From Gammaproteobacteria bacterium (GTDB lineage: Bacteria; Pseudomonadota; Gammaproteobacteria; Pseudomonadales; Pseudohongiellaceae), in assembly GCA_029246545.1 (NCBI GenBank), contig JAQWMX010000005.1, positions 248,001 to 312,000 of the forward strand: 64,000 nucleotides of DNA. Reading direction: 5' to 3'. Both the position numbers and the translations under genes were made by a program. Position 1 is the first letter of the stretch. Each line of letters opens with the position of its first letter. Below the pieces are notes generated by a model. That model was not told the origin of the DNA and ran no database searches. It saw only the letters and a list, made by a program, of their open reading frames with translations. Positions 1 to 64,000 of the stretch are shown in pieces.

Positions 1-198
1 ACAGCCAGCCATTACTATTATTCAGGATTTAGTTAAGCGCTGTTGTTTAATCTGAGCTATTTTAGCTGACGGGATACAGTTAATCCCGTTATATCTTTGA
101 GGTATGAGTGAAAGTGACACTGAATACGTAAATTTCAGCAATGGCAAACTTCTTTATCATAATATTCTAGTTTTGCCGAAAATGAGATTGCACTGAAC

Positions 199-222
199 GT
201 CCGCTTACAGAAGAAAGCGGAC
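199..222 (-). terminator. hairpin downstream of the EF-hand/dikinase-like gene
   Basis: An 8-bp perfect stem (GTCCGCTT at 199-206, AAGCGGAC at 215-222) lies about 40 bases past the stop of the minus-strand gene ending at 263. No run of T follows on the minus strand, so intrinsic termination is uncertain and it may only protect a 3' end. A second, smaller stem (ACGGGAT/ATCCCGT, near 69-89) lies further out. Nothing else is evident in positions 1-262. Confidence 0.35.
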
Positions 223-262
223 ATTAACCTCACACCAGTTTAAAAAACATGATGGCCTGATT

Positions 263-2605
263 CTAATAAACCCAGGGTCTTGCTTGTTTAATCGCTAGCA
301 CACCATCAAGAGTGATCTTGAATTCTATTTCCATTGCGAACTCTTCACCGCTTTCAATTTCATAAAGCTCACGAAAACCGTTATGAATACGATTCATGTA
401 ATCACGTAAGCCAACTCTATATTCATCAGTTAATAACAGTTCACCTTGAGTTCGATTAGAGCTGCTAATTTGTCGATCTTTTATTGGCAATACGGAATTT
501 AAAAGAATCTCTTCAGGAATAGATTCTTGGTTAGGATTTGTAACTAGATCTTCACCAGCTTGTACATTAACGTAATAAGTACGCCCTGGATTAACGCCTG
601 TAACTTCGTAAACAATGTCATCACTGACAGCGACTCCATTGGCTGCCTCGTCATCATAATTAGGGTGAACTAAAATCCCCATTGCCGCAGAAAAATGGTC
701 TATCTTATAGAACTCTCTTTCTTCAAAAGCGCGGAAATTCCACAAAGATGCAAAAACCTGTTTTACTGATTTGGCAATGTGGCCTTCGCTAGGACGATGC
801 GTGTAAGAATCATAAAGCCCTGCTCCACTAAAGCCTGGTAGATCTTCATTATTAGTACTGGAGCGTAAACGTATAGGTAATGATTCAGGAAATGAATTCT
901 GCATTTCAGCTAAGGCATTCATCATCCAGGCTGGCATATCACCATCTTCAATACCATCACGCATAATTTCTAGTACGCGTTCTCTTTCATCTGCATCGTC
1001 GTTGAAAGATGGAAGCGCCAGCATACGTTCTACATCGTTATAAAAATTATTGTGCTGCATGAATTCATCGTAAAAATAAAAAGGAATGGCGAAACCATCT
1101 GGTATCGCTTCTGCTGGAAAATCCAAGGTACGTAAGGTCGCAACATTAGCTGCCTTAACGCCAATGTTAATCGAGTCAGTAAAGCCAACATCAGCCAATG
1201 GTCGAATAGTTGTTACCGACAAATCGCGCTCTGGTAGCTGGGGTTCCGTCGGGCGCAAATTGGCATAAAATTCTTCTACTTCGTTTGAGTTCGCTTCACG
1301 GATTTCATAACCATCAGCAGCAACCCGGTAATACACATAGCGCCCTATTAGATTTGAAATTGCCTCTTGTTCTGTAGCATTACGAATATAAGCGTTTGGA
1401 ATGCTATCTTGCACCGCCCGTAAGTTTACATGTGATAATGGCGTTTGGCGAAAGCCCGTAATAATCCCGGCAACATGCGGCATTTCATTCGGCAAACTTT
1501 TATAAAGCACTACATCACGTGAACCAGGCCTTTCATCGAGCTCCATCAAACGCAAAATGCCGAAGCCTTCTGCTTCATTTAAAGGTAAATAGGCGATGTC
1601 AGAAAATTCATCTTCATCTAAAAATACTGACAGATTTCCAGCTGCAAACTGATCACGCTGACTTTCATAAAGATTAAGAGCTGCAGGCATTGGATGATAA
1701 GCAAGTTTATCCGCCAAAATGGGCGCATTATTAATCAGCTCATCATGAGCAGTCTGCAATAAGTCGTATGGGTATCTGTCAAAGGGTTCAAACTCATAGG
1801 TGTATAAACCAGCTTCTCCATTAGGGGCACTTAATAAGGGCCAATAAACTAATACCCCTCGCATTATCCTGCCATCGTTTTCCCCCATGCCATCTCTGGA
1901 ACTCATGCCATAATTACGCATAAAGCTCGAATGGTTGCGATGCCTTAAGGTATTCATAAAATAAGTTGTAGGGTTTCCAGTGTTGGCGCCAGCGATGATG
2001 AATTTCACATATTCCTGATTGATAAGACCAATATCGATTGAGACATCTTCACCCTGATAGGAAAGCCTCTCAAAGGCTTCGCGATTTGGCAAAGCAGCAA
2101 GACCATCTTGAGGATTTATATCTGCTGGGTCGGTAAAGTTAGTAGTTCTGGTATTACCGGAACGCCCTCGGCCAAAACCTCCACCTCCGCCACGCCCACC
2201 AAAACTTGATTCAGGCATTACCAATTCCTGATTAATTAAACTGCCACTATTATCTTTATCTAAAGCCAGTAAACTCCACCCAGCTAAAGCAATTTCTTCT
2301 GCAGATAGCATCCAGTCGCCATCTTGGTCAATTGCACCAAGAATGACATCTTCAGTAAGGCCATTAATAAGGCCTGCATCACCAAGGCCTAACTCATAGC
2401 TATCAAGAATACCGTTATTATTAGTATCCATACCCGACAGTATTGATGGTAATAATTGAATCTCATTCCAACTTAACTCAATGTCACGCTCAGTATTTAA
2501 ACTATTCACTGCGCGGTTCAGCGTAGTAGAGGATTGAGCGAACGAAACTGTACTTGGCAGTAGCAAAGCGACACTAAGAATTATTAAGCTAAAATGTTTC
2601 ATCAT
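263..2605 (-). CDS. exported EF-hand protein with PEP-synthase/PPDK-like dikinase core
   Basis: The protein has 780 residues. It begins with a typical Sec signal peptide (hydrophobic residues 5-20, probable cleavage after SFA/Q near residue 24). Three canonical 12-residue EF-hand loops follow (D60-E71, D93-E104, D116-E127), then a glycine/arginine-rich linker (about 135-150). Further on come a swivel-type segment with a histidine near residue 392 (TPLSHVNLRA, recalling the LSHVxxRA motif of glucan-water dikinases), a KAANVATL motif near 485, and the RLRSSTNNEDLPGFSG signature of PEP synthase/PPDK ATP-grasp domains near 577-592. A dikinase-like phosphotransfer role is inferred from these motifs; the substrate is unknown. 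An ATP-grasp fold with a signal peptide is odd, because ATP is normally absent from the periplasm. It is divergent from argA with about 130 bp between. Confidence 0.7.
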   Translation of the reverse strand: MMKHFSLIILSVALLLPSTVSFAQSSTTLNRAVNSLNTERDIELSWNEIQLLPSILSGMDTNNNGILDSYELGLGDAGLINGLTEDVILGAIDQDGDWMLSAEEIALAGWSLLALDKDNSGSLINQELVMPESSFGGRGGGGGFGRGRSGNTRTTNFTDPADINPQDGLAALPNREAFERLSYQGEDVSIDIGLINQEYVKFIIAGANTGNPTTYFMNTLRHRNHSSFMRNYGMSSRDGMGENDGRIMRGVLVYWPLLSAPNGEAGLYTYEFEPFDRYPYDLLQTAHDELINNAPILADKLAYHPMPAALNLYESQRDQFAAGNLSVFLDEDEFSDIAYLPLNEAEGFGILRLMELDERPGSRDVVLYKSLPNEMPHVAGIITGFRQTPLSHVNLRAVQDSIPNAYIRNATEQEAISNLIGRYVYYRVAADGYEIREANSNEVEEFYANLRPTEPQLPERDLSVTTIRPLADVGFTDSINIGVKAANVATLRTLDFPAEAIPDGFAIPFYFYDEFMQHNNFYNDVERMLALPSFNDDADERERVLEIMRDGIEDGDMPAWMMNALAEMQNSFPESLPIRLRSSTNNEDLPGFSGAGLYDSYTHRPSEGHIAKSVKQVFASLWNFRAFEEREFYKIDHFSAAMGILVHPNYDDEAANGVAVSDDIVYEVTGVNPGRTYYVNVQAGEDLVTNPNQESIPEEILLNSVLPIKDRQISSSNRTQGELLLTDEYRVGLRDYMNRIHNGFRELYEIESGEEFAMEIEFKITLDGVLAIKQARPWVY

Positions 2606-2736
2606 AAGAGTTATCTTAACCTGTAACTTTGCAAACTAACAAACAGCGCTAAGTATCAGAAATACTAGAGAATTTTCCTACTTTTCATGTAGAATAGCCG
2701 CCTTTTTTACTGTTTAACGCAATATGAGCAAATAAG

Positions 2737-4080
2737 TTGTCGGCTGATACTAAAAAATATGTGTCCTGGTTCAGACATTCTTCTCCATATATCAATGCAT
2801 ATAGGAAGAAGGTCTTTGTCATCTTATTGCCTGGAGAAGCCATTGCGCATGAGAACTTCCATAACATTGCGCATGATATGACGTTGTTAAACAGCCTTGG
2901 TGTCAAATTAGTGCTAGTACATGGTGCACGACCACAAATCACTCAAACGCTGAAAGAAGCAGGCCTAAAAGCCAACTTACAAAAAGAACCAAGCGGCAAA
3001 TTCCACAGACAATTACGCGTTACTGACATCGAAAGCCTTACTCATATCAAAAGAGTTGTTGGCCAAATGCGTATAGATATTGAAGCTATGTTTTCCATGG
3101 GGCTAGTTAATTCACCCATGCACGGTGCGGACATTAATATCTGTGGTGGTAATTTTGTTGTGGCTAAGCCTTATGGCGTGCAAAACGGCATTGACTATTC
3201 CCACACTGGTGAAATTCGAAAGGTTAATAGTGAGGCCATACTTGCTCAGTTAGCTGATAACAATATTGTCTTATTGTCTAATCTTGGTTATTCAGCAACT
3301 GGAGAAGTATTTAATCTGGCCGCTGAAGAAGTTGCCGCTGAAACAGCGATTGCTCTTGAAGCTGACAAGCTTCTTATTTATAGCAAAGAATCTGGCATTC
3401 TTGATAAGGATGGCGTATCGATTAACAAGCTAAGCGCCGAACAAGCGCAAAAGCTAATCGAAGAAAAAACAGGGCATAAAGAAAACGATGAAGCACTTAA
3501 GAACCTGCAATTAAGTATAAAAGCTTGCCTGGCTACTGTGTCACGTTCACAAGTTATTTCATATGTAGATGATGGCGCATTACTAACCGAATTATTTACT
3601 CGAGATGGTGTTGGAACTTTAATTACCCAAGAACAATATGAGCAAACTCGTGCAGCTGCTATCGAAGATATTGGTGGCATCATGGATCTAATTCATCCTC
3701 TTGAAATAGAAGGTTCTTTAGTCCACCGTTCGCGAGAAAAGTTAGAAGCTGAAATACAACACTTTGTAGTGATCGAACGAGAAGGCATGATAATCGCCTG
3801 TGCGGCTTTGTTTCCTCACGATAATCAAACTGCTGAATTGGCTTGTATGGCAACTCACAGCGAATATAGAAATAACAGTTATGGCAAAGTTATATTTGAA
3901 TATATAGAAGAAAGTGCGCAAGCCCTCGGGATTAAAAAACTATTTGTTTTAACCACCAAGTCTCCACATTGGTTTTTAGAAAAAGGCTTTATAGAAGGAA
4001 ATGTAGAATCTTTGCCTACTGAAAAGAAAAGTCTTTATAACTATCAAAGAAATTCTAAAGTATTAGAGAAATTAATTTAG
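2737..4080 (+). CDS. argA: amino-acid N-acetyltransferase (N-acetylglutamate synthase)
   Basis: This enzyme acetylates glutamate with acetyl-CoA, the first step of arginine biosynthesis, in the cytoplasm. The 447 residues match the classical ArgA layout. An N-terminal amino-acid-kinase-like domain (VHGARPQI near residue 68, then the allosteric arginine-binding part) is followed by a C-terminal GNAT domain from about residue 300 (ACMATHSEYRNNSYGK is the acyl-CoA loop). The start is a TTG at 2737, chosen because FRHSSPYINAYR then sits where E. coli ArgA has FRHSVPYINTHR. No good ribosome site precedes it. A four-codon ATG-AGC-AAA-TAA mini-frame ends one base before the TTG. In this family the usual control is feedback inhibition by arginine. 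Confidence 0.93.
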   Translation: MSADTKKYVSWFRHSSPYINAYRKKVFVILLPGEAIAHENFHNIAHDMTLLNSLGVKLVLVHGARPQITQTLKEAGLKANLQKEPSGKFHRQLRVTDIESLTHIKRVVGQMRIDIEAMFSMGLVNSPMHGADINICGGNFVVAKPYGVQNGIDYSHTGEIRKVNSEAILAQLADNNIVLLSNLGYSATGEVFNLAAEEVAAETAIALEADKLLIYSKESGILDKDGVSINKLSAEQAQKLIEEKTGHKENDEALKNLQLSIKACLATVSRSQVISYVDDGALLTELFTRDGVGTLITQEQYEQTRAAAIEDIGGIMDLIHPLEIEGSLVHRSREKLEAEIQHFVVIEREGMIIACAALFPHDNQTAELACMATHSEYRNNSYGKVIFEYIEESAQALGIKKLFVLTTKSPHWFLEKGFIEGNVESLPTEKKSLYNYQRNSKVLEKLI

Positions 4081-4140
4081 ATAATTTCACGTTATAATTT
4101 ATGACTCTATAAATTTTAACAGTCTTTAAACGAGACACTA

Positions 4141-4266
4141 TTGAAAGCGTCATGATTAGTGGCAGGGCAAGACAAAAATTAACGAAATAGCGGAGTTTAC
4201 TAAAAAGTAAATGAGCATATTGAGTGAATTTTTAACGTAGCACTGGCAATACGTAATAGCTTTCAA
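4141..4266. repeat. fold-back (MITE-like) element upstream of ilvD
   Basis: The 126-bp segment is bounded by perfect 8-bp inverted repeats (TTGAAAGC at 4141-4148, GCTTTCAA at 4259-4266). The two arms remain similar inward to a central GTTTACT-aaaa-AGTAAAT hairpin near 4195-4212. Aligning one arm with the reverse complement of the other gives an imperfect palindrome of about 55 bases per arm. It encodes nothing and I see no clear target duplication. It ends 16 bases before the ilvD start, so any ilvD promoter or leader must include it or pass through it. The structure is seen directly; its identity as a mobile MITE is inferred. Confidence 0.6.
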
Positions 4267-4282
4267 ACATATAGGAAATATT

Positions 4283-6136
4283 ATGCCTAAATACCGTTCC
4301 CACACATCCACCAAAGGTCGCAACATGGCTGGCGCTCGTGCATTATGGCGCGCTACCGGCATGAAAGATGGAGATTTCAGCAAACCGATAATCGCGATTG
4401 CAAATTCATTTACACAGTTTGTACCTGGGCATGTGCATTTAAAAGATTTAGGTCAGTTGGTTGCACGTGAAATTGAACAATCGGGTGGCGTGGCTAAAGA
4501 ATTTAATACTATTGCTGTGGATGATGGTATTGCGATGGGTCATGACGGCATGTTGTATAGCTTGCCTTCAAGAGAAATCATTGCAGACTCGATTGAGTAC
4601 ATGGTCAATGCACATTGCGCCGATGCCTTAGTATGTATATCCAACTGCGACAAAATCACACCCGGAATGTTGATGGCCTCTCTGCGTTTAAATATCCCAG
4701 TCGTATTTGTTTCTGGTGGCCCGATGGAAGCGGGTAAAACTAAACTAGCTGGTGAAGTGATTAAGCTAGATCTAATTGATGCTATGGTTGCTGCTGTCGA
4801 TGATAACGTCAGTGATGAAGACGCACTTGCCTATGAACGTTCGGCTTGCCCAACTTGCGGCTCTTGTTCTGGCATGTTCACGGCTAACTCCATGAACTGT
4901 TTAACCGAAGCATTAGGTTTAGCCTTACCCGGTAATGGTTCAACCCTAGCTACACATGCTGATCGTGAAAATTTATTCCTGCAAGCTGGTCGTCTAATCG
5001 TTGATCTGGCAAAACGCTATTATGAAAAAGATGATGCTTCAGTATTGCCACGAGAGATTGCTAACTTTAAGGCTTTTGAAAATGCCATGACTCTCGATAT
5101 TGCCATGGGTGGTTCGACCAATACTATTCTACATTTACTAGCAGCAGCTCAAGAAGCAGAACTAGATTTCACTCTAGACGATATTGATCGCTTGTCTCGA
5201 AAAGTGCCCCAACTTTGTAAAGTTGCACCATCAACCCCGCTATATCACATGGAAGATGTTCACCGTGCAGGTGGCATCATGGGAATTTTAGGTGCATTGG
5301 ATCGTGCAGGCTTGCTTAATTCTGAATGCCCTTTGATACATAGCCCTTCTATGAAAGAAGCCCTGCTTAAATGGGATATTAAGAACCAACCAAGCGAAGA
5401 AATTCAAAACTTTTTTATGGCTGGCCCTGCTGGCATTCCAACACAAACGGCTTTTAGTCAATCTACTCGTTGGGATTCTCTGGATGATGATCGTGAAAAT
5501 GGCTGCATCCGAGATATAGAGCATGCCTACAGTACAGAAGGTGGTTTAGCCGTGTTATATGGCAACATCGCCATCAATGGCTGTATCGTAAAAACAGCAG
5601 GCGTGGACGAAAGCATTTTGAAATTTTCCGGACCTGCACGTTTATTCGAAAGCCAAGATTCTGCGGTTAAAGCCATTCTCGATGATCAAATTGTTGCTGG
5701 AGATGTTGTGGTTATCGTTTATGAAGGCCCGAAAGGTGGCCCTGGTATGCAAGAAATGTTGTACCCAACTTCATACTTAAAATCAAAAGGTCTAGGTAAA
5801 GTATGCGCTCTTTTAACTGATGGCCGCTTCTCTGGTGGCACATCTGGTTTATCTATTGGTCACGCCTCACCAGAGGCTGCCGAAGGTGGAGAAATCGGTT
5901 TGGTTAATGAAGGTGATACCGTTGAAATTGATATTCCAAATCGTAGTATCAACCTTGCTATCAGCGCTGATGAATTGGAACAACGTCGTCAAGCTATGAT
6001 AAGCCTCGGTGAAAAAGCCTGGAAGCCAACCGAGAACCGTCCAAGAAAAGTTACTTCTGCACTAAGAGCTTATGCTGCACTCACAACTAGTGCGGATAAA
6101 GGTGCTGTAAGAAACGTTGACCAGGTGGGCGGATAA
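4283..6136 (+). CDS. ilvD: dihydroxy-acid dehydratase
   Basis: IlvD dehydrates 2,3-dihydroxy-isovalerate and the matching methylvalerate to 2-oxo acids, the step before transamination in valine and isoleucine synthesis; it also supplies leucine and pantothenate precursors. The 617 residues equal the usual family length. Cluster and active-site motifs are present: [10 protein letters not shown] near residue 124, [18 protein letters not shown] near 192, GGSTNT near 276, and [10 protein letters not shown] near 515. The cysteines bind a labile Fe-S cluster. ATG at 4283 has an AGGAAA ribosome site 7 bases upstream. The gene stands alone, convergent with folA 33 bp downstream. The folA-thyA-lgt-ptsP-rppH-ilvD neighbourhood is also found in Pseudomonas. 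Confidence 0.97.
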
Positions 6137-6169
6137 TAGAAACTATTCAGAGCGATTCTTTAAAGCTGA

Positions 6170-6673
6170 CTATTTTTTTTCTAACACAGTAAAACTGTAA
6201 TCATAGGGATTTGGTTCAACGGCTTTAAAATTATCTCTGGCAATTTCTTGCCAGTCGTTACGATTAAATTCAGGAAAGTAAGCATCACCCTGCACATCAG
6301 CATGCACTTCAGTGAGATAAAGATACTCAGCTAAAGGTAACGCTTGCGTGTACAGCTCTGCTCCACCAATCACCATGGCCTCTTCGCTGCCATCTATAAC
6401 CGCAATAGAATTACAAAGCTCCATTGCAGCTTTTAAACTGTGAACTACTTTAATCTCATCTGCTTGATAATTTTCATTGCGGGTAATCACAATATTTGTG
6501 CGCCCTGGTAGAGGCCGTCCAATCGATTCAAAAGTCTTACGCCCCATAATAATTGGCTTGCCCATCGTCACGCGTTTGAAGTATTTAAGATCTTCACTAA
6601 GATGCCAGGGTAAATTATTGTTGATACCAATAACGTGGTTCTTTGCCATCGCAACAATGAGTGCCAATTTCAT
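6170..6673 (-). CDS. folA: dihydrofolate reductase
   Basis: This enzyme reduces dihydrofolate to tetrahydrofolate with NADPH, regenerating the cofactor oxidised by thymidylate synthase. The 167 residues carry the expected type I chromosomal DHFR motifs: GINNNLPWHLSEDLKYFK with the catalytic acidic residue, MGRKTFESIGRPLPGR, and VIGGAELYTQAL. A GGAGAG ribosome site precedes the ATG. It lies 11 bases after thyA in the same direction, so the two are probably cotranscribed, which fits their linked chemistry. Nothing suggests an acquired trimethoprim-resistant form. Confidence 0.96.
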   Translation of the reverse strand: MKLALIVAMAKNHVIGINNNLPWHLSEDLKYFKRVTMGKPIIMGRKTFESIGRPLPGRTNIVITRNENYQADEIKVVHSLKAAMELCNSIAVIDGSEEAMVIGGAELYTQALPLAEYLYLTEVHADVQGDAYFPEFNRNDWQEIARDNFKAVEPNPYDYSFTVLEKK

Positions 6674-6684
6674 TCAGCTCTCCA

Positions 6685-7479
6685 TTACACCGCGACCGGT
6701 GCCTTTATGTGAGGGTGGCATTGGTAATTAACAAATTCAAAATCTTCAAATTGATAGTCAAAGAGGGAGCCAGGTTTGCGTAGAATTTTTAATTGCGGCA
6801 AGGGATAAAGTTCACGCGATAATTGTTCTTTAACCTGGTCCATATGGTTTGAATAAATATGCACATCTCCTCCACTCCAAACAAAATCCCCTGGTTCTAG
6901 ATCGCATTGTTGAGCCATCATATAAGTCAATAAGGCATAAGAAGCAATATTGAACGGCACGCCTAAAAATGTATCTGCTGAACGCTGGTATAACTGACAA
7001 GATAACTTCCCATCAGCAACATAAAATTGAAATAAAGAATGACAAGGCGGCAATGCCATTTCATCGACGTAAGTTGGGTTATAGGCAACCACCATATGTC
7101 GTCTTGAATCTGGGTTGGTTTTTATACTATTTATAACTTTACTAATTTGATCAACAGTTTCGCCGTTCTTACCAGGCCAAGCGCGCCATTGCTTACCATA
7201 AACCGGCCCTAGCTCTCCTTCATCATCAGCCCATTCATTCCAAATATTGACCCCATTTTCTTGCAGATATTTAATATTAGTATCACCGTTTAAAAACCAG
7301 AGTAGTTCATAAATAATCGAACGTAAATGTAATTTCTTGGTGGTAACTAAAGGGAATCCCTCTGCCAAATCAAAACGCATTTGATGGCCGAAAACTGATT
7401 GTGTTCCCGTGCCAGTTCTATCAGTTTTAGCTGCGCCTTTATCTAGAATGTGTTGCAACATATCGAGGTATTGCTTCAT
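6685..7479 (-). CDS. thyA: thymidylate synthase
   Basis: ThyA methylates dUMP to dTMP using methylene-tetrahydrofolate, yielding dihydrofolate for FolA. The 264 residues equal the E. coli length. The family hallmarks are clear: TDRTGTGT near residue 20, LWFLNGDTN, the [11 protein letters not shown] loop with the catalytic cysteine near residue 146, [18 protein letters not shown], and the [10 protein letters not shown] dUMP-binding segment. The start overlaps the end of lgt by 4 bases (7476-7479), so lgt, thyA and folA form a translationally linked minus-strand run. Confidence 0.97.
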
Positions 7480-8288
7480 GCCTTTGTCCTGGTATTAGGT
7501 TTGTCAAATGAACTGTTTGTGTACGCAAGTATTACCACCAAGGCGCCAACCACTATCATCGGTAATGATAAAAGCTGCCCTCTGGTAAGCCAACCAAAAG
7601 CCACAAAAACGCCATCATCAGGTTGTCTGAAAAATTCTACAAAACTTCTAAACAAACCATAGCCCATGCAAAACATTCCGCTGACTGCAAATGTCGGTCT
7701 AGGTTTTGCTGAATAAAACCAAATGATTACAAACAAAGTTAAGCCTTCGAGGCCTGCTTGGTATAGTTGTGATGGGTGCCTAACCAAGGCAAGGGGATCT
7801 GTCGGAAACACCATGCCCCATGGCACATCAGTGGCTCTTCCATAAAGTTCAGCGCCAATAAAATTTCCCATCCTACCTGCCGCTAGCCCTATCGGCACCA
7901 AAGGAGCAACGAAATCTAAGACTTTAAACACCGGTTTTTTAGTAAGCCTGCTAAATATGTAAACGGCTGCTATCACGCCTAGGAAGCCGCCATGAAAAGA
8001 CATCCCCCCCTGCCAGACATAAAATAATGAAAGCGGGTCACTGAGTAATGATGAAAAATTATAAAACAGCATGTAGCCAATACGCCCGCCGATGACTACA
8101 CCCATAGCGCCGTAGAAAATTAAATCCCCAACTTGCTCATCGCTCCAAGTTGAGTTTTTTATCGATGCACGTTTTTTTGCCAGAAACCAGGCAGCAGCAA
8201 AACCAATTAGGTACATAATTCCGTACCAGTGAATCTGGAGAGGCCCGAGAGAAATTGCGATAGGATCTATGTTTGGATATTGCAGCAT
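7476..8288 (-). CDS. lgt: prolipoprotein diacylglyceryl transferase
   Basis: Lgt is an inner-membrane enzyme that moves diacylglyceryl from phosphatidylglycerol to the lipobox cysteine of prolipoproteins, the first step in lipoprotein maturation. The 270 residues show about seven hydrophobic segments. Family signatures present are [11 protein letters not shown] near residue 20, [11 protein letters not shown] near 94, the [14 protein letters not shown] loop near 139, and [13 protein letters not shown] near 162. Several proteins in this window with lipoboxes (the FbpA-like protein, the cytochrome at 39 kb, the SnoaL-like protein at 35 kb, the phosphatase at 60 kb) would be its substrates. About 90 bp separate it from ptsP. 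Confidence 0.96.
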
Positions 8289-8380
8289 ACAGCGCCGAAG
8301 TATAACTTTTTTTGTAACAGGAATGGAGGATAAAAAACGGGCTAACTATGACCTATCCTATGATTTGATTTATACACTCG

Positions 8381-10651
8381 TTAAGATCTAGCTGAACGTA
8401 GTAATCTCTCAACACCAGCATTATAAAGCTCCATATCTATCAAGGACTTTACTTTCTCACTATCTTCGGCTTGTAAGGCTTTTTCGAGTAATGATTTAGT
8501 CTGCTTGATAGTGACATTGCGAATAACGGACTTAACTCTACCTAAGGCATTAATGTTCATTGACAATGCTTCATAGCCCATCGCCATTAATAGTATGGCC
8601 GCTCCTGGATCACCAGCCATTTCCCCACAGACACTATGGCGTAACTTAACTCTATCAGCATTTATAGCTATATCGTTGAGTACTTGTAACACCGGAGGAT
8701 GAAAAACAGAAAATAAATTCGCTACTCTAGGATTATTTCGATCTACTGCCAGTAAATATTGAATAAGGTCATTAGTGCCCACTGATATAAAGTTCACGCG
8801 TTTCGCTAATGCATTCATTTGATAAGTAATAGCAGGGACTTCTACCATGACACCGATATCAGGCCTATGGATGTTAAGTCCTTCTTCTAACAATTCAGAA
8901 TAACCCCTATCTATTAAATGAATAGCATAATCGACCTGAGCCATGCTACTAATCATTGGCAACATGATTTGTAAATTATCTAGGCCTTGACTGGCCTTCA
9001 TCATGGCACGCACCTGAGATATAAAAATCTCTGGATGGTCCATACTGACGCGGATTCCGCGCCAACCAAGGAAAGGATTTTCTTCACTGATCTTGAAGTA
9101 TGGCAATGCTTTATCACCGCCAATATCAAGTGTTCGCATAGTTACTGGATTAGGATGAAAAGCTTCGAGCTGAGGCCGATAAATTTCAGTCTGCTCTCTT
9201 TCAGTTGGAAAGCGATCTTTTAACAGAAACGGCACTTCTGTTCTGAACAAGCCTATGCCTTCAGCTCCACGTTCTTTAGCAGTAGCCGAATCGGTTACCA
9301 TACCGGTGTTTACCCAAAGTCCTATTCTGTGCTTGTCCAAAGTTTCAGCTGGTAAATCCTTAATGGCTTCTAGCTCTTCAGACAGTTGAGTTTGCTCATT
9401 AACCATTTCCTGAAAACGAGCCAATAGTTCTACTGAAGGATTCCCATAAACTTTACCGTTATAGCCATCAATAATTAATTGTTTGCCATCAAACTCTGAT
9501 AAAGGGATATCAATAGCTCCCATTACTGCCGGAATTCCCATCCCCCTTGCTAAAATGGCGACATGCGAATGTCCTGAACCTTTCGCTGAAAGAATCCCAG
9601 CCAGTTTTTCCTTGGGAACTTCGGCCAACATAGCGGCAGATAGCTCTTCACAAACCAAGATGCAGTGCTCGGGATAATCCATGGTTTTTTGTTGTTTATC
9701 TTGCAGATAAAAAAGCACTCTGCTACATAAATCTTTTATATCAGTGGCACGTTCACGCAAATAATCATCATCAATAAGCTCCATGTTACTGACATGTTCC
9801 AATGCGACACTGGCTAATGCCCCTTGTGCCCAGTTACCTTCTTTAATTTTGGCAACAACTTCATTGCCCAAGGCCTGGTCGCTCAACATGTGTAAATAAG
9901 CATCAAACAGCTCACGCTCTTCCGGTCTAAGCTGGCCTTTGATCTTCATTTTTAATTCGCTGATATCGATTCGTACCGTATTCAAGCAATCGTTGAAAAA
10001 GCGTACTTCAGCTTTTATATCTTTACAGGCACGTATAGGAATTACAGTGAGATCTGCCGGAGGAAATACCGTCACTGCTTGTGCTATCGCGATACCTGGA
10101 GCGCCAGGGACGCCTTCAAAACTGACATCAATGGTTTTAATGCCTGAAGGGCTAAACCCAGTGATTGCACCTCTAGCTTCAGCATTAGCAATTAGGCCCG
10201 CCAGCTGAGCAGACAGGGTTATTAAAAAAGCTTCTTCTTCAGAATCAAAAATCCGTTTTTCTTGTTGTTGAACGACCAAGACACCAAGAACTTCTTGGTG
10301 ATGAATTATCGGCACCCCGAGAAAGGACTCATACTGTTCCTCTTTGGTTTCCGGAAGATAAACATATCTTGGGTGGGAGCTGGCATTATCCAGGTTGACT
10401 GGCTCAGCCCTAAGCGCAACAAAGCCAACAAGACCTTCTTCTGCACCCAGGCTTACTTTACCTACTGCAGCTTGATCAAGGCCAATAGAGGCCATCAACA
10501 CATAGCGGTCTATATTAGGATCGAGCAGGTATACCGAGCACACTTTAGTATCCAGCGCACGGTGTACCCTTTTGGTAATAATGTCCAGGCTAGCGTTGAG
10601 GTCTCTCGCCCCATTCACTTCCTGAATGATGCTGCGCAAAGTGTCTAGCAT
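8381..10651 (-). CDS. ptsP: PEP-protein phosphotransferase of the nitrogen PTS (EI-Ntr)
   Basis: EI-Ntr takes phosphate from PEP and passes it to NPr and then EIIA-Ntr, a regulatory chain rather than a sugar importer. The 756 residues contain an N-terminal GAF domain (about 5-165), which separates it from sugar enzyme I. This is followed by the PEP-utilising N-terminal domain and the swivel histidine in GSGHSHVAILARGMGIP near residue 360. The C-terminal TIM barrel has GLFRTEVPFL, MRTLDIGGDKALPY, and the catalytic cysteine in HSVCGEMAGDP near 690. It starts 11 bases after rppH; the rppH-ptsP pair is common in gammaproteobacteria. No other PTS gene lies in the window. Confidence 0.95.
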   Translation of the reverse strand: MLDTLRSIIQEVNGARDLNASLDIITKRVHRALDTKVCSVYLLDPNIDRYVLMASIGLDQAAVGKVSLGAEEGLVGFVALRAEPVNLDNASSHPRYVYLPETKEEQYESFLGVPIIHHQEVLGVLVVQQQEKRIFDSEEEAFLITLSAQLAGLIANAEARGAITGFSPSGIKTIDVSFEGVPGAPGIAIAQAVTVFPPADLTVIPIRACKDIKAEVRFFNDCLNTVRIDISELKMKIKGQLRPEERELFDAYLHMLSDQALGNEVVAKIKEGNWAQGALASVALEHVSNMELIDDDYLRERATDIKDLCSRVLFYLQDKQQKTMDYPEHCILVCEELSAAMLAEVPKEKLAGILSAKGSGHSHVAILARGMGIPAVMGAIDIPLSEFDGKQLIIDGYNGKVYGNPSVELLARFQEMVNEQTQLSEELEAIKDLPAETLDKHRIGLWVNTGMVTDSATAKERGAEGIGLFRTEVPFLLKDRFPTEREQTEIYRPQLEAFHPNPVTMRTLDIGGDKALPYFKISEENPFLGWRGIRVSMDHPEIFISQVRAMMKASQGLDNLQIMLPMISSMAQVDYAIHLIDRGYSELLEEGLNIHRPDIGVMVEVPAITYQMNALAKRVNFISVGTNDLIQYLLAVDRNNPRVANLFSVFHPPVLQVLNDIAINADRVKLRHSVCGEMAGDPGAAILLMAMGYEALSMNINALGRVKSVIRNVTIKQTKSLLEKALQAEDSEKVKSLIDMELYNAGVERLLRSARS

Positions 10652-10662
10652 AATATTTTAGT

Positions 10663-11187
10663 TTAGGGTGAAGTTGTGCCGGTTTGTCTAATTTGAGCTA
10701 ATGGCAAGTTAAGTGCTTCACTTAATGGCTGGCTTAACTCTTCTAGAGCCTGGCGATAAACTTCCCGCTTAAAAGAAATTACTTGGTCCAAAGGGTCCCA
10801 GTAGTTAATCCAGCACCAATTATCAAATTCCGGTTTGTCTGTATGGTCGAAGCGTATCTTGTTTGTATCACCCAACAATTTAAACAAAAACCATTTTTGC
10901 TTTTGTCCGATACAAACAGGATAGGAATTTTGGCGAATGTACTGCTTTGGTAGTCGATAAGGCAACCAGTCTACAGTAGTAGCAACTATCTCTACATCTT
11001 CTGGTTCTAGACCAACTTCTTCGTGCAGTTCCCTTAAAGCCGCTAATTCAGGGGCTTCATTTTCCTGTACTCCACCCTGCGGAAATTGCCAAGCATCCTG
11101 GCCAGCTCTTTTTGCCCATAATAATTTGCCATCATCATTAAATATAATAATGCCAACATTAGGCCTGAATCCGTCTGCGTCTACCAC
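10663..11187 (-). CDS. rppH: RNA pyrophosphohydrolase
   Basis: RppH removes pyrophosphate from the 5' triphosphate end of transcripts, which opens them to RNase E decay. The 174 residues begin [13 protein letters not shown], matching the E. coli RppH start. The Nudix box spans [23 protein letters not shown] (about residues 38-60, split here only for description), with the catalytic glutamates in [16 protein letters not shown] and [13 protein letters not shown] are further RppH-specific motifs. The start codon is GTG at 11187. It heads the rppH-ptsP pair. Confidence 0.95.
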
Positions 11188-11239
11188 AATACTCTATTTC
11201 CGTTGTTAGACTTTTTTGCATGCTTATAAATATATAGAT

Positions 11240-11629
11240 TTAAGAACTTTCGCAGTTATCTATGTAATCTTCAGCACTAAGCAATTCATCTAATTCTGCC
11301 TCATTGCTTAATTTTATTTTATATAGCCAGCCATTATTATACGGTCCACTATTGACCGATTCTGGACTGTCATCCAAGCTATCATTAACCTCAACTATCT
11401 CACCGCTTACGGGTGAGTATATATCAGAAGCCGTTTTGACAGATTCAACAACACTAATCTCATCTTTCGCGTTTATAATTGAGCCAGTTTCAGGTAGTTC
11501 CACATAGACCACATCGCCTAATTCAGATTGTGCAAAGTCACTGATGCCGACTGTAGCAACGCCATCATCGCCCAATTTTAGCCACTCATGGCTTGTAGCA
11601 TAATATAAATCTTCAGGTGTATTACTCAC
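11240..11629 (-). CDS. gcvH: glycine cleavage system H protein
   Basis: GcvH carries the lipoyl arm that shuttles the aminomethyl group between GcvP, GcvT and the lipoamide dehydrogenase. The 129 residues have the family length, and the lipoylated lysine is in [14 protein letters not shown] near residue 67. The start is GTG at 11629, supported by a GAGGA ribosome site 7 bases upstream. It is a lone minus-strand gene. The partners gcvP and gcvT are in this window but about 50 kb away (60.6-64.0 kb), an unusual split. The 137 bp upstream show no recognisable glycine riboswitch. Confidence 0.96.
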
Positions 11630-11766
11630 GTTTTAATCCTCAACTTTATCATCCAGCTTTCCATCCGACATTGCCTAAGAGACAGTTTCAGGAAAAAATT
11701 AATGGTCTTTATCATAAGTAAGAGCCAGTCATCCTGCAAGGATTTATATAGCTACAATATGACTAA

Positions 11767-13434
11767 CTACTTACTGGGCCGGGAAGATCTAACAAGCAAA
11801 AATACTGGAATTAATCCCAGCAAAATCAAGGTTACAGAAGGCAAAGCTGCACGTTCCCACTGTCCTTCTGCAGTCATTTGATAAATCCTAACTGCTAATG
11901 TATCCCAACCAAATGGGCGCATAATCAGAGTTGCCGGCATTTCTTTCATAACATCTACAAAGACTATGATTAATGCTGTTAGCAGACCTGGCTTTAGAAG
12001 CGGTATATATATCTGGTGTAACAATCGGGCTGGTGAAGCCCCTAAACTTTTAGCGGCTTCAATAACCTTAGGATTTATTCTTTCAAACCCCGCCTCAACA
12101 GGAGCAAAGGCCACTGCCATGAAGCGTGTGCTATATGCTAAAACCAAGGCAAATAGACTGCCTACAAGCAACGGCCTTATGCTAAGACCAAAAACGTTTT
12201 GCACTACACCAATAATGGCCTGATCTAAGAAAGTAAAACTTAATATAATTCCGACTGCTAATACTGAACCAGGTAATGCATAACCTAAGGTAGAAATTCG
12301 TATTGCCAAACTTTGCCAACGCTTCTCAACAGTACCTGCTGGTAAACGCTTAACATAGGCTAGCAATAAAGCAAAAAGGGTAGTAAGCACAGCCGCAATC
12401 AAACCAAGGCCTAAGGTGTTTAATAAAAATCCAACATAGCGACTGTCTAATTCTTCTGCAGCAATCTCAATACACCAAAGAACAAGCTGGCCTAATGGCA
12501 ACACAAATGCCAACAGCATGACCGCAGTACAAAAACCTGTTGCTGCTAGGGCCTGCCAACCTTTTAATTTGTATAGCTGAATATTGCGATTATTTTGTTG
12601 AGTATAACGGGCTTGTTTTCTGCCTTTTTGTTCAGCGAATAACACCACTGCTACAAATAAAAGCAATAGACTTGCTAACTGCGCGGCCACTGCCAGATTA
12701 AATAATCCATACCAAGCACTATAGATTGCCGTTGTAAAAGTATCGTAATTAAATATTGAAACCGCTCCAAAATCAGCCAATGTTTCCATTAAGGCTAGAG
12801 CAAGGCCAGCAATTATTGCAGGCCTAGCAATTGGTACAGCTATTTTGAAAAATGATTGCCAGCTAGTCTTACCAAGAATTCTGCCAGCATCCATCATGCT
12901 GCGTCCCTGTGTTAGAAAAGCACTGCGTGCGAGCATATAAACATAAGGGTAAAGCACAAGGCTTAGTACCAGAATTACTGCTCCAGAAGCTTGTACATTA
13001 GGGAAATAGACCTCATCACCAATCCAGCTACGTAAAGTGGTTTGTACTGGGCCGGTATAATTCATCAAACCAAGGAACACAAAAGCCATTACATAAGTTG
13101 GGATGGCCAAAGGCAGCATTAAAGCCCATTCAAATAACTTCCGTCCTGGGAAAGCACAGACTGAAGTTAACCACGCAAGGCTTACGCCAAGTGTAGTAAC
13201 GCCGACTCCTACACCGAGCATCAATACAAGCGTATTTATAAGTAGGCGGTCGAGTTTGGTATCAAAAAGATGCTGCCAGATTTCTTGCTCGCCAAAACCT
13301 ATCGTGCCCCATTGAACAAGAATCACTAGTATCGGCAAGACAACAATCGCTGCGATAAAGTAGGATAATACTTTCCAAGGCCAGTGTTTTACACCGCGTT
13401 CTTTGGAGACATTTTCTAGTGCATCTTGTGACAT
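11767..13434 (-). CDS. fbpB: ferric iron ABC transporter permease (FbpB/SfuB type)
   Basis: The protein is an inner-membrane permease that moves ferric iron delivered by the periplasmic binding protein. Its 555 residues form two homologous halves of about six membrane helices each, the usual fused arrangement of FbpB/HitB proteins. Each half has the cytoplasmic EAA loop that docks the ATPase: DAGRILGKTSWQSFFKIAVP near residue 182 and EAAKSLGASPARLLHQIYIP near 463. It follows fbpA by 12 bases and shares its Fur-controlled promoter. No ATPase gene (fbpC) is adjacent, so that part must be encoded elsewhere. Confidence 0.9.
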   Translation of the reverse strand: MSQDALENVSKERGVKHWPWKVLSYFIAAIVVLPILVILVQWGTIGFGEQEIWQHLFDTKLDRLLINTLVLMLGVGVGVTTLGVSLAWLTSVCAFPGRKLFEWALMLPLAIPTYVMAFVFLGLMNYTGPVQTTLRSWIGDEVYFPNVQASGAVILVLSLVLYPYVYMLARSAFLTQGRSMMDAGRILGKTSWQSFFKIAVPIARPAIIAGLALALMETLADFGAVSIFNYDTFTTAIYSAWYGLFNLAVAAQLASLLLLFVAVVLFAEQKGRKQARYTQQNNRNIQLYKLKGWQALAATGFCTAVMLLAFVLPLGQLVLWCIEIAAEELDSRYVGFLLNTLGLGLIAAVLTTLFALLLAYVKRLPAGTVEKRWQSLAIRISTLGYALPGSVLAVGIILSFTFLDQAIIGVVQNVFGLSIRPLLVGSLFALVLAYSTRFMAVAFAPVEAGFERINPKVIEAAKSLGASPARLLHQIYIPLLKPGLLTALIIVFVDVMKEMPATLIMRPFGWDTLAVRIYQMTAEGQWERAALPSVTLILLGLIPVFLLVRSSRPSK

Positions 13435-13446
13435 ATGACAGGCGGT

Positions 13447-14505
13447 TTAGCGGTAATCCGCTCGGTCCATTAACATTACCGCAGCAGCTTGCAGGCGGCC
13501 TGCGGCTTCAACATTAATGCTATCTTGAATAAACTCACCCCAAGCAGCAACTTGCTCAGCAGATGGCACCGTTGGATTTGCAGGAATTTCAAGATTCATT
13601 TCTGAAAACATTATTTGCGGCTCTTCTGTTGATAGCCACTCTAATAAACGTTGAGCTCCCTCAGGATTTTTAGCATACCGAGTAATACCTGCACCGGAAA
13701 TATTGACATGCGTGCCTGAAGTTTCTTGGTTAGCCCAAAACAAAGCTACCGGATAATCAGGGTCATCAACTTGCTTACGCCCCAAATAATAAGAGTTCAC
13801 CAGACCCACATCGCACTGGCCAGCAGCAATAGCTTCGATCACCAAAGTGTCGCTACTAAAAACCGGGGCAGCCAAATTGTTAACCCAGCCTTCAATAATA
13901 TTTTGCGTAGCTTCTTCACCCAGTCTTTCAATCATGGTGGCCACCAACGAAATGTTATAAACCTCTTTTGAAGTTCGCAGACACAATCGGTCACGCCATT
14001 GTGACTCTGCTAATGCTGAGTAAGTAGAAAGTTCGCTAGGATTAACTCGATCCTTAGCATATACAATCGTTCTTGCTCTAACAGAAAGCCCAAACCACTG
14101 CCCTAAGGGCTCACGTAAATGCTCAGGAATATTTTGTTGCAAGCTTGCAGAATCGACAGATGCTAATAAGCCTCTATTTGAGGCTGACCAGAGATTACCA
14201 GCATCTACAGTGTATAAAACATCCGCAAAAGTTGCTTCACCTTCAGCCTGTAGACGGGCAATTAATGGGCCTTCTTCACCAGTTTGATATTGCACTTCAA
14301 TCCCAGTTTCATCTGTAAAACGATCGAAAAGCGGCTTAATTAGATATTCTTGTCGAGAGGAATAAACGATTACTGGGTTGGTAATTTCAAGCATGCTTCC
14401 TTGAACGCTCATTTCAGAGTCAGGGGAATCAACTTGCGCTCTTTCTTCTGCACAGGCAAAAAGGCTTAAGCAAGCTAGCGTAATAAATAACACGCGATTT
14501 AACAT
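13447..14505 (-). CDS. fbpA: ferric iron ABC transporter substrate-binding lipoprotein
   Basis: The 352-residue protein belongs to the FbpA/HitA/FutA family of periplasmic ferric-binding proteins. The N-terminus is a lipoprotein signal ending in the lipobox LFAC (cysteine 18), so it should be membrane-tethered. VIVYSSRQEYLIKPLFDRF opens the mature domain, and GLVNSYYLGRK near residue 235 holds the paired tyrosines that bind iron in this family. A Fur box lies about 20 bp upstream, so expression should rise under iron starvation. It is the first gene of the fbpA-fbpB operon. Confidence 0.92.
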   Translation of the reverse strand: MLNRVLFITLACLSLFACAEERAQVDSPDSEMSVQGSMLEITNPVIVYSSRQEYLIKPLFDRFTDETGIEVQYQTGEEGPLIARLQAEGEATFADVLYTVDAGNLWSASNRGLLASVDSASLQQNIPEHLREPLGQWFGLSVRARTIVYAKDRVNPSELSTYSALAESQWRDRLCLRTSKEVYNISLVATMIERLGEEATQNIIEGWVNNLAAPVFSSDTLVIEAIAAGQCDVGLVNSYYLGRKQVDDPDYPVALFWANQETSGTHVNISGAGITRYAKNPEGAQRLLEWLSTEEPQIMFSEMNLEIPANPTVPSAEQVAAWGEFIQDSINVEAAGRLQAAAVMLMDRADYR

Positions 14506-14525
14506 GATAGCACTCCAAAATGGCG

Positions 14526-14544
14526 CTAGATGATAATCATTCTC
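14526..14544 (-). promoter_or_regulatory. Fur box upstream of fbpA
   Basis: Bases 14531-14544 read TGATAATCATTCTC, matching 13 of the last 14 positions of the 19-bp Fur consensus (GATAATGATAATCATTATC). The site sits just upstream of the fbpA start, where a repressor would block transcription. The match is seen in the sequence; iron control is inferred. Confidence 0.75.
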
Positions 14545-14591
14545 ATTTGATATAGCAAGCTTATAATACGCAAACTGTAGGTAGATTGATC

Positions 14592-15860
14592 TTAAAGGCC
14601 TATGGCTTTTTTCATTAGCTGATGTTTGATTGGAGTCACTTTATCTACAAAGCTAAGGCCAACATTCCTCATCCATCGAATCATCAGATCATCTGACTCA
14701 AAACCACGCTTGAAAGTTTCCATTAAAGCCATCATGCTCAAATTATGTCCTTTGCGCTGACGTTGATAACGACTAAGCACCTGTTCCGAGCTAAAGTCTT
14801 CACCCTTGTCCGATGCCTGCCTTATCACTTCATACAAACTTACGGCATCCAGCAAACCTAGGTTTACGCCTTGTCCGGCAAGGGGGTGGACACTATGAGC
14901 AGCATCACCAATTAGGGCAAGGCCAGGCTTCACATAAGATGCGGCATGCCGTTGCCATAAAGGAAAGGCGAATCGCTTGACCGAATCTTGAATAGACCCT
15001 AGCCTATTCTCAAAAGCTTCTTGTAAAGCCGATTGGAAAGCTGCTTTATCCATATCCATAAGCAATGTCGCCTTTTCTGGATCACATGACCAAACAATTG
15101 AAGAATAGAACTGTGAGTCCTTTTCATTTTCTTGATCCAACAAGGGTAAAAAAGCTAAGGGCCCGCTTCTTAAAAAGCACTGAGCAGCAGTAAAATTATG
15201 TGGCTTTTCAGTTTGCACCGTGGTGACAAGTGCTTGGTGTTGATATGACCAAGACCTGATATCAAAATCAGCTTCTTGTCTAATGAAAGAATTTGCACCA
15301 TCTGCAGCAATAATAAGATTACTTTGTAATTCCGTACCATCTTCTAAACAAATAGTCTGGTATTCGGCTTGAGCTTGATAAGCGCTCACCTGTGACTCAT
15401 TAAATAATTTTAGATTTGTATGTAGAGTTAGTGCCTCTAGTAAGGCTTCGGTAATAACATTGTTTTCCACGATATGTCCTAAATTTGATTGATGAATATC
15501 AAGCGCAGAAAAATTGATATTGCCTGTACCTTCGGCGTCCCATACATACATATTTTCATAGGGGCATGCATGTGGAGCAATAGAAGTCTGCCAAAGTTCT
15601 AAAGACTCAAATAATGTTTGGCTTGCATGGCTTAGTGCAGATACTCGTGGACTAAATCTAGAAATGTTTTCGTTAGCTGCTGGTGGTCTTTGCCTTTGCC
15701 TCTTTACAACATTCTGTCCTGTCTTCTGTCCATCGACCAAAGCCAGTTTAAATCCACTATCCTGACCAATACCACGAGCAAGTAACAAGGCCATGCTTAG
15801 ACCAACCATGCCACCACCAACGATGATCACATCAAATATATTGTTATCTTGTTTGCTCAT
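14592..15860 (-). CDS. UbiH/UbiF/UbiI-family FAD monooxygenase
   Basis: The protein is a flavin hydroxylase of the ubiquinone-ring family. From the ATG at 15860 it has 422 residues; this start has an AAGGT ribosome site, whereas an in-frame start 21 bases earlier has none. The N-terminal dinucleotide motif is DVIIVGGGMVGLSMALLLARG, split around residue 10-30. The middle has LIIAADGANSFIRQ, and the GDAAHSVHPLAGQGVNLGLLD FAD/substrate motif lies near residue 315. The end (LMKKAIGL) resembles UbiF/VisC-type proteins. Which ring position it hydroxylates cannot be decided from sequence. It is divergent from rsmE. Confidence 0.88.
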   Translation of the reverse strand: MSKQDNNIFDVIIVGGGMVGLSMALLLARGIGQDSGFKLALVDGQKTGQNVVKRQRQRPPAANENISRFSPRVSALSHASQTLFESLELWQTSIAPHACPYENMYVWDAEGTGNINFSALDIHQSNLGHIVENNVITEALLEALTLHTNLKLFNESQVSAYQAQAEYQTICLEDGTELQSNLIIAADGANSFIRQEADFDIRSWSYQHQALVTTVQTEKPHNFTAAQCFLRSGPLAFLPLLDQENEKDSQFYSSIVWSCDPEKATLLMDMDKAAFQSALQEAFENRLGSIQDSVKRFAFPLWQRHAASYVKPGLALIGDAAHSVHPLAGQGVNLGLLDAVSLYEVIRQASDKGEDFSSEQVLSRYQRQRKGHNLSMMALMETFKRGFESDDLMIRWMRNVGLSFVDKVTPIKHQLMKKAIGL

Positions 15861-15920
15861 TCTTACCTTAAATGCCCGCATGCATCTTGCAGTTTCATCA
15901 CGTGGCTGTATGCTTGGCGC

Positions 15921-16652
15921 ATGCGTATTTCCAGAATTTACACAGACCTGCCACTTAAATTAGAAAGCTCTATCAAACTGGAGGGTCAGCAGGCACATTA
16001 TCTCAGTAAGGTGTTACGCCTGAAAGCAAATGCTTACATAATTTTATTCAACGGTGATGGATTCGAGTATAAGTCCCTAGTCACAGTTATCGACAAGCAT
16101 AGTATCACGCTAGAAATCCAAGAATCTGCCGCGGCCAGTTCAGAATCACCACTACATACCATATTGGGACTTGGCTTATCACGTGGTGAACGTATGGATA
16201 TTGCCATCCAAAAGAGCACTGAATTAGGTGTTACTGAAATAGTGCCATTATTCACTAAGTATTCTGAAGTGAAGCTGCAAGGCGAACGTTTACAAAAAAA
16301 ACTAAAACATTGGCAGCAAATTGTTATTAGTGCCTGCGAGCAAAGTAGTCGGAACTCAATACCTAAAGTTCATTTGCCTCAGCAGTATTCAAGCTGGTGT
16401 AAAGAGTTGGATTGTGAGCTTAAATTGATTTTTGAGCCCACAGGAAAGACGGCTTTGCCAGGCGAAGAAAAACCAACTCACGTCGCATTACTCATCGGGC
16501 CAGAAGGGGGCTTTTCAGAGCAAGAAATTAATCATGCAACTAAGGCTGGATTTCAAGCAATTCGTTTAGGTCCAAGGATTCTCAGGACCGAAACAGCCCC
16601 AGTTGCAGCACTAACATCTCTGCAATTACTTTGGGGCGATTTCAATAGTTGA
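15921..16652 (+). CDS. rsmE: 16S rRNA (uracil-1498-N3) methyltransferase
   Basis: RsmE methylates U1498 of 16S rRNA with SAM, in the assembled 30S subunit. The start was placed at ATG 15921 because MRISRIYTDLPL aligns with the RsmE N-terminus (MRIPRIY in E. coli), giving 243 residues, the normal length. The N-terminal PUA-like part is followed by the SPOUT domain with its knot motifs: STELGVTEIVPLFTKYSE near residue 98, LLIGPEGGFSEQEI near 190, and LGPRILRTETAPVAAL near 220. It is a single gene, convergent with the PII gene 43 bp downstream. Confidence 0.94.
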   Translation: MRISRIYTDLPLKLESSIKLEGQQAHYLSKVLRLKANAYIILFNGDGFEYKSLVTVIDKHSITLEIQESAAASSESPLHTILGLGLSRGERMDIAIQKSTELGVTEIVPLFTKYSEVKLQGERLQKKLKHWQQIVISACEQSSRNSIPKVHLPQQYSSWCKELDCELKLIFEPTGKTALPGEEKPTHVALLIGPEGGFSEQEINHATKAGFQAIRLGPRILRTETAPVAALTSLQLLWGDFNS

Positions 16653-16695
16653 GTTTAACGACAAATCTTACTCTAACGTGGACTAATACAGATTT

Positions 16696-17034
16696 TTATA
16701 AAGCGTCTGAGCCAGACTCTCCGGTACGAATACGAATAACCTGCTCTAAGTCGCTAACGAAAATCTTGCCATCTCCGATTTTCCCAGTAGCAGCAGCTTT
16801 TGTTAGTACTTCGATAATTTGATCAACTGCTGAATCATCAGCAGCTATTTCCAACCTAACCTTAGGTAGAAAATCTACGACATATTCCGCCCCACGATAA
16901 AGCTCAGTATGGCCTTTCTGACGACCGAAACCTTTAACTTCTGTAGCAGTAATCCCCTGTACGCCAACACCTGACAAAGCTTCTCTAACATCGTCAAGCT
17001 TGAATGGCTTAATTACAGCTGTGATCATTTTCAT
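16696..17034 (-). CDS. glnK: nitrogen regulatory protein P-II
   Basis: PII proteins sense 2-oxoglutarate, ATP/ADP and, through uridylylation, glutamine; they control glutamine synthetase adenylylation, NtrB and AmtB. From ATG 17034 (GAGGAG ribosome site) the protein has 112 residues, the standard length. The T-loop holds the uridylylated tyrosine in TELYRGAEY (residue 51), and the B-loop is [12 protein letters not shown] near 83. Whether this is GlnB or GlnK cannot be settled by sequence alone. The glnK-ubiK-comM context suggests GlnK, but no amtB follows it here, unlike the usual glnK-amtB pair. Confidence 0.93.
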
Positions 17035-17186
17035 TGTAATCTCCTCGCATAACCCCTTGATACTTTTCACGGGCTGATCAAAGTATATGCTACCTTAAGC
17101 AACAAAACGATGATACTAAACTTACTCCTAGAGTGCTCAATGTTAAAATAGAGCTCAATCAAAAGATAACAAAGAAGACCCTTGCT

Positions 17187-17432
17187 ATGATAGACAAAGA
17201 CATTTTGGAACAGCTAAGCGCCAGATTAAGTGAAATACTTCCTGCTCCTGGACCAATAAAGGCAGATATTGAAAAGCAATTTTTCTCTTTACTACAAAGT
17301 AGTTTAGGAAAACTAAACCTAGTAACTCGAGAAGAATTTGATACTCAGCTTAAAGTTCTTCAACGTGCCGAACAAACCATTACTGATTTAGAAGCAAAAA
17401 TCGCCGATCTCGAAACAGCGGCTAAAAACTGA
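17187..17432 (+). CDS. ubiK: ubiquinone biosynthesis accessory factor UbiK (YqiC family)
   Basis: UbiK is a small membrane-fusogenic coiled-coil protein that assists the soluble ubiquinone-synthesis complex. The start at ATG 17187 gives 82 residues, matching the family (MIDKDILEQLSARL parallels E. coli MIDPKKIEQIARQV). LVTREEFDTQLKVLQRAEQTI near residue 45 is the conserved core, followed by a C-terminal coiled coil. It is convergent with comM, 9 bases apart, and divergent from the PII gene, an arrangement shared with Pseudomonas. The ubiquinone hydroxylase at 14.6 kb is nearby. Confidence 0.9.
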   Translation: MIDKDILEQLSARLSEILPAPGPIKADIEKQFFSLLQSSLGKLNLVTREEFDTQLKVLQRAEQTITDLEAKIADLETAAKN

Positions 17433-17441
17433 CTTTCTTTA

Positions 17442-18947
17442 TTATCGATCTAATTGCCGGTAAGTAATCGCCTCAAGCAAATGCTGCCGATGTATACGAT
17501 CTTCACCGGCAAAATCAGCTATTGTCCTAGCGACTTTTAGAACGCGAAAATAGGCTCTAGTAGAAAGCTTGAGTTGTTGCATTGCTTTGTTTAAAAGCGA
17601 GCGATTAGAGTTCTCTAATTGGCAATAGCTCAGAATTTCCTGCTGATTTAAATGAGCATTGGTTTTTCCAGATCTAAAGAGCTGTCGTTGTCTGCAATTA
17701 TCAACCTGAGCTTTTATCTTTGTACTATTCATTTTGCTGTTCTTTTGCTGCAATAATTTTTCTTGATCCGCTTTGTTCAGCCTAGCTAATTCAATTTGCA
17801 GATCTATTCTATCTAGCAAAGGACCAGAAACTCGCTGTTGGTATTTTTTAATTCGCTCAATAGTACACCGACATTCACGCTCAGAGTCGCCATAGTAACC
17901 ACAGGGGCAAGGGTTCATCGCTGCAATTAGTTGAAAGCGTGCTGGTAATCTAGCCTGATATGCAGCACGAGATATCAATATGCTGCCTCTCTCAATGGGC
18001 TCTCTTAGTGCTTCTAGCACTCTAGGATTAAACTCTGGGAGTTCATCCAAAAACAGCACGCCATTCTGAGCCAGGCTAATTTCACCTGGCGAAATGTCCT
18101 TGCCTCCACCAACCAATGCAACAGTTGAAGCAGTATGGTGAGGGGCACGAAAAGGAGTATTAAAATTCGCTTTTATAGATGAATTTGAATTTGCAATGGA
18201 TTGCACAGCAGCCACTTCGAGTGCTGACTTTTCATCAAGTTCTGGTAAGAGCGTGCACAAGCGGTTTGCTAGCATTGTTTTTCCCGTTCCGGGAGGGCCA
18301 CTCATTAACAAATTATGTCCGCCTGCAGCCGCTAAAATTAATGCCCTCTGAGCTTGTTCTTGCCCAACAACATCATCGAGCGTCTCGCTATAGCATTGTT
18401 TTACAGAATCTATTTTCTTGGCTTGTGGTAAATTTTTTTCTCCTGCCAGGTGATGGCAGATTTCAAGCAAATGCTTACACAGCCTGATATCGCTGTCATC
18501 AACTAATCCCGCTTCATCAGCATTAGCTTGAGGAATAATGCTTTGACGTTGCGCTGCACGACAGGCGATGAGGCCCGGGATTACTCCCGGTATAGTTCTA
18601 AGTTCACCGGAAAGCGCCAGCTCTCCCATGAATTCAATCAGTGCAATTTTATCTTCAGGTAATTGACCAGAGGCAACTAAGATACCGACAGCAATAGCCA
18701 AATCAAAACGTCCACCTGTTTTTGGCAAATCTGCTGGCGCTAAATTTACCGTAATGCGCTTTGCTGGAAACTCTAGCAATGAGTTCAAAATCGCACTGCG
18801 AACCCTTTCTTTACTTTCCCTGACTGCTGCCTCTGGTAAGCCAACAATTGAGAATCCGGGTAAGCCATTTGATAGATGTGTTTCAACTGCAACCAAAGGC
18901 GCTTCAATACCTATATTGGCACGAGAATAGACAATTGCCAGGGACAT
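17442..18947 (-). CDS. comM: ComM/YifB-family AAA+ ATPase (Mg-chelatase-like)
   Basis: ComM is a hexameric helicase promoting branch migration during natural transformation; the family is also widespread in species not known to be competent. Start M at 18947 (GGAAGAAAG ribosome site) gives 501 residues. The N-terminal ChlI-like domain has GLPGFSIVGLPEAAVRESKERV near residue 28. The AAA+ core has Walker A GPPGTGKTML near 215 and Walker B VLFLDELPEF near 292. A zinc-type cysteine cluster follows (MNPCPCGYYGD...CRC near 345), and a C-terminal helical domain ends RTIADFAGEDRI. Confidence 0.93.
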   Translation of the reverse strand: MSLAIVYSRANIGIEAPLVAVETHLSNGLPGFSIVGLPEAAVRESKERVRSAILNSLLEFPAKRITVNLAPADLPKTGGRFDLAIAVGILVASGQLPEDKIALIEFMGELALSGELRTIPGVIPGLIACRAAQRQSIIPQANADEAGLVDDSDIRLCKHLLEICHHLAGEKNLPQAKKIDSVKQCYSETLDDVVGQEQAQRALILAAAGGHNLLMSGPPGTGKTMLANRLCTLLPELDEKSALEVAAVQSIANSNSSIKANFNTPFRAPHHTASTVALVGGGKDISPGEISLAQNGVLFLDELPEFNPRVLEALREPIERGSILISRAAYQARLPARFQLIAAMNPCPCGYYGDSERECRCTIERIKKYQQRVSGPLLDRIDLQIELARLNKADQEKLLQQKNSKMNSTKIKAQVDNCRQRQLFRSGKTNAHLNQQEILSYCQLENSNRSLLNKAMQQLKLSTRAYFRVLKVARTIADFAGEDRIHRQHLLEAITYRQLDR

Positions 18948-19046
18948 TAACTTTCTTCCATGAAAGTAGGAATACACTATTTAATAGTTCAAATTTACGA
19001 GCTTGGCAAATATTGATTATAAAAAGAAAAAAAAGACGAGTAGCTG

Positions 19047-19078
19047 AGTGGTAATTACTTGAGCAAGTATTTACCACT
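19047..19078 (-). terminator. long hairpin downstream of the c5-like cytochrome gene
   Basis: A 14-bp stem with a single mismatch (AGTGGTAATTACTT at 19047-19060, AAGTATTTACCACT at 19065-19078) has a GAGC loop. On the minus strand it follows the cytochrome stop by 14 bases. A T-run (complement of the A-run at 19021-19034) comes about 12 bases later, further than usual for an intrinsic terminator. Confidence 0.5.
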
Positions 19079-19092
19079 TAAGTATTGGGTTT

Positions 19093-19509
19093 TTAATCTA
19101 GTGCGTCCAGCATGAAATCAACAGTAGAACGCAACTCATCATCAGAGCAGTTCATACAGGTGCCGCGTGGAGGCATTACATTCAATCCATTAATTGAATT
19201 TTGATAAAGGGCATCTGTACCTTGTGCTATCCGTGTTGCCCAATGCTCAGCATTACCTAATATAGGTGATTCACTAACGCCAGTAGCATGACAAACTACA
19301 CAAAAAGTCTGATAAATTGTCGCAGCATCTCTAGCCCCTGCTGGGCCGCTAGCAACCGTAGAACCAGCAGCACATGAATCTCCAACCACACAAACTGATC
19401 CAGCCGGTTGTAGGCGCTCGCGAATATCATCGTCTGATGTAGCTGCACTAGCGAATGCTGACAACATGATTATTAATCCTGAAATAAGGGTTGATATCCT
19501 AAAATTCAC
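19093..19509 (-). CDS. small exported cytochrome c (c5 family)
   Basis: The 138-residue protein has a Sec signal peptide (cleavage near ASA, residue 22) and one heme-binding CVVCH near residue 71. The distal part has MPPRGTCMNCSDDELRSTVDFM, giving the axial methionine and the extra CxxC pair typical of cytochrome c5. It would be a periplasmic one-electron carrier, probably between respiratory complexes. An additional cysteine pair before the heme (CVVGDSCAAG, near 35-44) is not general in the family. It is a lone gene with hairpins on its downstream side. Confidence 0.87.
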   Translation of the reverse strand: MNFRISTLISGLIIMLSAFASAATSDDDIRERLQPAGSVCVVGDSCAAGSTVASGPAGARDAATIYQTFCVVCHATGVSESPILGNAEHWATRIAQGTDALYQNSINGLNVMPPRGTCMNCSDDELRSTVDFMLDALD

Positions 19510-19650
19510 TTTTATACCTCTACCGTTTGCTTACGCTTAGTTGTTGCTTTATCAGATAACTTGAATAATTTTGAGGGCGGCATTATACCTGTAAATTTCT
19601 TGTTCTGGTACTCGCAGTAGAAAGGCTATTCTTGTCTAGGTAGTTCTAGG

Positions 19651-20199
19651 CTATGAATACAATATAGCTTCAGCAAGCAAAGAGGCATTTTGATCTTTAG
19701 CAGATAAAGTCGGCTCGCCGATACCATCAAGTGGCCAGGCAATATCTAGCTTTGGGTCATTCCAAAGTAACGCATACTCATCGTCTGGGGCGTAGTAACT
19801 GGTACATTTGTAGACGAACTCAGTCTTATCACTCAATACCAAGAAGCCATGCGCAAACCCAGGTGGCACCCAAAAAATTTGTTTATTCTCAGCCGTCAAC
19901 ACCGTTGCTACATGCTGGCCGAATGTTGGGGATTTCTTTCTTAGATCTACTGCAACATCGTAAACTTCACCAGATATAACTCTAACTAATTTACCTTGTG
20001 GTTGTTGTAACTGATAATGCAAACCTCGCAGCACCCCCTTTTCAGAAGCGCTGTGGTTATCTTGAACAAAGCCTGCTGTCATCCCAGCTTCGTGGAACCA
20101 GCTTTCTCGATAAGTCTCCATAAAAAAGCCACGATCATCACCAAAGACTGTTGGCTTAAATATCAGCACATCTGGGATAGCAGTCTTAATGATTTCCAT
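19651..20199 (-). CDS. rfbC: dTDP-4-dehydrorhamnose 3,5-epimerase
   Basis: RfbC (RmlC) epimerises C3 and C5 of dTDP-4-keto-6-deoxyglucose, the third step to dTDP-L-rhamnose. The 182 residues have the cupin family length. Motifs include FGDDRGFFMETYRESWF near residue 20, VQDNHSASEKGVLRGLHYQ near 45 with the catalytic histidine in GLHYQ, and the WVPPGFAHGFLVLSD segment near 113. It is the last gene of the rfbD-rfbB-rfbA-rfbC operon and overlaps rfbA by one base at 20199. Confidence 0.96.
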   Translation of the reverse strand: MEIIKTAIPDVLIFKPTVFGDDRGFFMETYRESWFHEAGMTAGFVQDNHSASEKGVLRGLHYQLQQPQGKLVRVISGEVYDVAVDLRKKSPTFGQHVATVLTAENKQIFWVPPGFAHGFLVLSDKTEFVYKCTSYYAPDDEYALLWNDPKLDIAWPLDGIGEPTLSAKDQNASLLAEAILYS

Positions 20200-21074
20200 T
20201 AATAAACCTTGTCATTAAGCACTTGGAATAAATATTCTCCGTAACCACTTTTTCTAAGTGGTTCCGCTAAAGCTTTGAGTTGATCGGCATTAATAAAATT
20301 CATTCGGTATGCGATTTCTTCAGGACAAGCGATCTTTAAACCTTGACGATCTTCAATAGTTTGTACAAAAGTACTAGCGGCTAACAAATTTGCATGTGTA
20401 CCAGTATCAAGCCAAGCCGCGCCTCTACCCAAAATTTCAACGGTCAGTTCCTCTGCTTCTAAATAATTCCGATTTACATCGGTTATTTCTAGCTCACCTC
20501 TGGCAGAGGGTTTAACATTTTTAGCGATTTCAATAACCCGATTATCGTAGAAATAAAGCCCAGTAATTGCATAATTTGATTTTGCAACAGCTGGTTTTTC
20601 TTCCACCGAAATCACACTACCATCATCGGCAAACTCAACTACGCCATAAGCCTCTGGATTTTGCACGTGATATCCAAAAACAGTTGCCCCTTTAACTTTA
20701 CTAGCTGCTTTCAATAATGAGTCCTGTAAGAAGTGCGAATAAAAAACATTATCGCCCAGCACCAAAGCTACTGAGTCATCACCAATAAACTTTTCACCGA
20801 TTAGAAATGCTTGAGCTAAACCATCAGGCGAAGGTTGCTCTGCATAAGTAAATTCTAGCCCCCATTTTTCACCAGTGCCAAGTAAATTTTCAAAGGTCGG
20901 CAAATCTCTGGGTGTAGAAATAATTAAAATCTCTTTAATCCCTGCAAGCATTAGAGTGCTCAAGGGGTAATAAATCATGGGCTTATCATAGATCGGCAGA
21001 ATTTGTTTACTGACAGATTGTGTAACGGGATGTAAGCGAGTGCCAGACCCGCCGGCGAGTATTATACCTTTCAT
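20199..21074 (-). CDS. rfbA: glucose-1-phosphate thymidylyltransferase
   Basis: RfbA (RmlA) joins dTTP and glucose-1-phosphate to dTDP-glucose, the entry step to dTDP-rhamnose. The 291 residues show the nucleotidyltransferase signature [20 protein letters not shown] near residue 8, then [18 protein letters not shown] and LVLGDNVFY near 107 with the metal-binding aspartate. [16 protein letters not shown] near 216 is the usual RmlA allosteric/active-site segment. It overlaps rfbB by 4 bases, indicating coupled translation. Confidence 0.97.
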
Positions 21075-22156
21075 TCTTTTACTCCTCCCTCTGCTCCCAG
21101 TCGTTGTAATTGATAACTACCATCAAGTACAGCTTGCCACCATTCTGAATTTTCTAAATACCAATGTACAGTTTTACGAATGCCACTTTCAAAACTTTCT
21201 GCTGGACTCCAGCCGAGATCCTTCTCAATTTTAGAAGCGTCAATGGCATAGCGCAGATCATGCCCAGGTCTGTCTTTTACAAACTCAATTAAATCTACAT
21301 ACCCTTTACCAGAGCTTGCTGAATTAGGATTATCAGCCGCCAACTCTTCAAGAATAGCGCAAATACTTTGTACAACTTCTATATTTTGTTTCTCATTATG
21401 GCCACCAATATTATAAGTCTCACCTATTTTTCCTTCAGTGATTACTTTATAAAGGGCTCTGGCATGATCCTCAACATATAACCAATCACGCACTTGAGTC
21501 CCATCACCATAAACCGGCAAAGGCTTGCCTTGAAGTGCATTTAATATTATGTGAGGAATCAATTTTTCTGGAAAATGATATGGCCCATAATTATTCGAAC
21601 AATTAGTTATTAGAATTGGGAATCCATATGTGCGGTGCCAAGCTCTAGCCAGATGGTCAGAGCTCGCTTTAGAAGCCGAATAGGGCGAGCTAGGATCATA
21701 GGCTGTTTCTTCTGTGAAAAATCCTTCAGGTCCATCTAAATCGCCATACACTTCATCAGTGGAAACATGATGAAAAACAAAACTCGATTTTTTTTCTTTT
21801 TTTAATTTTCCCCAGTATTCACGAGCAATGTCTAATAATTGATATGTCCCAACTATATTAGTCTGAATGAAATCCCCGGGGCCATCAATAGAACGATCTA
21901 CATGTGACTCTGCAGCAAGATGCATAACTGCATCAGGTTGATAATCCTGGAAGACTTTAGTTAAGGCGGCATGATCACAAATATCAACCTGGCAAAAGTC
22001 ATAGCGCTTAGAAGGTAGGGCTTCAGAGATAGAGCTTAAGTTTCCTGCATAGGTAAGTTTATCAACATTGATAACGGCATCATCAGTATTTTGTAAAATA
22101 TGTCGGATAACGGCGCTACCAATAAAACCTGCACCGCATGTTACTAAAATTTTCAC
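21071..22156 (-). CDS. rfbB: dTDP-glucose 4,6-dehydratase
   Basis: RfbB (RmlB) is an NAD-dependent short-chain dehydratase making dTDP-4-keto-6-deoxyglucose. The 361 residues start at a GTG codon and have the expected motifs: [11 protein letters not shown] near residue 132, [10 protein letters not shown] with the catalytic Tyr/Lys near 161, and [14 protein letters not shown] near 190. The N-terminal nucleotide loop reads [10 protein letters not shown], with cysteine 7 where nearly all homologues have glycine (GGAGFIG); the other two glycines are intact. The enzyme is probably active. It sits second in the rhamnose operon. Confidence 0.96.
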
Positions 22157-22189
22157 TGTTATTGCTTCGCTTTTAAATATTACTGGTGA

Positions 22190-23062
22190 CTATTCTATAG
22201 GTAAACGCTCTCTTAATACTGTGTTTAGTTCTTCCTGCCAACTTTTTCCTTGAAATTGAATTGCTTTATAAGTATCACTCTTATCCAAAACTGAATACTT
22301 AGGTCGCTGTGCTGGTGTCGGATATTCTTGAGTGCTTATTGCACGAAGCGAAATATCTTTCTCTAACAAGCCTATGGCCAATGCCTGCTGCTTTATTTCA
22401 ACAGCAAAGTCATACCAACTGGCAGCACCCTGATCAGTCCAATGATAAATACCTTTCAATTCTCTATTAGCAACAAAACGCCATACTACTTCTGCCAAGG
22501 TATGGGCTGAGGTTGGTGTACCAATCTGGTCATTCACAATCGCCAACTCTTCTAGCTCAGCCATAAGGTTAAGCATCATATTCATAAAGTTTTTACCTTG
22601 TGCAGAATATAACCAAGCTGTTCTTATAATTGAACTATCAGGCCTAATGGTCTGAAGTTTTTCTTCACCAGCTAACTTGCTCGCCCCATATACACTCAGG
22701 GGTGAAGCTAAATCGCTGGGCATGTACGGCGCCTGCTTTTCTCCATCAAAAATAAAGTCTGTGGATATATGAATGATGCGACAACTTTCTGAACAAGCCT
22801 TAGCAATATTGGCGGGACCTTCGGCGTTTACTGCAAATGCATCTTCTTGCTCAGATTCGGCTTTATCAACTTGAGTGTAACCTGCAGTATTAATAATAGT
22901 GGTTGGAGCTAGTTCCTGATAAAGCGATTGATGCTGAGCTAGATTGGAAATATCAAACTCACTAACATCAAAAGCATGCAGCTCGATGTTAGCAGGAGCT
23001 ATGTTTTTGATTAAGCTGCCTAGTTGTCCTAAAGCGCCTAGTATGACGATTCTTTCTTGCAT
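22190..23062 (-). CDS. rfbD: dTDP-4-dehydrorhamnose reductase
   Basis: RfbD (RmlD) reduces dTDP-4-keto-L-rhamnose to dTDP-L-rhamnose with NAD(P)H. The 290 residues show the N-terminal GALGQLGSLI cofactor loop, NTAGYTQVDKAE near residue 60, ISTDFIFDG near 100, and the YGASKLAGE active-site motif near 128. It is the first gene of the four-gene rhamnose operon. The product would feed O-antigen, exopolysaccharide or glycolipid synthesis, although no glycosyltransferase is nearby. Confidence 0.96.
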   Translation of the reverse strand: MQERIVILGALGQLGSLIKNIAPANIELHAFDVSEFDISNLAQHQSLYQELAPTTIINTAGYTQVDKAESEQEDAFAVNAEGPANIAKACSESCRIIHISTDFIFDGEKQAPYMPSDLASPLSVYGASKLAGEEKLQTIRPDSSIIRTAWLYSAQGKNFMNMMLNLMAELEELAIVNDQIGTPTSAHTLAEVVWRFVANRELKGIYHWTDQGAASWYDFAVEIKQQALAIGLLEKDISLRAISTQEYPTPAQRPKYSVLDKSDTYKAIQFQGKSWQEELNTVLRERLPIE

Positions 23063-23108
23063 GACTTTTTATTTCTTCACTCAATAAAATAAATAATCAG
23101 TTTAAATA

Positions 23109-23143
23109 AAAACGCCCACGATGCATAACATCATGGGCGTTTT
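23109..23143 (-). terminator. intrinsic terminator between dsbA and rfbD
   Basis: AAAACGCCCA at 23109-23118 pairs with TGGGCGTTTT at 23134-23143, with CGATG/CATCA inner pairing. T-rich flanks occur on both sides, so it could act in either direction. It ends the minus-strand dsbA transcript before the rhamnose operon. Confidence 0.88.
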
Positions 23144-23178
23144 ATTTTTAATAATATCTTAGTGCTTTTAAATCTTGC

Positions 23179-23820
23179 TTACATATTGCTGCGTTCCATC
23201 TCAACCAAATAATCAACTACTTCCAGCATATCTGTTTGAGTTGGTACCGCTTGGTTAGTCACAATTCTATACTTACCATTGACGATTAAATTTGGTGTAC
23301 TGCGTACACCATAATCGCGCATGTTTGTATTTGCTCTGTTAACAGCAGAAGTTACTGTAAATGAATTCCAAGCTGCATCAAAGTCAGCGCCAGAAACACC
23401 TTTACCCGTAAAGTAATCTTTAGCCGCGGCTTCTGATTGCAAGTAATTTGCGCGTAGCAAAATTTCATCAAAAATCTCATTGTGAGTTTCTTCAAACACC
23501 CCCAGTTCTACTGAAGTGTAATAAAGTTGAGCATGAGTTTGCATCATGGCATTCCACATGCCTGGGCTACGGACAAAAGCAACATCCTCAGCTGCATTAG
23601 CCTCCCAGTTTTCAATTAATGGCTCAAATGAATAACAGTGAGTACAGCCATACCAAAAAATTTCTACTACTTCGATTTTATTTGGATCAACTGTGCGAAC
23701 AGGAGCATCCAGCGCAACATAATGTGTGCCTTCAATGTAACGTGCTGGTTGTGCAAAAACTGATGCGCTCAATGCCACAAAAGCAAAAGCTAGCAAAACA
23801 GGTTTAAGTAGTACTTTCAT
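23179..23820 (-). CDS. dsbA: thiol:disulfide interchange protein DsbA
   Basis: DsbA is the periplasmic oxidant that inserts disulfides into exported proteins and is reoxidised by DsbB. The 213 residues have a Sec signal peptide (cleavage near VFA, residue 23). The thioredoxin active site is C59-T-H-C62 in FWYGCTHCYSFEP, and the cis-proline loop is VRSTPNLIVNG near residue 170. The usual dipeptide is Pro-His (CPHC); threonine here should change the redox potential. The order dsbA, cytochrome c4, engB, polA is shared with Pseudomonas. A terminator follows directly. Confidence 0.95.
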   Translation of the reverse strand: MKVLLKPVLLAFAFVALSASVFAQPARYIEGTHYVALDAPVRTVDPNKIEVVEIFWYGCTHCYSFEPLIENWEANAAEDVAFVRSPGMWNAMMQTHAQLYYTSVELGVFEETHNEIFDEILLRANYLQSEAAAKDYFTGKGVSGADFDAAWNSFTVTSAVNRANTNMRDYGVRSTPNLIVNGKYRIVTNQAVPTQTDMLEVVDYLVEMERSNM

Positions 23821-23960
23821 CGTTGTCTCCAGACTAAACGTAAATTCAATGATTCTTATTTAAAAAAAATTAAGGCTTATTCTTAACTATTCAGCTTCGT
23901 TTTTAGCTAATTGTTAACTATAAAGTGTTCAACTCAGCTCTTTATCGAGTAAAGATACAA

Positions 23961-23988
23961 AAAAGGGCGCCGTTTGGCACCCTTTTTA
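23961..23988 (-). terminator. intrinsic terminator after cytochrome c4
   Basis: AAAAGGGCGCC pairs with GGCACCCTTTT around a short GTTT loop (one G-U pair on one strand), flanked by A and T runs. It lies about 55 bases past the stop of the minus-strand cytochrome c4 gene. Confidence 0.82.
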
Positions 23989-24041
23989 TAGTAACCAGCT
24001 TAATACTGGCTGAATAATTCATTTTATTTCCTTAATCAGCC

Positions 24042-24659
24042 CTATTCAGCTCTCAGCCCGGAAACATAAGATGCCAAGGCTTGAATTTCTGCATCATTAA
24101 GTCTAGCGACGTTGTCTTGCATAACGCCTGCAAGATCATTGTTTCTAGTACCATCACGAAATGCGCGTAATTGCGATTCAGTATAAGCAGGATCTTGTCC
24201 GCGTAATGCCGGATAACCAGCTCCATTATTACCTGCACCCGTTGGTGAGTGGCAAGCAGAACATGCTGCTACGCCAATATTGGCATTACCAGCACGATAA
24301 AGTGTTTGACCTAAATCTAGGGCTGACTCCTCTGCAGCACCAGTTGGCTCCTCAAGAGAAGCATAATGTGCAGCTATATCTGCCAAGTCTTGATCTGAAA
24401 GAGCATTCAACTGACCTGTCATCAATAAAACTGCTCTGGTTCCATTTTTTATATCCTGCAGTTGCTTGTAAAGATAATTTTGATTTTGCCCGCCCAACTT
24501 AGCTGTTCCAGGAATAACCATTTCATTGCCACTTGCACCATGGCAAGCACCACAAGCGGCGACTTTTGATCTACCTGCAATCGCGTTTCCAGCCATCTGC
24601 GCCTGCGCAGTAGAACTAAAAGCCAATACAAACATTGCAACAAGAAAAATTCTGTTCAT
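24042..24659 (-). CDS. diheme cytochrome c4
   Basis: Cytochrome c4 is a periplasmic diheme electron carrier that passes electrons to terminal oxidases. The start was set at ATG 24659, which has GGAAAGA upstream; an in-frame ATG 15 bases earlier is less well placed. This gives 205 residues with a signal peptide ending at AQA near residue 22. Two homologous halves each contain one heme site (CGACHG near 38 and CSACHS near 133), as in Pseudomonas c4. It is divergent from engB across a 324-bp spacer. Confidence 0.93.
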   Translation of the reverse strand: MNRIFLVAMFVLAFSSTAQAQMAGNAIAGRSKVAACGACHGASGNEMVIPGTAKLGGQNQNYLYKQLQDIKNGTRAVLLMTGQLNALSDQDLADIAAHYASLEEPTGAAEESALDLGQTLYRAGNANIGVAACSACHSPTGAGNNGAGYPALRGQDPAYTESQLRAFRDGTRNNDLAGVMQDNVARLNDAEIQALASYVSGLRAE

Positions 24660-24983
24660 GCGTCTTTCCATCAAATATATTCTAATTTAATTAGAGCCTA
24701 AACTAAGAGCTAAGGCTCTATGTGCCGATCTATTGCGATCCAAGGCTATGCTATACTTCCCAGCTGCTGAAAAGCGGGGGGATTATACCTTATCCCGCTG
24801 CGATGACAAAGACGCCTTATACAGGAAATCATTCAGAGTATATTTACTGTTCTATTATGCTATTTGCTTAGGCTAATAGTCCGAAATAGTGCGAACAGTT
24901 GATTCTCCATAAACAATAATTGCTTTAACAAATCAGGCATAACACCCCAACAATGACCCACAAGCATCTAATTAGAGTTCACC
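24660..24983. other. divergent spacer between cytochrome c4 and engB
   Basis: This 324-bp noncoding stretch should hold promoters for both neighbours. A hairpin is visible (AGCGGG at 24773-24778, CCCGCT at 24794-24799), near a TATACT hexamer at about 24752. No confident promoter pair, operator or small ORF was found. Confidence 0.4.
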
Positions 24984-25622
24984 ATGTCTAAAGCCGGCCT
25001 TGATTATCGTAATGCTAGTTTTTTAACCAGTGCGGGGACTCTGTCACAGTGCCCAGAAGATAATGCATTGGAAGCAGCATTTATTGGACGTTCAAATGCT
25101 GGGAAATCCAGCGCTATCAATATTCTAACGGAACAGCCTAAGCTGGCTCGTACAAGTAAAACACCAGGACGAACCCAATTACTCAATTACTTTGAGATTA
25201 CCGATGGTCACTATCTAGTCGACCTGCCCGGTTTTGGTTATGCCAAAGTTCCCCCTAAGATGAAGCAGAAATGGGAAAAGGAACTTACACGTTATCTTGA
25301 AGAACGGCAGTCTTTACAGGGTGTAATACTGCTTGTAGATATTCGGCATCCTTTTAAAGACAGTGACATGATGATTATTGATTGGGCTTCTCGTGCAGAA
25401 ATACCTTTACACATTTTATTAACTAAAGCAGATAAGCTAAAACATGGCGCTGCAAAAGCTACTTTGCTTGCAGCTCAAAAACAATTAAAACCCCATGGCA
25501 AAAATATCAGCCTACAATTGTTTTCTGCCTTAAAAGGAAGCGGGGTTAATGATCTACGCAAGCAATTAAATGCTTGGTTAAACCAAGATGAAGACAACGT
25601 ACTAGAAAGCATTAAGACCTAA
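24984..25622 (+). CDS. engB: ribosome biogenesis GTP-binding protein (YihA/YsxC)
   Basis: EngB is an essential GTPase in 50S subunit assembly. The 212 residues show the TRAFAC GTPase motifs in order: G1 GRSNAGKSSAI near residue 35, G2 around TSKTPGRTQ, G3 DLPGFGYAKV near 81, and G4 LTKADKL near 146. It is convergent with polA, with 265 bp between them; the same pair flanks Spot 42 RNA in E. coli and ErsA in Pseudomonas. Confidence 0.96.
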   Translation: MSKAGLDYRNASFLTSAGTLSQCPEDNALEAAFIGRSNAGKSSAINILTEQPKLARTSKTPGRTQLLNYFEITDGHYLVDLPGFGYAKVPPKMKQKWEKELTRYLEERQSLQGVILLVDIRHPFKDSDMMIIDWASRAEIPLHILLTKADKLKHGAAKATLLAAQKQLKPHGKNISLQLFSALKGSGVNDLRKQLNAWLNQDEDNVLESIKT

Positions 25623-25670
25623 GTAAGCCTTACAAACTTTAAAATAATTTCTTGAAAATCAATCTCTTAT

Positions 25671-25787
25671 AAAAAGTCGGGCCCTAACCACAGGAGAAAG
25701 TAGTTAGAGCCCTATCTCCTACAAATAGAAGGAGTTTTTAGGTCGTTCTAGTAGACTGGGAAATCGGGGAGAAAACCAGCCCACTAT
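25671..25787 (-). ncRNA. candidate small RNA in the Spot 42/ErsA position
   Basis: On the minus strand, a hairpin (GGGCTCTAAC from 25712 down, GTTAGGGCCC ending at 25679; one internal mismatch) is followed by GACTTTTTAT, a good intrinsic terminator. A sigma-E-like promoter lies upstream, predicting a transcript of about 116 nt. The predicted RNA starts near 25787. It has an unpaired C/U stretch (TTTTCTCCCC, near 25776-25767) able to pair with Shine-Dalgarno sequences, then a small CTCCT/AGGAG stem (25735-25716). Position, orientation relative to polA, size and terminator parallel Spot 42 of E. coli and ErsA of Pseudomonas. Primary sequence identity to either was not tested. Expression is inferred. 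Confidence 0.6.
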
Positions 25788-25792
25788 TTAAG

Positions 25793-25822
25793 TGTGACTG
25801 ATCTGGTTTCAAATAGTTCCGG
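25793..25822 (-). promoter_or_regulatory. sigma-E (AlgU)-like promoter of the candidate small RNA
   Basis: Reading the minus strand, CCGGAACTA (25822-25814) is followed after exactly 16 bases by TCACA (25797-25793). This fits the GAACTT-N16-TCnnA layout of extracytoplasmic stress sigma factors. ErsA of Pseudomonas is likewise under such a sigma factor (AlgU), which supports the reading. The match is not perfect in either box. Confidence 0.5.
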
Positions 25823-25887
25823 ATAATTCGTATAAATTCGATTATTTGCAAAATTATAACTGCACGTGCAATGGCACATTATAAATA

Positions 25888-28659
25888 TTAATGTGCCTCA
25901 TCCCAATTAGCACCAGAGCCAATATCTACGATTAAAGGAACATCTAATGCTGCTGCTGAAGCCATTCTAAATTCGACACCTTCTGACAGAAGAGCCAAGT
26001 CTGATTCACTCACCTCAAACACTAATTCGTCGTGTACCTGTAGCAGAAGCCGGGCATCTAGCCCTGCAATACTTAGCCAATGCTGAATATCAACCATGGC
26101 ACGTTTAATTATGTCGGCTGCTGTACCCTGCATTGGCGCATTAATAGCAGTTCTCTCTGCTGCTTTGCGAATCATACCGTTACTCGCATGGATACCAGGC
26201 AAATACAATCTGCGTCCAAATAATGTTTCTACATAGCCTTGCTCATCGGCGACTTGCCGCGTATTTTCCATGTAGTCACGCACTCCAGGATAACGATGGA
26301 AATAACGTTCGACATATTCTTGTGCATCATGACGCCCTATTCCCAGCTGTTTAGCTAGGCCAAATGCAGACATACCGTAGATCAAGCCGAAATTAATCGC
26401 TTTTGCACTACGACGCTGATCACTATTTACTTGATCGAGCTCCTCATCAAAAATTTCTGCTGCTGTTGCACGATGGACATCTAAACCTTGCTGAAAGGCG
26501 ACACTTAGACCTTCATCACCCGACAAATGCGCCATGATGCGTAGTTCCACTTGAGAGTAATCAGCTGCCATCAATATTTTGCCTTCCTCAGCAATGAAGG
26601 CTTTTCGAATTTTTCGACCTTGTTCTGTGCGTATAGGAATATTCTGTAAATTCGGGTCGGTGGAAGATAAGCGTCCAGTGGCAGCTACAGCTTGTTGAAA
26701 GGTACTGTGAATACGTCCAGTCTGAGGATTAACATCTTGCGGTAATTTATCAGTATAAGTACTTTTTAATTTACTCAGTGTGCGATATTCCAATAACAGT
26801 TTTGGTAATGGATATTCCAGTGCTAATTCTTGTAATACTGGCTCCGCCGTTGAAGGCTGCCCTTTAGCAGTTTTGCTGATAACAGGGTAATTAAGCTTTT
26901 CATAAAAGATCTTTTGTAGCTGAGCCGGTGAGCCAAGGTTAAATTCTTCACCAGCCAGTTTATAGGCTTCCTGCTCAAGCTCGTTCAAACGCAATGCTAT
27001 CTCTTCACTTTGTTGAGCCAGGCTGAATAAATCAACCCTTATACCTTGCTGTTCCATCGTATAAAGGGCAGGTAGAAGTGAGATTTCCTTATATTGATAT
27101 ATGTCAGCTAGCTTGCCAGTTTGATTGAGCTTTAATTCTAGGCCTTGCTGTAGTCGATAGGTGAAATCGGCATTTTGAGCTGAATAAGCTGACGCTTTTT
27201 CTATCTCAACTTCAGCATAGGTCAGTTTATTTCTCCCTTTACCAAGCAGCTCCTCCAGTAAGTGCTTATCTTCTTGTAGATAATTAGCTGCAACTTTATC
27301 AAGGGTGTGCTTATGCGCGACTGAATTAAGAACATAGGATTGCAACATGGTGTCATACCGACAGCCTGCTAACTTAATACTTACATTAGCCAGAACATGA
27401 CTCATATATTTCAGGTCATGCCCTGCTTTGAATATGCTTTGATCTTCCAACACAGGCTGTAAAGTTTTTAACACTTCTTCAGCATTGAGTTGCTCTGGGG
27501 CTCCCTCGTAGGCATGTGACAGTGGGATATAACTAGCCTGCCCTGGCTTAGATGATAATGAGATGCCAATAATTTTTGCCAACATGAATTGAGCGCCATC
27601 AGTTTCAAGGGCAATGGCCAGCCTATCTGCTTTATTAACATCACTAATGAGTGATTCTAATTGATCTAAATTTACTATTGTCTGATAGTTGACCTTCTCA
27701 GGTGGTGGGAAAAACTCCCCTTCTTCTAAATCTGCTATATCTGCTAAATTCGCCGGATCGGGTTGTCCCGCTATTTGGATTGCCTCAGCTTTGATACCTT
27801 CTCCTTCAAGCTCTTTAACCCAGGTACGAAACTCCAAAGTCAGATACCAACTTAACAAAGCTTCTTTATCTGCCGGCTTATGCACAAGTTCGTTAGGACC
27901 AACATCAAGTTCAACATCAAGTTTAATAGTGGCAAGCACACAAGAGAGTCGAAGCTGCTCGATATGCTCTCTTAATTTTTCACCTACTTTTCCCTTAATG
28001 TCATCAGCATGCTCGATCAAAGCCTCTGCTGTGCCATATTTGTCCAGCCACTTTACAGCTGTTTTTGGCCCAACACTTGGCACTCCAGGTATATTGTCAG
28101 ACGTATCTCCCATCAATCCCAAATAGTCGATAATTTGTTCTGGGGCTAAGCCAAATTTAGTTTTGACGCCTTCAATATCCAGCACTTCTTTGTTCATGGT
28201 ATTTAATAAAGTGATGTGTTCATTGACCAGTTGCGCAAGGTCTTTATCGCCTGTTGAAATCAAGGTATCGCGTTTAAGCTCTGTCGCTTGTTTTGCCAAG
28301 GTCCCAATCACATCATCAGCCTCAACTCCCGGAACGACTATTAAAGGCAAACCCATTGCCTTAATGATTTCGTGAATAGGCTCTATTTGAGTGCGCAAAT
28401 CGTCCGGCATTGGCGGTCGATGTGCCTTATAGTCTTTATAAATATCGCTGCGAAAGGTCTTGCCTTTGGCATCAAACACTACAGCGATTGGCGAATCGGC
28501 GTATTCCTTAATCAAGCTGCGCACCATGTTGATAACACCCTTAATAGCACCGGTTGCTTGCCCTCGTGTCGTCGTTAAAGGTGGTAGTGCATGATAAGCA
28601 CGGAATAAATACGAGGAACCATCAATAAGAATTAAGGGCTTTTCTGGTAATGGGCTCAT
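25888..28659 (-). CDS. polA: DNA polymerase I with a degenerate proofreading site
   Basis: Pol I removes RNA primers and fills gaps in replication and repair. From ATG 28659 there are 923 residues: a 5'-3' exonuclease (about 1-290, with VFDAKGKTFR and GVEADDVIGT), the 3'-5' exonuclease domain (about 320-515), and the polymerase domain (DYSQVELRIMAHLSG near 700, KAINFGLIYGMS near 750, LLQVHDELVFEV near 876). The start gives an ATGA overlap with the znuA stop and the same N-terminal length as E. coli. In the proofreading domain the expected DxE is A350-L-E352, N-xxx-D is D415-xxx-M419, and Y-xxx-D is Y492-xxx-N496. Three of four metal-binding carboxylates are gone, so proofreading is probably lost. 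Confidence 0.96.
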   Translation of the reverse strand: MSPLPEKPLILIDGSSYLFRAYHALPPLTTTRGQATGAIKGVINMVRSLIKEYADSPIAVVFDAKGKTFRSDIYKDYKAHRPPMPDDLRTQIEPIHEIIKAMGLPLIVVPGVEADDVIGTLAKQATELKRDTLISTGDKDLAQLVNEHITLLNTMNKEVLDIEGVKTKFGLAPEQIIDYLGLMGDTSDNIPGVPSVGPKTAVKWLDKYGTAEALIEHADDIKGKVGEKLREHIEQLRLSCVLATIKLDVELDVGPNELVHKPADKEALLSWYLTLEFRTWVKELEGEGIKAEAIQIAGQPDPANLADIADLEEGEFFPPPEKVNYQTIVNLDQLESLISDVNKADRLAIALETDGAQFMLAKIIGISLSSKPGQASYIPLSHAYEGAPEQLNAEEVLKTLQPVLEDQSIFKAGHDLKYMSHVLANVSIKLAGCRYDTMLQSYVLNSVAHKHTLDKVAANYLQEDKHLLEELLGKGRNKLTYAEVEIEKASAYSAQNADFTYRLQQGLELKLNQTGKLADIYQYKEISLLPALYTMEQQGIRVDLFSLAQQSEEIALRLNELEQEAYKLAGEEFNLGSPAQLQKIFYEKLNYPVISKTAKGQPSTAEPVLQELALEYPLPKLLLEYRTLSKLKSTYTDKLPQDVNPQTGRIHSTFQQAVAATGRLSSTDPNLQNIPIRTEQGRKIRKAFIAEEGKILMAADYSQVELRIMAHLSGDEGLSVAFQQGLDVHRATAAEIFDEELDQVNSDQRRSAKAINFGLIYGMSAFGLAKQLGIGRHDAQEYVERYFHRYPGVRDYMENTRQVADEQGYVETLFGRRLYLPGIHASNGMIRKAAERTAINAPMQGTAADIIKRAMVDIQHWLSIAGLDARLLLQVHDELVFEVSESDLALLSEGVEFRMASAAALDVPLIVDIGSGANWDEAH

Positions 28660-29522
28660 GGTTGGAGGCACTCTTTAATTGATTGAGTTATGCCCAACAT
28701 AAAATCTCGATAGCCAGTTTTATTCGCTGCATAATCAAAACCCAGTATGTCTATATTTACCAAATCCATATCCCGGCCAGTCAGCTGACTAATTTCTTCT
28801 GGGTTGTTAGAAGGTTCTAATACCAAGCAAGACACATTGTTAGCGGCCAATATTTCTCTGACTTCCATCACTTTGCGTATGCCTGGTTGCATTTCCTCAT
28901 TATCTGTATAGCTTGCAATGTGCACTAGACCGTACTGATGCTCATAATAGCTAAACGCATTGTGATAGACGGCAAAAGGGATATCTATCAGTTGTTCAAG
29001 TGTTGCATTAATGTCGGCATCAAGCTCATTCATCGAATTATTGAACTCATTTAGATTCTTGCTGTAGTTCTGATAATTACCAGCATCTTGCACAAGTAAT
29101 TGTTCTGCCAAAGCAGCAGCAATCTGTCGAGCATTTTGAGTAGACAACCATACATGAGGATCTATAACTCCAGGAATGGCCAAACCTTTATCTTGAGTTA
29201 ATTCATAAGCATGAATAATTGCAGATGATGATTGATTGACTACATCAGCCAATGCAGCTTCTAGCTGCGGCCCTACCCAAAGCAAGATATCCGCCTCATA
29301 CATTGCTCTCCTTTCAGAGGGCCGCAAAAAAGGATGATGGGGATCTTGAGCAGGCCCCATTATCAATACCGGCTCGTTATAAGCAGTTATATCCGCCGTA
29401 ATAGCCGCTGCGATTAGCTGCAAAGGCTTAATGCTAGCGCTAACTACAGGTTGAGCATTAACTAATGTACAAATAGCTAATTGGGAATAAAACAATAAAC
29501 TAATTAATACTTTGCGGGACAA
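28656..29522 (-). CDS. znuA: zinc ABC transporter substrate-binding protein
   Basis: ZnuA captures zinc in the periplasm for the ZnuBC importer. The 288 residues have a signal peptide (cleavage near VNA, residue 23). The cluster A-I metal ligands are visible: DPHHPFLRPS near residue 61, DPHVWLS near 122, and YHNAFSYYEH near 186. The histidine/acid-rich loop found in many ZnuA proteins is short here. It is divergent from znuC across 136 bp and runs into polA with an ATGA overlap, so polA may be partly cotranscribed with it. Confidence 0.92.
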   Translation of the reverse strand: MSRKVLISLLFYSQLAICTLVNAQPVVSASIKPLQLIAAAITADITAYNEPVLIMGPAQDPHHPFLRPSERRAMYEADILLWVGPQLEAALADVVNQSSSAIIHAYELTQDKGLAIPGVIDPHVWLSTQNARQIAAALAEQLLVQDAGNYQNYSKNLNEFNNSMNELDADINATLEQLIDIPFAVYHNAFSYYEHQYGLVHIASYTDNEEMQPGIRKVMEVREILAANNVSCLVLEPSNNPEEISQLTGRDMDLVNIDILGFDYAANKTGYRDFMLGITQSIKECLQP

Positions 29523-29578
29523 AGCTTTATACCTATTTAAGTTCGGGTTATATCTTAGCTGATTCTGAAAAGCCCTCT

Positions 29579-29590
29579 ATGATATATTAC
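29579..29590. promoter_or_regulatory. possible Zur-like operator in the znuA-znuC spacer
   Basis: The spacer contains ATGATATATTAC, an AT-rich near-palindrome loosely resembling the core of gammaproteobacterial Zur sites. The location between divergent zinc-uptake genes is right, but the match is weak and no zur gene is adjacent. Confidence 0.25.
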
Positions 29591-29658
29591 CTCGCCTTGT
29601 GCGCAAACTTTGTAATTCAAAATCAGCAATTTAGATTTAATATGGACTTAATTTCAAC

Positions 29659-30438
29659 GTGACGAACAGTCTTCTTCAAGCTCAAAACATATCATTAGCG
29701 ATTGATGGCAAACAAATTTTGCAAAACATCAATTTACAGATTGATGCTAAGCGAATCGTAACCTTAATTGGCCCCAACGGAGCTGGTAAAACTACCTTGG
29801 TGAAAATTGTACTTGGTTTACTCGCGCCGAGTGCTGGCAAGGTGAATTTACGAAATAATTTACGCATTGGTTATATGCCGCAACGTTTACATGTCGACAA
29901 CAGCATGCCAATTTCAGTACAGAAATTTTTACATTTAGCTGTGCGAGCCAAACCAGAATTAATTGAGAAGGTATTGGATGAAGTCAAAGCTGCACATTTA
30001 TTGCATTCACAAATTCATTCCCTCTCGGGCGGCGAACTACAGCGAGTGCTACTAGCACGCTCTTTAATTCAAGATCCAGAACTACTAGTGCTTGATGAAC
30101 CGGTGCAAGGTGTAGACATAAATGGCCAGGCCGAACTATATGCACTCATTGCGTCTATTCGTGATAGTCACCAATGTGGAATATTAATCGTCTCTCATGA
30201 TTTACATCTAGTGATGTCTGCTACCGATGAAGTAATTTGTTTGAATCAGCACGTCTGTTGCCATGGCCACCCCGAACAAGTAAGTAACGATCCCGCTTAT
30301 TTAGAACTGTTTGGTAAAAAACAGGCAGCTTCTCTTGCCGTTTATGCCCATCACCACAATCACAGCCATTCCCTTGATGGTGAAGTAGTAAATGGCGAAG
30401 CATTAAATGGGGATCACTCAGGGCACGATCATGGCTGA
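29659..30438 (+). CDS. znuC: zinc ABC transporter ATP-binding protein
   Basis: ZnuC powers zinc import through ZnuB. The 259 residues begin at a GTG codon and contain Walker A GPNGAGKTT near residue 39, the LSGGELQRV signature near 122, Walker B LLVLDEPVQGVD near 142, and the switch histidine in VSHDLHL near 176. The C-terminus is a histidine-rich tail (HHHNHSHS then DHSGHDHG, about 228-259), typical of zinc transporter components and likely to bind metal. It overlaps znuB by 8 bases. Confidence 0.94.
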   Translation: MTNSLLQAQNISLAIDGKQILQNINLQIDAKRIVTLIGPNGAGKTTLVKIVLGLLAPSAGKVNLRNNLRIGYMPQRLHVDNSMPISVQKFLHLAVRAKPELIEKVLDEVKAAHLLHSQIHSLSGGELQRVLLARSLIQDPELLVLDEPVQGVDINGQAELYALIASIRDSHQCGILIVSHDLHLVMSATDEVICLNQHVCCHGHPEQVSNDPAYLELFGKKQAASLAVYAHHHNHSHSLDGEVVNGEALNGDHSGHDHG

Positions 30439-31210
30439 TTTTATTTTGCGCGCGCTCGTTGCCGGTTTATTAGTTGCCCTGATTGCCGGGCCACTTGGAT
30501 GCTTCGTTGTTTGGCGACGCATGGCCTATTTTGGCGACACTCTAGCTCACTCAGCCCTGCTTGGTATTTCCTTCGGCATACTCATAGATATTAATTTGCA
30601 GTTTTCAGTCATTCTGGCCTGTTTAGTTATTGCGCTTCTTCTATTCAGCATGGAGAGCAGACACCATTTAGCAACTGACACCATACTCGGCATACTTGCT
30701 CACAGCTCATTAGCTGTTGGTTTAGTTATTCTCAGTTTCACTGATGCGAATATGGATCTTATGGCTTATTTGTTTGGTGATTTACTCACCGTCACAAATC
30801 GAGATTTAATGTGGATTGCTGCTGGTGTAATTACTGCCTTAATAATATTAGTGCTTTCCTGGAATCAGCTGCTTACCATTACTTTGCACCAAGAACTTGC
30901 TCAGGCCGAAGGTCTGAATGTAGGCCGAATGCGTTTATTGCTTATGTTATTAATTGCAACTGTAATTGCCTTAAGCATGAAAGTCGTCGGCATGCTTTTA
31001 ATAACATCATTAATGATAATCCCTCCCGCTTCAGTCAGAAATTTTTCCAACTCACCAGAAAAAATGGCATTCTTTGCTAGTCTAGTTGGCTGTCTTGCTG
31101 TTTGCGGCGGACTGCTAGCTTCTTTCTATTTAGATACCCCAAGCGGCCCCAGCATTGTTGTCAGTGCTGCTGTTTTGTTTATGCTGAGTTCTGCCATAAA
31201 AAACAGGTAG
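30431..31210 (+). CDS. znuB: zinc ABC transporter permease
   Basis: ZnuB is the membrane channel of the zinc importer. The start at ATG 30431 inside the end of znuC gives 259 residues with about seven to eight membrane helices. GPLGCFVVWRRMAYFGDTLAHSALLG near residue 20 is the conserved metal-transporter ABC-3 motif (written here in parts: GCFVVWRRMAYFGD and TLAHSALLG). LITSLMIIPPASVRN near 195 is the second signature. It is the last gene of znuCB and is followed by the AT-rich orphan-gene region. Confidence 0.93.
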   Translation: MADFILRALVAGLLVALIAGPLGCFVVWRRMAYFGDTLAHSALLGISFGILIDINLQFSVILACLVIALLLFSMESRHHLATDTILGILAHSSLAVGLVILSFTDANMDLMAYLFGDLLTVTNRDLMWIAAGVITALIILVLSWNQLLTITLHQELAQAEGLNVGRMRLLLMLLIATVIALSMKVVGMLLITSLMIIPPASVRNFSNSPEKMAFFASLVGCLAVCGGLLASFYLDTPSGPSIVVSAAVLFMLSSAIKNR

Positions 31211-31310
31211 TAAAGCCGCAATAATAAACTCTTCAACCATAGCTGCGTCCATTAATAAACAGCGTTAGAAGTTAATAGATAAATCATGAAATATAAATTA
31301 GGGTGGCACA

Positions 31311-31766
31311 ATGAAGGATAATTATAAGCCATTGAAAGAAACGGTTGAGCCGGGAGTGTTTACTGAATGGCAAGAAGTAGATGTGGAGATATGTGCTTTT
31401 ACTGATCTGGGCATAAAAGTAGCGATAAACGATGAGTACATAGGGTTGGTATATGGAACTCAGGTTTTTAAAGAGTACCAAGTAGGTCAAGAACTCAAAG
31501 CATATATAAAATATATTAGAGAAGATGGAAAGATTGATGCATCCTTTCAGCCGGAAAAATACAGACATGTATCTTCTACTACTGGAAAAATTTTAGAATA
31601 TCTTGAGGCTGCCGGGGGGAAATCCGGGTTTAACGATAAAAGTTCTCCTGAAGATATTGAAAATGCATTTCAAGTAAGTAAAAAAGTTTTTAAGCAAGCA
31701 ATTGGACGGCTATATAAACAGGGGAAAATAAAAATTACTGATACAGGGATAGAGGTAGTTAAATAA
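31311..31766 (+). CDS. short CvfB-like S1 RNA-binding protein
   Basis: The 151-residue protein looks like half of a CvfB/YitL protein. An N-terminal S1-type beta-barrel (about 20-85: VEICAFTDLGIKVAI, YIGLVYGTQVF, YIKYIREDGKIDASFQP) is followed by the CvfB winged-helix end (GKILEYLEAAGG near 93, AIGRLYKQGKI near 132). Typical CvfB proteins have about 280 residues and several S1 repeats, so this is a reduced version. RNA binding is inferred from the fold. An AGGGTGG ribosome site precedes the ATG. It opens a run of small plus-strand genes. Confidence 0.75.
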   Translation: MKDNYKPLKETVEPGVFTEWQEVDVEICAFTDLGIKVAINDEYIGLVYGTQVFKEYQVGQELKAYIKYIREDGKIDASFQPEKYRHVSSTTGKILEYLEAAGGKSGFNDKSSPEDIENAFQVSKKVFKQAIGRLYKQGKIKITDTGIEVVK

Positions 31767-31901
31767 ACACAAAAGACAAAGAGCAAAAACTCTAACAAAC
31801 ATTTCAATCATAGATACAGCTAAAACTTTCCCCTTTAACAAAAGACCATATGCAAAATAACCAATAGCCATCCTAATGAATAATTCCCGATCGGAATATA
31901 T

Positions 31902-32165
31902 ATGAAATTATTAATACGTAACTTGGATCGATTAACGACAGAAGAAGAGCTAAGCAGTTTGTTTAAAGAATTCGGTGCAGTTCAATCTTGTAACTTGGTA
32001 ATCGACCGAGTTAGCTGCGAATCTAAAGGTTTTGGTTTCGTTGAGATGCCAAGTTCAGGTGAAGCAAAAGCTGCAGTCAAAAATCTAAACAACAAAAATG
32101 TCGGCGCTAGTAAAATTCGAGTTAAGAAGGCAGAAGATAAAAAGGCTGAAAATAAAGATGTATAA
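31902..32165 (+). CDS. single-RRM RNA-binding protein
   Basis: The 87-residue protein is a single RNA-recognition motif with a charged lysine/glutamate tail. RNP2 is LLIRNL near residue 3 and RNP1 is KGFGFVEM near 42, with the aromatic positions expected for RNA stacking. Such small RRM proteins are known in cyanobacteria and scattered marine proteobacteria, often cold-induced. The ATG follows a CGGAA ribosome-like site. It has spacers of about 135 bp upstream and 150 bp downstream, so it is probably transcribed alone. Confidence 0.87.
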   Translation: MKLLIRNLDRLTTEEELSSLFKEFGAVQSCNLVIDRVSCESKGFGFVEMPSSGEAKAAVKNLNNKNVGASKIRVKKAEDKKAENKDV

Positions 32166-32314
32166 CAATCCACCAAAAAAGCAATTTAACATAGCGTTAT
32201 GATCCTCGTTTAGCTCCATTTTTAGCAATTGACAGGGCCATAAACCACTACTTTATTAAAACAAAAAGCACACCACCAATCGTGCTGGGGTTGCCTAAGA
32301 CTAGGAATTATATT

Positions 32315-32794
32315 TTGACTAATAATGATATTTTACGCCGTATTCGCTATACCTATGATTTAAAAGACAGCACCATGGTTGAAATCTTCTCTTCGGCAGA
32401 TTTCAATGCAAGCGAAAAGCAAGTTGCTACTTGGTTAAAAAAAGATGAAGACGATACTTTTCTGAAGCTTAATGACACAGAGTTAGCGGCATTTCTTAAT
32501 GGTTTTATTAATTTCAAACGTGGAAAACGTGATGGCCAGCAACCAAAGCCAGAAGAGCATTTAAATAACAATATGATATTCAAAAAACTACGCATTGCTC
32601 TAGATTTAAAAACTGAAGATATTTTAGCTATTTTACAACTGGTGGATATTCATTTAAGCAATCATGAATTAAGTGCATTTTTCCGCAAGCCAGACCATAA
32701 GAATTTTCGTGAATGTAAAGATCAAGTTCTCCGAAATTTTTTACTGGGCATGCAACGCCGACAAAGAACAGACCAAAGCAGTTCAGAATCATAA
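32315..32794 (+). CDS. YehS-like DUF1456 protein
   Basis: The protein contains two copies of the DUF1456 helical repeat (ILRRIRYTYDLKDSTMVEIF near residue 6, and FKKLRIALDLKTEDILAIL near 90, each shown in part), as in E. coli YehS. Function is unknown in the family. The likely start is TTG at 32315, with AGGAA upstream and an N-terminus matching YehS (MTNNDIL), giving 159 residues; a GTG 33 bases earlier is possible. The S4-domain gene follows after 18 bp, so the two are probably cotranscribed. Confidence 0.85.
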   Translation: MTNNDILRRIRYTYDLKDSTMVEIFSSADFNASEKQVATWLKKDEDDTFLKLNDTELAAFLNGFINFKRGKRDGQQPKPEEHLNNNMIFKKLRIALDLKTEDILAILQLVDIHLSNHELSAFFRKPDHKNFRECKDQVLRNFLLGMQRRQRTDQSSSES

Positions 32795-32812
32795 CCAGTA
32801 GAATTTATTAAA

Positions 32813-33028
32813 ATGAAAAATGTTGAAATATCTAAAGTACCAATCGAGCTATATAAAATTTTAAAGTTTGAGGGCCTAGTCGGTAGCGGCGGTGAAGCAA
32901 AATTAGTAATCAGTAACGGCCAAGTTCTTGTTAATGGTTCTATTGAAACTCAAAAACGAAAAAAAATTATTTCTGGTGACATTATTGAGTTTAATAATGA
33001 AACACTCAAAATAATTTTCAATAATTAA
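32813..33028 (+). CDS. small S4-domain RNA-binding protein (YbcJ-like)
   Basis: The 71-residue protein is almost entirely an S4 domain: LYKILKFEGLVGSGGEAKLVI then NGQVLVNGSIETQKRKKIISGD. The family includes E. coli YbcJ and Bacillus YaaA, which bind structured RNA, probably rRNA. It follows the DUF1456 gene by 18 bp. It is one of three or four predicted RNA binders within 1.7 kb. Confidence 0.87.
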   Translation: MKNVEISKVPIELYKILKFEGLVGSGGEAKLVISNGQVLVNGSIETQKRKKIISGDIIEFNNETLKIIFNN

Positions 33029-33168
33029 AAAGAATACTCGTTGTGCTTCTATCACTAAGGGTTTTATATATCTTTGGGAATAGTTTTCACAGCCAGATTT
33101 TCCGGTGTTTTAATGGCTAACTATTGCTGCCTTTATTAACAGCGATCACCTTACAAAAGGTATAAATT

Positions 33169-33279
33169 ATGACTGAAGCAGAAATCCGTGTAGAAACTGG
33201 ACATAAAGACAAGCAACTTTGGCCCTTGGCTTATTGCAATAAGCCTGTCAAAAAACCTGAGGTTTGTAATGAAAATTAG
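33169..33279 (+). CDS. unrecognised 36-residue ORF
   Basis: The reading frame runs ATG 33169 to TAG 33279 and encodes a hydrophilic peptide beginning MTEAEIRVETGH, with tryptophan 18 and two cysteines (23 and 33). An AAAAGG sequence stands 6 bases before the start. Its end overlaps the start of the SRPBCC gene by 11 bases, suggesting translational coupling. I do not recognise it. It may be a leader peptide, a real small protein, or the remnant of a longer gene. Confidence 0.35.
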   Translation: MTEAEIRVETGHKDKQLWPLAYCNKPVKKPEVCNEN

Positions 33280-33730
33280 TGTGGATATGGAAATTGGCAA
33301 ACCGAAAGACTTGGTTTGGGCTGCAATTACAGATATTGAAAATTGGACGAACATGATTTCTGGGATTATTGATCTTAAAGTTTTAAAGAAACCAGAAGAA
33401 GGTATTGTCGGGCTAAAATGGATAGAAACGCGGAAATTATTTGGAAAAGTAGCGTCCGAAACTATGTGGATAACAGATTCTAAAGATGGTGAATATTATT
33501 TTACTCGTGCAGAAAATCAAGGCACTATATACGTGACAAAAATGTCTTTAGAAGAAGCCGATGGGAAAACATTATTGACCATGTCCTTTTCTGGGACATC
33601 TGAATCAATATTCATTAGGTTTATATCGTCAATAATGGGGTTTTTTATCAAAGGCTCTATGATAAAAATGGTTCAAAAAGATCTTGATGATATTAAATCA
33701 TTTATGGAAAAAACTAATCTTTCTACATAA
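33269..33730 (+). CDS. SRPBCC (START-like) superfamily protein
   Basis: The 153 residues fit the polyketide-cyclase/SRPBCC fold: a first strand with IGKPKDLVWAAITDIENWTN near residue 8, alternating strands with KWIETRKLFGKVASETM, and a long C-terminal helix (MIKMVQKDLDDIKSFME) that closes the hydrophobic cavity. These proteins bind lipids or other hydrophobic ligands; the ligand is not predictable. The start overlaps the 36-residue ORF. The rhodanese gene follows after 30 bp with an AAAAGGG ribosome site. Confidence 0.82.
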   Translation: MKISVDMEIGKPKDLVWAAITDIENWTNMISGIIDLKVLKKPEEGIVGLKWIETRKLFGKVASETMWITDSKDGEYYFTRAENQGTIYVTKMSLEEADGKTLLTMSFSGTSESIFIRFISSIMGFFIKGSMIKMVQKDLDDIKSFMEKTNLST

Positions 33731-33760
33731 CCATCTAAGAAATCTTTTAAAAGGGCGAAC

Positions 33761-34162
33761 ATGGCAATAACAATAAGTAGTAAGCAACTGGTAGAAGAAG
33801 CCAATGCAAAAATAAAAACGCTTTCTTTAGAAGAAGCCAAAGAAAAGTTCGGACAAGACGATGTGCAGTTCGTAGACATCCGGGACGTTCGCGAATTAGA
33901 ACGTGAAGGCACCATTCCTGGAGCACTACATGCTCCCAGAGGCATGCTAGAATTTTGGGTTGACCCTGATAGCCCTTATTTCAAACCAGTGTTTGCTGAA
34001 GACAAGCAATTTATTTTTTATTGCCAATCAAGTTGGCGTTCAGCACTCTCAGTTGCGGCCCTTCAAGATATGGGCTTGAATACTGCCTGTCACTTTGCTG
34101 GCGGTTATAGCAATTGGGAAAAAACTGGCGGTCCAACAGAGGCGCGGGAAAAGAAATCATAA
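33761..34162 (+). CDS. single-domain rhodanese
   Basis: The 133-residue protein is a rhodanese domain with the active-site cysteine at 88 in FYCQSSWRS, a CxxxxRS loop suited to persulfide transfer. The family CH2A-type motif VQFVDIRDVRELEREGTIPGA is near residue 35 (shown in part), and the closing GGYSNWEKTGGP near 115. It would be cytoplasmic. Its stop codon overlaps the start of the RutB-like gene (TAATG), so the two are translationally coupled. Confidence 0.9.
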   Translation: MAITISSKQLVEEANAKIKTLSLEEAKEKFGQDDVQFVDIRDVRELEREGTIPGALHAPRGMLEFWVDPDSPYFKPVFAEDKQFIFYCQSSWRSALSVAALQDMGLNTACHFAGGYSNWEKTGGPTEAREKKS

Positions 34163-34851
34163 TGGTGACACTTGCTGCACAACCTGAAAATATTGATATC
34201 GATTTAAAACGTTCAGCTTTAATCGTTGTTGATATGCAGAATGCCTTTGCTAAACCAGGAGGCATGCTGGACTTATTCGGAGCTGATATTTCTGGCGCTG
34301 CTTCTGCTATACATGTTAATCAGCTCTTACTTGCCGCCGCACGCAAAGCTGGTGTGGAAATTATCTACTTAGCAATGACATATAAAACAGACCTAAGCAA
34401 TGCAGGAAACCCATCATCACCCAATTACCATAAAGAATTAGGTTTAAGACTAATGCGTGAAAAGCCAGAGCATGCCGGAAAGTTACTTATTGATGGAAGC
34501 TGGGATTGGCAAATTATTGATGAACTTAAACCTCAAAAGAACGAAATACTAATTCGAAAATCTCGCTATAGTGGTTTTGTCGGTACTAATCTAGATGACT
34601 ACCTACAGAGCAAAAATATTCGAAATTTATTTCTTACTGGCATAACCACTAATGTTTGCGTAGAGAGTACCGGACGCGACGCTTTTTTTGCAGAGTATTG
34701 GCCGATTCTAATTGGTGATGCAGTAAATCACACAGGTCCAAAATTTTGTGCTGACGCAAGCCGTTGGAATTTTGAAAACATATTTGGCTGGGTAACAGAA
34801 TCTAAAGATGTAATAACAGTTTTTGAGAAGGAATGTGACGCCTCTAGATAA
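34162..34851 (+). CDS. RutB-like isochorismatase-family amidohydrolase
   Basis: From ATG 34162 the protein has 229 residues and resembles E. coli RutB, the ureidoacrylate amidohydrolase of pyrimidine degradation, along its whole length: SALIVVDMQNAFAKPGG, SPNYHKELGLRLMR, GSWDWQIIDEL, RYSGFVGT, TGITTNVCVEST. The catalytic triad is D24, K133 and C166, and the spacing equals that of RutB as I recall it. No other rut gene is present in the window, so it may act outside the Rut pathway or on a related ureido compound. It is coupled to the rhodanese gene. Confidence 0.82.
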   Translation: MVTLAAQPENIDIDLKRSALIVVDMQNAFAKPGGMLDLFGADISGAASAIHVNQLLLAAARKAGVEIIYLAMTYKTDLSNAGNPSSPNYHKELGLRLMREKPEHAGKLLIDGSWDWQIIDELKPQKNEILIRKSRYSGFVGTNLDDYLQSKNIRNLFLTGITTNVCVESTGRDAFFAEYWPILIGDAVNHTGPKFCADASRWNFENIFGWVTESKDVITVFEKECDASR

Positions 34852-34897
34852 AATATTTACTATAAACCTTTATTAAAATAAAAATTTTAAGGTGAGC

Positions 34898-35149
34898 ATG
34901 ATGCCTGTACCAATTATTGAAGTCGTCGGCTGGGTTTTATGGGAATTTATTTTTGCCTTTATTTTCTACAATTCTGGATCAGTCTTCCTAAGGCTACTAA
35001 GTTTCGGTAAAGTGAAGAATCCAATTATTTCTCCCAGCGCCTTTAGAAAAGAAAAACCTCAATTACAGAATGCTTCCTTATGCTACTTGGTGGGAATGGT
35101 TTTTTACATGAGCCTTGTTATCATTTTCATAGTAATTAATAACTCATAA
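34898..35149 (+). CDS. small membrane protein, unrecognised
   Basis: The protein has about 83 residues with two hydrophobic segments (about 8-33, rich in aromatic residues, and about 62-80) joined by a basic hydrophilic stretch (SFGKVKNPI...FRKEKPQ). AAGGTG serves as ribosome site. The first ATG at 34898 is used here; 34901 and a GTG at 34892 are also possible. I do not recognise a family. It lies 46 bp after the RutB-like gene and may be cotranscribed. Confidence 0.6.
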   Translation: MMPVPIIEVVGWVLWEFIFAFIFYNSGSVFLRLLSFGKVKNPIISPSAFRKEKPQLQNASLCYLVGMVFYMSLVIIFIVINNS

Positions 35150-35165
35150 TTTTTTAGAGAGATAC

Positions 35166-35288
35166 ATGACAACGGTTCACAGGGATGCGCAGAAAGATGC
35201 AAATTTGAAAGTACGCCAAATCTACGATGACATAATGGCCGCTCGTGGTACCCATCGGATCAATAACATTTGGGAAACTAGGAAATGA
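35166..35288 (+). pseudogene. N-terminal remnant of a carboxymuconolactone-decarboxylase-family protein
   Basis: A 40-codon frame (35166-35288) encodes VRQIYDDIMAARGTHRINNIWE, which resembles the N-terminal region of CMD/peroxidase-related proteins that continue for another 100 or more residues. Here it ends at a TGA after ETRK, and the next gene begins in that stop (ATGA). A GAGAGA ribosome-like site precedes the ATG. It is most likely a truncated gene; the family assignment is from memory of the motif and moderately sure. Confidence 0.5.
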
Positions 35289-35782
35289 CGAAAACACTAT
35301 CACAACTTATTGGTTTAATTTTTTTTAGCATTTCATTAATAGCCTGTTCTACTACAAGACAATCCAACAACGATCAACAAGATGTTTTAACTGCCCTTAC
35401 AATTTTTGTGCAAGCATTTGAAAATGGAGATTTAGAACTTATGGAAGCAAGCTTTGCTGAAGATGCAACTGGCTTCCCCCGGGCTATCATGTCTAATGAG
35501 CTTAGTTTTCCAATACAAATATCCGACTACTTGCGTGTACAGGGAATAGATCCTCAGATGAGGCAATTAGTCGCAATGTGGCATGCAAGTGATGAAGAGC
35601 CTCCTTATATGTTACTTGACCCCTTAGACTTGGTAATACAATTGTATGGCGATGCTGCCTTAGCTACTTTCCATTTAATCGATGGGGACGCGCTTTCCAG
35701 AAGGTCATTTGTGCTGGCTAAACGCGCCGGTGATTGGAAAATCGTTCACCTACATGCCTCAAATGTAATCAGTTCTGAATAA
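35285..35782 (+). CDS. SnoaL/NTF2-like lipoprotein
   Basis: The 165-residue protein has a lipoprotein signal with lipobox LIAC (cysteine 21). The mature part resembles the SnoaL/NTF2-like fold: VLTALTIFVQAFENGDLELMEASFAEDATGF opens with the typical helix and strand (shown in part), and the end has RSFVLAKRAGDWKIVHLHASNV, the closing beta-sheet of this fold. Such domains bind small ligands or assist enzymes; no specific role can be given. It overlaps the CMD remnant by 4 bases. Confidence 0.7.
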   Translation: MTKTLSQLIGLIFFSISLIACSTTRQSNNDQQDVLTALTIFVQAFENGDLELMEASFAEDATGFPRAIMSNELSFPIQISDYLRVQGIDPQMRQLVAMWHASDEEPPYMLLDPLDLVIQLYGDAALATFHLIDGDALSRRSFVLAKRAGDWKIVHLHASNVISSE

Positions 35783-35825
35783 CTCTTGCTCAAATAATCA
35801 ACATTCTTAATCCTCTTCACTTGCT

Positions 35826-36308
35826 ATGAGACTATGGTCAATCAACCCAAGTTATCTTGACTCAAAAGGTTTAGTCGCTTTATGGCGTGAAGGGCTCTTA
35901 GCGCAAAAAGTGTTGTTAGGGAAAACTAAAGGGTATAAAAACCATCCTCAATTAGATCGCTTTAAAGACAGTGATAGTCCTGTAGGTGCTATCGCAACTT
36001 ATTTGAGGGCCGTTGCACAAGAGGCTGATTCCCGAAATTATAGTTTTGATAAATCTAAGATTGTAACTATGAGTTTACAAAATAAAATTAAGGTTAATAG
36101 TGGCCAATTAGAATTTGAATACTCACATTTACTCACTAAACTAAAAGTACGTGATCCGCAGAGCTATCAAAATCTAATGATGAATAAAAAAATAGAGGCA
36201 CACCATATGTTCATTAAGGTTCATGGTGATATAGAAAATGGGAAATTGTCTAACTTCCTCATTAAAGTTGAGTACTTTATAAAAGAAAATAAACAGTGTA
36301 ATTTATAA
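35826..36308 (+). CDS. pyrimidine-dimer DNA glycosylase family protein
   Basis: The 160 residues match the Pyr_excise family, related to T4 endonuclease V: MRLWSINPSYLDSKGLVALWREGLLAQKVL at the N-terminus (in part), GKTKGYKNHPQLDRF near residue 37, IATYLRAVAQEADSRNYSFDKSKI near 55, and EFEYSHLLTKLKVRDPQSY near 96. If active, it would cut the glycosidic bond of UV-induced cyclobutane dimers. That suits an organism of sunlit water, though activity is inferred. The gene has its own 43-bp spacer and is AT-rich like its neighbours. Confidence 0.8.
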   Translation: MRLWSINPSYLDSKGLVALWREGLLAQKVLLGKTKGYKNHPQLDRFKDSDSPVGAIATYLRAVAQEADSRNYSFDKSKIVTMSLQNKIKVNSGQLEFEYSHLLTKLKVRDPQSYQNLMMNKKIEAHHMFIKVHGDIENGKLSNFLIKVEYFIKENKQCNL

Positions 36309-36335
36309 GAAACAAATATAATAAAACACTACATT

Positions 36336-36683
36336 ATGGAAACTATCTCACAAAGTGCTGGAGCTTTAATCAGTTTAATTTTAGGTTTTATAGCTATCTT
36401 TTGGCCAGAAAAAACAGAAACATTCACATCAGTACAAGGCATAGGAAAAGAAGGTAACTCAGAGATTCGTGCAACTTATGGAGGTTTTTTCTTCGGAATT
36501 GCATTGTTTGCTTTGCTCTCCCAAAACACTACTGTTTTTTTAGTTCTAGGTATCGGCTGGCTTAGTGCAGCGCTTGTGAGACTTGCATCTTTTTGTTTTG
36601 GTTTTTATACCAATAAAAACTTAATGGGAGTGGTTTTTGAAGGGTTAATTGGACTCTTATGCTTATCATCGTTTATTTTTTAG
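36336..36683 (+). CDS. four-helix membrane protein (DUF4345-like)
   Basis: The 115-residue protein has four hydrophobic segments (about 8-23, 47-63, 67-90, 98-115). The pattern of an N-terminal helix, a polar loop with NSEIRATYGGFFFGIALF, and paired C-terminal helices resembles DUF4345 membrane proteins of unknown function. It closes the plus-strand orphan-gene run and overlaps trmB at its 3' end by 4 bases in convergent orientation. Confidence 0.65.
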   Translation: METISQSAGALISLILGFIAIFWPEKTETFTSVQGIGKEGNSEIRATYGGFFFGIALFALLSQNTTVFLVLGIGWLSAALVRLASFCFGFYTNKNLMGVVFEGLIGLLCLSSFIF

Positions 36684-37363
36684 CGCTTCTTGAAAATTAA
36701 ATCCCAAACACCATGACCTAGTTTTTCGCCACGACGTTGAAATTTTGTCACTGGCCTAATGTTTGTATTTACAAAGCTCCCTGAATCAGATTGATTCTCA
36801 AGCTCCTTAATGCTGCTTAATACTTCCATCATTTGCTCAGCATAATTCTCCCAATCGGTTGCTAGATGAATTAATCCATTTTCTTTTAGTTTTGGCAAAA
36901 GGCTATAAACAAATTCAGCTTGAATTAGTCGCCTTTTGTTATGTCTTTTTTTATGCCAAGGGTCAGGGAAAAATATTTGCACTTTATCAAGTGAGTTATC
37001 TGCTATACATTCTTGTAAAATTAACTTCGCATCATCTTGGAACACTCTAATATTGTTTAATCTCAATTCATCGATTTTGCGTAATAAAGTTCCTATTCCG
37101 GGAGGGTGAACATCTACACCGATATAATTTTGATTAGGGTTCTCTTTCGCCATCTGCGCTAAAGAATCTCCCATACCAAAACCAATTTCAAATACTAGAG
37201 GATTATCATTAGAAAAAACCTCTTCAGAGTTAAGTAGACCATGCTGTCTTTCTAAGCCCAAACTTGGCCAGAGATCATCTAATGCATTTTGTTGTGATTG
37301 TGTTAGACGGCCGCCCCGCACAACATAACTTTTAATTGTGCGTATATGTTTTTCTGTATCCAT
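36680..37363 (-). CDS. trmB: tRNA (guanine-N7)-methyltransferase
   Basis: TrmB makes m7G46 in the tRNA variable loop using SAM. ATG 37363, which overlaps the stop of the upstream gene (TGATG), gives 227 residues. Motifs: EIGFGMGDSLA SAM-binding loop near residue 59, GVDVHPPGIG near 82, and the DPWHKKRHNKRRLIQ signature near 142. It is translationally coupled to the DUF423 gene. Confidence 0.95.
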   Translation of the reverse strand: MDTEKHIRTIKSYVVRGGRLTQSQQNALDDLWPSLGLERQHGLLNSEEVFSNDNPLVFEIGFGMGDSLAQMAKENPNQNYIGVDVHPPGIGTLLRKIDELRLNNIRVFQDDAKLILQECIADNSLDKVQIFFPDPWHKKRHNKRRLIQAEFVYSLLPKLKENGLIHLATDWENYAEQMMEVLSSIKELENQSDSGSFVNTNIRPVTKFQRRGEKLGHGVWDLIFKKR

Positions 37364-37743
37364 CACGATTTAAATCGACTGCGCACAAGGCCATAAACAA
37401 TTAGGCCCCAGCCGATTAAAAATACGATACCACCTAAGGGAGTAATATAAGCAAAGAAGCTTATCCCTGTTAAAGCTAGCAAGTACAAACTACCTGAAAA
37501 TAAAACTATGCCTGTTTGAAAAGCAAAGCCGCTACGGCTGAAGCTTTTCGATGCCGGAAATATATAACTAAGCAAACCAGACAAGATCAATGCCGCGACA
37601 TGAAACATTTGATACAGCACAGCAGTATTCCAGGTACTAAGACTAGCTTCCGATAGAAAACCTTCTAAGCTATGAGCACCAAAAGCACCAAATGCTACTA
37701 CTAAGAAGCCGTTAATTGCTGCATATAAAAGAAATCTTTCCAT
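37363..37743 (-). CDS. DUF423 membrane protein (YgdD family)
   Basis: The 126-residue protein has four membrane helices and the DUF423 N-terminal motif GAFGAHSLEGFLS near residue 20. GSLYLLALTG and ITPLGGIVFLIGWG are the other conserved parts. The family is widespread and its function unknown. It lies between the rpoH terminator and trmB and forms a coupled pair with trmB. Confidence 0.87.
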   Translation of the reverse strand: MERFLLYAAINGFLVVAFGAFGAHSLEGFLSEASLSTWNTAVLYQMFHVAALILSGLLSYIFPASKSFSRSGFAFQTGIVLFSGSLYLLALTGISFFAYITPLGGIVFLIGWGLIVYGLVRSRFKS

Positions 37744-37771
37744 TAGTTCTCCAGTTTAATATTTCGGGCAT

Positions 37772-37801
37772 AAAAAAGCCGCCTCTAAGGCGGCTTTTTT
37801 T
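37772..37801 (-). terminator. intrinsic terminator of rpoH
   Basis: AAAAAAGCCGCC at 37772-37783 and GGCGGCTTTTTT at 37789-37800 form a perfect stem with a TCTAA loop. It lies 23 bases past the rpoH stop and has a T-run on either strand. Confidence 0.93.
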
Positions 37802-37823
37802 AAATTTAGTAAGATTTAGAGGT

Positions 37824-38717
37824 TTAGGCTTCCAATCGAGCTTTTACTTTATTCATCGCATTTTTTTCTAATTGTCTGACTCGCTCTGCAGAAATCCCGT
37901 ATTTATCTGCCAGCTCATGCAATGTGGATTTGTTATCACTTAACCAACGCTGAGAAATAATGTCTTTACTACGGTCATCCAATCCTTCAAGTGCCATGTA
38001 GAGGTTGTCTGTACTGGATTCAGTGTAGTCCTCATCTTCTACTTTCTGTGCTGGATCAAAGCGAAAGTCTTCCAGATATTGCGCAGGTGCTATAGCCACT
38101 TCATCATCATCTGAATCCGGAGCTCCATCGAATGAAGCATCATATGCTCCAAGACGGCCTTCCATCTGCATGACTGTTTTAGGATCTACGCCTAAATCTG
38201 CTGCAACTTTGTCTGCTTCTTCCTTACTGAGCCAACCAAGACGCTTTTTTGAGCCTCTTAGATTAAAAAATAGTTTACGTTGAGCTTTAGTTGTCGCAAC
38301 TTTTACAATACGCCAATTGCGCAGAATAAATTCATGCATTTCGGCTTTAACCCAATGCACTGCAAAGGAGACTAAGCGAACGCCTTTTTCCGGATTAAAT
38401 CGTTTTACTGCCTTCATTAATCCAACATTACCTTCTTGGATCAGGTCAGCCTCAGATAAACCATAACCAGAATAGCTCTTTGCCATATATACAACGAAGC
38501 GCATGTGAGCAAGAACTAATTTACGAGCGGCATCAAGATCTTCCTCGTAATAGTATTTGTTAGCCAAATCTGACTCTTCTTCTGCTGTTAGAACAGGGAT
38601 ACGGTTAACTGCCGTAATATAAGCATTCAGGTCACGGCCAGGCACCATAGTGTCGATAACACTAAGGTTATTGCCTGTTAGATCTCCTGACTTTGCTTTG
38701 TATACTTTCCCAGTCAT
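37824..38717 (-). CDS. rpoH: heat-shock sigma factor RpoH (sigma-32)
   Basis: RpoH directs RNA polymerase to heat-shock promoters for chaperones and proteases. From ATG 38717 the protein has 297 residues. Region 2 is clear ([27 protein letters not shown] in part; [22 protein letters not shown] in part). The RpoH box that contacts core and FtsH/DnaK reads [15 protein letters not shown], and region 4.2 is [17 protein letters not shown] near the end. A TTG five codons upstream, with AGGA before it, is an alternative start. The 5' spacer of about 230 bp shows no certain sigma-E or sigma-70 pair. Confidence 0.95.
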
Positions 38718-38965
38718 TTGTTTATGTACCAAATTCCTATTATTTGTCTGACTTGCTCTTAGTTTAGAACCCGATAATTAGGCTCTATAACTACCCGTGA
38801 CACCTTTTATATCAAAAATTACTTTTTAAACTCTACTATGTAGACCTCGCGGGGCGCGGAATGTTACCACTTTTACTAATTGACTTACCAGCTAATCAAG
38901 GTGTTTTTAAGGTTTTTTAGCATGCCACACCCTTAATCTAGTACCTTTTTTTACAATTTCAAGTC

Positions 38966-39424
38966 TTAGTAATAATATTCTGTGTAGCCAGGAAGCAAGC
39001 GATATCTAGAATTTAAAAATGCCACAATATCTATTAGCTCTGTCACTTTCATCTCTTCATTTAAATACATGGGGGAAGAGTTCACTCTATTTCTATCCTG
39101 CCTTGGCAGTAAATCAAGGTATTGATCTGAAAGCACATGGTCGGGATTAATAATCGACGTCGTTAAGTCTCCATAAGTTTTGGCAAAAATCAATTCTCCT
39201 CCAAGAACCGCCGTAAAGGGCCTGATTCCTGAATAGTCAGGCAATTCTACCCCCTCTACCGCGTGACATTGAACACAGCCCAAAGAAACAAACGCCTGTT
39301 GCCCGCGCTCAATGTCCCCCCTTAATATTGGAAATCTAAAGTCATTGGCATAATCCGGGTAAATGCGGCATGCACTTAGCAATAAAACAGATAGGCCGAG
39401 CGCCATTAATAAATATTTTTTCAT
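38966..39424 (-). CDS. lipoprotein cytochrome c, single heme
   Basis: The 152-residue protein has a lipoprotein signal with lipobox LSAC (cysteine 19) and one class I heme site, CVQCH near residue 50. A probable axial methionine lies in SSPMYLNEEMKVTELIDIVAFLNSRY near 117 (shown in part). It would be membrane-anchored in the periplasm and carry single electrons. The last residues are tyrosine-rich (YTEYYY). The partner oxidoreductase is unknown. It is divergent from the TSUP transporter with 120 bp between. Confidence 0.85.
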   Translation of the reverse strand: MKKYLLMALGLSVLLLSACRIYPDYANDFRFPILRGDIERGQQAFVSLGCVQCHAVEGVELPDYSGIRPFTAVLGGELIFAKTYGDLTTSIINPDHVLSDQYLDLLPRQDRNRVNSSPMYLNEEMKVTELIDIVAFLNSRYRLLPGYTEYYY

Positions 39425-39546
39425 AGGAAATTCTCCTGTCTACTCTCGTTATATGTTCATTATAAATCTTTTAAAAAATAGTGAACTTGATATAAGTCAG
39501 ATGAGACGAGGTGTCTATATATGCGGCGGTCTGAGATAATAACGTG

Positions 39547-40311
39547 ATGGAATTTGAATTAAGTTTTCAGTTTATTGCCTTACTAATCGGCGCCGGTATC
39601 TTCGCTGGTTTTATTAATACTATTGCCGGCGGAGGTTCAATGCTTAGTTTACCCGCCTTAATGATTTTAGGAATGCCCGCAGATATCGCCAATGGTACAA
39701 ACCGAGTAGGTATACTCTTACAATCTACTGCCGGAGCCAGGCGTTTTCACCAAAAAGGAAAATTAGAACCTGCTTCAATAATCCCTACCTTGATACCGAC
39801 ATTGAGTGGTTCGCTAATCGGCTCATTGCTGGCCTCTTATTTACCTGTGGAATTTTTAAAACCGGCACTATTAACCACCATGCTAGCTATGGCTCTTATT
39901 ATGTTAGTAAGGCCTTCAATTGTTGCCCCTCCAGAAGGCACTCCCACCTATAAATTAAGTGAACGCCCTATGGCTTGGTTTGGGCTTTTTATTGCAGGGC
40001 TTTACGGTGGCTTTGTTCAGGCTGGAGTCGGATTCATTCTCATTGCTGCTCTAGCTGGCGGACTGCGTTATGACTTGGTGCGGTCTAATGCATTAAAAAT
40101 GGCAATCACCGTTCCAGTAACCATAGTTGCTTTGACTGTTTATGTGCTACGCGACCAAGTGCAATGGATTCCAGGCTTAGTACTAGCCATCGGCATGGTA
40201 ATTGGCGCCATGGCGAGTGTGCAATTTGCCATAAATGTGCCTCAGACTGTTTTAAAGTGGGTTATGTTCGGTATGGTTCTACTGGTTTGTATCGGCGCAT
40301 ATTTCAGTTAA
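39547..40311 (+). CDS. TSUP-family transporter (TauE/SafE type)
   Basis: The protein has about 254 residues and seven to eight membrane helices. It carries the TSUP repeat motif twice: FAGFINTIAGGGSMLSLPALM near residue 20 (in part), and FVQAGVGFILIAAL near 155. The family exports or imports sulfite, sulfonates or other small organic anions, and the substrate cannot be told. GTG at 39544 is an alternative start one codon upstream. A terminator hairpin lies 60 bp past its end. Confidence 0.9.
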   Translation: MEFELSFQFIALLIGAGIFAGFINTIAGGGSMLSLPALMILGMPADIANGTNRVGILLQSTAGARRFHQKGKLEPASIIPTLIPTLSGSLIGSLLASYLPVEFLKPALLTTMLAMALIMLVRPSIVAPPEGTPTYKLSERPMAWFGLFIAGLYGGFVQAGVGFILIAALAGGLRYDLVRSNALKMAITVPVTIVALTVYVLRDQVQWIPGLVLAIGMVIGAMASVQFAINVPQTVLKWVMFGMVLLVCIGAYFS

Positions 40312-40371
40312 ATTGAAGTTAAACAGAGGCAAAACTAAACTTTAGATACTTAAATTACTTTATCGAATGTA

Positions 40372-40399
40372 AAAAAAGAGAGCATCTGCTCTCTTTTTT
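40372..40399. terminator. bidirectional terminator between TSUP gene and DUF6644-like genes
   Basis: AAAAAAGAGAGCA and TGCTCTCTTTTTT form a stem with a very short loop and A/T runs on both sides. It is placed between two convergent genes and probably serves both. Confidence 0.88.
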
Positions 40400-40422
40400 A
40401 TTACTGTCATTTAACTTTTTTA

Positions 40423-40911
40423 TTATTCAACAAAAGGCATAAAGCGTCCAAGAATAATAACTACGACCCAGATAATCAGCGATAAACCCCCAATGACTTT
40501 AGCTCTGAAATCAGCGTCTTCACCATCAGCGAGCTGACTTAATTCTTTATGCTCACCAAAATAAAACCACAGAGCATTCAATCCGGCAATTAGCACAAGT
40601 CCCATCTTCCATTGAAACGCAATGTTAGGACCATAACGTTCTGGGTTAGAAGCAATAAAAGTAATTCCCGATAATAAATTTATAGCAAAGCCCACCATTG
40701 CTATCGGAATAAATTTCATTGCCGCTTTCATATTTATAAAACGAGCAAAGCCTACTACTCTAAGATCAATAACTAACAATGATCCAAAAAGAATCGATAA
40801 GCCAATAAAGTGAGCCGTTTCCGCAGCTACAAATATCCAGGAAACCTCTCTACTTGCTACACCTAACCAGGAAGCTCCTAGCCAGTCAAAAGTTGGTTGT
40901 AAAAATTCCAT
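40423..40911 (-). CDS. four-helix membrane protein, A-type, copy 1 (DUF6644-like)
   Basis: The 162-residue protein has four hydrophobic helices. Helix 1 carries a histidine in AAETAHFIGLSILFGS and ends in DLRVVGFA. Helix 2 has INLLSG, helix 3 FQWKMGLVLIAGLNALWF, a second histidine follows in FGEHKEL, and helix 4 ends GRFMPF. It is about half identical to the A-type gene at 41665-42141 and more distantly related to both B-type proteins. It lies 10 bases after B-type copy 1 and must be cotranscribed with it. The conserved membrane histidine could hold heme b, but that is inference. Confidence 0.75.
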   Translation of the reverse strand: MEFLQPTFDWLGASWLGVASREVSWIFVAAETAHFIGLSILFGSLLVIDLRVVGFARFINMKAAMKFIPIAMVGFAINLLSGITFIASNPERYGPNIAFQWKMGLVLIAGLNALWFYFGEHKELSQLADGEDADFRAKVIGGLSLIIWVVVIILGRFMPFVE

Positions 40912-40921
40912 GATCTGCCCC

Positions 40922-41413
40922 TTACTGTAGATAAGCCATTAGACGGCCAGTAACTACTGCACCAGTCCAAGAAGCTAAACATGCAGCTGATAGCAGCATA
41001 GTTAATTTTTCATCACGGCCATTTCTGATGCCACCCATGATCGACTTCATTAAGATGCCACCTATTACAATCAAGGCTATTTTGAGCTGGAAAGAACCCT
41101 GAAAGATATAGGTAGAAAAATAACCGGTGAGTAACAGCAAGCCCGATACCAAATTAAGCATAAAACCTGTCCAACCGATCATAAACAATCTGTCATAAGC
41201 TGAAATAGAAATGTCTTTAGCAAAGCCAAGCACACGCATATTAAACGCAATAACCACTCCCATCACAGTCATCATGCCTAGACCATGCGCCGAAAGAGCT
41301 ATCGGATAAGCCATGTAATTACCGGTCCCGCCAGTAACCCACATACCAAGGCTACTTAACTCTACCGAACAAACAAAGCCAATTGGCTCTATACACCCAA
41401 AGTCAAATTCCAT
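40922..41413 (-). CDS. four-helix membrane protein, B-type, copy 1 (DUF6644-like)
   Basis: The 163-residue protein begins with a polar segment containing C7-IEPIGFV-C15, then LSSLGMWVTGGTG. Four helices follow. Helix 1 has the histidine in LSAHGLGMMTVMG and ends in NMRVLGFA. Helix 2 has LNLVSGLLLL, helix 3 FQLKIALIVIGG, and helix 4 ends GRLMAYL. The two cysteines and the EP-GF motif also occur in B-type copy 2. It is the first gene of the downstream copy of the tandem unit. Confidence 0.75.
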   Translation of the reverse strand: MEFDFGCIEPIGFVCSVELSSLGMWVTGGTGNYMAYPIALSAHGLGMMTVMGVVIAFNMRVLGFAKDISISAYDRLFMIGWTGFMLNLVSGLLLLTGYFSTYIFQGSFQLKIALIVIGGILMKSIMGGIRNGRDEKLTMLLSAACLASWTGAVVTGRLMAYLQ

Positions 41414-41664
41414 CGTTAAACCTTAAATTATTTTTAGCTGTGAATTTACAGCTTTAATTATTTAGCAAAATTCAAAAATAATTTGAATCTTGCCTCCCTA
41501 AAATTGCTATGTACTCATGCTTATAATGCAGGCGCTAAAGTAAACTACATCCCCAATGGAATCAAGTTCATTGTGTGCAGGCAATAGGGAATTATCTGCT
41601 TAAAAAGCCTAGTTTTTAGTGGTTTAAGGCAGTTTAGTTAACAATTTGAAACAGTTAATAACTG

Positions 41665-42141
41665 TTATAAAAACGCCATCCAGCGCGCCACACTGATCAC
41701 TGCCAACCATAACAATAAAGAAACCATCGCAATTACTTTAGCCGTAGGCTCAGCTTGTTCGCCATCAGCCAACTTGACTAGCTTCGTGTGCTCACCGAAC
41801 CAAAACCATAATGCATTAAGCCCGGCTATCAGTATTAATCCCATTTTCCACTGAAAACCTGTATTACTAACAAAGGTTTCAGGGCTCCAAGAAAATAACG
41901 CAGCACCCGAAAACAGGTTTAAAGAGAAACCCAACATCGCTAAAGGAATAAATTTCATCGCATCACGCATGTTTATAAAATTTGCAAAGCCTGCAACCCG
42001 CAAATCAATCACTAACAATGAGCCAAATAAAATAGATAATCCGGTGAAATGTACAATTTCCATGGCAGGGTACGCCCAAGGAGAAAGGTTAATCCAATCA
42101 TGCAGCGAAGATGTTCCTATCCAATTTACAAATGCATCCAT
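41665..42141 (-). CDS. four-helix membrane protein, A-type, copy 2 (DUF6644-like)
   Basis: This 158-residue paralogue of the A-type protein at 40.4 kb shares IVHFTGLSILFGSLLVIDLRV (in part), NFINMRDAMKFIPLAMLGF (in part), FQWKMGLILIAGLNALWF, FGEHTKL and KVIAMVSLLLW. The membrane histidine, the arginine of DLRV and the EH pair are conserved. It follows B-type copy 2 by 11 bases. About 250 bp of noncoding DNA separates this pair from copy 1, so each pair probably has its own promoter. Confidence 0.75.
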   Translation of the reverse strand: MDAFVNWIGTSSLHDWINLSPWAYPAMEIVHFTGLSILFGSLLVIDLRVAGFANFINMRDAMKFIPLAMLGFSLNLFSGAALFSWSPETFVSNTGFQWKMGLILIAGLNALWFWFGEHTKLVKLADGEQAEPTAKVIAMVSLLLWLAVISVARWMAFL

Positions 42142-42152
42142 TAATTAACCCC

Positions 42153-42635
42153 TTATAAATAAGCCATTAATCGGCCGGCACAAATAGCGCCAAACCAAAT
42201 AGCCAAACACAATCCAGCAAGCAGTTTTGTTTTAGCTTCACCACTCTGGCTCTTAATGCTACTAATAACGACTTTCATCATGATGCCACCCAGGATAATC
42301 AGCGCCATCTTTACGATGAAGGAGCCCTGCGTTATGAACTTTCCAAAGTCGCCAACAAGCAGTATCAACCCCGACAAAAGGTTTAGAGCAAAAGCAATCC
42401 AGGCCACTTTAAAAAGCTTGTCGTAAGAGGACAGTGAAATATTACTGGCGAAACCAAGAACTCGGACATTAAAAGCAAAGACAACACCAAGAACCGTCAT
42501 CAAGCCAATGCCATGAATAAGCAATACCAAGGGATAAGCCCATAATGAGCCACTTGTTCCAGTAACCCATTGGCCTAGCCCGCTCAACTCAATTGAACAG
42601 ATAAAACCTTCAGGCTCGAAGCATAAATCATCCAT
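42153..42635 (-). CDS. four-helix membrane protein, B-type, copy 2 (DUF6644-like)
   Basis: This 160-residue paralogue of the B-type protein at 40.9 kb has N-terminal C5-FEPEGFI-C13 and LSGLGQWVTGTSG. Helix 1 has LLIHGIGLMTVLGVVFAFNVRVLGFA (in part), helix 2 LNLLSGLILLVG, helix 3 VKMALIILGGIMMK, and helix 4 ends GRLMAYL. It leads the upstream pair. No enzymatic motif was found. Confidence 0.75.
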   Translation of the reverse strand: MDDLCFEPEGFICSIELSGLGQWVTGTSGSLWAYPLVLLIHGIGLMTVLGVVFAFNVRVLGFASNISLSSYDKLFKVAWIAFALNLLSGLILLVGDFGKFITQGSFIVKMALIILGGIMMKVVISSIKSQSGEAKTKLLAGLCLAIWFGAICAGRLMAYL

Positions 42636-42774
42636 CTATTTCACCATTTACTCAGCTGTAATCTACTACAGGAAGACAATGGTTGGATTTCATCACACTA
42701 TGGGAGGGGATTAAATCTTCAGACGCAGCTCATAGTCACATGCTTGATCAACATCAAGTCGATACTAACTTTCT

Positions 42775-43437
42775 TCAAAGCTGCGCATTGAGCCATGAAG
42801 CTATATCAGTGATTTGATCGGGGCAAACACTATGCGCCATAGGGTAGGTTAGATATTTGGGTTGGTAACCTAGAGTTTTGAGTGCATCTAAGCTTTTTTC
42901 AGCATGTGAAATATCAAGCACTACATCATGCGTGCCGTGGCAAACTAAAATTGGTAATTTCTGATTTGCAGGATGAGGTATTACTTCTTCTGCTGTTGGA
43001 AAAAACGTAGATAACGACAACATCCCCGCAAGAGGTTTATCGTATGTGAGGCCAGCCTGATAATTAACTGACCCACCTTGTGAAAAACCGATTAGAATAA
43101 TACGCTCGCTATCAATGCCCTTCTCAATTTCGATATCGATCAACTTATGCACTTCTAGGGCAGAAACTAGCAGCTGTCGAGAATCTATACTTCTTCCAAC
43201 ACCATCAGCGCTTTTTATATCGAACCATCCGGGCATCACATGCCCCATATTCATACTTATCGGAATTGATGGTGCATGAGGGAGAATGAAACGTACATTG
43301 CTGCCTTCTTTTAAACCTAAAAGCGGGACAATCGATTCAAAGTCATGGCCATTAGAGCCCAATCCATGCAACCAAATAATTGAGGCATTCGCTTCTTGCT
43401 CTGGCTCAATAATTACTGCAGGTAGGGAATCACTCAT
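42775..43437 (-). CDS. carboxylesterase/phospholipase-family alpha/beta hydrolase
   Basis: The 220 residues match the Abhydrolase_2 carboxylesterases (as in Pseudomonas EstB). The oxyanion strand is IIWLHGLGSNGHDFE near residue 20, the nucleophile elbow GFSQGGSV near 117, the acid HGTHDVVLD near 167, and the catalytic histidine PMAHSV near 200. It lacks a signal peptide and is probably cytoplasmic. It hydrolyses short-chain esters or lysophospholipids by family analogy; the natural substrate is unknown. Confidence 0.9.
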   Translation of the reverse strand: MSDSLPAVIIEPEQEANASIIWLHGLGSNGHDFESIVPLLGLKEGSNVRFILPHAPSIPISMNMGHVMPGWFDIKSADGVGRSIDSRQLLVSALEVHKLIDIEIEKGIDSERIILIGFSQGGSVNYQAGLTYDKPLAGMLSLSTFFPTAEEVIPHPANQKLPILVCHGTHDVVLDISHAEKSLDALKTLGYQPKYLTYPMAHSVCPDQITDIASWLNAQL

Positions 43438-43518
43438 AAAAATCCTAGGTATTTTAGTGCATTGATTTTGACTGTAACTTGATTAAAGGGGTGGTGCAAG
43501 ATGAGGGAGTGACGAGGA

Positions 43519-43920
43519 TTAAGCGCTTGTTCGATGATAAGTAATGTCACCTTTGTCGTCAAAACGATCGTGCAAGAAATATAATATTTTTTCTGGTTCA
43601 GAAATCCATTGAACTTCGCCTTTTCCCTCAATCCGCAAACAAGGCGCTTTTAATTTTCCAAACTCAGCCAGTAAAGAATCCTGATGAATACTGCAATTCC
43701 CAATATCGCGACGCTCAATATCTATATTAAGTCGGTGAATTTCATGCCTAGTTTTCCTGCTTGCCATACAACCTTTGTAATCATAAAGGGCTAAACCACT
43801 AGTAGCCTTTGCCAACTTTCTACTTTCTTTTTCAGTGCGCACGATCGGTTCAGGGCGATACAGCCAGTCAAACATGCTTAAAAAAGAGTCGAGAGTTTTG
43901 CGAAGAGTAAGTTTGAACAT
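43519..43920 (-). CDS. glutaredoxin/GST-N-like protein with CMAS motif
   Basis: The 133-residue protein has a basic amphipathic N-terminus and then a thioredoxin-fold domain from about residue 40: LALYDYKGCMASRKTRHEIHRLNID (in part), with LKAPCLRIEGKGEVQWI near 90 where the cis-proline would be (KAPCL). The active-site motif is C-M-A-S instead of the CPxC of dithiol glutaredoxins. It may be monothiol or binding-only. It stands alone between the esterase and the YchJ gene. Confidence 0.7.
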   Translation of the reverse strand: MFKLTLRKTLDSFLSMFDWLYRPEPIVRTEKESRKLAKATSGLALYDYKGCMASRKTRHEIHRLNIDIERRDIGNCSIHQDSLLAEFGKLKAPCLRIEGKGEVQWISEPEKILYFLHDRFDDKGDITYHRTSA

Positions 43921-44024
43921 TCAGGTTGTGAGGTAACTATATAGAAGTAATTCTTGGCTGCTGGTTTTAAGGAGGCGGCATTATCCACAAAGCTAGGATC
44001 ACTGTCGAGTGTTTTCAGCGATTA

Positions 44025-44417
44025 TTAAGCCTGATTTGCAACCTGGCCATTCAGGTAATACCAATCCCCATTTACCCGTTGCAACAAAGATGTTTCGTGA
44101 TGAGCCTTTTTTATACCTTCATCATCTCTATACCTGGCTACGAATTCTACTTGTCCATAATCACCTTTTTGTTGATGCCTAAGAATTTCAAGCGAATCCC
44201 AAGTATAAGAATTGGTGTTTAATTCGGCGGCTTTTATATTACTCGCTGTAGAGGGGTGCCAAGTTTGCATTAAATAGTTAGCTTGCCCTCCAGCTGCATA
44301 AGCAGCATAACGCGATCGGACTAATTGCCGAACTGTCTTGGCTTTAACCGATCCTGTTAATAATGGCTCACAACAAATTGAATATTCTTTCTTACTGTCA
44401 CAAATACACAAAGCCAT
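44025..44417 (-). CDS. YchJ/UPF0225 family SEC-C protein
   Basis: The 130-residue protein begins with a cysteine cluster typical of SEC-C metal-binding motifs (C4-IC6 and C14-C15), followed by the YchJ core: RQLVRSRYAAYAAG near residue 30 and YLMQTWHPST near 48. FVARYRDDEG and HETSLLQRVNGDWYYLNGQ lie in the NTF2-like part. Zinc binding is likely; the function of the family is unknown. Confidence 0.87.
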   Translation of the reverse strand: MALCICDSKKEYSICCEPLLTGSVKAKTVRQLVRSRYAAYAAGGQANYLMQTWHPSTASNIKAAELNTNSYTWDSLEILRHQQKGDYGQVEFVARYRDDEGIKKAHHETSLLQRVNGDWYYLNGQVANQA

Positions 44418-44725
44418 ACTCTAATTCACCGTATTCATTGTAAAAATAAGATTAAAACCACTGCACATACGAAGACACTAGCATGTGCCTTATTCAAGTC
44501 ATAAAAAAAGAGCAATAGATCAGGAATAAACCATAGTTTTTGCACTTTATAATTGCACCATGAACCTAGTGTTTTAAAGGAGTAAGGTGCCTATTTTTCA
44601 TCAATTTTGAAGATTAGCATTTTTACTATAAACGTGGTTATATTTGCCTTCGCTGCATAGATTGTAGCTTTACCAGCAATAAAACAAAAACCGAAGGGAT
44701 CACCTTGAGCCCGCTAAACTAGACT
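44418..44725. promoter_or_regulatory. divergent spacer before the MoxR/vWA operon
   Basis: This 308-bp noncoding stretch must hold the promoter of the seven-gene operon. A TATAAT hexamer at 44548-44553 sits between two TTGCAC/TTGCACC copies (about 44540 and 44553), but no good -35 box is 17 bases upstream. A strong AAAGGAG at 44576-44582 precedes GTG 44587, which opens only a seven-codon frame (stop at about 44608), a possible leader peptide. An inverted repeat GCACAT/ATGTGC lies near 44463-44489. Confidence 0.35.
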
Positions 44726-46966
44726 GTGACTTATATCGGTATGTACGAATTTTTTTTCAATTATTCACCCGCTGTTTACAATGAAAGTGAATTCATCTTG
44801 GCCAATACCTGGCCACTCTGGTTATTATATTTCTTAGCAATTACTTTCATCGCTGGCTGCATTCTTACGCTGGTGTGGAAACGTAAAGTCCTAAACTTAT
44901 TCCAACTAGCTAGCATAGGTGGACTCCAAGCTTTAATGATAGGACTAGTACTTTTTGTTCTATGGCAGCCTGCTCTTGTTACTGAACGCTTAGTCGGCGG
45001 TGAGAATGCAGTCGCAATTTTATTAGATAGTTCCGCCAGTATGGCTTTGGCTGAAAATGGTCAATCACGCATGGCACAGGCCCAAAACTTAATATCAGAA
45101 GAAGGTTTAGAAGACCTGGCAAATAGTTATGACATCTTGCCTTATGCTTTTGCAGAAGAAACAGTTGAGTTGACTAATTTCTCTGAACTGCCAAACCCCG
45201 GAGATACATCTAATATAGGGCAGTCTATTGTTCAAGCATTGCGCACAGCCAGTAATACTTCTTTAGGCGCATTAATCTTAATAAGTGATGGCGCCGATAA
45301 CAGTGGCAATATTGATGCAGCAACCTTAAGTGAAATAGCTTCCTACGGAGTTCCTATTCATGCCGTTGGTATTGGGCGTGAAACCATCCCTGAAGATTTA
45401 GAATTAACTAACATACAGTTGCCTCAATCTGCTTTGCCAGGCACTACTCTGGCAGCGGGTGTCAGCATCATTCATGACCAAGGCGGCCTGACGCGAGTTA
45501 AAGTTTACAATGGTGATGAGCTCATTAGCACCGAAGAAATTGAACTAAGTGCTGAGCAAAACTTAACGACTGCATTTATTGATGTGGAAGTCAGTGACCC
45601 AGGCGAGTTAGATCTGCGCTTTACACTCGACCCAATCACCGGTGAAAGTAATCTAGCAAATAATTCCAGAGCGCAAGTGGTCGATGTTCCCGATGGTTCT
45701 TATCGCATCCTATATATAGAAGGCGAACCACGCTGGGAATATAAATTTCTGCAACGTGCAATGGATGAAGATCCAAGCGTTCAGCTCTCCACTTTATTGC
45801 GAGTAACCCCAAATAAATTTTATCGACAGGGTATTGATGACCCTTTACAACTTGAAGAAGGCTTTCCAATAGAGCGAGCGGAATTGTTTTCTTATGACGC
45901 ATTAATTATTGGCAGTGTAGAACTGGCGGAATTTAATGAACAGCAGCAACAAATGATTCATGACTTTGTCAGCGAGCGCGGCGGCAGTTTAATGATGCTG
46001 GCTGGTTTGAATGGTCTTGGCTTAGGCGGCTGGAATGAGTCAGTAGTTAGTGAAGTTCTGCCAGCAAGTCTTGTGGAAGAAGATGCGGCCTTCGTTCGCC
46101 AACAAGCTAAAGTTGTTCCATCTCCTAGCGGTCTTGCCTCACCAATTTTGCTGCTTAGTGACAGCCCATCTGAAAACCTTGAACTATGGAATAATTTACC
46201 CAATATTGCTGATTACCAAAATATTGGCCCTCTTAGGCCCGCCGCCACTACCTTATTAGAGATTGATGTCGATGGCGAACTACAGCCGCTACTTGTAACT
46301 CAGCCGTATGGCAGAGGGCAAAGCTATATCATGGCGACTGGCGGAACTTGGCGTTGGCAAATGAGTATGCCGCTTGAAGATATGAGTCATGAAACTTTCT
46401 GGCGCCAATTGGCCCGTGGCCTAGTTGCTAATTCTCCACTACCGTTTGAATTAAGCACAACAGTTGAGAATGAAGAAATTCGAGTTCGAGCCCAAGTTCG
46501 AGATCCGGACGCTGAAGAGAATCAGGGCCTTGCTGTAGCTGCCGTCGTGTCTTCTGATTATGGTCCGGCAATGACCTTGGAGTTATTGCCCTCGAGTACT
46601 CAACCTGGTGTATTTGAAGCGAGTTTTAATCCAGCGGATACTGGATTGTTTTCGATAGAGGCAATTTCTCGTGTAGGTGACACTCCTATTAGCTCGACTC
46701 GTTCAGCAATCCGTTATGAACAGAATCAAGAAGCTTTTGCTATTCGTCAAAACCGTGGCCTGCTTGAAGGTTTAGCTACTGCAACTGGTGGTCAATACTG
46801 GCAAGCAGAGGATTGGGATGATCTGCCCGAGGCTATTTCATATTCCACCGCTGGGATTACCGAACAAGATGTTCGTTACCTCTGGGATGCGCCGATTATT
46901 TTTATCCTGCTGATCTTATTAAAGACTGCTGAATGGTTGTTAAGAAGACGCTGGAGAACTATTTAA
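44726..46966 (+). CDS. membrane vWA protein with GATase-like domain
   Basis: The protein has 746 residues from GTG 44726 (ATG 44741 is an alternative). Two helices at about 30-50 and 62-82 are followed by a von Willebrand A domain whose metal site is D101-SSAS, with ISDGADNSG near 186. A class I amidotransferase-like domain follows (ILYIEGEPRWEYKFLQRAM near 326 in part; YDALIIGSVELAEF near 390; LMMLAGLNGLGLGGW near 420), apparently without its catalytic cysteine. A C-terminal helix ends in a basic anchor (LLRRRW). Such proteins accompany MoxR/DUF58 gene clusters. It heads the operon and its stop overlaps the next start (TAATG). Confidence 0.82.
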   Translation: MTYIGMYEFFFNYSPAVYNESEFILANTWPLWLLYFLAITFIAGCILTLVWKRKVLNLFQLASIGGLQALMIGLVLFVLWQPALVTERLVGGENAVAILLDSSASMALAENGQSRMAQAQNLISEEGLEDLANSYDILPYAFAEETVELTNFSELPNPGDTSNIGQSIVQALRTASNTSLGALILISDGADNSGNIDAATLSEIASYGVPIHAVGIGRETIPEDLELTNIQLPQSALPGTTLAAGVSIIHDQGGLTRVKVYNGDELISTEEIELSAEQNLTTAFIDVEVSDPGELDLRFTLDPITGESNLANNSRAQVVDVPDGSYRILYIEGEPRWEYKFLQRAMDEDPSVQLSTLLRVTPNKFYRQGIDDPLQLEEGFPIERAELFSYDALIIGSVELAEFNEQQQQMIHDFVSERGGSLMMLAGLNGLGLGGWNESVVSEVLPASLVEEDAAFVRQQAKVVPSPSGLASPILLLSDSPSENLELWNNLPNIADYQNIGPLRPAATTLLEIDVDGELQPLLVTQPYGRGQSYIMATGGTWRWQMSMPLEDMSHETFWRQLARGLVANSPLPFELSTTVENEEIRVRAQVRDPDAEENQGLAVAAVVSSDYGPAMTLELLPSSTQPGVFEASFNPADTGLFSIEAISRVGDTPISSTRSAIRYEQNQEAFAIRQNRGLLEGLATATGGQYWQAEDWDDLPEAISYSTAGITEQDVRYLWDAPIIFILLILLKTAEWLLRRRWRTI

Positions 46967-47865
46967 TGAGAATTATTTTAGTATTCAGCGCAATTCTTAT
47001 GTCATCAGTTTCTTTAAGTGCTCAAGCTGAACTTTATGTCACTATCGTGCAAGGGCTAGGTGGTGAGCCTACTTTTGAGGAAAACTTTCACACTCAAAGC
47101 CAAACTATTGCTGAAGCATCCGCATCATTAACTGATGCCGACAAGATTACTTTTTTCAATGGCGATGACGCTACTCGAGAAAATTTACTAAGGCACTTTT
47201 CAACCCAAAGCGCGATAATGGATGTAGATGATCGTGCTGCTATTTATCTGATTGGGCATGGTGGTTTTGATGGTGAAGAATATAAATTTAATATTCCCGG
47301 AATTGATATCACAACTGATGACATCCTCAATGTTATGGATTCCTTTCCTGGTCAGAATCATTTTCTATTAAACACCTCCAGTACTAGTGGTGCATTACTG
47401 GAACCCTTGGCTAATGAAAATCGAATTCTAGTTACGGCAACTCGCAATGGCAATGAAAAGAATGCAACTTTCTTTGGCGAATATTTTGTTGAAGCATTGA
47501 GCAGCGAGGATGCTGACTTAAACAAAAACAATAATATAAGTATTGAAGAAGCCTTTGGTTTTGCTCAGCGTCAAGTAGAGGAATATTTTGAAAGTCAGGG
47601 ACAACTTGCCACTGAACATCCTGAACTAACTGGGAACGGGGCTGCGCAGTTTACTATAGCTCGCATTAATCAAGTTGCCATCTCTACAGAGAACCCACGT
47701 ATTGCCGAACTTCAAGAACAAAATTTAGAAATTGATCGTCAGATTGAAAGTTTGCAATTACGTCGTACTGAATTAAGTAACGAAGATTATATCGAGCAAC
47801 TACAAGCTCTGATCTTACAATCAGCCAGAATTAATGAAGAAATTGATCAACTTACACGTGAATAA
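46966..47865 (+). CDS. exported caspase-fold (C13/C14-like) protein lacking the catalytic cysteine
   Basis: From ATG 46966 the protein has 299 residues with a Sec signal peptide (cleavage near AQA, residue 21). The caspase/legumain-like core has the histidine motif AAIYLIGHGGFDG (H98). At the usual cysteine motif (DSCxSG) it reads T137-S-S-T-S-G142, with serine 139 at the cysteine position. An EF-hand-like loop (DLNKNNNISIEE) lies near residue 185, followed by a C-terminal coiled coil (EQNLEIDRQIESLQLRR and onward). It may be a non-peptidase or a serine variant. It is coupled to the vWA gene and lies 18 bp from the next. Confidence 0.75.
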   Translation: MRIILVFSAILMSSVSLSAQAELYVTIVQGLGGEPTFEENFHTQSQTIAEASASLTDADKITFFNGDDATRENLLRHFSTQSAIMDVDDRAAIYLIGHGGFDGEEYKFNIPGIDITTDDILNVMDSFPGQNHFLLNTSSTSGALLEPLANENRILVTATRNGNEKNATFFGEYFVEALSSEDADLNKNNNISIEEAFGFAQRQVEEYFESQGQLATEHPELTGNGAAQFTIARINQVAISTENPRIAELQEQNLEIDRQIESLQLRRTELSNEDYIEQLQALILQSARINEEIDQLTRE

Positions 47866-47883
47866 ACAAGCGAAGCTTAGCTC

Positions 47884-50214
47884 GTGAACGCTGTACTAAA
47901 TAAATCCATGAATCATCTGGCTCCGCTAGTGGCTTATGGTGCCATAATATATAGTGCTTTTTTATTTGCTGCTCAAACCCAAGCTAGAGAACATCTTCTA
48001 GGCGCCTTAGATAACGAAACTTTATTAAATTGTGAAAATCTTTATTGGTCAGGCCAAAGTCTAGAAGCCAATGCCTGCTATCTGAGTATTGTGCGAACCG
48101 TTAATCCACCAGAAATTCAAGCCGAAGCTATGTGGGCATTAGGAGATCTCTATACAGCAGATGAACTATTAGAACAGGCGGCACAGTTGAGCCCCGATAA
48201 CGCCATGGTCTTAGTAAGAACTGGCGAGCTTTATAATCGAACTTTTCAATACCAAGATGCATACAATTTTTTTAATCAAGCGCTTGCGCTTGAACCTGAT
48301 AATGCATGGGCGCATATCGGTGCAGCTGAAGCACTTAGTTCTGGAAATAATGGGGAAGAAATAAATGCTCACATGGAAGCAGCACAATCACATTTTGCTG
48401 CTCCTTCTGGTGCTCGCTTACGTTCCATGATTATGTCGATTAACTCTGTCATGGAACGAGATATTTACGATGAGGCTAGAAACATGCTTGATCAGGCTTG
48501 GGATCTTGTTGAAGATGAAGGCTTGCCTAGCATGCAGCTCAATGCCCTCGAAGCCGCCTTAGCCTTTGTCACCAGAAGAACCGATGAAGTTCAACATTAT
48601 ATTGATGCAGCCCTAGAAGAAGCTCCACCATATGGTGACGCCTATGCTATTCCTGGTTATTTTGCTTCCATCACTCGTCGTTACTCAGAATCTGGTGAGT
48701 TCTATCAAAAAGCTGTAGAAATTGAACCCAACAGCTGGAATGCACACCTCGAGCTTGGCCAAAATTATTTACGCCTAAATCAAATTGATGCGGGTATCCG
48801 CCATATAGAAATTTCATATGAAGGCGATGGCTTTAATCCAAAAACACTGAATATGATGCGCTTGCTAGATACCTTTACTGAGAACTTTGTTGACCTAACA
48901 TTCCCTAATCCACCTGAAGGTGATGGCATTCCAGAATTAGTGCTGCGCCTTGATCGGAATGAAGTAGATGTTCTTACTCCTTATGCTCAAGAGTTAGCCG
49001 AATCCAGCATGGCGGTTTTTGAAGAGCGTTATAACTTTCCTGCAAAAGAACCTGTTATCGTCGAAATTTTCCCCAACCATGAAGACTTTGTTGTGCGCTC
49101 AATTGGCATGCCAGGTGTTGGAATTCTTGGCGTAACTTTTGGTTATCTTTTTGCTATGGATTCACCTACCGGCCATCCCAATGAAACCTATCACTGGGGT
49201 ACAACTCTATGGCATGAAATGGCGCATGTTTATACCGTAGAAGCTTCAGAGCATGGTGTGCCACGCTGGTACAGTGAAGGCATTTCAGTTTATGAGGAAT
49301 GGAATACCGGCCCTATACCTGGCATAAAAATACCAGGGTACGTATTAAATTTTATGGCGGAAGGTGCTTTCTTGCCAGTCGCAGAACTAGACGATGGCTT
49401 CATGCGACCAACTTATGACGAGCAAGTCATTGTTTCTTATATGCAGGCCGGCTTAATCTTTCAATTTATCTCAGAAGAATATGGTCATGACAAAATAATC
49501 GACATGCTATACCAGTTTGTTGAAGGTACAGATGAAGTCACTGCAATAGAAACAGCACTGAATATCAGTGATAGCGAATTTGATCGCCACTTCAAACAAT
49601 ATGTCGATATCCAGTTCGGTCCGCTGCTAAATAATTTACCAATTTGGCAGCAAGATTTACAAACTACTTTGCAAGAGTTTGACGCCGGTAATTGGGAAGA
49701 AGCAATTGCTGCAGCGGATCGGGCAATTTTTACTTTTCCTGATTATGTTGAACAAGACAGCCCTTACATTGCAAAAGCACTTGCTCACTCTCAACTTGAA
49801 CAGGACGATTTAAAATTTGAAACACTCGAAACCTTTTGGCAACTGGGCGGTTATTCAGCCCGTGCTTTAAAAGAACTTGCCGATGAATATATTGCTCGGG
49901 GACAAAAGACCGAAGCGATTAAAGTATTTAGAGACGTTCATTATGCAGATCCTTTCGATGAAACAACCCACGGCAAACTTGGTGACATTTATATAGAATT
50001 GGATCAACCAGCAGCGGCTCTACAAGAATATTTGGTTGGGCTAGCACTAAACCCTTTGGATCAAGCTACTGCTAATTACCGTATCGCATCAGCTTATAAA
50101 GCATTAAATGAACCAGCACAATCGATGGGATATTTAATGACTGCGTTGGACATTGCTCCACAATTTCGACCAGCTCAACAACTATTATTAGAATTAAGCC
50201 GAACTGAAAACTGA
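47884..50214 (+). CDS. exported TPR protein with gluzincin (peptidase MA-like) domain
   Basis: The protein has 776 residues from GTG 47884; ATG 47908 is an alternative and gives a cleaner signal peptide (cut near TQA). TPR-like repeats fill about 60-330 (for example AQLSPDNAMVLVRTGELY and EIEPNSWNAHLELGQNYLRL, in part) and again about 590-770. Between them is a metallopeptidase domain with H444-EMAH448 and a glutamate ligand in YSEGISVYEEW near 468, as in gluzincins. It probably acts in the periplasm on partner proteins. Substrate unknown. Third gene of the operon. Confidence 0.83.
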   Translation: MNAVLNKSMNHLAPLVAYGAIIYSAFLFAAQTQAREHLLGALDNETLLNCENLYWSGQSLEANACYLSIVRTVNPPEIQAEAMWALGDLYTADELLEQAAQLSPDNAMVLVRTGELYNRTFQYQDAYNFFNQALALEPDNAWAHIGAAEALSSGNNGEEINAHMEAAQSHFAAPSGARLRSMIMSINSVMERDIYDEARNMLDQAWDLVEDEGLPSMQLNALEAALAFVTRRTDEVQHYIDAALEEAPPYGDAYAIPGYFASITRRYSESGEFYQKAVEIEPNSWNAHLELGQNYLRLNQIDAGIRHIEISYEGDGFNPKTLNMMRLLDTFTENFVDLTFPNPPEGDGIPELVLRLDRNEVDVLTPYAQELAESSMAVFEERYNFPAKEPVIVEIFPNHEDFVVRSIGMPGVGILGVTFGYLFAMDSPTGHPNETYHWGTTLWHEMAHVYTVEASEHGVPRWYSEGISVYEEWNTGPIPGIKIPGYVLNFMAEGAFLPVAELDDGFMRPTYDEQVIVSYMQAGLIFQFISEEYGHDKIIDMLYQFVEGTDEVTAIETALNISDSEFDRHFKQYVDIQFGPLLNNLPIWQQDLQTTLQEFDAGNWEEAIAAADRAIFTFPDYVEQDSPYIAKALAHSQLEQDDLKFETLETFWQLGGYSARALKELADEYIARGQKTEAIKVFRDVHYADPFDETTHGKLGDIYIELDQPAAALQEYLVGLALNPLDQATANYRIASAYKALNEPAQSMGYLMTALDIAPQFRPAQQLLLELSRTEN

Positions 50215-50251
50215 AATAGAAATTAAACAGAAATATAACCAATCAGGAATT

Positions 50252-51280
50252 ATGAATATGAGTGAAGAAGTAGAAAGTTTTGGATCTGAAGAAACCCGTG
50301 CATTAGTCGACGATTTCCATATGGCCATCACAAATATCCGGGAACAAGTTGGCGGCACAATTGTTGGCCAGGATGAGGTTGTTGATGACCTGCTCATTAC
50401 GCTTTTCGTCGGCGGGCATTGTTTGATTACTGGCTTGCCTGGTACGGCTAAAACATTGTTGGTGCAGACTTTGGCCAGCGCCTTGGGACTCGACTTTAAA
50501 CGTATACAGTTTACTCCCGATCTAATGCCAACTGATATTACTGGTACTGACATGGTCGAAGAAGACCAAAGCACTGGCAAACGTAAATGGCGTTTTATCG
50601 AAGGTCCGGTATTCACCAACGTGCTACTTGCCGATGAGATTAATCGTACACCACCAAAAACTCAGGCAGCCTTGTTGGAAGCAATGCAAGAAAAAACAGT
50701 CACCGTTCGCGGCAAGAACCACGTCCTTGATAAACCTTTTATCGTGCTTGCAACACAAAACCCAATTGAACTGGAAGGCACCTACCCGCTACCAGAAGCC
50801 CAGCTTGACCGCTTTTTGTTTAATGTCATTCTTGATTATTTGGATACTGAACAAGAAGTCGCTGTTATTAATCGCTTTACTAAAAGCGTAGAAATGCCTC
50901 CTGTAAAAGCCTGCACCACAGCGCAAGAAATTATCAGATTTCAAAGTCTGGTCAGAGAAGTGCCTATATCTGATTCTTTAAATCGCTACGCCGTCGACAT
51001 TGTTCGCGCCACCCGACCATCAGATGAATTGGCTACCAAAATGATTAAAAAGTATGCCAGCTTCGGATCCAGTATTCGTGCCACTATGAATTTAGTCTTA
51101 GCGGCCAAAACACGCGCGTTAATGGAAGGCCGCTATCATGTGCTGGCTGATGATATAAAAGCATTGGCTATCCCAATTCTGCGCCATCGAGTGATAGCGA
51201 ATTATTATGCTGAATCAGACGGCATCACCATCGATGACATCCTGGTTGATTTACTGACTCATGTTCCAATAAACGAATGA
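50252..51280 (+). CDS. MoxR-family AAA+ ATPase
   Basis: The 342 residues contain Walker A GLPGTAKTLL near residue 56, Walker B LLADEINRTPPKTQAALLEAM near 125 (in part), sensor 1 LATQNPIELEGTYPLPEAQLDRF (in part), and the C-terminal lid domain. MoxR ATPases work as chaperone-like remodelers with vWA-domain partners, which are encoded on both sides here. It is cytoplasmic. The ATG has AGGA 7 bases upstream. The 13-base gap to the DUF58 gene supports cotranscription. Confidence 0.95.
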   Translation: MNMSEEVESFGSEETRALVDDFHMAITNIREQVGGTIVGQDEVVDDLLITLFVGGHCLITGLPGTAKTLLVQTLASALGLDFKRIQFTPDLMPTDITGTDMVEEDQSTGKRKWRFIEGPVFTNVLLADEINRTPPKTQAALLEAMQEKTVTVRGKNHVLDKPFIVLATQNPIELEGTYPLPEAQLDRFLFNVILDYLDTEQEVAVINRFTKSVEMPPVKACTTAQEIIRFQSLVREVPISDSLNRYAVDIVRATRPSDELATKMIKKYASFGSSIRATMNLVLAAKTRALMEGRYHVLADDIKALAIPILRHRVIANYYAESDGITIDDILVDLLTHVPINE

Positions 51281-51293
51281 GTAACGATAAACA

Positions 51294-52208
51294 ATGCGAA
51301 TAGGCCAAACCGACAATAAAAATGCTCCAACCCGCCTGCTAGATCCTAGTGTGCTGTCAAGCCTGTCCAATTTGGAATTGGTTGCAAAGGCTGTGGTTGA
51401 GGGTTTTGTGATGGGCCTGCATCGATCACCTAAATATGGCTTTAGCCAGGAATTCGTAGAATACAGAGCTTATACCGATGGTGATGATCCTCGCCATATT
51501 GACTGGAATGTCTATTCTCGTACCGACAAAACATTTATAAAATTATTTAAAGGTGAAACTAATAGTCACTTGATGCTGCTTTTAGATACTTCTGCCTCTA
51601 TGGGCTTTGGCGCGACTCATACAAAACTTCAGTACGGCAAATATCTAGCAGCCAGTTTGGCTTATTTAGCCTCTCGTCAACATGATGCTATCGGGGCGAT
51701 GATATTTAACGACGAAATTGTGCAATATCGACCACCAACATCAAAAAGTGGAACCTTGCATGGTGTTATCCATACTTTAGATAGCGCCGATGCTGTTGAA
51801 GGTACTGCAATGCATAAACCCTTCACGCGTTTTCGTGAACATGTGAAGAAACGTGGACTAGTTGCCGTTATTTCTGATTTTTATTGTGACCCTGAAGCCC
51901 TTATGGCTTATGTGCGTCCGCTGGCTCTACATGGTCAAGATGTCATCATGTTCCATTTATTAGATCCAGATGAGCTAAATCCAAATATCAAAGAATCTAC
52001 TTTGTATGAAGACATGGAATCTGGTGAATTAATAGAGGTAGACCCAGTTTTTATGAAGCAAGATTATCCGCAACGAATAAAAGCTCATATTGCCGCTATT
52101 GAAAAAACGGCTAAAGGCATGAATGCTGATCACGTAATGTTGAATACCAACGATCCACTTGATCGCGCCCTTCACTCCTATCTGACGTTTAGGGAGAAAC
52201 GCGCTTAA
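51294..52208 (+). CDS. DUF58 (vWA-like) protein
   Basis: The 304 residues show the DUF58 signature YRAYTDGDDPRHIDWNVYSRTDK near residue 55 (in part), and a vWA core with MLLLDTSASMGFG near 93 and VAVISDFYCDPE near 190. It lacks the N-terminal membrane helices found in longer DUF58 proteins, so it is cytoplasmic. In other species DUF58 genes follow moxR directly, as here. Its stop overlaps the next start. Confidence 0.92.
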   Translation: MRIGQTDNKNAPTRLLDPSVLSSLSNLELVAKAVVEGFVMGLHRSPKYGFSQEFVEYRAYTDGDDPRHIDWNVYSRTDKTFIKLFKGETNSHLMLLLDTSASMGFGATHTKLQYGKYLAASLAYLASRQHDAIGAMIFNDEIVQYRPPTSKSGTLHGVIHTLDSADAVEGTAMHKPFTRFREHVKKRGLVAVISDFYCDPEALMAYVRPLALHGQDVIMFHLLDPDELNPNIKESTLYEDMESGELIEVDPVFMKQDYPQRIKAHIAAIEKTAKGMNADHVMLNTNDPLDRALHSYLTFREKRA

Positions 52209-54232
52209 TGTCCTTGCTTAGCCCCTTATTTTTGTTTGCCTTACTCGGAATCGCTCTGCCTATTTGGTTGCACCGCTTGCAAACAAACGCTACCGAAAGA
52301 GAAAAGTTTAGTTCGATCATGTTCATGGAGCAGAGCCAACGTAGAATTCATATTCAACGAAAATTGAAATATCTCATACTAATGGCCCTTCGAATTTTGT
52401 TTCTAGTTTTATTAGTGCTCGCCTTTACCAAGCCAGTATTTTTTGTCGCGCCAGAAGGCGCAGTAACAGAAGATACAACTCACCATATCATTGTTATAGA
52501 TACCTCTTTCTCAATGCGTGAAGGTGACAGTTTTGATCAGGCGATTAGATTAGCTGAAGGCTTGGCGGATGATCTGGGCGCAGATGATATTGCCAGTCTT
52601 TATACCGCCAGCGGATCTGTCGAAACTATTGGTACTGCAACTGCCGACCCTGCCCTTATTCGAGGCGGCCTTAGGGATCTCGAAGCTGATTATGGCCGTC
52701 TAGATATCGGTGCTATGGTCTCTGCCTTAGATAGCTTAATTACTAGCAGCCAAGCAAATTTTATTATTCATTTCATCAGTGACTTTCAGCAAAGCGGTCA
52801 AGCAATGCGTTTTGCCGACATGATTCCAGATGTTATTAACGGTCGTCCGGTTTCACTTAGTATTCACCCAGTAAAAGCCGAAGATGTACCAAATTGGTCA
52901 GTAGCCTCCGTAGAAATTACCACTGTCGATAGCGTTCGCGTTGGTATAAAAAATAACAGTGCAGCAGATCAAAGCGCTGAAAAAACGCTTAGCTTAAGCA
53001 TCAACGATATTGAGCAGCAAAGTCTTACTGAAACATTCGCCGCTCCTGCAGATGGAATCTCCTACCTTACTTTCGAGAATGTTTTGTTTGAAGAAGGCGA
53101 TAACCGTCTGGACGTTAGTGCCTCTCCTAGCGATGGCTTACTAGAAGATGATACTCGTCACACCGTCTTTGATAACTCCCCACCTGCGCCAGTCATTCTA
53201 CTAAGCTCAGATCTGGAATCTTTGGCTGTCACTTATATTACAACTGCGCTGGAAACTGCACCTCGCGGTTACGAAGTTGAACTGCAAAATATAAATGATT
53301 TTGACCCGCGAATTTTGCAGCGTTATCCATGGATTGTGGTCGATGACATCGGAGCGATTAATGACTCTCTAGCATCGGAATTACAATCTTATGTTGAAGC
53401 GGGTGGTGCGATACTGGCTGCAGTCGGTGAACGGGCACTTGGGCAAGCTAACATTCCTGTGGGTGAACAAACTATTGGAGGCGGCCTCACTTTTAGTCGC
53501 ACTACTTCATACAATATTCAGCGTGTGAATTCAGCGCACCCTGTATTGGATGGCTCAGTTGGCTGGAATAACTTGGCCATCTCTAGGGTGCTGCCAATAG
53601 AAGTAGATAATACTAATAACGTACTGATTAATTTAAATGACAATATTCCATTTCTAATCGAACGTAACATTGGCCTTGGTCGTTTCCTCTTATTAAACAC
53701 TGATCTAAATAACACTTGGAGTGATCTGCCAGTAAAACCTGTTTTCGTGAGTTTTATCGCTGAAGCTGCAAGGCATTTATCTAATGAAGAGTTGTTAGTG
53801 AAAGAACAAACTATCAATAGCTTCCTTCAGCTTGGTCAAAGTGGCGGCGCTTCCGGTCAAGTATATGATCCATCAGGGGACAGTTTGTTATCTTTAGCTG
53901 ATACGACACAGGCGCAAAGCATTCAATTATCTGAAACCGGTTATTACAGAATCGTCACTTTAGGCCGGGACATATTAGTTGCTGTAAACCCAGATCCGCG
54001 CGAATCAGATTTAAGTATTATGGATGCTCAAGCCCTACAAAACTGGGAAACCATGGTGGCAGGCAGCACAGGAAATATGGAGTTAGTGAATGGAGTCGCA
54101 GTTAACTTAGCAGAAGAAGAGCCTGTCGCAATTGAAATTTGGCGTGTATTATTGATTTTACTTGCTGTTATTGTAATTTCCGAGTCCTCATTAGGTAATC
54201 GCTATCTACGGTTCAATATAGGAACTACCTAG
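52208..54232 (+). CDS. BatA-like membrane protein with vWA domain
   Basis: The 674 residues begin with the BatA/aerotolerance N-terminal module: helix 1 (LLSPLFLFALLGIALPIWLHRL, in part), then KFSSIMFMEQSQRR, and helix 2 near 50-75. A vWA domain follows (IIVIDTSFSMREGDSF near 97; FISDFQQSGQA near 192). A long extracytoplasmic region includes a GATase-like stretch (YPWIVVDDIGAINDSL near 376, AGGAILAAVGERALG near 400). The last helix is near 645-660. It overlaps DUF58 by one base. The topology suggests the large domain faces the periplasm. Confidence 0.88.
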   Translation: MSLLSPLFLFALLGIALPIWLHRLQTNATEREKFSSIMFMEQSQRRIHIQRKLKYLILMALRILFLVLLVLAFTKPVFFVAPEGAVTEDTTHHIIVIDTSFSMREGDSFDQAIRLAEGLADDLGADDIASLYTASGSVETIGTATADPALIRGGLRDLEADYGRLDIGAMVSALDSLITSSQANFIIHFISDFQQSGQAMRFADMIPDVINGRPVSLSIHPVKAEDVPNWSVASVEITTVDSVRVGIKNNSAADQSAEKTLSLSINDIEQQSLTETFAAPADGISYLTFENVLFEEGDNRLDVSASPSDGLLEDDTRHTVFDNSPPAPVILLSSDLESLAVTYITTALETAPRGYEVELQNINDFDPRILQRYPWIVVDDIGAINDSLASELQSYVEAGGAILAAVGERALGQANIPVGEQTIGGGLTFSRTTSYNIQRVNSAHPVLDGSVGWNNLAISRVLPIEVDNTNNVLINLNDNIPFLIERNIGLGRFLLLNTDLNNTWSDLPVKPVFVSFIAEAARHLSNEELLVKEQTINSFLQLGQSGGASGQVYDPSGDSLLSLADTTQAQSIQLSETGYYRIVTLGRDILVAVNPDPRESDLSIMDAQALQNWETMVAGSTGNMELVNGVAVNLAEEEPVAIEIWRVLLILLAVIVISESSLGNRYLRFNIGTT

Positions 54233-54234
54233 TT

Positions 54235-57200
54235 ATGAAAGCAACTGAAAAGCTTGAACTCTACCTGGCAGAATTTCGCCAGCGTCTAAAAAAATTAGTA
54301 ATTCTGCAAGGTGTTGCTGCAGTCGCTGCTGTTTTCTTAATAATCTCGTTGATTGCCGCCTGGTTTTCACTTGAGAATGGTTATGCCAGCTCAACAGTCA
54401 TTACCTTTCGTCTCTTACTTATTTTAACCTTAGCTGCAGTTGTGCTGTTCGGTATTCTCGAACCCTTAAAAAGAATTAAAGAAAATGTTAGTGCGCAAAT
54501 TGAAAGTCGTAGTTCAAAAACAGACGGTAAGGGTTTTCAAGGTCGTGTAGAAACTTACGCACAAATGGAACACAGCAACCCCTTTCGCGATCTTCTAGCT
54601 GAAGATGCATTGAAGATTAGTGAATCTTTTCCCGCGACTGAACAAGTTAAAAACAAGGACATACAAATTGCCGGTCTAGCTGCGGCTGCAATGCTGGCAG
54701 TTCTAGTTTATATGGTCATCGGCACCGGTTTGATTTCCTATAGCTTGCAAAATTTTTTGGCAGGTTGGGCCAGTGATAGCTTTGTGCCTCCACAATCCAT
54801 TATAGTTTTACCTGGTGATGAAAGTGTGCGTCGCGGTTCTAATTTAAGAATTAATGCGCAAATAGAAGGCTTCGACCCTGATGAAGCGACTCTTCATGTG
54901 CGAACGAATGGTGAAGACTGGCAGGAAGTTCCTTTAGTCCGAACCATGAATGGCTTTGAGTTTACCCTCTTCTCTTTACAAGAAGAGATGGACTACTACG
55001 TTTCAACTACTAGTTTACGTAGCCCAGATTTTAATGTGCAGGTGGTTGATTTACCTTCAATCGAAAATCTGGAATTAACCTACATTTTTCCTGAATGGAC
55101 GGAGCGTGAATCAGAAATATCTAACCGTGGCGACATCGAAGCCTTAGCCGAAACTCGTATTGCTCTCAATATAACAACTTCAGGCCCGTTACCTGCAGGC
55201 GAGCTAATTCTGAATAACACTGCACAAGAATTAAGTATCAATGGCAACCAAGCGTCTACAGATTTTACGATTTTAGAAGAGGGCCAATATTATATTGCTG
55301 CGCTTGTTGGCGGTGAGCAAGTTCGTTTAAGTGACGATTACTTTATTAGTCTTGCCGAAGATGGCTCACCAATAATTAAGCTTATGCGACCTGGTCAGGA
55401 TTGGAATGCTACCAATATTGAAGAAGTATTATCTCGAGTCGATGCCAGTGACGATTACGGTCTTGTAAGCTTACTAATTAAATATTCCATTAACGGTGGT
55501 GACTGGCAGGAAGTCGATTTATATGAAGCCGCTGATGAACTATCTGTCGAGCATATCTTCATGTTGGAAGACATGCGTACTGCTCAAGCTAGAACGGCGG
55601 TGGCTCCTCAATTAGAAGTGGGAGCCTTTGATATTGTACTAGGCGAATCTTTACTAGCTGAGTTGGAAGTCGAAGAGCAAATCATTACACCAGAACCTAC
55701 CATTAAAGACATTGGGCCTATTTTCGATGAAATCCCCCTAAAGCCAGGTGATTTGATTTCCTACTATGCCGAAGCATCTGACCGCTCACAGGCCGTTCAA
55801 ACGGATATGTATTTCATTCAGATACAAGCCTACAACCGACGATATTCGCAATCACAGCTTTCTGGTGGAGGCGGTGGAGGTGGCGGTGGCGGGCCAACCG
55901 ATGAAATTTCTCAACGCCAACGCCAAATTGTAGTGTCTACTTGGAACCTCATACGTGAACAAGCTGAAGGGAATGATGGGCAGGTAGAAATTAACTCTAG
56001 CTTACTTTCTGAGTTGCAATTGACCCTAGCGGAACAGGCGCAAACGCTAACTGATCGTGCAAGAGCTCGTCAGCTTAATCAACAGGATGAAGAAATAGAG
56101 CGTTTTGTCGAAAGCATGGATCAAGCCATTCAGGCAATGTTCCCCAGCTCTGAGCGTTTAGCTGCAGTAGAGCTGCAAGATGCTATTCAACCTGCCCAAG
56201 AAGCCCTGCAGCATTTATTACAAGCAGAAGCTGTATTTAACGATATCCAAGTTGGGCAGCAGCAAGGTGGAGGCGATGGCGGCGGCGGTGGTCGCGCCGG
56301 ACAAGACCTCGCTGAAATGTTCGAGCTAGAAATGGATATGGAACAAAATCAATACGAAACCGGTGAAAGTGCTTCGCCACAAGCTCAGCAAGAACAAGTT
56401 GAAGACATTATGGCTCAACTCGATGAGCTGGCGAGTCGGCAGGAACAATTAGCTAATAATATGCGCAATCAGCAGCAATTGACTGAAGCACAACAGTATC
56501 AGCAAGAAATGCTAAGACGCGAAGCCGAGCAGCTGCAAGAGCAATTGGAGCAGTTGCAGCAGGGGCAACAACAAGCCAATAACCAGCAGCAGGGACAACA
56601 AGGACAGCCCGGTCAGCAAGGTGAACCTGGACAACAAGGGCAACAAGGACAACAAACTGCCCAGAATGAATTACAACGTCGTTTGGAAAGCGCCATTCGT
56701 GCCATGAATGAAACAGAGGAAGCCATGGCAAATAACCCTGGCTCTGATGAGTTACAACGAGCAGCTGAAGAAGCTCAACGCCAACTTGAAGGCGCCAGAG
56801 ATCAACTAGCCCAAGATCAAATTGCCAGTATGCAGGAATCATTTTCCAGTATGGCCGATCAATCTTCAGACATGCTACTTGCGCAAGAGCGTATGCAACA
56901 GCAACTCCAAGAAGCTATGGAGCGTGCATTAGCAGAGCGTGAAAGCGGTGAAGATCCAAACAGTCGTGGTATGAGCTTAATGGAAGAAATGGAACTGGCG
57001 GACAGCAAAGAAGAATTAGCTGCCGACCTTCAAGACCTACAACAACAAATGATGAGCACCATACAGCAATTTGGCGAAGAAACTCCTGCCGCATCGAGAG
57101 AGCTAGCAGAAGGTAACGAGACTATCGCTGAACGTGAATTAGAGTTGGCTCTGTCTGATGCCGCTCTTTATATCGATGCCGGTTATGCTTTATATATCGC

Positions 57201-57879
57201 TGGTAATGAACGCAATGTCACTGAAGGTATGCGAGCCTTAAATGAAAGCCTTGAGCTTGCAGAGCAATTAGCTTTAGGTGCATTAAATGGCAGTAGCGAC
57301 ATTGAGCAGGCGCTTGAACAAGCCGAAGAGTTGCGCGATCAATTAGCTCAGCTTTCTCAACAAGGACAAGACCAAAATGGTCAACAACCCGGCCAAGGTC
57401 AACAAGGCGAAGGCGGACAACAAGGCCAGGGTCAGCAGGGCGAAGGTGGACAGCAAAGCGGGTTTGGTGGCGGACCATATGGTGTAGCCAATGCTGGTTG
57501 GTCAGGCAATGGATCAGACAATATTTTTGATGGGCCAATTTCTATGCCGGACAACTTTTACGAAAATCTCGATAACCTTACTGATCTGACACGCGATGCT
57601 ATTCCTGAAATGCAAATGACACAGGAGCAAATAGAAGAGTTGCTTGACGTAATTCGTGAATTAGAATTTAGCCGAGTTAATCGTAACGACGACATTGTGC
57701 TAGAAGAATACAACAACATGCTGGCACTATTTGAACAGCTAGAGCTTTCATTAAGGGCCGAAGGTAGTAATGCAAATAATCCCAACAATGTACGAACGGC
57801 TGTGTTGGACATGATTCCTGAAGAGTATCGAGAATCAGTTGCAGAATATTATCGCCGCTTGTCTCGCGAAAATAATTAA
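54235..57879 (+). CDS. DUF4175-type membrane protein with collagen-like Gln/Gly stretches
   Basis: The 1214-residue protein has N-terminal helices at about 20-45, 55-75 and 140-160. Beta-rich extracytoplasmic domains follow to about 540 (PPQSIIVLPGDESVRRGS near 183, YIFPEWTERES near 283). A run of ten glycines near 543 separates this from a long helical, glutamine-rich coiled-coil region. Within that, collagen-like Gly-X-Y stretches occur near 785-810 (GQPGQQGEPGQQGQQGQQ) and 1042-1075 (GQQPGQGQQGEGGQQGQG). The layout matches DUF4175 proteins found with MoxR/vWA clusters. It is the last operon gene, 2 bp after the BatA-like one. Confidence 0.85.
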   Translation: MKATEKLELYLAEFRQRLKKLVILQGVAAVAAVFLIISLIAAWFSLENGYASSTVITFRLLLILTLAAVVLFGILEPLKRIKENVSAQIESRSSKTDGKGFQGRVETYAQMEHSNPFRDLLAEDALKISESFPATEQVKNKDIQIAGLAAAAMLAVLVYMVIGTGLISYSLQNFLAGWASDSFVPPQSIIVLPGDESVRRGSNLRINAQIEGFDPDEATLHVRTNGEDWQEVPLVRTMNGFEFTLFSLQEEMDYYVSTTSLRSPDFNVQVVDLPSIENLELTYIFPEWTERESEISNRGDIEALAETRIALNITTSGPLPAGELILNNTAQELSINGNQASTDFTILEEGQYYIAALVGGEQVRLSDDYFISLAEDGSPIIKLMRPGQDWNATNIEEVLSRVDASDDYGLVSLLIKYSINGGDWQEVDLYEAADELSVEHIFMLEDMRTAQARTAVAPQLEVGAFDIVLGESLLAELEVEEQIITPEPTIKDIGPIFDEIPLKPGDLISYYAEASDRSQAVQTDMYFIQIQAYNRRYSQSQLSGGGGGGGGGGPTDEISQRQRQIVVSTWNLIREQAEGNDGQVEINSSLLSELQLTLAEQAQTLTDRARARQLNQQDEEIERFVESMDQAIQAMFPSSERLAAVELQDAIQPAQEALQHLLQAEAVFNDIQVGQQQGGGDGGGGGRAGQDLAEMFELEMDMEQNQYETGESASPQAQQEQVEDIMAQLDELASRQEQLANNMRNQQQLTEAQQYQQEMLRREAEQLQEQLEQLQQGQQQANNQQQGQQGQPGQQGEPGQQGQQGQQTAQNELQRRLESAIRAMNETEEAMANNPGSDELQRAAEEAQRQLEGARDQLAQDQIASMQESFSSMADQSSDMLLAQERMQQQLQEAMERALAERESGEDPNSRGMSLMEEMELADSKEELAADLQDLQQQMMSTIQQFGEETPAASRELAEGNETIAERELELALSDAALYIDAGYALYIAGNERNVTEGMRALNESLELAEQLALGALNGSSDIEQALEQAEELRDQLAQLSQQGQDQNGQQPGQGQQGEGGQQGQGQQGEGGQQSGFGGGPYGVANAGWSGNGSDNIFDGPISMPDNFYENLDNLTDLTRDAIPEMQMTQEQIEELLDVIRELEFSRVNRNDDIVLEEYNNMLALFEQLELSLRAEGSNANNPNNVRTAVLDMIPEEYRESVAEYYRRLSRENN

Positions 57880-57957
57880 TCTGATCTACATAACATTTTT
57901 TTCTAAACGGCTCGCTTAAACTGAGCTAATTATTTACTCATTTTAAAACCCAGGCCA

Positions 57958-58476
57958 ATGGAAATCCGCCTAGTCAAAACAACAGATGCCGACATGCTGT
58001 CAGCCTACCATTTAAAAAATGCTGATCATTTCAAACAATGGGAACCTAAGCATGACGACGATTATTATTCTGCAAGCCAATTAAAAATAAGACTGGCTTC
58101 ATTTGTAGTTGCTCAAGATGAAGGTAGAGCGGCTTATTTCATCGCTGTAGAAAATAGTGAAATTCTAGCTCATTGTTCTCTAACTAATATTATTTATGGT
58201 CCACTAAAAGGTTGTCACATTGGTTATGGTGTTGCTGAAGTATATGAAGGCAAAGGTCTTATGATGAAAGTTTGCAAGCAAGCTGTAGATCATGCATTTA
58301 ATAAATTAAAGTTGAACAGACTTATGGCTGCCTATATGCCTCACAATTCTAGATCAGAAACCTTGCTTAATAAACTAGGCTTTAACCAAGAAGGTCTTGC
58401 CAAAAAGTATCTGCAAATAAATGGAGCTTGGGAAGATCACGTATTAACGTCGTTGCTTAATCCAAAAAACACCTAA
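57958..58476 (+). CDS. GNAT acetyltransferase, RimJ/RimL type
   Basis: The 172 residues fit the RimJ/RimL subfamily of GNAT enzymes. IRLVKTTDADML opens the fold. The acetyl-CoA loop is IGYGVAEVYEGKGLMMKVCKQAVDHAF near residue 97 (in part), then LKLNRLMAAYMPHNSRSETLLNKLGF near 122 (in part), and GAWEDHVLTSLL closes. These enzymes acetylate N-termini of ribosomal or other proteins; the target is not predictable. It follows the MoxR operon by 78 bp in the same direction. Confidence 0.9.
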   Translation: MEIRLVKTTDADMLSAYHLKNADHFKQWEPKHDDDYYSASQLKIRLASFVVAQDEGRAAYFIAVENSEILAHCSLTNIIYGPLKGCHIGYGVAEVYEGKGLMMKVCKQAVDHAFNKLKLNRLMAAYMPHNSRSETLLNKLGFNQEGLAKKYLQINGAWEDHVLTSLLNPKNT

Positions 58477-58514
58477 TAATATAAATAACTAATTTTAGTT
58501 TGTAACATTTCATT

Positions 58515-59204
58515 ATGACTTATCACGAAGCACATAAATCTCATCGAACAGGCTGGCTGCGGGCTGCTGTATTGGGTGCTAATGATGGCATTGTTTCAAC
58601 AGCTAGTTTGATTATTGGAGTAGCGGCAGCTAACGTTTCTCAAGAATATATTTTACTCACAGGTCTTGCCGGTCTAGTTGCCGGCGCCATGTCGATGGCG
58701 GCTGGTGAATATGTGTCAGTAAGTTCACAAGCTGATACTGAACAAGCAGACTTAGAACTAGAGCAGCAATCCTTAGATGACAATCCTGAATTTGAAACGG
58801 CAGAGCTTGCTAAAATTTATCAATCCCGTGGTTTAAATGAAGAACTTTCAAAAACTGTCGCTGAACAATTAATGCTTCATGACGCTCTGGGTGCGCATGC
58901 CAGAGATGAAATTGGAATTCTAGATGCTGGTAGAGCTCAGCCAATTCAAGCCGCCATATTTTCGGGCTTATCTTTTACTATTGGCGCCTTCCTGCCACTA
59001 CTTGTAGCGTTGTTTACTCCTACAGACTTATTAATCGGATTAGTTGCAATCAGCTCATTACTTTTTCTTGCTTTATTAGGCGTGCTGGCTGCGCATGTTG
59101 GTGGAGCTTCTAGATTAAGAGGTAGCTTACGAGTAACTTTTTGGGGGGCGTTGGCAATGACACTTACTGCCTTTGTCGGTTCACTTTTTGGAATGACAGG
59201 TTAA
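58515..59204 (+). CDS. VIT1/CCC1-family transporter
   Basis: The 229 residues match the VIT1/CCC1 (Fe/Mn transporter-like) family: GWLRAAVLGANDGIVSTASLIIGVAAA near residue 13 (in part), GLVAGAMSMAAGEYVSVSSQADTE near 53 (in part), and three C-terminal helices. The family exports or sequesters ferrous iron or manganese. The middle cytoplasmic loop is short compared with plant VIT1 and lacks the expanded metal-binding helices. It starts 38 bp after the acetyltransferase gene. Confidence 0.92.
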   Translation: MTYHEAHKSHRTGWLRAAVLGANDGIVSTASLIIGVAAANVSQEYILLTGLAGLVAGAMSMAAGEYVSVSSQADTEQADLELEQQSLDDNPEFETAELAKIYQSRGLNEELSKTVAEQLMLHDALGAHARDEIGILDAGRAQPIQAAIFSGLSFTIGAFLPLLVALFTPTDLLIGLVAISSLLFLALLGVLAAHVGGASRLRGSLRVTFWGALAMTLTAFVGSLFGMTG

Positions 59205-59329
59205 AACTTATAATACTTTTTGTAATATTATTGGATATCACTAGTCTAATACTCACGACACTATTTAAGATTCTGACAGAATATACATTTCTGGAAAATC
59301 ATCATTTGTTAAATTATTAGGAACTCAGT

Positions 59330-59650
59330 TTGAACAACAGCGACCTTGAGCAAGAAATGATTTCAGCTTTTACTGATGAGCCATTAGAAAAAAATTTCAC
59401 ACCAAAATTGGCTCTGTATATGACGCCCTTCTGTCCTTTTTGCATTTATGTTAAATCAGCAATAGCATCATTAGATATGGAAGTGGAAATGAGAAATATT
59501 TATGAGCAAGAACATTTCGAAGAATTAATCTCAGCCCGGAAACGGGCGACAGTACCAGTGCTTCGCATATCTACTCCCAATGAGGAAAGTTGGCTACCTG
59601 AGTCAACGGATATTGTTGAGTATTTAAAAGAATTAAAACAAGCGAATTAA
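59330..59650 (+). CDS. glutaredoxin
   Basis: The 106-residue protein has a classical dithiol active site in MTPFCPFCIYVKSAI near residue 30 (CPFC), and the cis-proline in ATVPVLRI near 84. It reduces mixed disulfides with glutathione in the cytoplasm. The start is TTG 59330, supported by AGGA 7 bases upstream; no ATG is nearby. It is convergent with the phosphatase gene, 10 bp away. Confidence 0.9.
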   Translation: MNNSDLEQEMISAFTDEPLEKNFTPKLALYMTPFCPFCIYVKSAIASLDMEVEMRNIYEQEHFEELISARKRATVPVLRISTPNEESWLPESTDIVEYLKELKQAN

Positions 59651-59660
59651 TATCAGGAAG

Positions 59661-60584
59661 TTATTCTTGAAGAGATAAAATTCCCGTCACTTCATCATCA
59701 ATCAATTCAAGGATTTGAATTTGCCCGCCATAGGCGCGTGACATACCTACATCAGTAGCCCAAAGTTGGTTGCCACAATAAGAAGTTATTTCTCGATGTC
59801 GAGTATGAGCAACGATCATGCGCTTGGCACCAAGAATTCGTAGCGACTCTTCTAGCATCAGACAAGTCAATTCATCGATCCGAGAAGAAAAATGGCGCGC
59901 CCACATGACGCGATCACTGTCATCGACTTGTTGCGAAGAATCGGGTTCAGCTCGCTCGCCTCTGAGCCAGGCGCTTACTTCACCATTGATATTTTCTATA
60001 CCATATTCGGCCCAGCGTGGAACAACACCACCGTGCACAAAAATTGTTTCTCCTAGTCTCAGCACAGTTGGAAATTCAGCTATTCGAACCGCATAGGGTC
60101 CGCCAGGCATCAAGGCAGCTCCACGAGGGCGCTGATTTGGCGGCAAGCGCAATAAGCGCGGATCATCTAAACTCAAACCTGTCATGCCAACATATGCAGG
60201 AAAAGGATTAGGGCCAACCGCCTGATTATCAACCCGGCCTCCCATGACTTCATGATTACCAATCAGGGCATAAACTTTACCGCCCTGCTGTTCAGCTTTT
60301 TCTTGAATGGCAAACATGAAATCCAGAACCTCACGCTCATCATCACTACGCCCAACCAAATCACCCAATTGAACTATCGTTAGCTCACCTCCTATCCATT
60401 CATCATTTTCATCAGTGGCTCCAGCTAAGCGGAAAACCTGCTGCATCACACCGATATCTGAATGAATATCGCCAATGGCGATTACGCGATTCGAATTTTC
60501 GGATGCTTGCTGCAATGATTCACTAGCCTGGCCACAGGAAAGAAGAAAAAATATAGAAATAAAGAATAAAAAATTTAATCGCAT
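59661..60584 (-). CDS. lipoprotein metallophosphatase (Shewanella-like phosphatase type)
   Basis: The 307-residue protein has a lipoprotein signal with lipobox LLSC (cysteine 17). All calcineurin-like metallophosphoesterase motifs are present in order: GDIHSD near residue 38, GDLVGRSDDE near 73, GNHEV near 110, VHGGVVP near 190, and AHTRHRE near 270. The set resembles the Shewanella-like protein phosphatases. It would be in the periplasm or on the outer membrane. Whether it dephosphorylates proteins or small molecules is unknown. Confidence 0.88.
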   Translation of the reverse strand: MRLNFLFFISIFFLLSCGQASESLQQASENSNRVIAIGDIHSDIGVMQQVFRLAGATDENDEWIGGELTIVQLGDLVGRSDDEREVLDFMFAIQEKAEQQGGKVYALIGNHEVMGGRVDNQAVGPNPFPAYVGMTGLSLDDPRLLRLPPNQRPRGAALMPGGPYAVRIAEFPTVLRLGETIFVHGGVVPRWAEYGIENINGEVSAWLRGERAEPDSSQQVDDSDRVMWARHFSSRIDELTCLMLEESLRILGAKRMIVAHTRHREITSYCGNQLWATDVGMSRAYGGQIQILELIDDEVTGILSLQE

Positions 60585-60644
60585 TATTTGAAAGCTTTTT
60601 ATGTATCAGTTTTTATTCATAAGAGAATTTACTCGTGTTCTGAC

Positions 60645-63491
60645 TTATTCATATTCAGACATAGGCGGACAAGCACAAACCAAATTTCTATCACCAAACA
60701 CATTATCTACCCTGCCAACCGGTGGCCAATATTTATTGTCACGCAACGAAGCCAATGGATACACCGCTAACTCACGATCATAAGCGTGTTGCCAGTCATC
60801 CGTGCTTATCATATCTGCGGTATGAGGCGCGTTATGCAGGGGATTGTCATCTTTGGGTAAATCGCCTTTAGCAACACTACTTATCTCTTCACGAATTTGT
60901 TTCATGGCAGCACAAAAGCGATCTAGTTCCGCTAATGATTCACTTTCAGTTGGCTCTATCATCAAGGTGCCTGGTACAGGGAAAGACATTGTTGGCGCAT
61001 GGAACCCGTAATCTATTAGACGTTTAGCAATATCATCTACTGTTACACCTGATTCATCCTGAATTGGGCGAACATCAATGATACATTCATGTGCTACTCG
61101 CCCATTACTGCCGGTATAAAGCACCGGAAAATCATTTTTAAGCTGATCTGCAATATAGTTGGCATTTAACATGGCAACTTCACTGGCTTGTTTAAGACCG
61201 TTAGCACCCATCATTTTTATATACATCCAGGTAATTGGTAATATGCCCGCACTACCCCAAGCCGCCGATGCTACGGCACCTACTTCACTATTGTCTAACA
61301 TCTCATGCCCAGGCAAATATGGTGCTAAATGCTCAGCCACTGCCACGGGGCCTACTCCTGGACCACCGCCGCCATGAGGAATACAAAATGTTTTATGCAG
61401 GTTTAGATGCGAAACATCACCACCGAATTTTCCTGGCTGGCACAAACCAACCATTGCGTTTAGGTTTGCTCCATCCATATATACCTGACCACCATGATCA
61501 TGCACTATGCCACAAAGCTCTTTTATGCTTTCTTCAAACACACCATGCGTGGAAGGATAGGTAACCATGATGGCAGCTAAATCATCTTTATGCTGTTCGG
61601 CTTTCTGTCTTAAATCATCAAGATCAATATCATGATCATCGCACTTCACAACTACCACTTTCATGCCGCACATTTGTGCTGAAGCCGGGTTAGTACCGTG
61701 GGCAGAACTTGGAATCAAACAGATATTGCGCTGGCCTTCACCTCTTGACTTGTGCCAGGCACGAATTGCCAGCAAGCCAGCATATTCACCTTGCGAACCG
61801 GCATTAGGCTGCAATGAAATGGCTGCATAGCCGGTGATTTTGCACAGCATATCTTCCAGCTCTTCGATCATAGACATATAGCCAGTCACTTGATCTAAGG
61901 GAACAAATGGATGAATTTGAGCAAACTCGGGCCAGGTGATTGGAACCATTTCTGAGGTAGCATTTAGTTTCATGGTGCAGGATCCCAGTGGAATCATGGC
62001 TCGATCTAATGCTATATCTTTGTCCGCCAGATTACACATATAGCGCAACATTTCTGTTTCAGAATGATGGCTGCTAAAAACTGGATGAGTGAGAATTTCA
62101 CCCTGACGCTGCATAGCATCCTTGATGCCAGAGTTCATTTCAGCTTCGGCTTCATCAAGATCTATGTTTTCGTCACTAAATATAGACCACAGTTTTTTAA
62201 TATCATCGGCAGTTGTAGTTTCATCCAGCGAAAGACCCAAGCTTGTTGCATCAATTACACGCAAATTTATTCCCTGCCTATTCGCTTTTTCGTGAATTGC
62301 TTCTGTTTTACTGCCTGTATCCAAGCTTAGAGTGTCAAAGAAAGTTGCGTTCTTAACTTTCACTTCCGCTTTCTGTAAACCAGCAGCTAAGATAGCCGTT
62401 AAGGTATGTACACGTTCTGCTATACGTTTTAAACCTTGTGGCCCATGGTAAACGGCATACATACCAGCAATCACAGCTAATAAAACTTGTGCCGTGCAAA
62501 TATTACTGGTGGCCTTCTCACGACGGATATGTTGCTCTCGAGTTTGCAGTGCCAATCGATAAGCCGGCTTACCTCGGCTATCTTGAGATACACCAATCAA
62601 CCTGCCAGGTATTGAACGTTTAAAACTTTCGCAGGTAGCCATAAAAGCAGCATGTGGTCCACCAAAACCCAGTGGCACACCAAAGCGCTGGCTTGAACCG
62701 ATGACGACGTCTGCCCCCATAGCGCCAGGTGACTTTATTAATAATAAACTTAACAGATCAGCTGCAACAGTAACTAAAATTTTCTTTTCGTGAGCTTGCT
62801 CAATAAGCTTTGAGTAATCAGAAATTTCACCATCGGCACCTGGGTTTTGAATAAGTATGGCATAACAATCATGTTCTAATGCCTGCTCTACTTTGCCAAT
62901 AATTAATTCAATGCCAAAAGCTTCCGCCCTTGTTTGAATTACATCGATTGTTTGGGGATAACAATTTTCATCAACATAAAAAAGTTCAGATTTTGATTTA
63001 GACATGCGCCTACATAATTTCATAGCTTCTGCTGCTGCGCTGCCCTCATCAAGCAATGAGGCATTGGATATATCCATTCCTGTCAAATCACTTACCATGG
63101 TTTGGAAATTTAATAAGGCCTCTAATCTACCTTGAGATATTTCTGCTTGATAAGGTGTATATGCTGTATACCAGGCAGGATTTTCTAAAATATTTCTGAG
63201 AATGACAGTTGGCGTCAAGGTGTTGTAGTAGCCCTGCCCTATATAAGATTTAAACACTTTATTCTGCTTAGCAAGATCTTGCAGTTCATTTAAAGCCTCT
63301 TCTTCACTAACACTACCTTGCATGTCCAACGCATCATGCATACGTATAGATGCAGGCACTACAGCCTGGATAAATTCATCCATATTGCTATAGCCAAGCT
63401 GAGTCAGCATGCTTTGTTGTTGTTCTGTATCAGGTCCTAAATGACGCGCAATAAATTCTTGATGTGTTTGCAATTCAGACAATGACTTCAT
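60645..63491 (-). CDS. gcvP: glycine dehydrogenase (decarboxylating), P protein
   Basis: GcvP decarboxylates glycine with pyridoxal phosphate and loads the aminomethyl group on GcvH. The 948 residues are the fused alpha/beta form. The N-terminal half has [14 protein letters not shown] and [22 protein letters not shown] (in part). The C-terminal half holds the PLP-lysine in [17 protein letters not shown] near residue 697 and [13 protein letters not shown] near 503. It lies 47 bp after gcvT, so gcvT-gcvP form an operon that lacks gcvH, which is at 11.2 kb. Confidence 0.97.
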
Positions 63492-63538
63492 ATCTTTTAA
63501 TAACTCTCTTAAATAAATTTTTAATTTTTTTACTGTAT

Positions 63539-64000
63539 TTAGATTCGATAATAAGTTTGTGGCACAAATGGTAATTTAGACACTTCAGCAACTAAGCTTT
63601 TATTTCGAACTAAAGCCTGTAATTTCGTGCCAACTTCTGCGAATTCTTTATTAACAAATGCTAATGCAACTGGCGAACCTATTGTTGGCCCAAAACCGCC
63701 GCTACTAACTTCACCAATTACATCTCCAACACTTGACCTTAATTCAACGCCTTCACGTGCCGACATCCTGCCATCAATTTTTAAGCCTACCCGTTTTATA
63801 GAAGCACCATTTTGAATTTGTTCTAAAATTTTATTCGAGCCTAGAAAGCCGCCTTCTTTGTCACCGCCATTTCGACGATTTTTACTGATGCTCCAAATTA
63901 ATCCTGCTTCTATAGGTGTAATATCTTCATTAAGCTCATGCCCGTACAAGCATAATCCTGATTCTAGTCTTAACGAATCTCTTGCCCCTAAACCTACAGC
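63539..64000 (-). CDS. gcvT: aminomethyltransferase (T protein), cut by the window edge
   Basis: GcvT transfers the methylene group from lipoyl-GcvH to tetrahydrofolate and releases ammonia. The visible 153 residues are the C-terminal part. The frame is open to the window end: [23 protein letters not shown] is encoded from base 64000 (shown in part), matching the GcvT motif [29 protein letters not shown] and the closing [11 protein letters not shown] are also typical. The start and any regulatory leader, such as a glycine riboswitch, lie beyond the window. Confidence 0.95.

Follow-up and report, generated by a model that had tools for sequence, protein, structure and literature searches.

In the uncultured marine gammaproteobacterium examined here, the gap between polA and engB holds a conserved gene for a regulatory RNA of about 117 bases. 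This RNA is real, well conserved and without an Rfam family, and it is new among the polA-adjacent regulatory RNAs. Within the window, i.e., the whole 64,000-nt stretch of DNA that was analysed, the unit occupies minus-strand positions 25671-25820, where a promoter-like box is followed by three hairpins, the last of them an intrinsic terminator. The gene is likely to encode a sigma-E-driven, trans-acting antisense RNA that would be made from its own promoter under envelope stress and whose loops would pair with Shine-Dalgarno regions, probably with the help of Hfq. The elements of the locus are as follows.

25888-28671, minus strand: polA, the upstream neighbour, in the same direction as the small RNA (NCBIfam NF004397, 1154 bits)
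25793-25820, minus strand: predicted sigma-E/AlgU-type promoter, consisting of GGAACTA (25820-25814), a 16-nt spacer and TCACA (25797-25793)
25671-25787, minus strand: small RNA of about 117 nt, recognized by fold z-score, covariance model R1 and covariation
25749-25786, minus strand: hairpin 1, with an 11-pair stem (25786-25776 with 25759-25749)
25716-25734, minus strand: hairpin 2 (middle), with a CUCCU/AGGAG stem, predicted separately in 20 of 20 sequences
25671-25712, minus strand: hairpin 3, the intrinsic terminator, with a 13-pair stem (25712-25700 with 25691-25679)
24984-25622, plus strand: engB (yihA/ysxC), the convergent neighbour (NCBIfam TIGR03598, 241 bits)

Elsewhere in the window, judging translations by eye, four minus-strand genes at 19651-23062 resemble a dTDP-rhamnose synthesis cluster (rfbC, rfbA, rfbB, rfbD), and the region adjoining polA (28656-31210) holds zinc ABC transporter-like genes, with znuA on the minus strand and znuC and znuB on the plus strand.

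A conserved RNA gene between polA and engB

The ends of the RNA were inferred, the start (approximately 25787) from the promoter and the 3' end from the terminator, and the resulting 117-nt unit (25787-25671) matches the transcript of about 116 nt, starting near 25787 and terminating near 25671, that the earlier note had predicted. This unit folds with an energy of -45.4 kcal/mol, as compared to -28.1 +/- 3.4 for dinucleotide shuffles, giving a z-score of -5.1. Following a DNA search of 96 relatives, a covariance model (R1) was built from 11 copies, and searching with it revealed the unit in 20 of the family's 137 genomes, one of the 20 being that of the window. The carriers belong to three genera, in which 5 of 5, 5 of 6 and 10 of 11 genomes have the unit, and the two genomes of these genera that lack it also have no engB above the cut-off in their assemblies. 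All 20 carriers have the unit between polA and engB, and all 20 sequences, when folded individually, give the same three hairpins. Based on a sequence-based alignment, 14 of the 24 base pairs show compensatory changes, a number reached by none of 500 shuffles, while slid structures yield 2-4; the pairs in question include 7 of the 13 in the terminator stem, and the stem of hairpin 1 also covaries. Thus, fold energy, conservation and covariation bear out the small RNA that had been proposed for this gap, and the conservation of promoter, loop and terminator in close relatives, which had been named beforehand as a test, was found in 20 genomes. In sister genera, polA and engB touch at their stop codons or overlap, leaving no room for an RNA, and the unit is missing altogether.

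When 84,980 genomes were scanned for the exact two-loop pattern, 31 records were obtained, and rescoring set the true members, with at least 85 bits, apart from the others, which scored at most 21 bits and fell in unrelated groups. The carriers are uncultured metagenome-assembled genomes (MAGs) labelled mostly as Gammaproteobacteria or Pseudomonadales, and their record titles read as those of marine, estuarine or lake bacteria. One carrier record is labelled SAR86 and another Klebsiella pneumoniae, labels that appear to be either mistaken or outdated; in the locus from the latter MAG (L089, CAMDML010000007.1), polA and engB are arranged as in the uncultured clade.

Loops, promoter and proposed mode of action

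According to the reading that we favour, RNA polymerase carrying sigma-E (RpoE/AlgU) would transcribe the approximately 117-nt RNA from a promoter of its own, located between polA and engB, such that the RNA would be made under envelope stress. The transcript would fold into its three hairpins, leaving the loops UUUUCUCCCC (hairpin 1) and UUUCUCCU (terminator) open, and these C-rich loops would then pair with target mRNAs at their G-rich Shine-Dalgarno regions, in most cases blocking translation and probably doing so with Hfq. Transcription by RpoE, timing under envelope stress, pairing with mRNA, dependence on Hfq and the identity of targets are all parts of this scheme that we infer.

The unpaired C-rich stretch that the earlier note had remarked upon (UUUUCUCCCC) is placed by folding inside the loop of hairpin 1, the whole of which (25775-25760, UUUUCUCCCCGAUUUC) remains open and constitutes a candidate seed. 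Across the 20 sequences, this loop (UUUUCUCCCCGAUUU) is essentially invariant, with one extra U in three of them. Two elements go beyond what had been described previously, i.e., the middle hairpin (25734-25716), whose loop varies in both length and sequence among relatives, and a second C-rich loop within the terminator (25699-25692, UUUCUCCU), whose UCUCCU is also essentially invariant in the 20 sequences. The terminator hairpin (25712-25679) is followed by GACTTTTT, with the tail reading GACUUUUU; in many relatives, the U tract 3' of the terminator is interrupted or only short, a feature that speaks against a strong Hfq-type tail. The genome does have an hfq gene (97.3 bits).

That the C-rich stretch blocks ribosome sites, as the earlier note suggested, is plausible. 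When five genomes were scanned for the seed complement GGGGAGAA within 18 nt of an ATG, 74 sites were obtained versus 68 for the reversed pattern, and so the proposed target prediction gave no enrichment; several of the matches fall inside coding frames. The best shared target candidate is the start of petB (cytochrome b of the bc1 complex) in several members of the genus. Its GGGGAGAA site is kept in five genomes (G000, G001, G003, G004 and G005) and altered in others, including G002, G012, G020 and G025, and therefore it may only reflect Shine-Dalgarno variation. The lack of excess over the reversed control, together with the presence in both conserved loops of UCUCC, complementary to GGAGA, would also be expected of an RNA that acts as a general anti-Shine-Dalgarno element or protein titrator, its UCUCC loops mimicking the tail of 16S rRNA with no specific targets. 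We regard such a role as unlikely, since roughly 15 nt in the loop of hairpin 1 hardly vary, which is more than a six-base Shine-Dalgarno match would require, and, as to protein titration, the loops do not contain the GGA motif used by RNAs that sponge CsrA/RsmA. A CsrA sponge and an engB leader were also considered and dropped.

In the window, the promoter pattern GGAACTNN{14,18}TCACA has one match, where 0.14 would be expected by chance. Among the family copies, GAACT[T/A]-N16-TC, with a spacer of exactly 16 nt, occurs in 20 of 20 cases (0.018 of 20 in shuffled upstream sequence), and in the 20 copies it stands 43-45 nt ahead of the hairpin-1 loop. The canonical sigma-E form GGAACTT-N16-TCAAA is found in several copies, the spacer being counted from GAACTT, while both the -35 (GGAACTA) and the -10 (TCACA) of the window deviate from it. 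A single clear rpoE (282.9 bits) is present in the genome, with rseA-like and rseC-like reading frames after it, and control of the RNA by RpoE would be consistent with these sequence features. Hence, the sigma-E-like promoter that had been likened to ErsA's is upheld at the sequence level.

This fixed-spacer box in all 20 family members also bears on whether the hairpins are simply the 3' UTR and terminator of polA, with any small RNA being a processed by-product that has neither its own promoter nor a function. The RNA does follow polA immediately, on the same strand, and the interval between the two yielded no further terminator-like site. However, the hairpin-1 loop, which is dispensable for termination, is essentially invariant and sits on a covarying stem, and the unit is wholly absent from the sister genera whose polA and engB stop codons touch; together with the promoter box, these observations make a 3' UTR origin quite improbable. 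Finally, a 21-codon minus-strand frame exists over hairpin 1 (GTG at 25784 to 25719), but one-base loop insertions and frame-breaking length changes after the loop in relatives, along with substitutions that track base pairing and not codons, render a short coding gene scarcely credible.

Relationship to ErsA, Spot 42 and other polA-adjacent RNAs

Spot 42 (spf) of Enterobacteria, like the window RNA, follows polA with the same orientation and is convergent with yihA/engB; the E. coli locus, when examined, had the order polA-spf-yihA, confirming the match in location and direction that had been claimed. Spot 42 is known as a CRP-cAMP-repressed RNA and not as a sigma-E-driven one (reference list of PMC3771888), whereas the window RNA has a sigma-E-type promoter. 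ErsA, which was originally described from Pseudomonas and acts in an Hfq-dependent manner on algC, oprD, amrZ and anr, is likewise located between polA and engB and oriented in the polA direction, as the Pseudomonas loci that were examined confirmed. Directly upstream of ErsA in Pseudomonas is GAACTT...TCAGA, which, like the GGAACTA-N16-TCACA of the window RNA, would by its sequence be a sigma-E/AlgU-type promoter. Both RNAs have three stem-loops, and ErsA also has a C-rich stretch in its terminator loop.

In published work, ErsA is a 132-nt, Hfq-bound RNA with three stem-loops and a U-rich domain that is used on anr mRNA (PMC5819304, PMC8575079, PMC6321483, PMC8545117); in P. aeruginosa, it depends on sigma22 (PMC5819304), and it pairs, with Hfq, at the ribosome site of algC, thereby repressing this gene (PMC5819304, PMC6321483). 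The window RNA is shorter, at about 117 nt. Moreover, the binding of anr mRNA by ErsA is predicted to occur through the U-rich single-stranded domain between SL1 and SL2 (PMC8575079), whereas a U-rich unstructured targeting domain of that type is absent here, the window RNA having instead a C-rich candidate seed in the hairpin-1 loop and an A-rich linker (GAACGACCUAAAAA).

The covariance searches with the ErsA and Spot 42 models that had been suggested as a check did not link the window RNA to either family. The Rfam models for ErsA (RF01719) and Spot 42 gave no match in the window at the gathering threshold, nor did they at the locus when E values of up to 10 were allowed (for ErsA, with permissive filters), and the covariance model of the window RNA did not match ErsA. 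As a positive control, Pseudomonas genomes were located by PrrF, their engB loci were fetched and the polA-engB gap was identified; RF01719 scored 134 and 131.6 bits on two such loci (L126 and L129). Indeed, no Rfam family of any kind matched at the locus at E up to 10, apart from chance matches, and, lacking an Rfam family, the RNA currently goes unnoticed by annotation pipelines. Therefore, the window RNA belongs to neither the ErsA nor the Spot 42 family, but is a separate, lineage-specific counterpart of ErsA.

Based upon its published description, the sX13 RNA of Xanthomonas is also similar, being 115 nt in length, downstream of polA and made up of stem-loops whose C-rich apical loops act against G-rich mRNA motifs; it is reported only in Xanthomonadaceae, and it differs in having an unstructured 5' region and in acting independently of Hfq (PMC3771888). 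The alpha-r7 RNAs, which belong to another bacterial class, the alpha-proteobacteria, are described, as cited in PMC3771888, as polA-adjacent, with three stem-loops and C-rich apical motifs, and to the extent of that description they can be likened to the window RNA. The window RNA thus resembles ErsA and sX13 in location and loop design, and ErsA also in promoter, and would probably act in a similar way.

The polA-engB gap across the order

For most families of the order, a survey took in a single genome each, and it also covered several genera of the window's family. Among 37 engB-adjacent regions with a length of 100 nt or more, GAACT[T/A/C]-N15-17-TC was present on the polA strand in 16 and on the opposite strand in 5 (1.4 in shuffles), the figure of 16 being an upper bound for new cases since three of these regions come from the clade of the window itself and L104, at least, lies in apparent coding sequence. 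Several boxes precede short RNAs with C-rich loops and terminators, examples being those of G090, G085 and G072; in G090, the loop is UUUCUCCCC and the terminator loop is ACUCCCCUG. Seven loci, i.e., L107 (G090), L108 (G085), L037, L045, L060, L103 and L118, have differing sequences in the same place, with a promoter-like box, C-rich loops and a terminator loop that is often C-rich, and are further candidates for ErsA-like RNAs. When the covariance model of the window RNA was run on other families of the order, it found only a weak relative in G313, at 27 bits. In the 431-nt gap of that genome (L034/L041), the weak relative is followed by a second unit with a promoter-like GGAACTT...TTCTAA box and a terminator of its own, possibly amounting to two RNAs in tandem. 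The 383-nt gap of G082 (L111) has two successive promoter-like boxes, C-rich stretches and terminators, which suggests two tandem RNAs, and the gap of G007 (L051) contains CCATGCACAAACAAAAGACCAGACCCCTAG in tandem copies but lacks a promoter-like box.

At this location, several other families of the order have RNAs that differ from the window RNA while sharing its promoter type and C-rich loops, and the window RNA could therefore belong, as one branch, to a set that spans the order. Common descent of the order's polA-engB RNAs is possible, and the window-RNA model does not recognise them. We tentatively raise the idea, which we hold to be possible and short of probable, that the polA-engB gap of the Pseudomonadales has carried one ancestral sigma-E-driven antisense RNA gene, whose promoter and C-rich-loop design were kept as its sequence diverged in each family, with the window RNA and its two anti-Shine-Dalgarno loops being the branch of one uncultured clade. 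If this were true, an envelope-stress-controlled small RNA at polA-engB would extend far beyond Pseudomonas, including into bacteria that have never been cultured, and the locus would be a test case for how a small RNA retains its promoter and pairing design despite turnover of its sequence.
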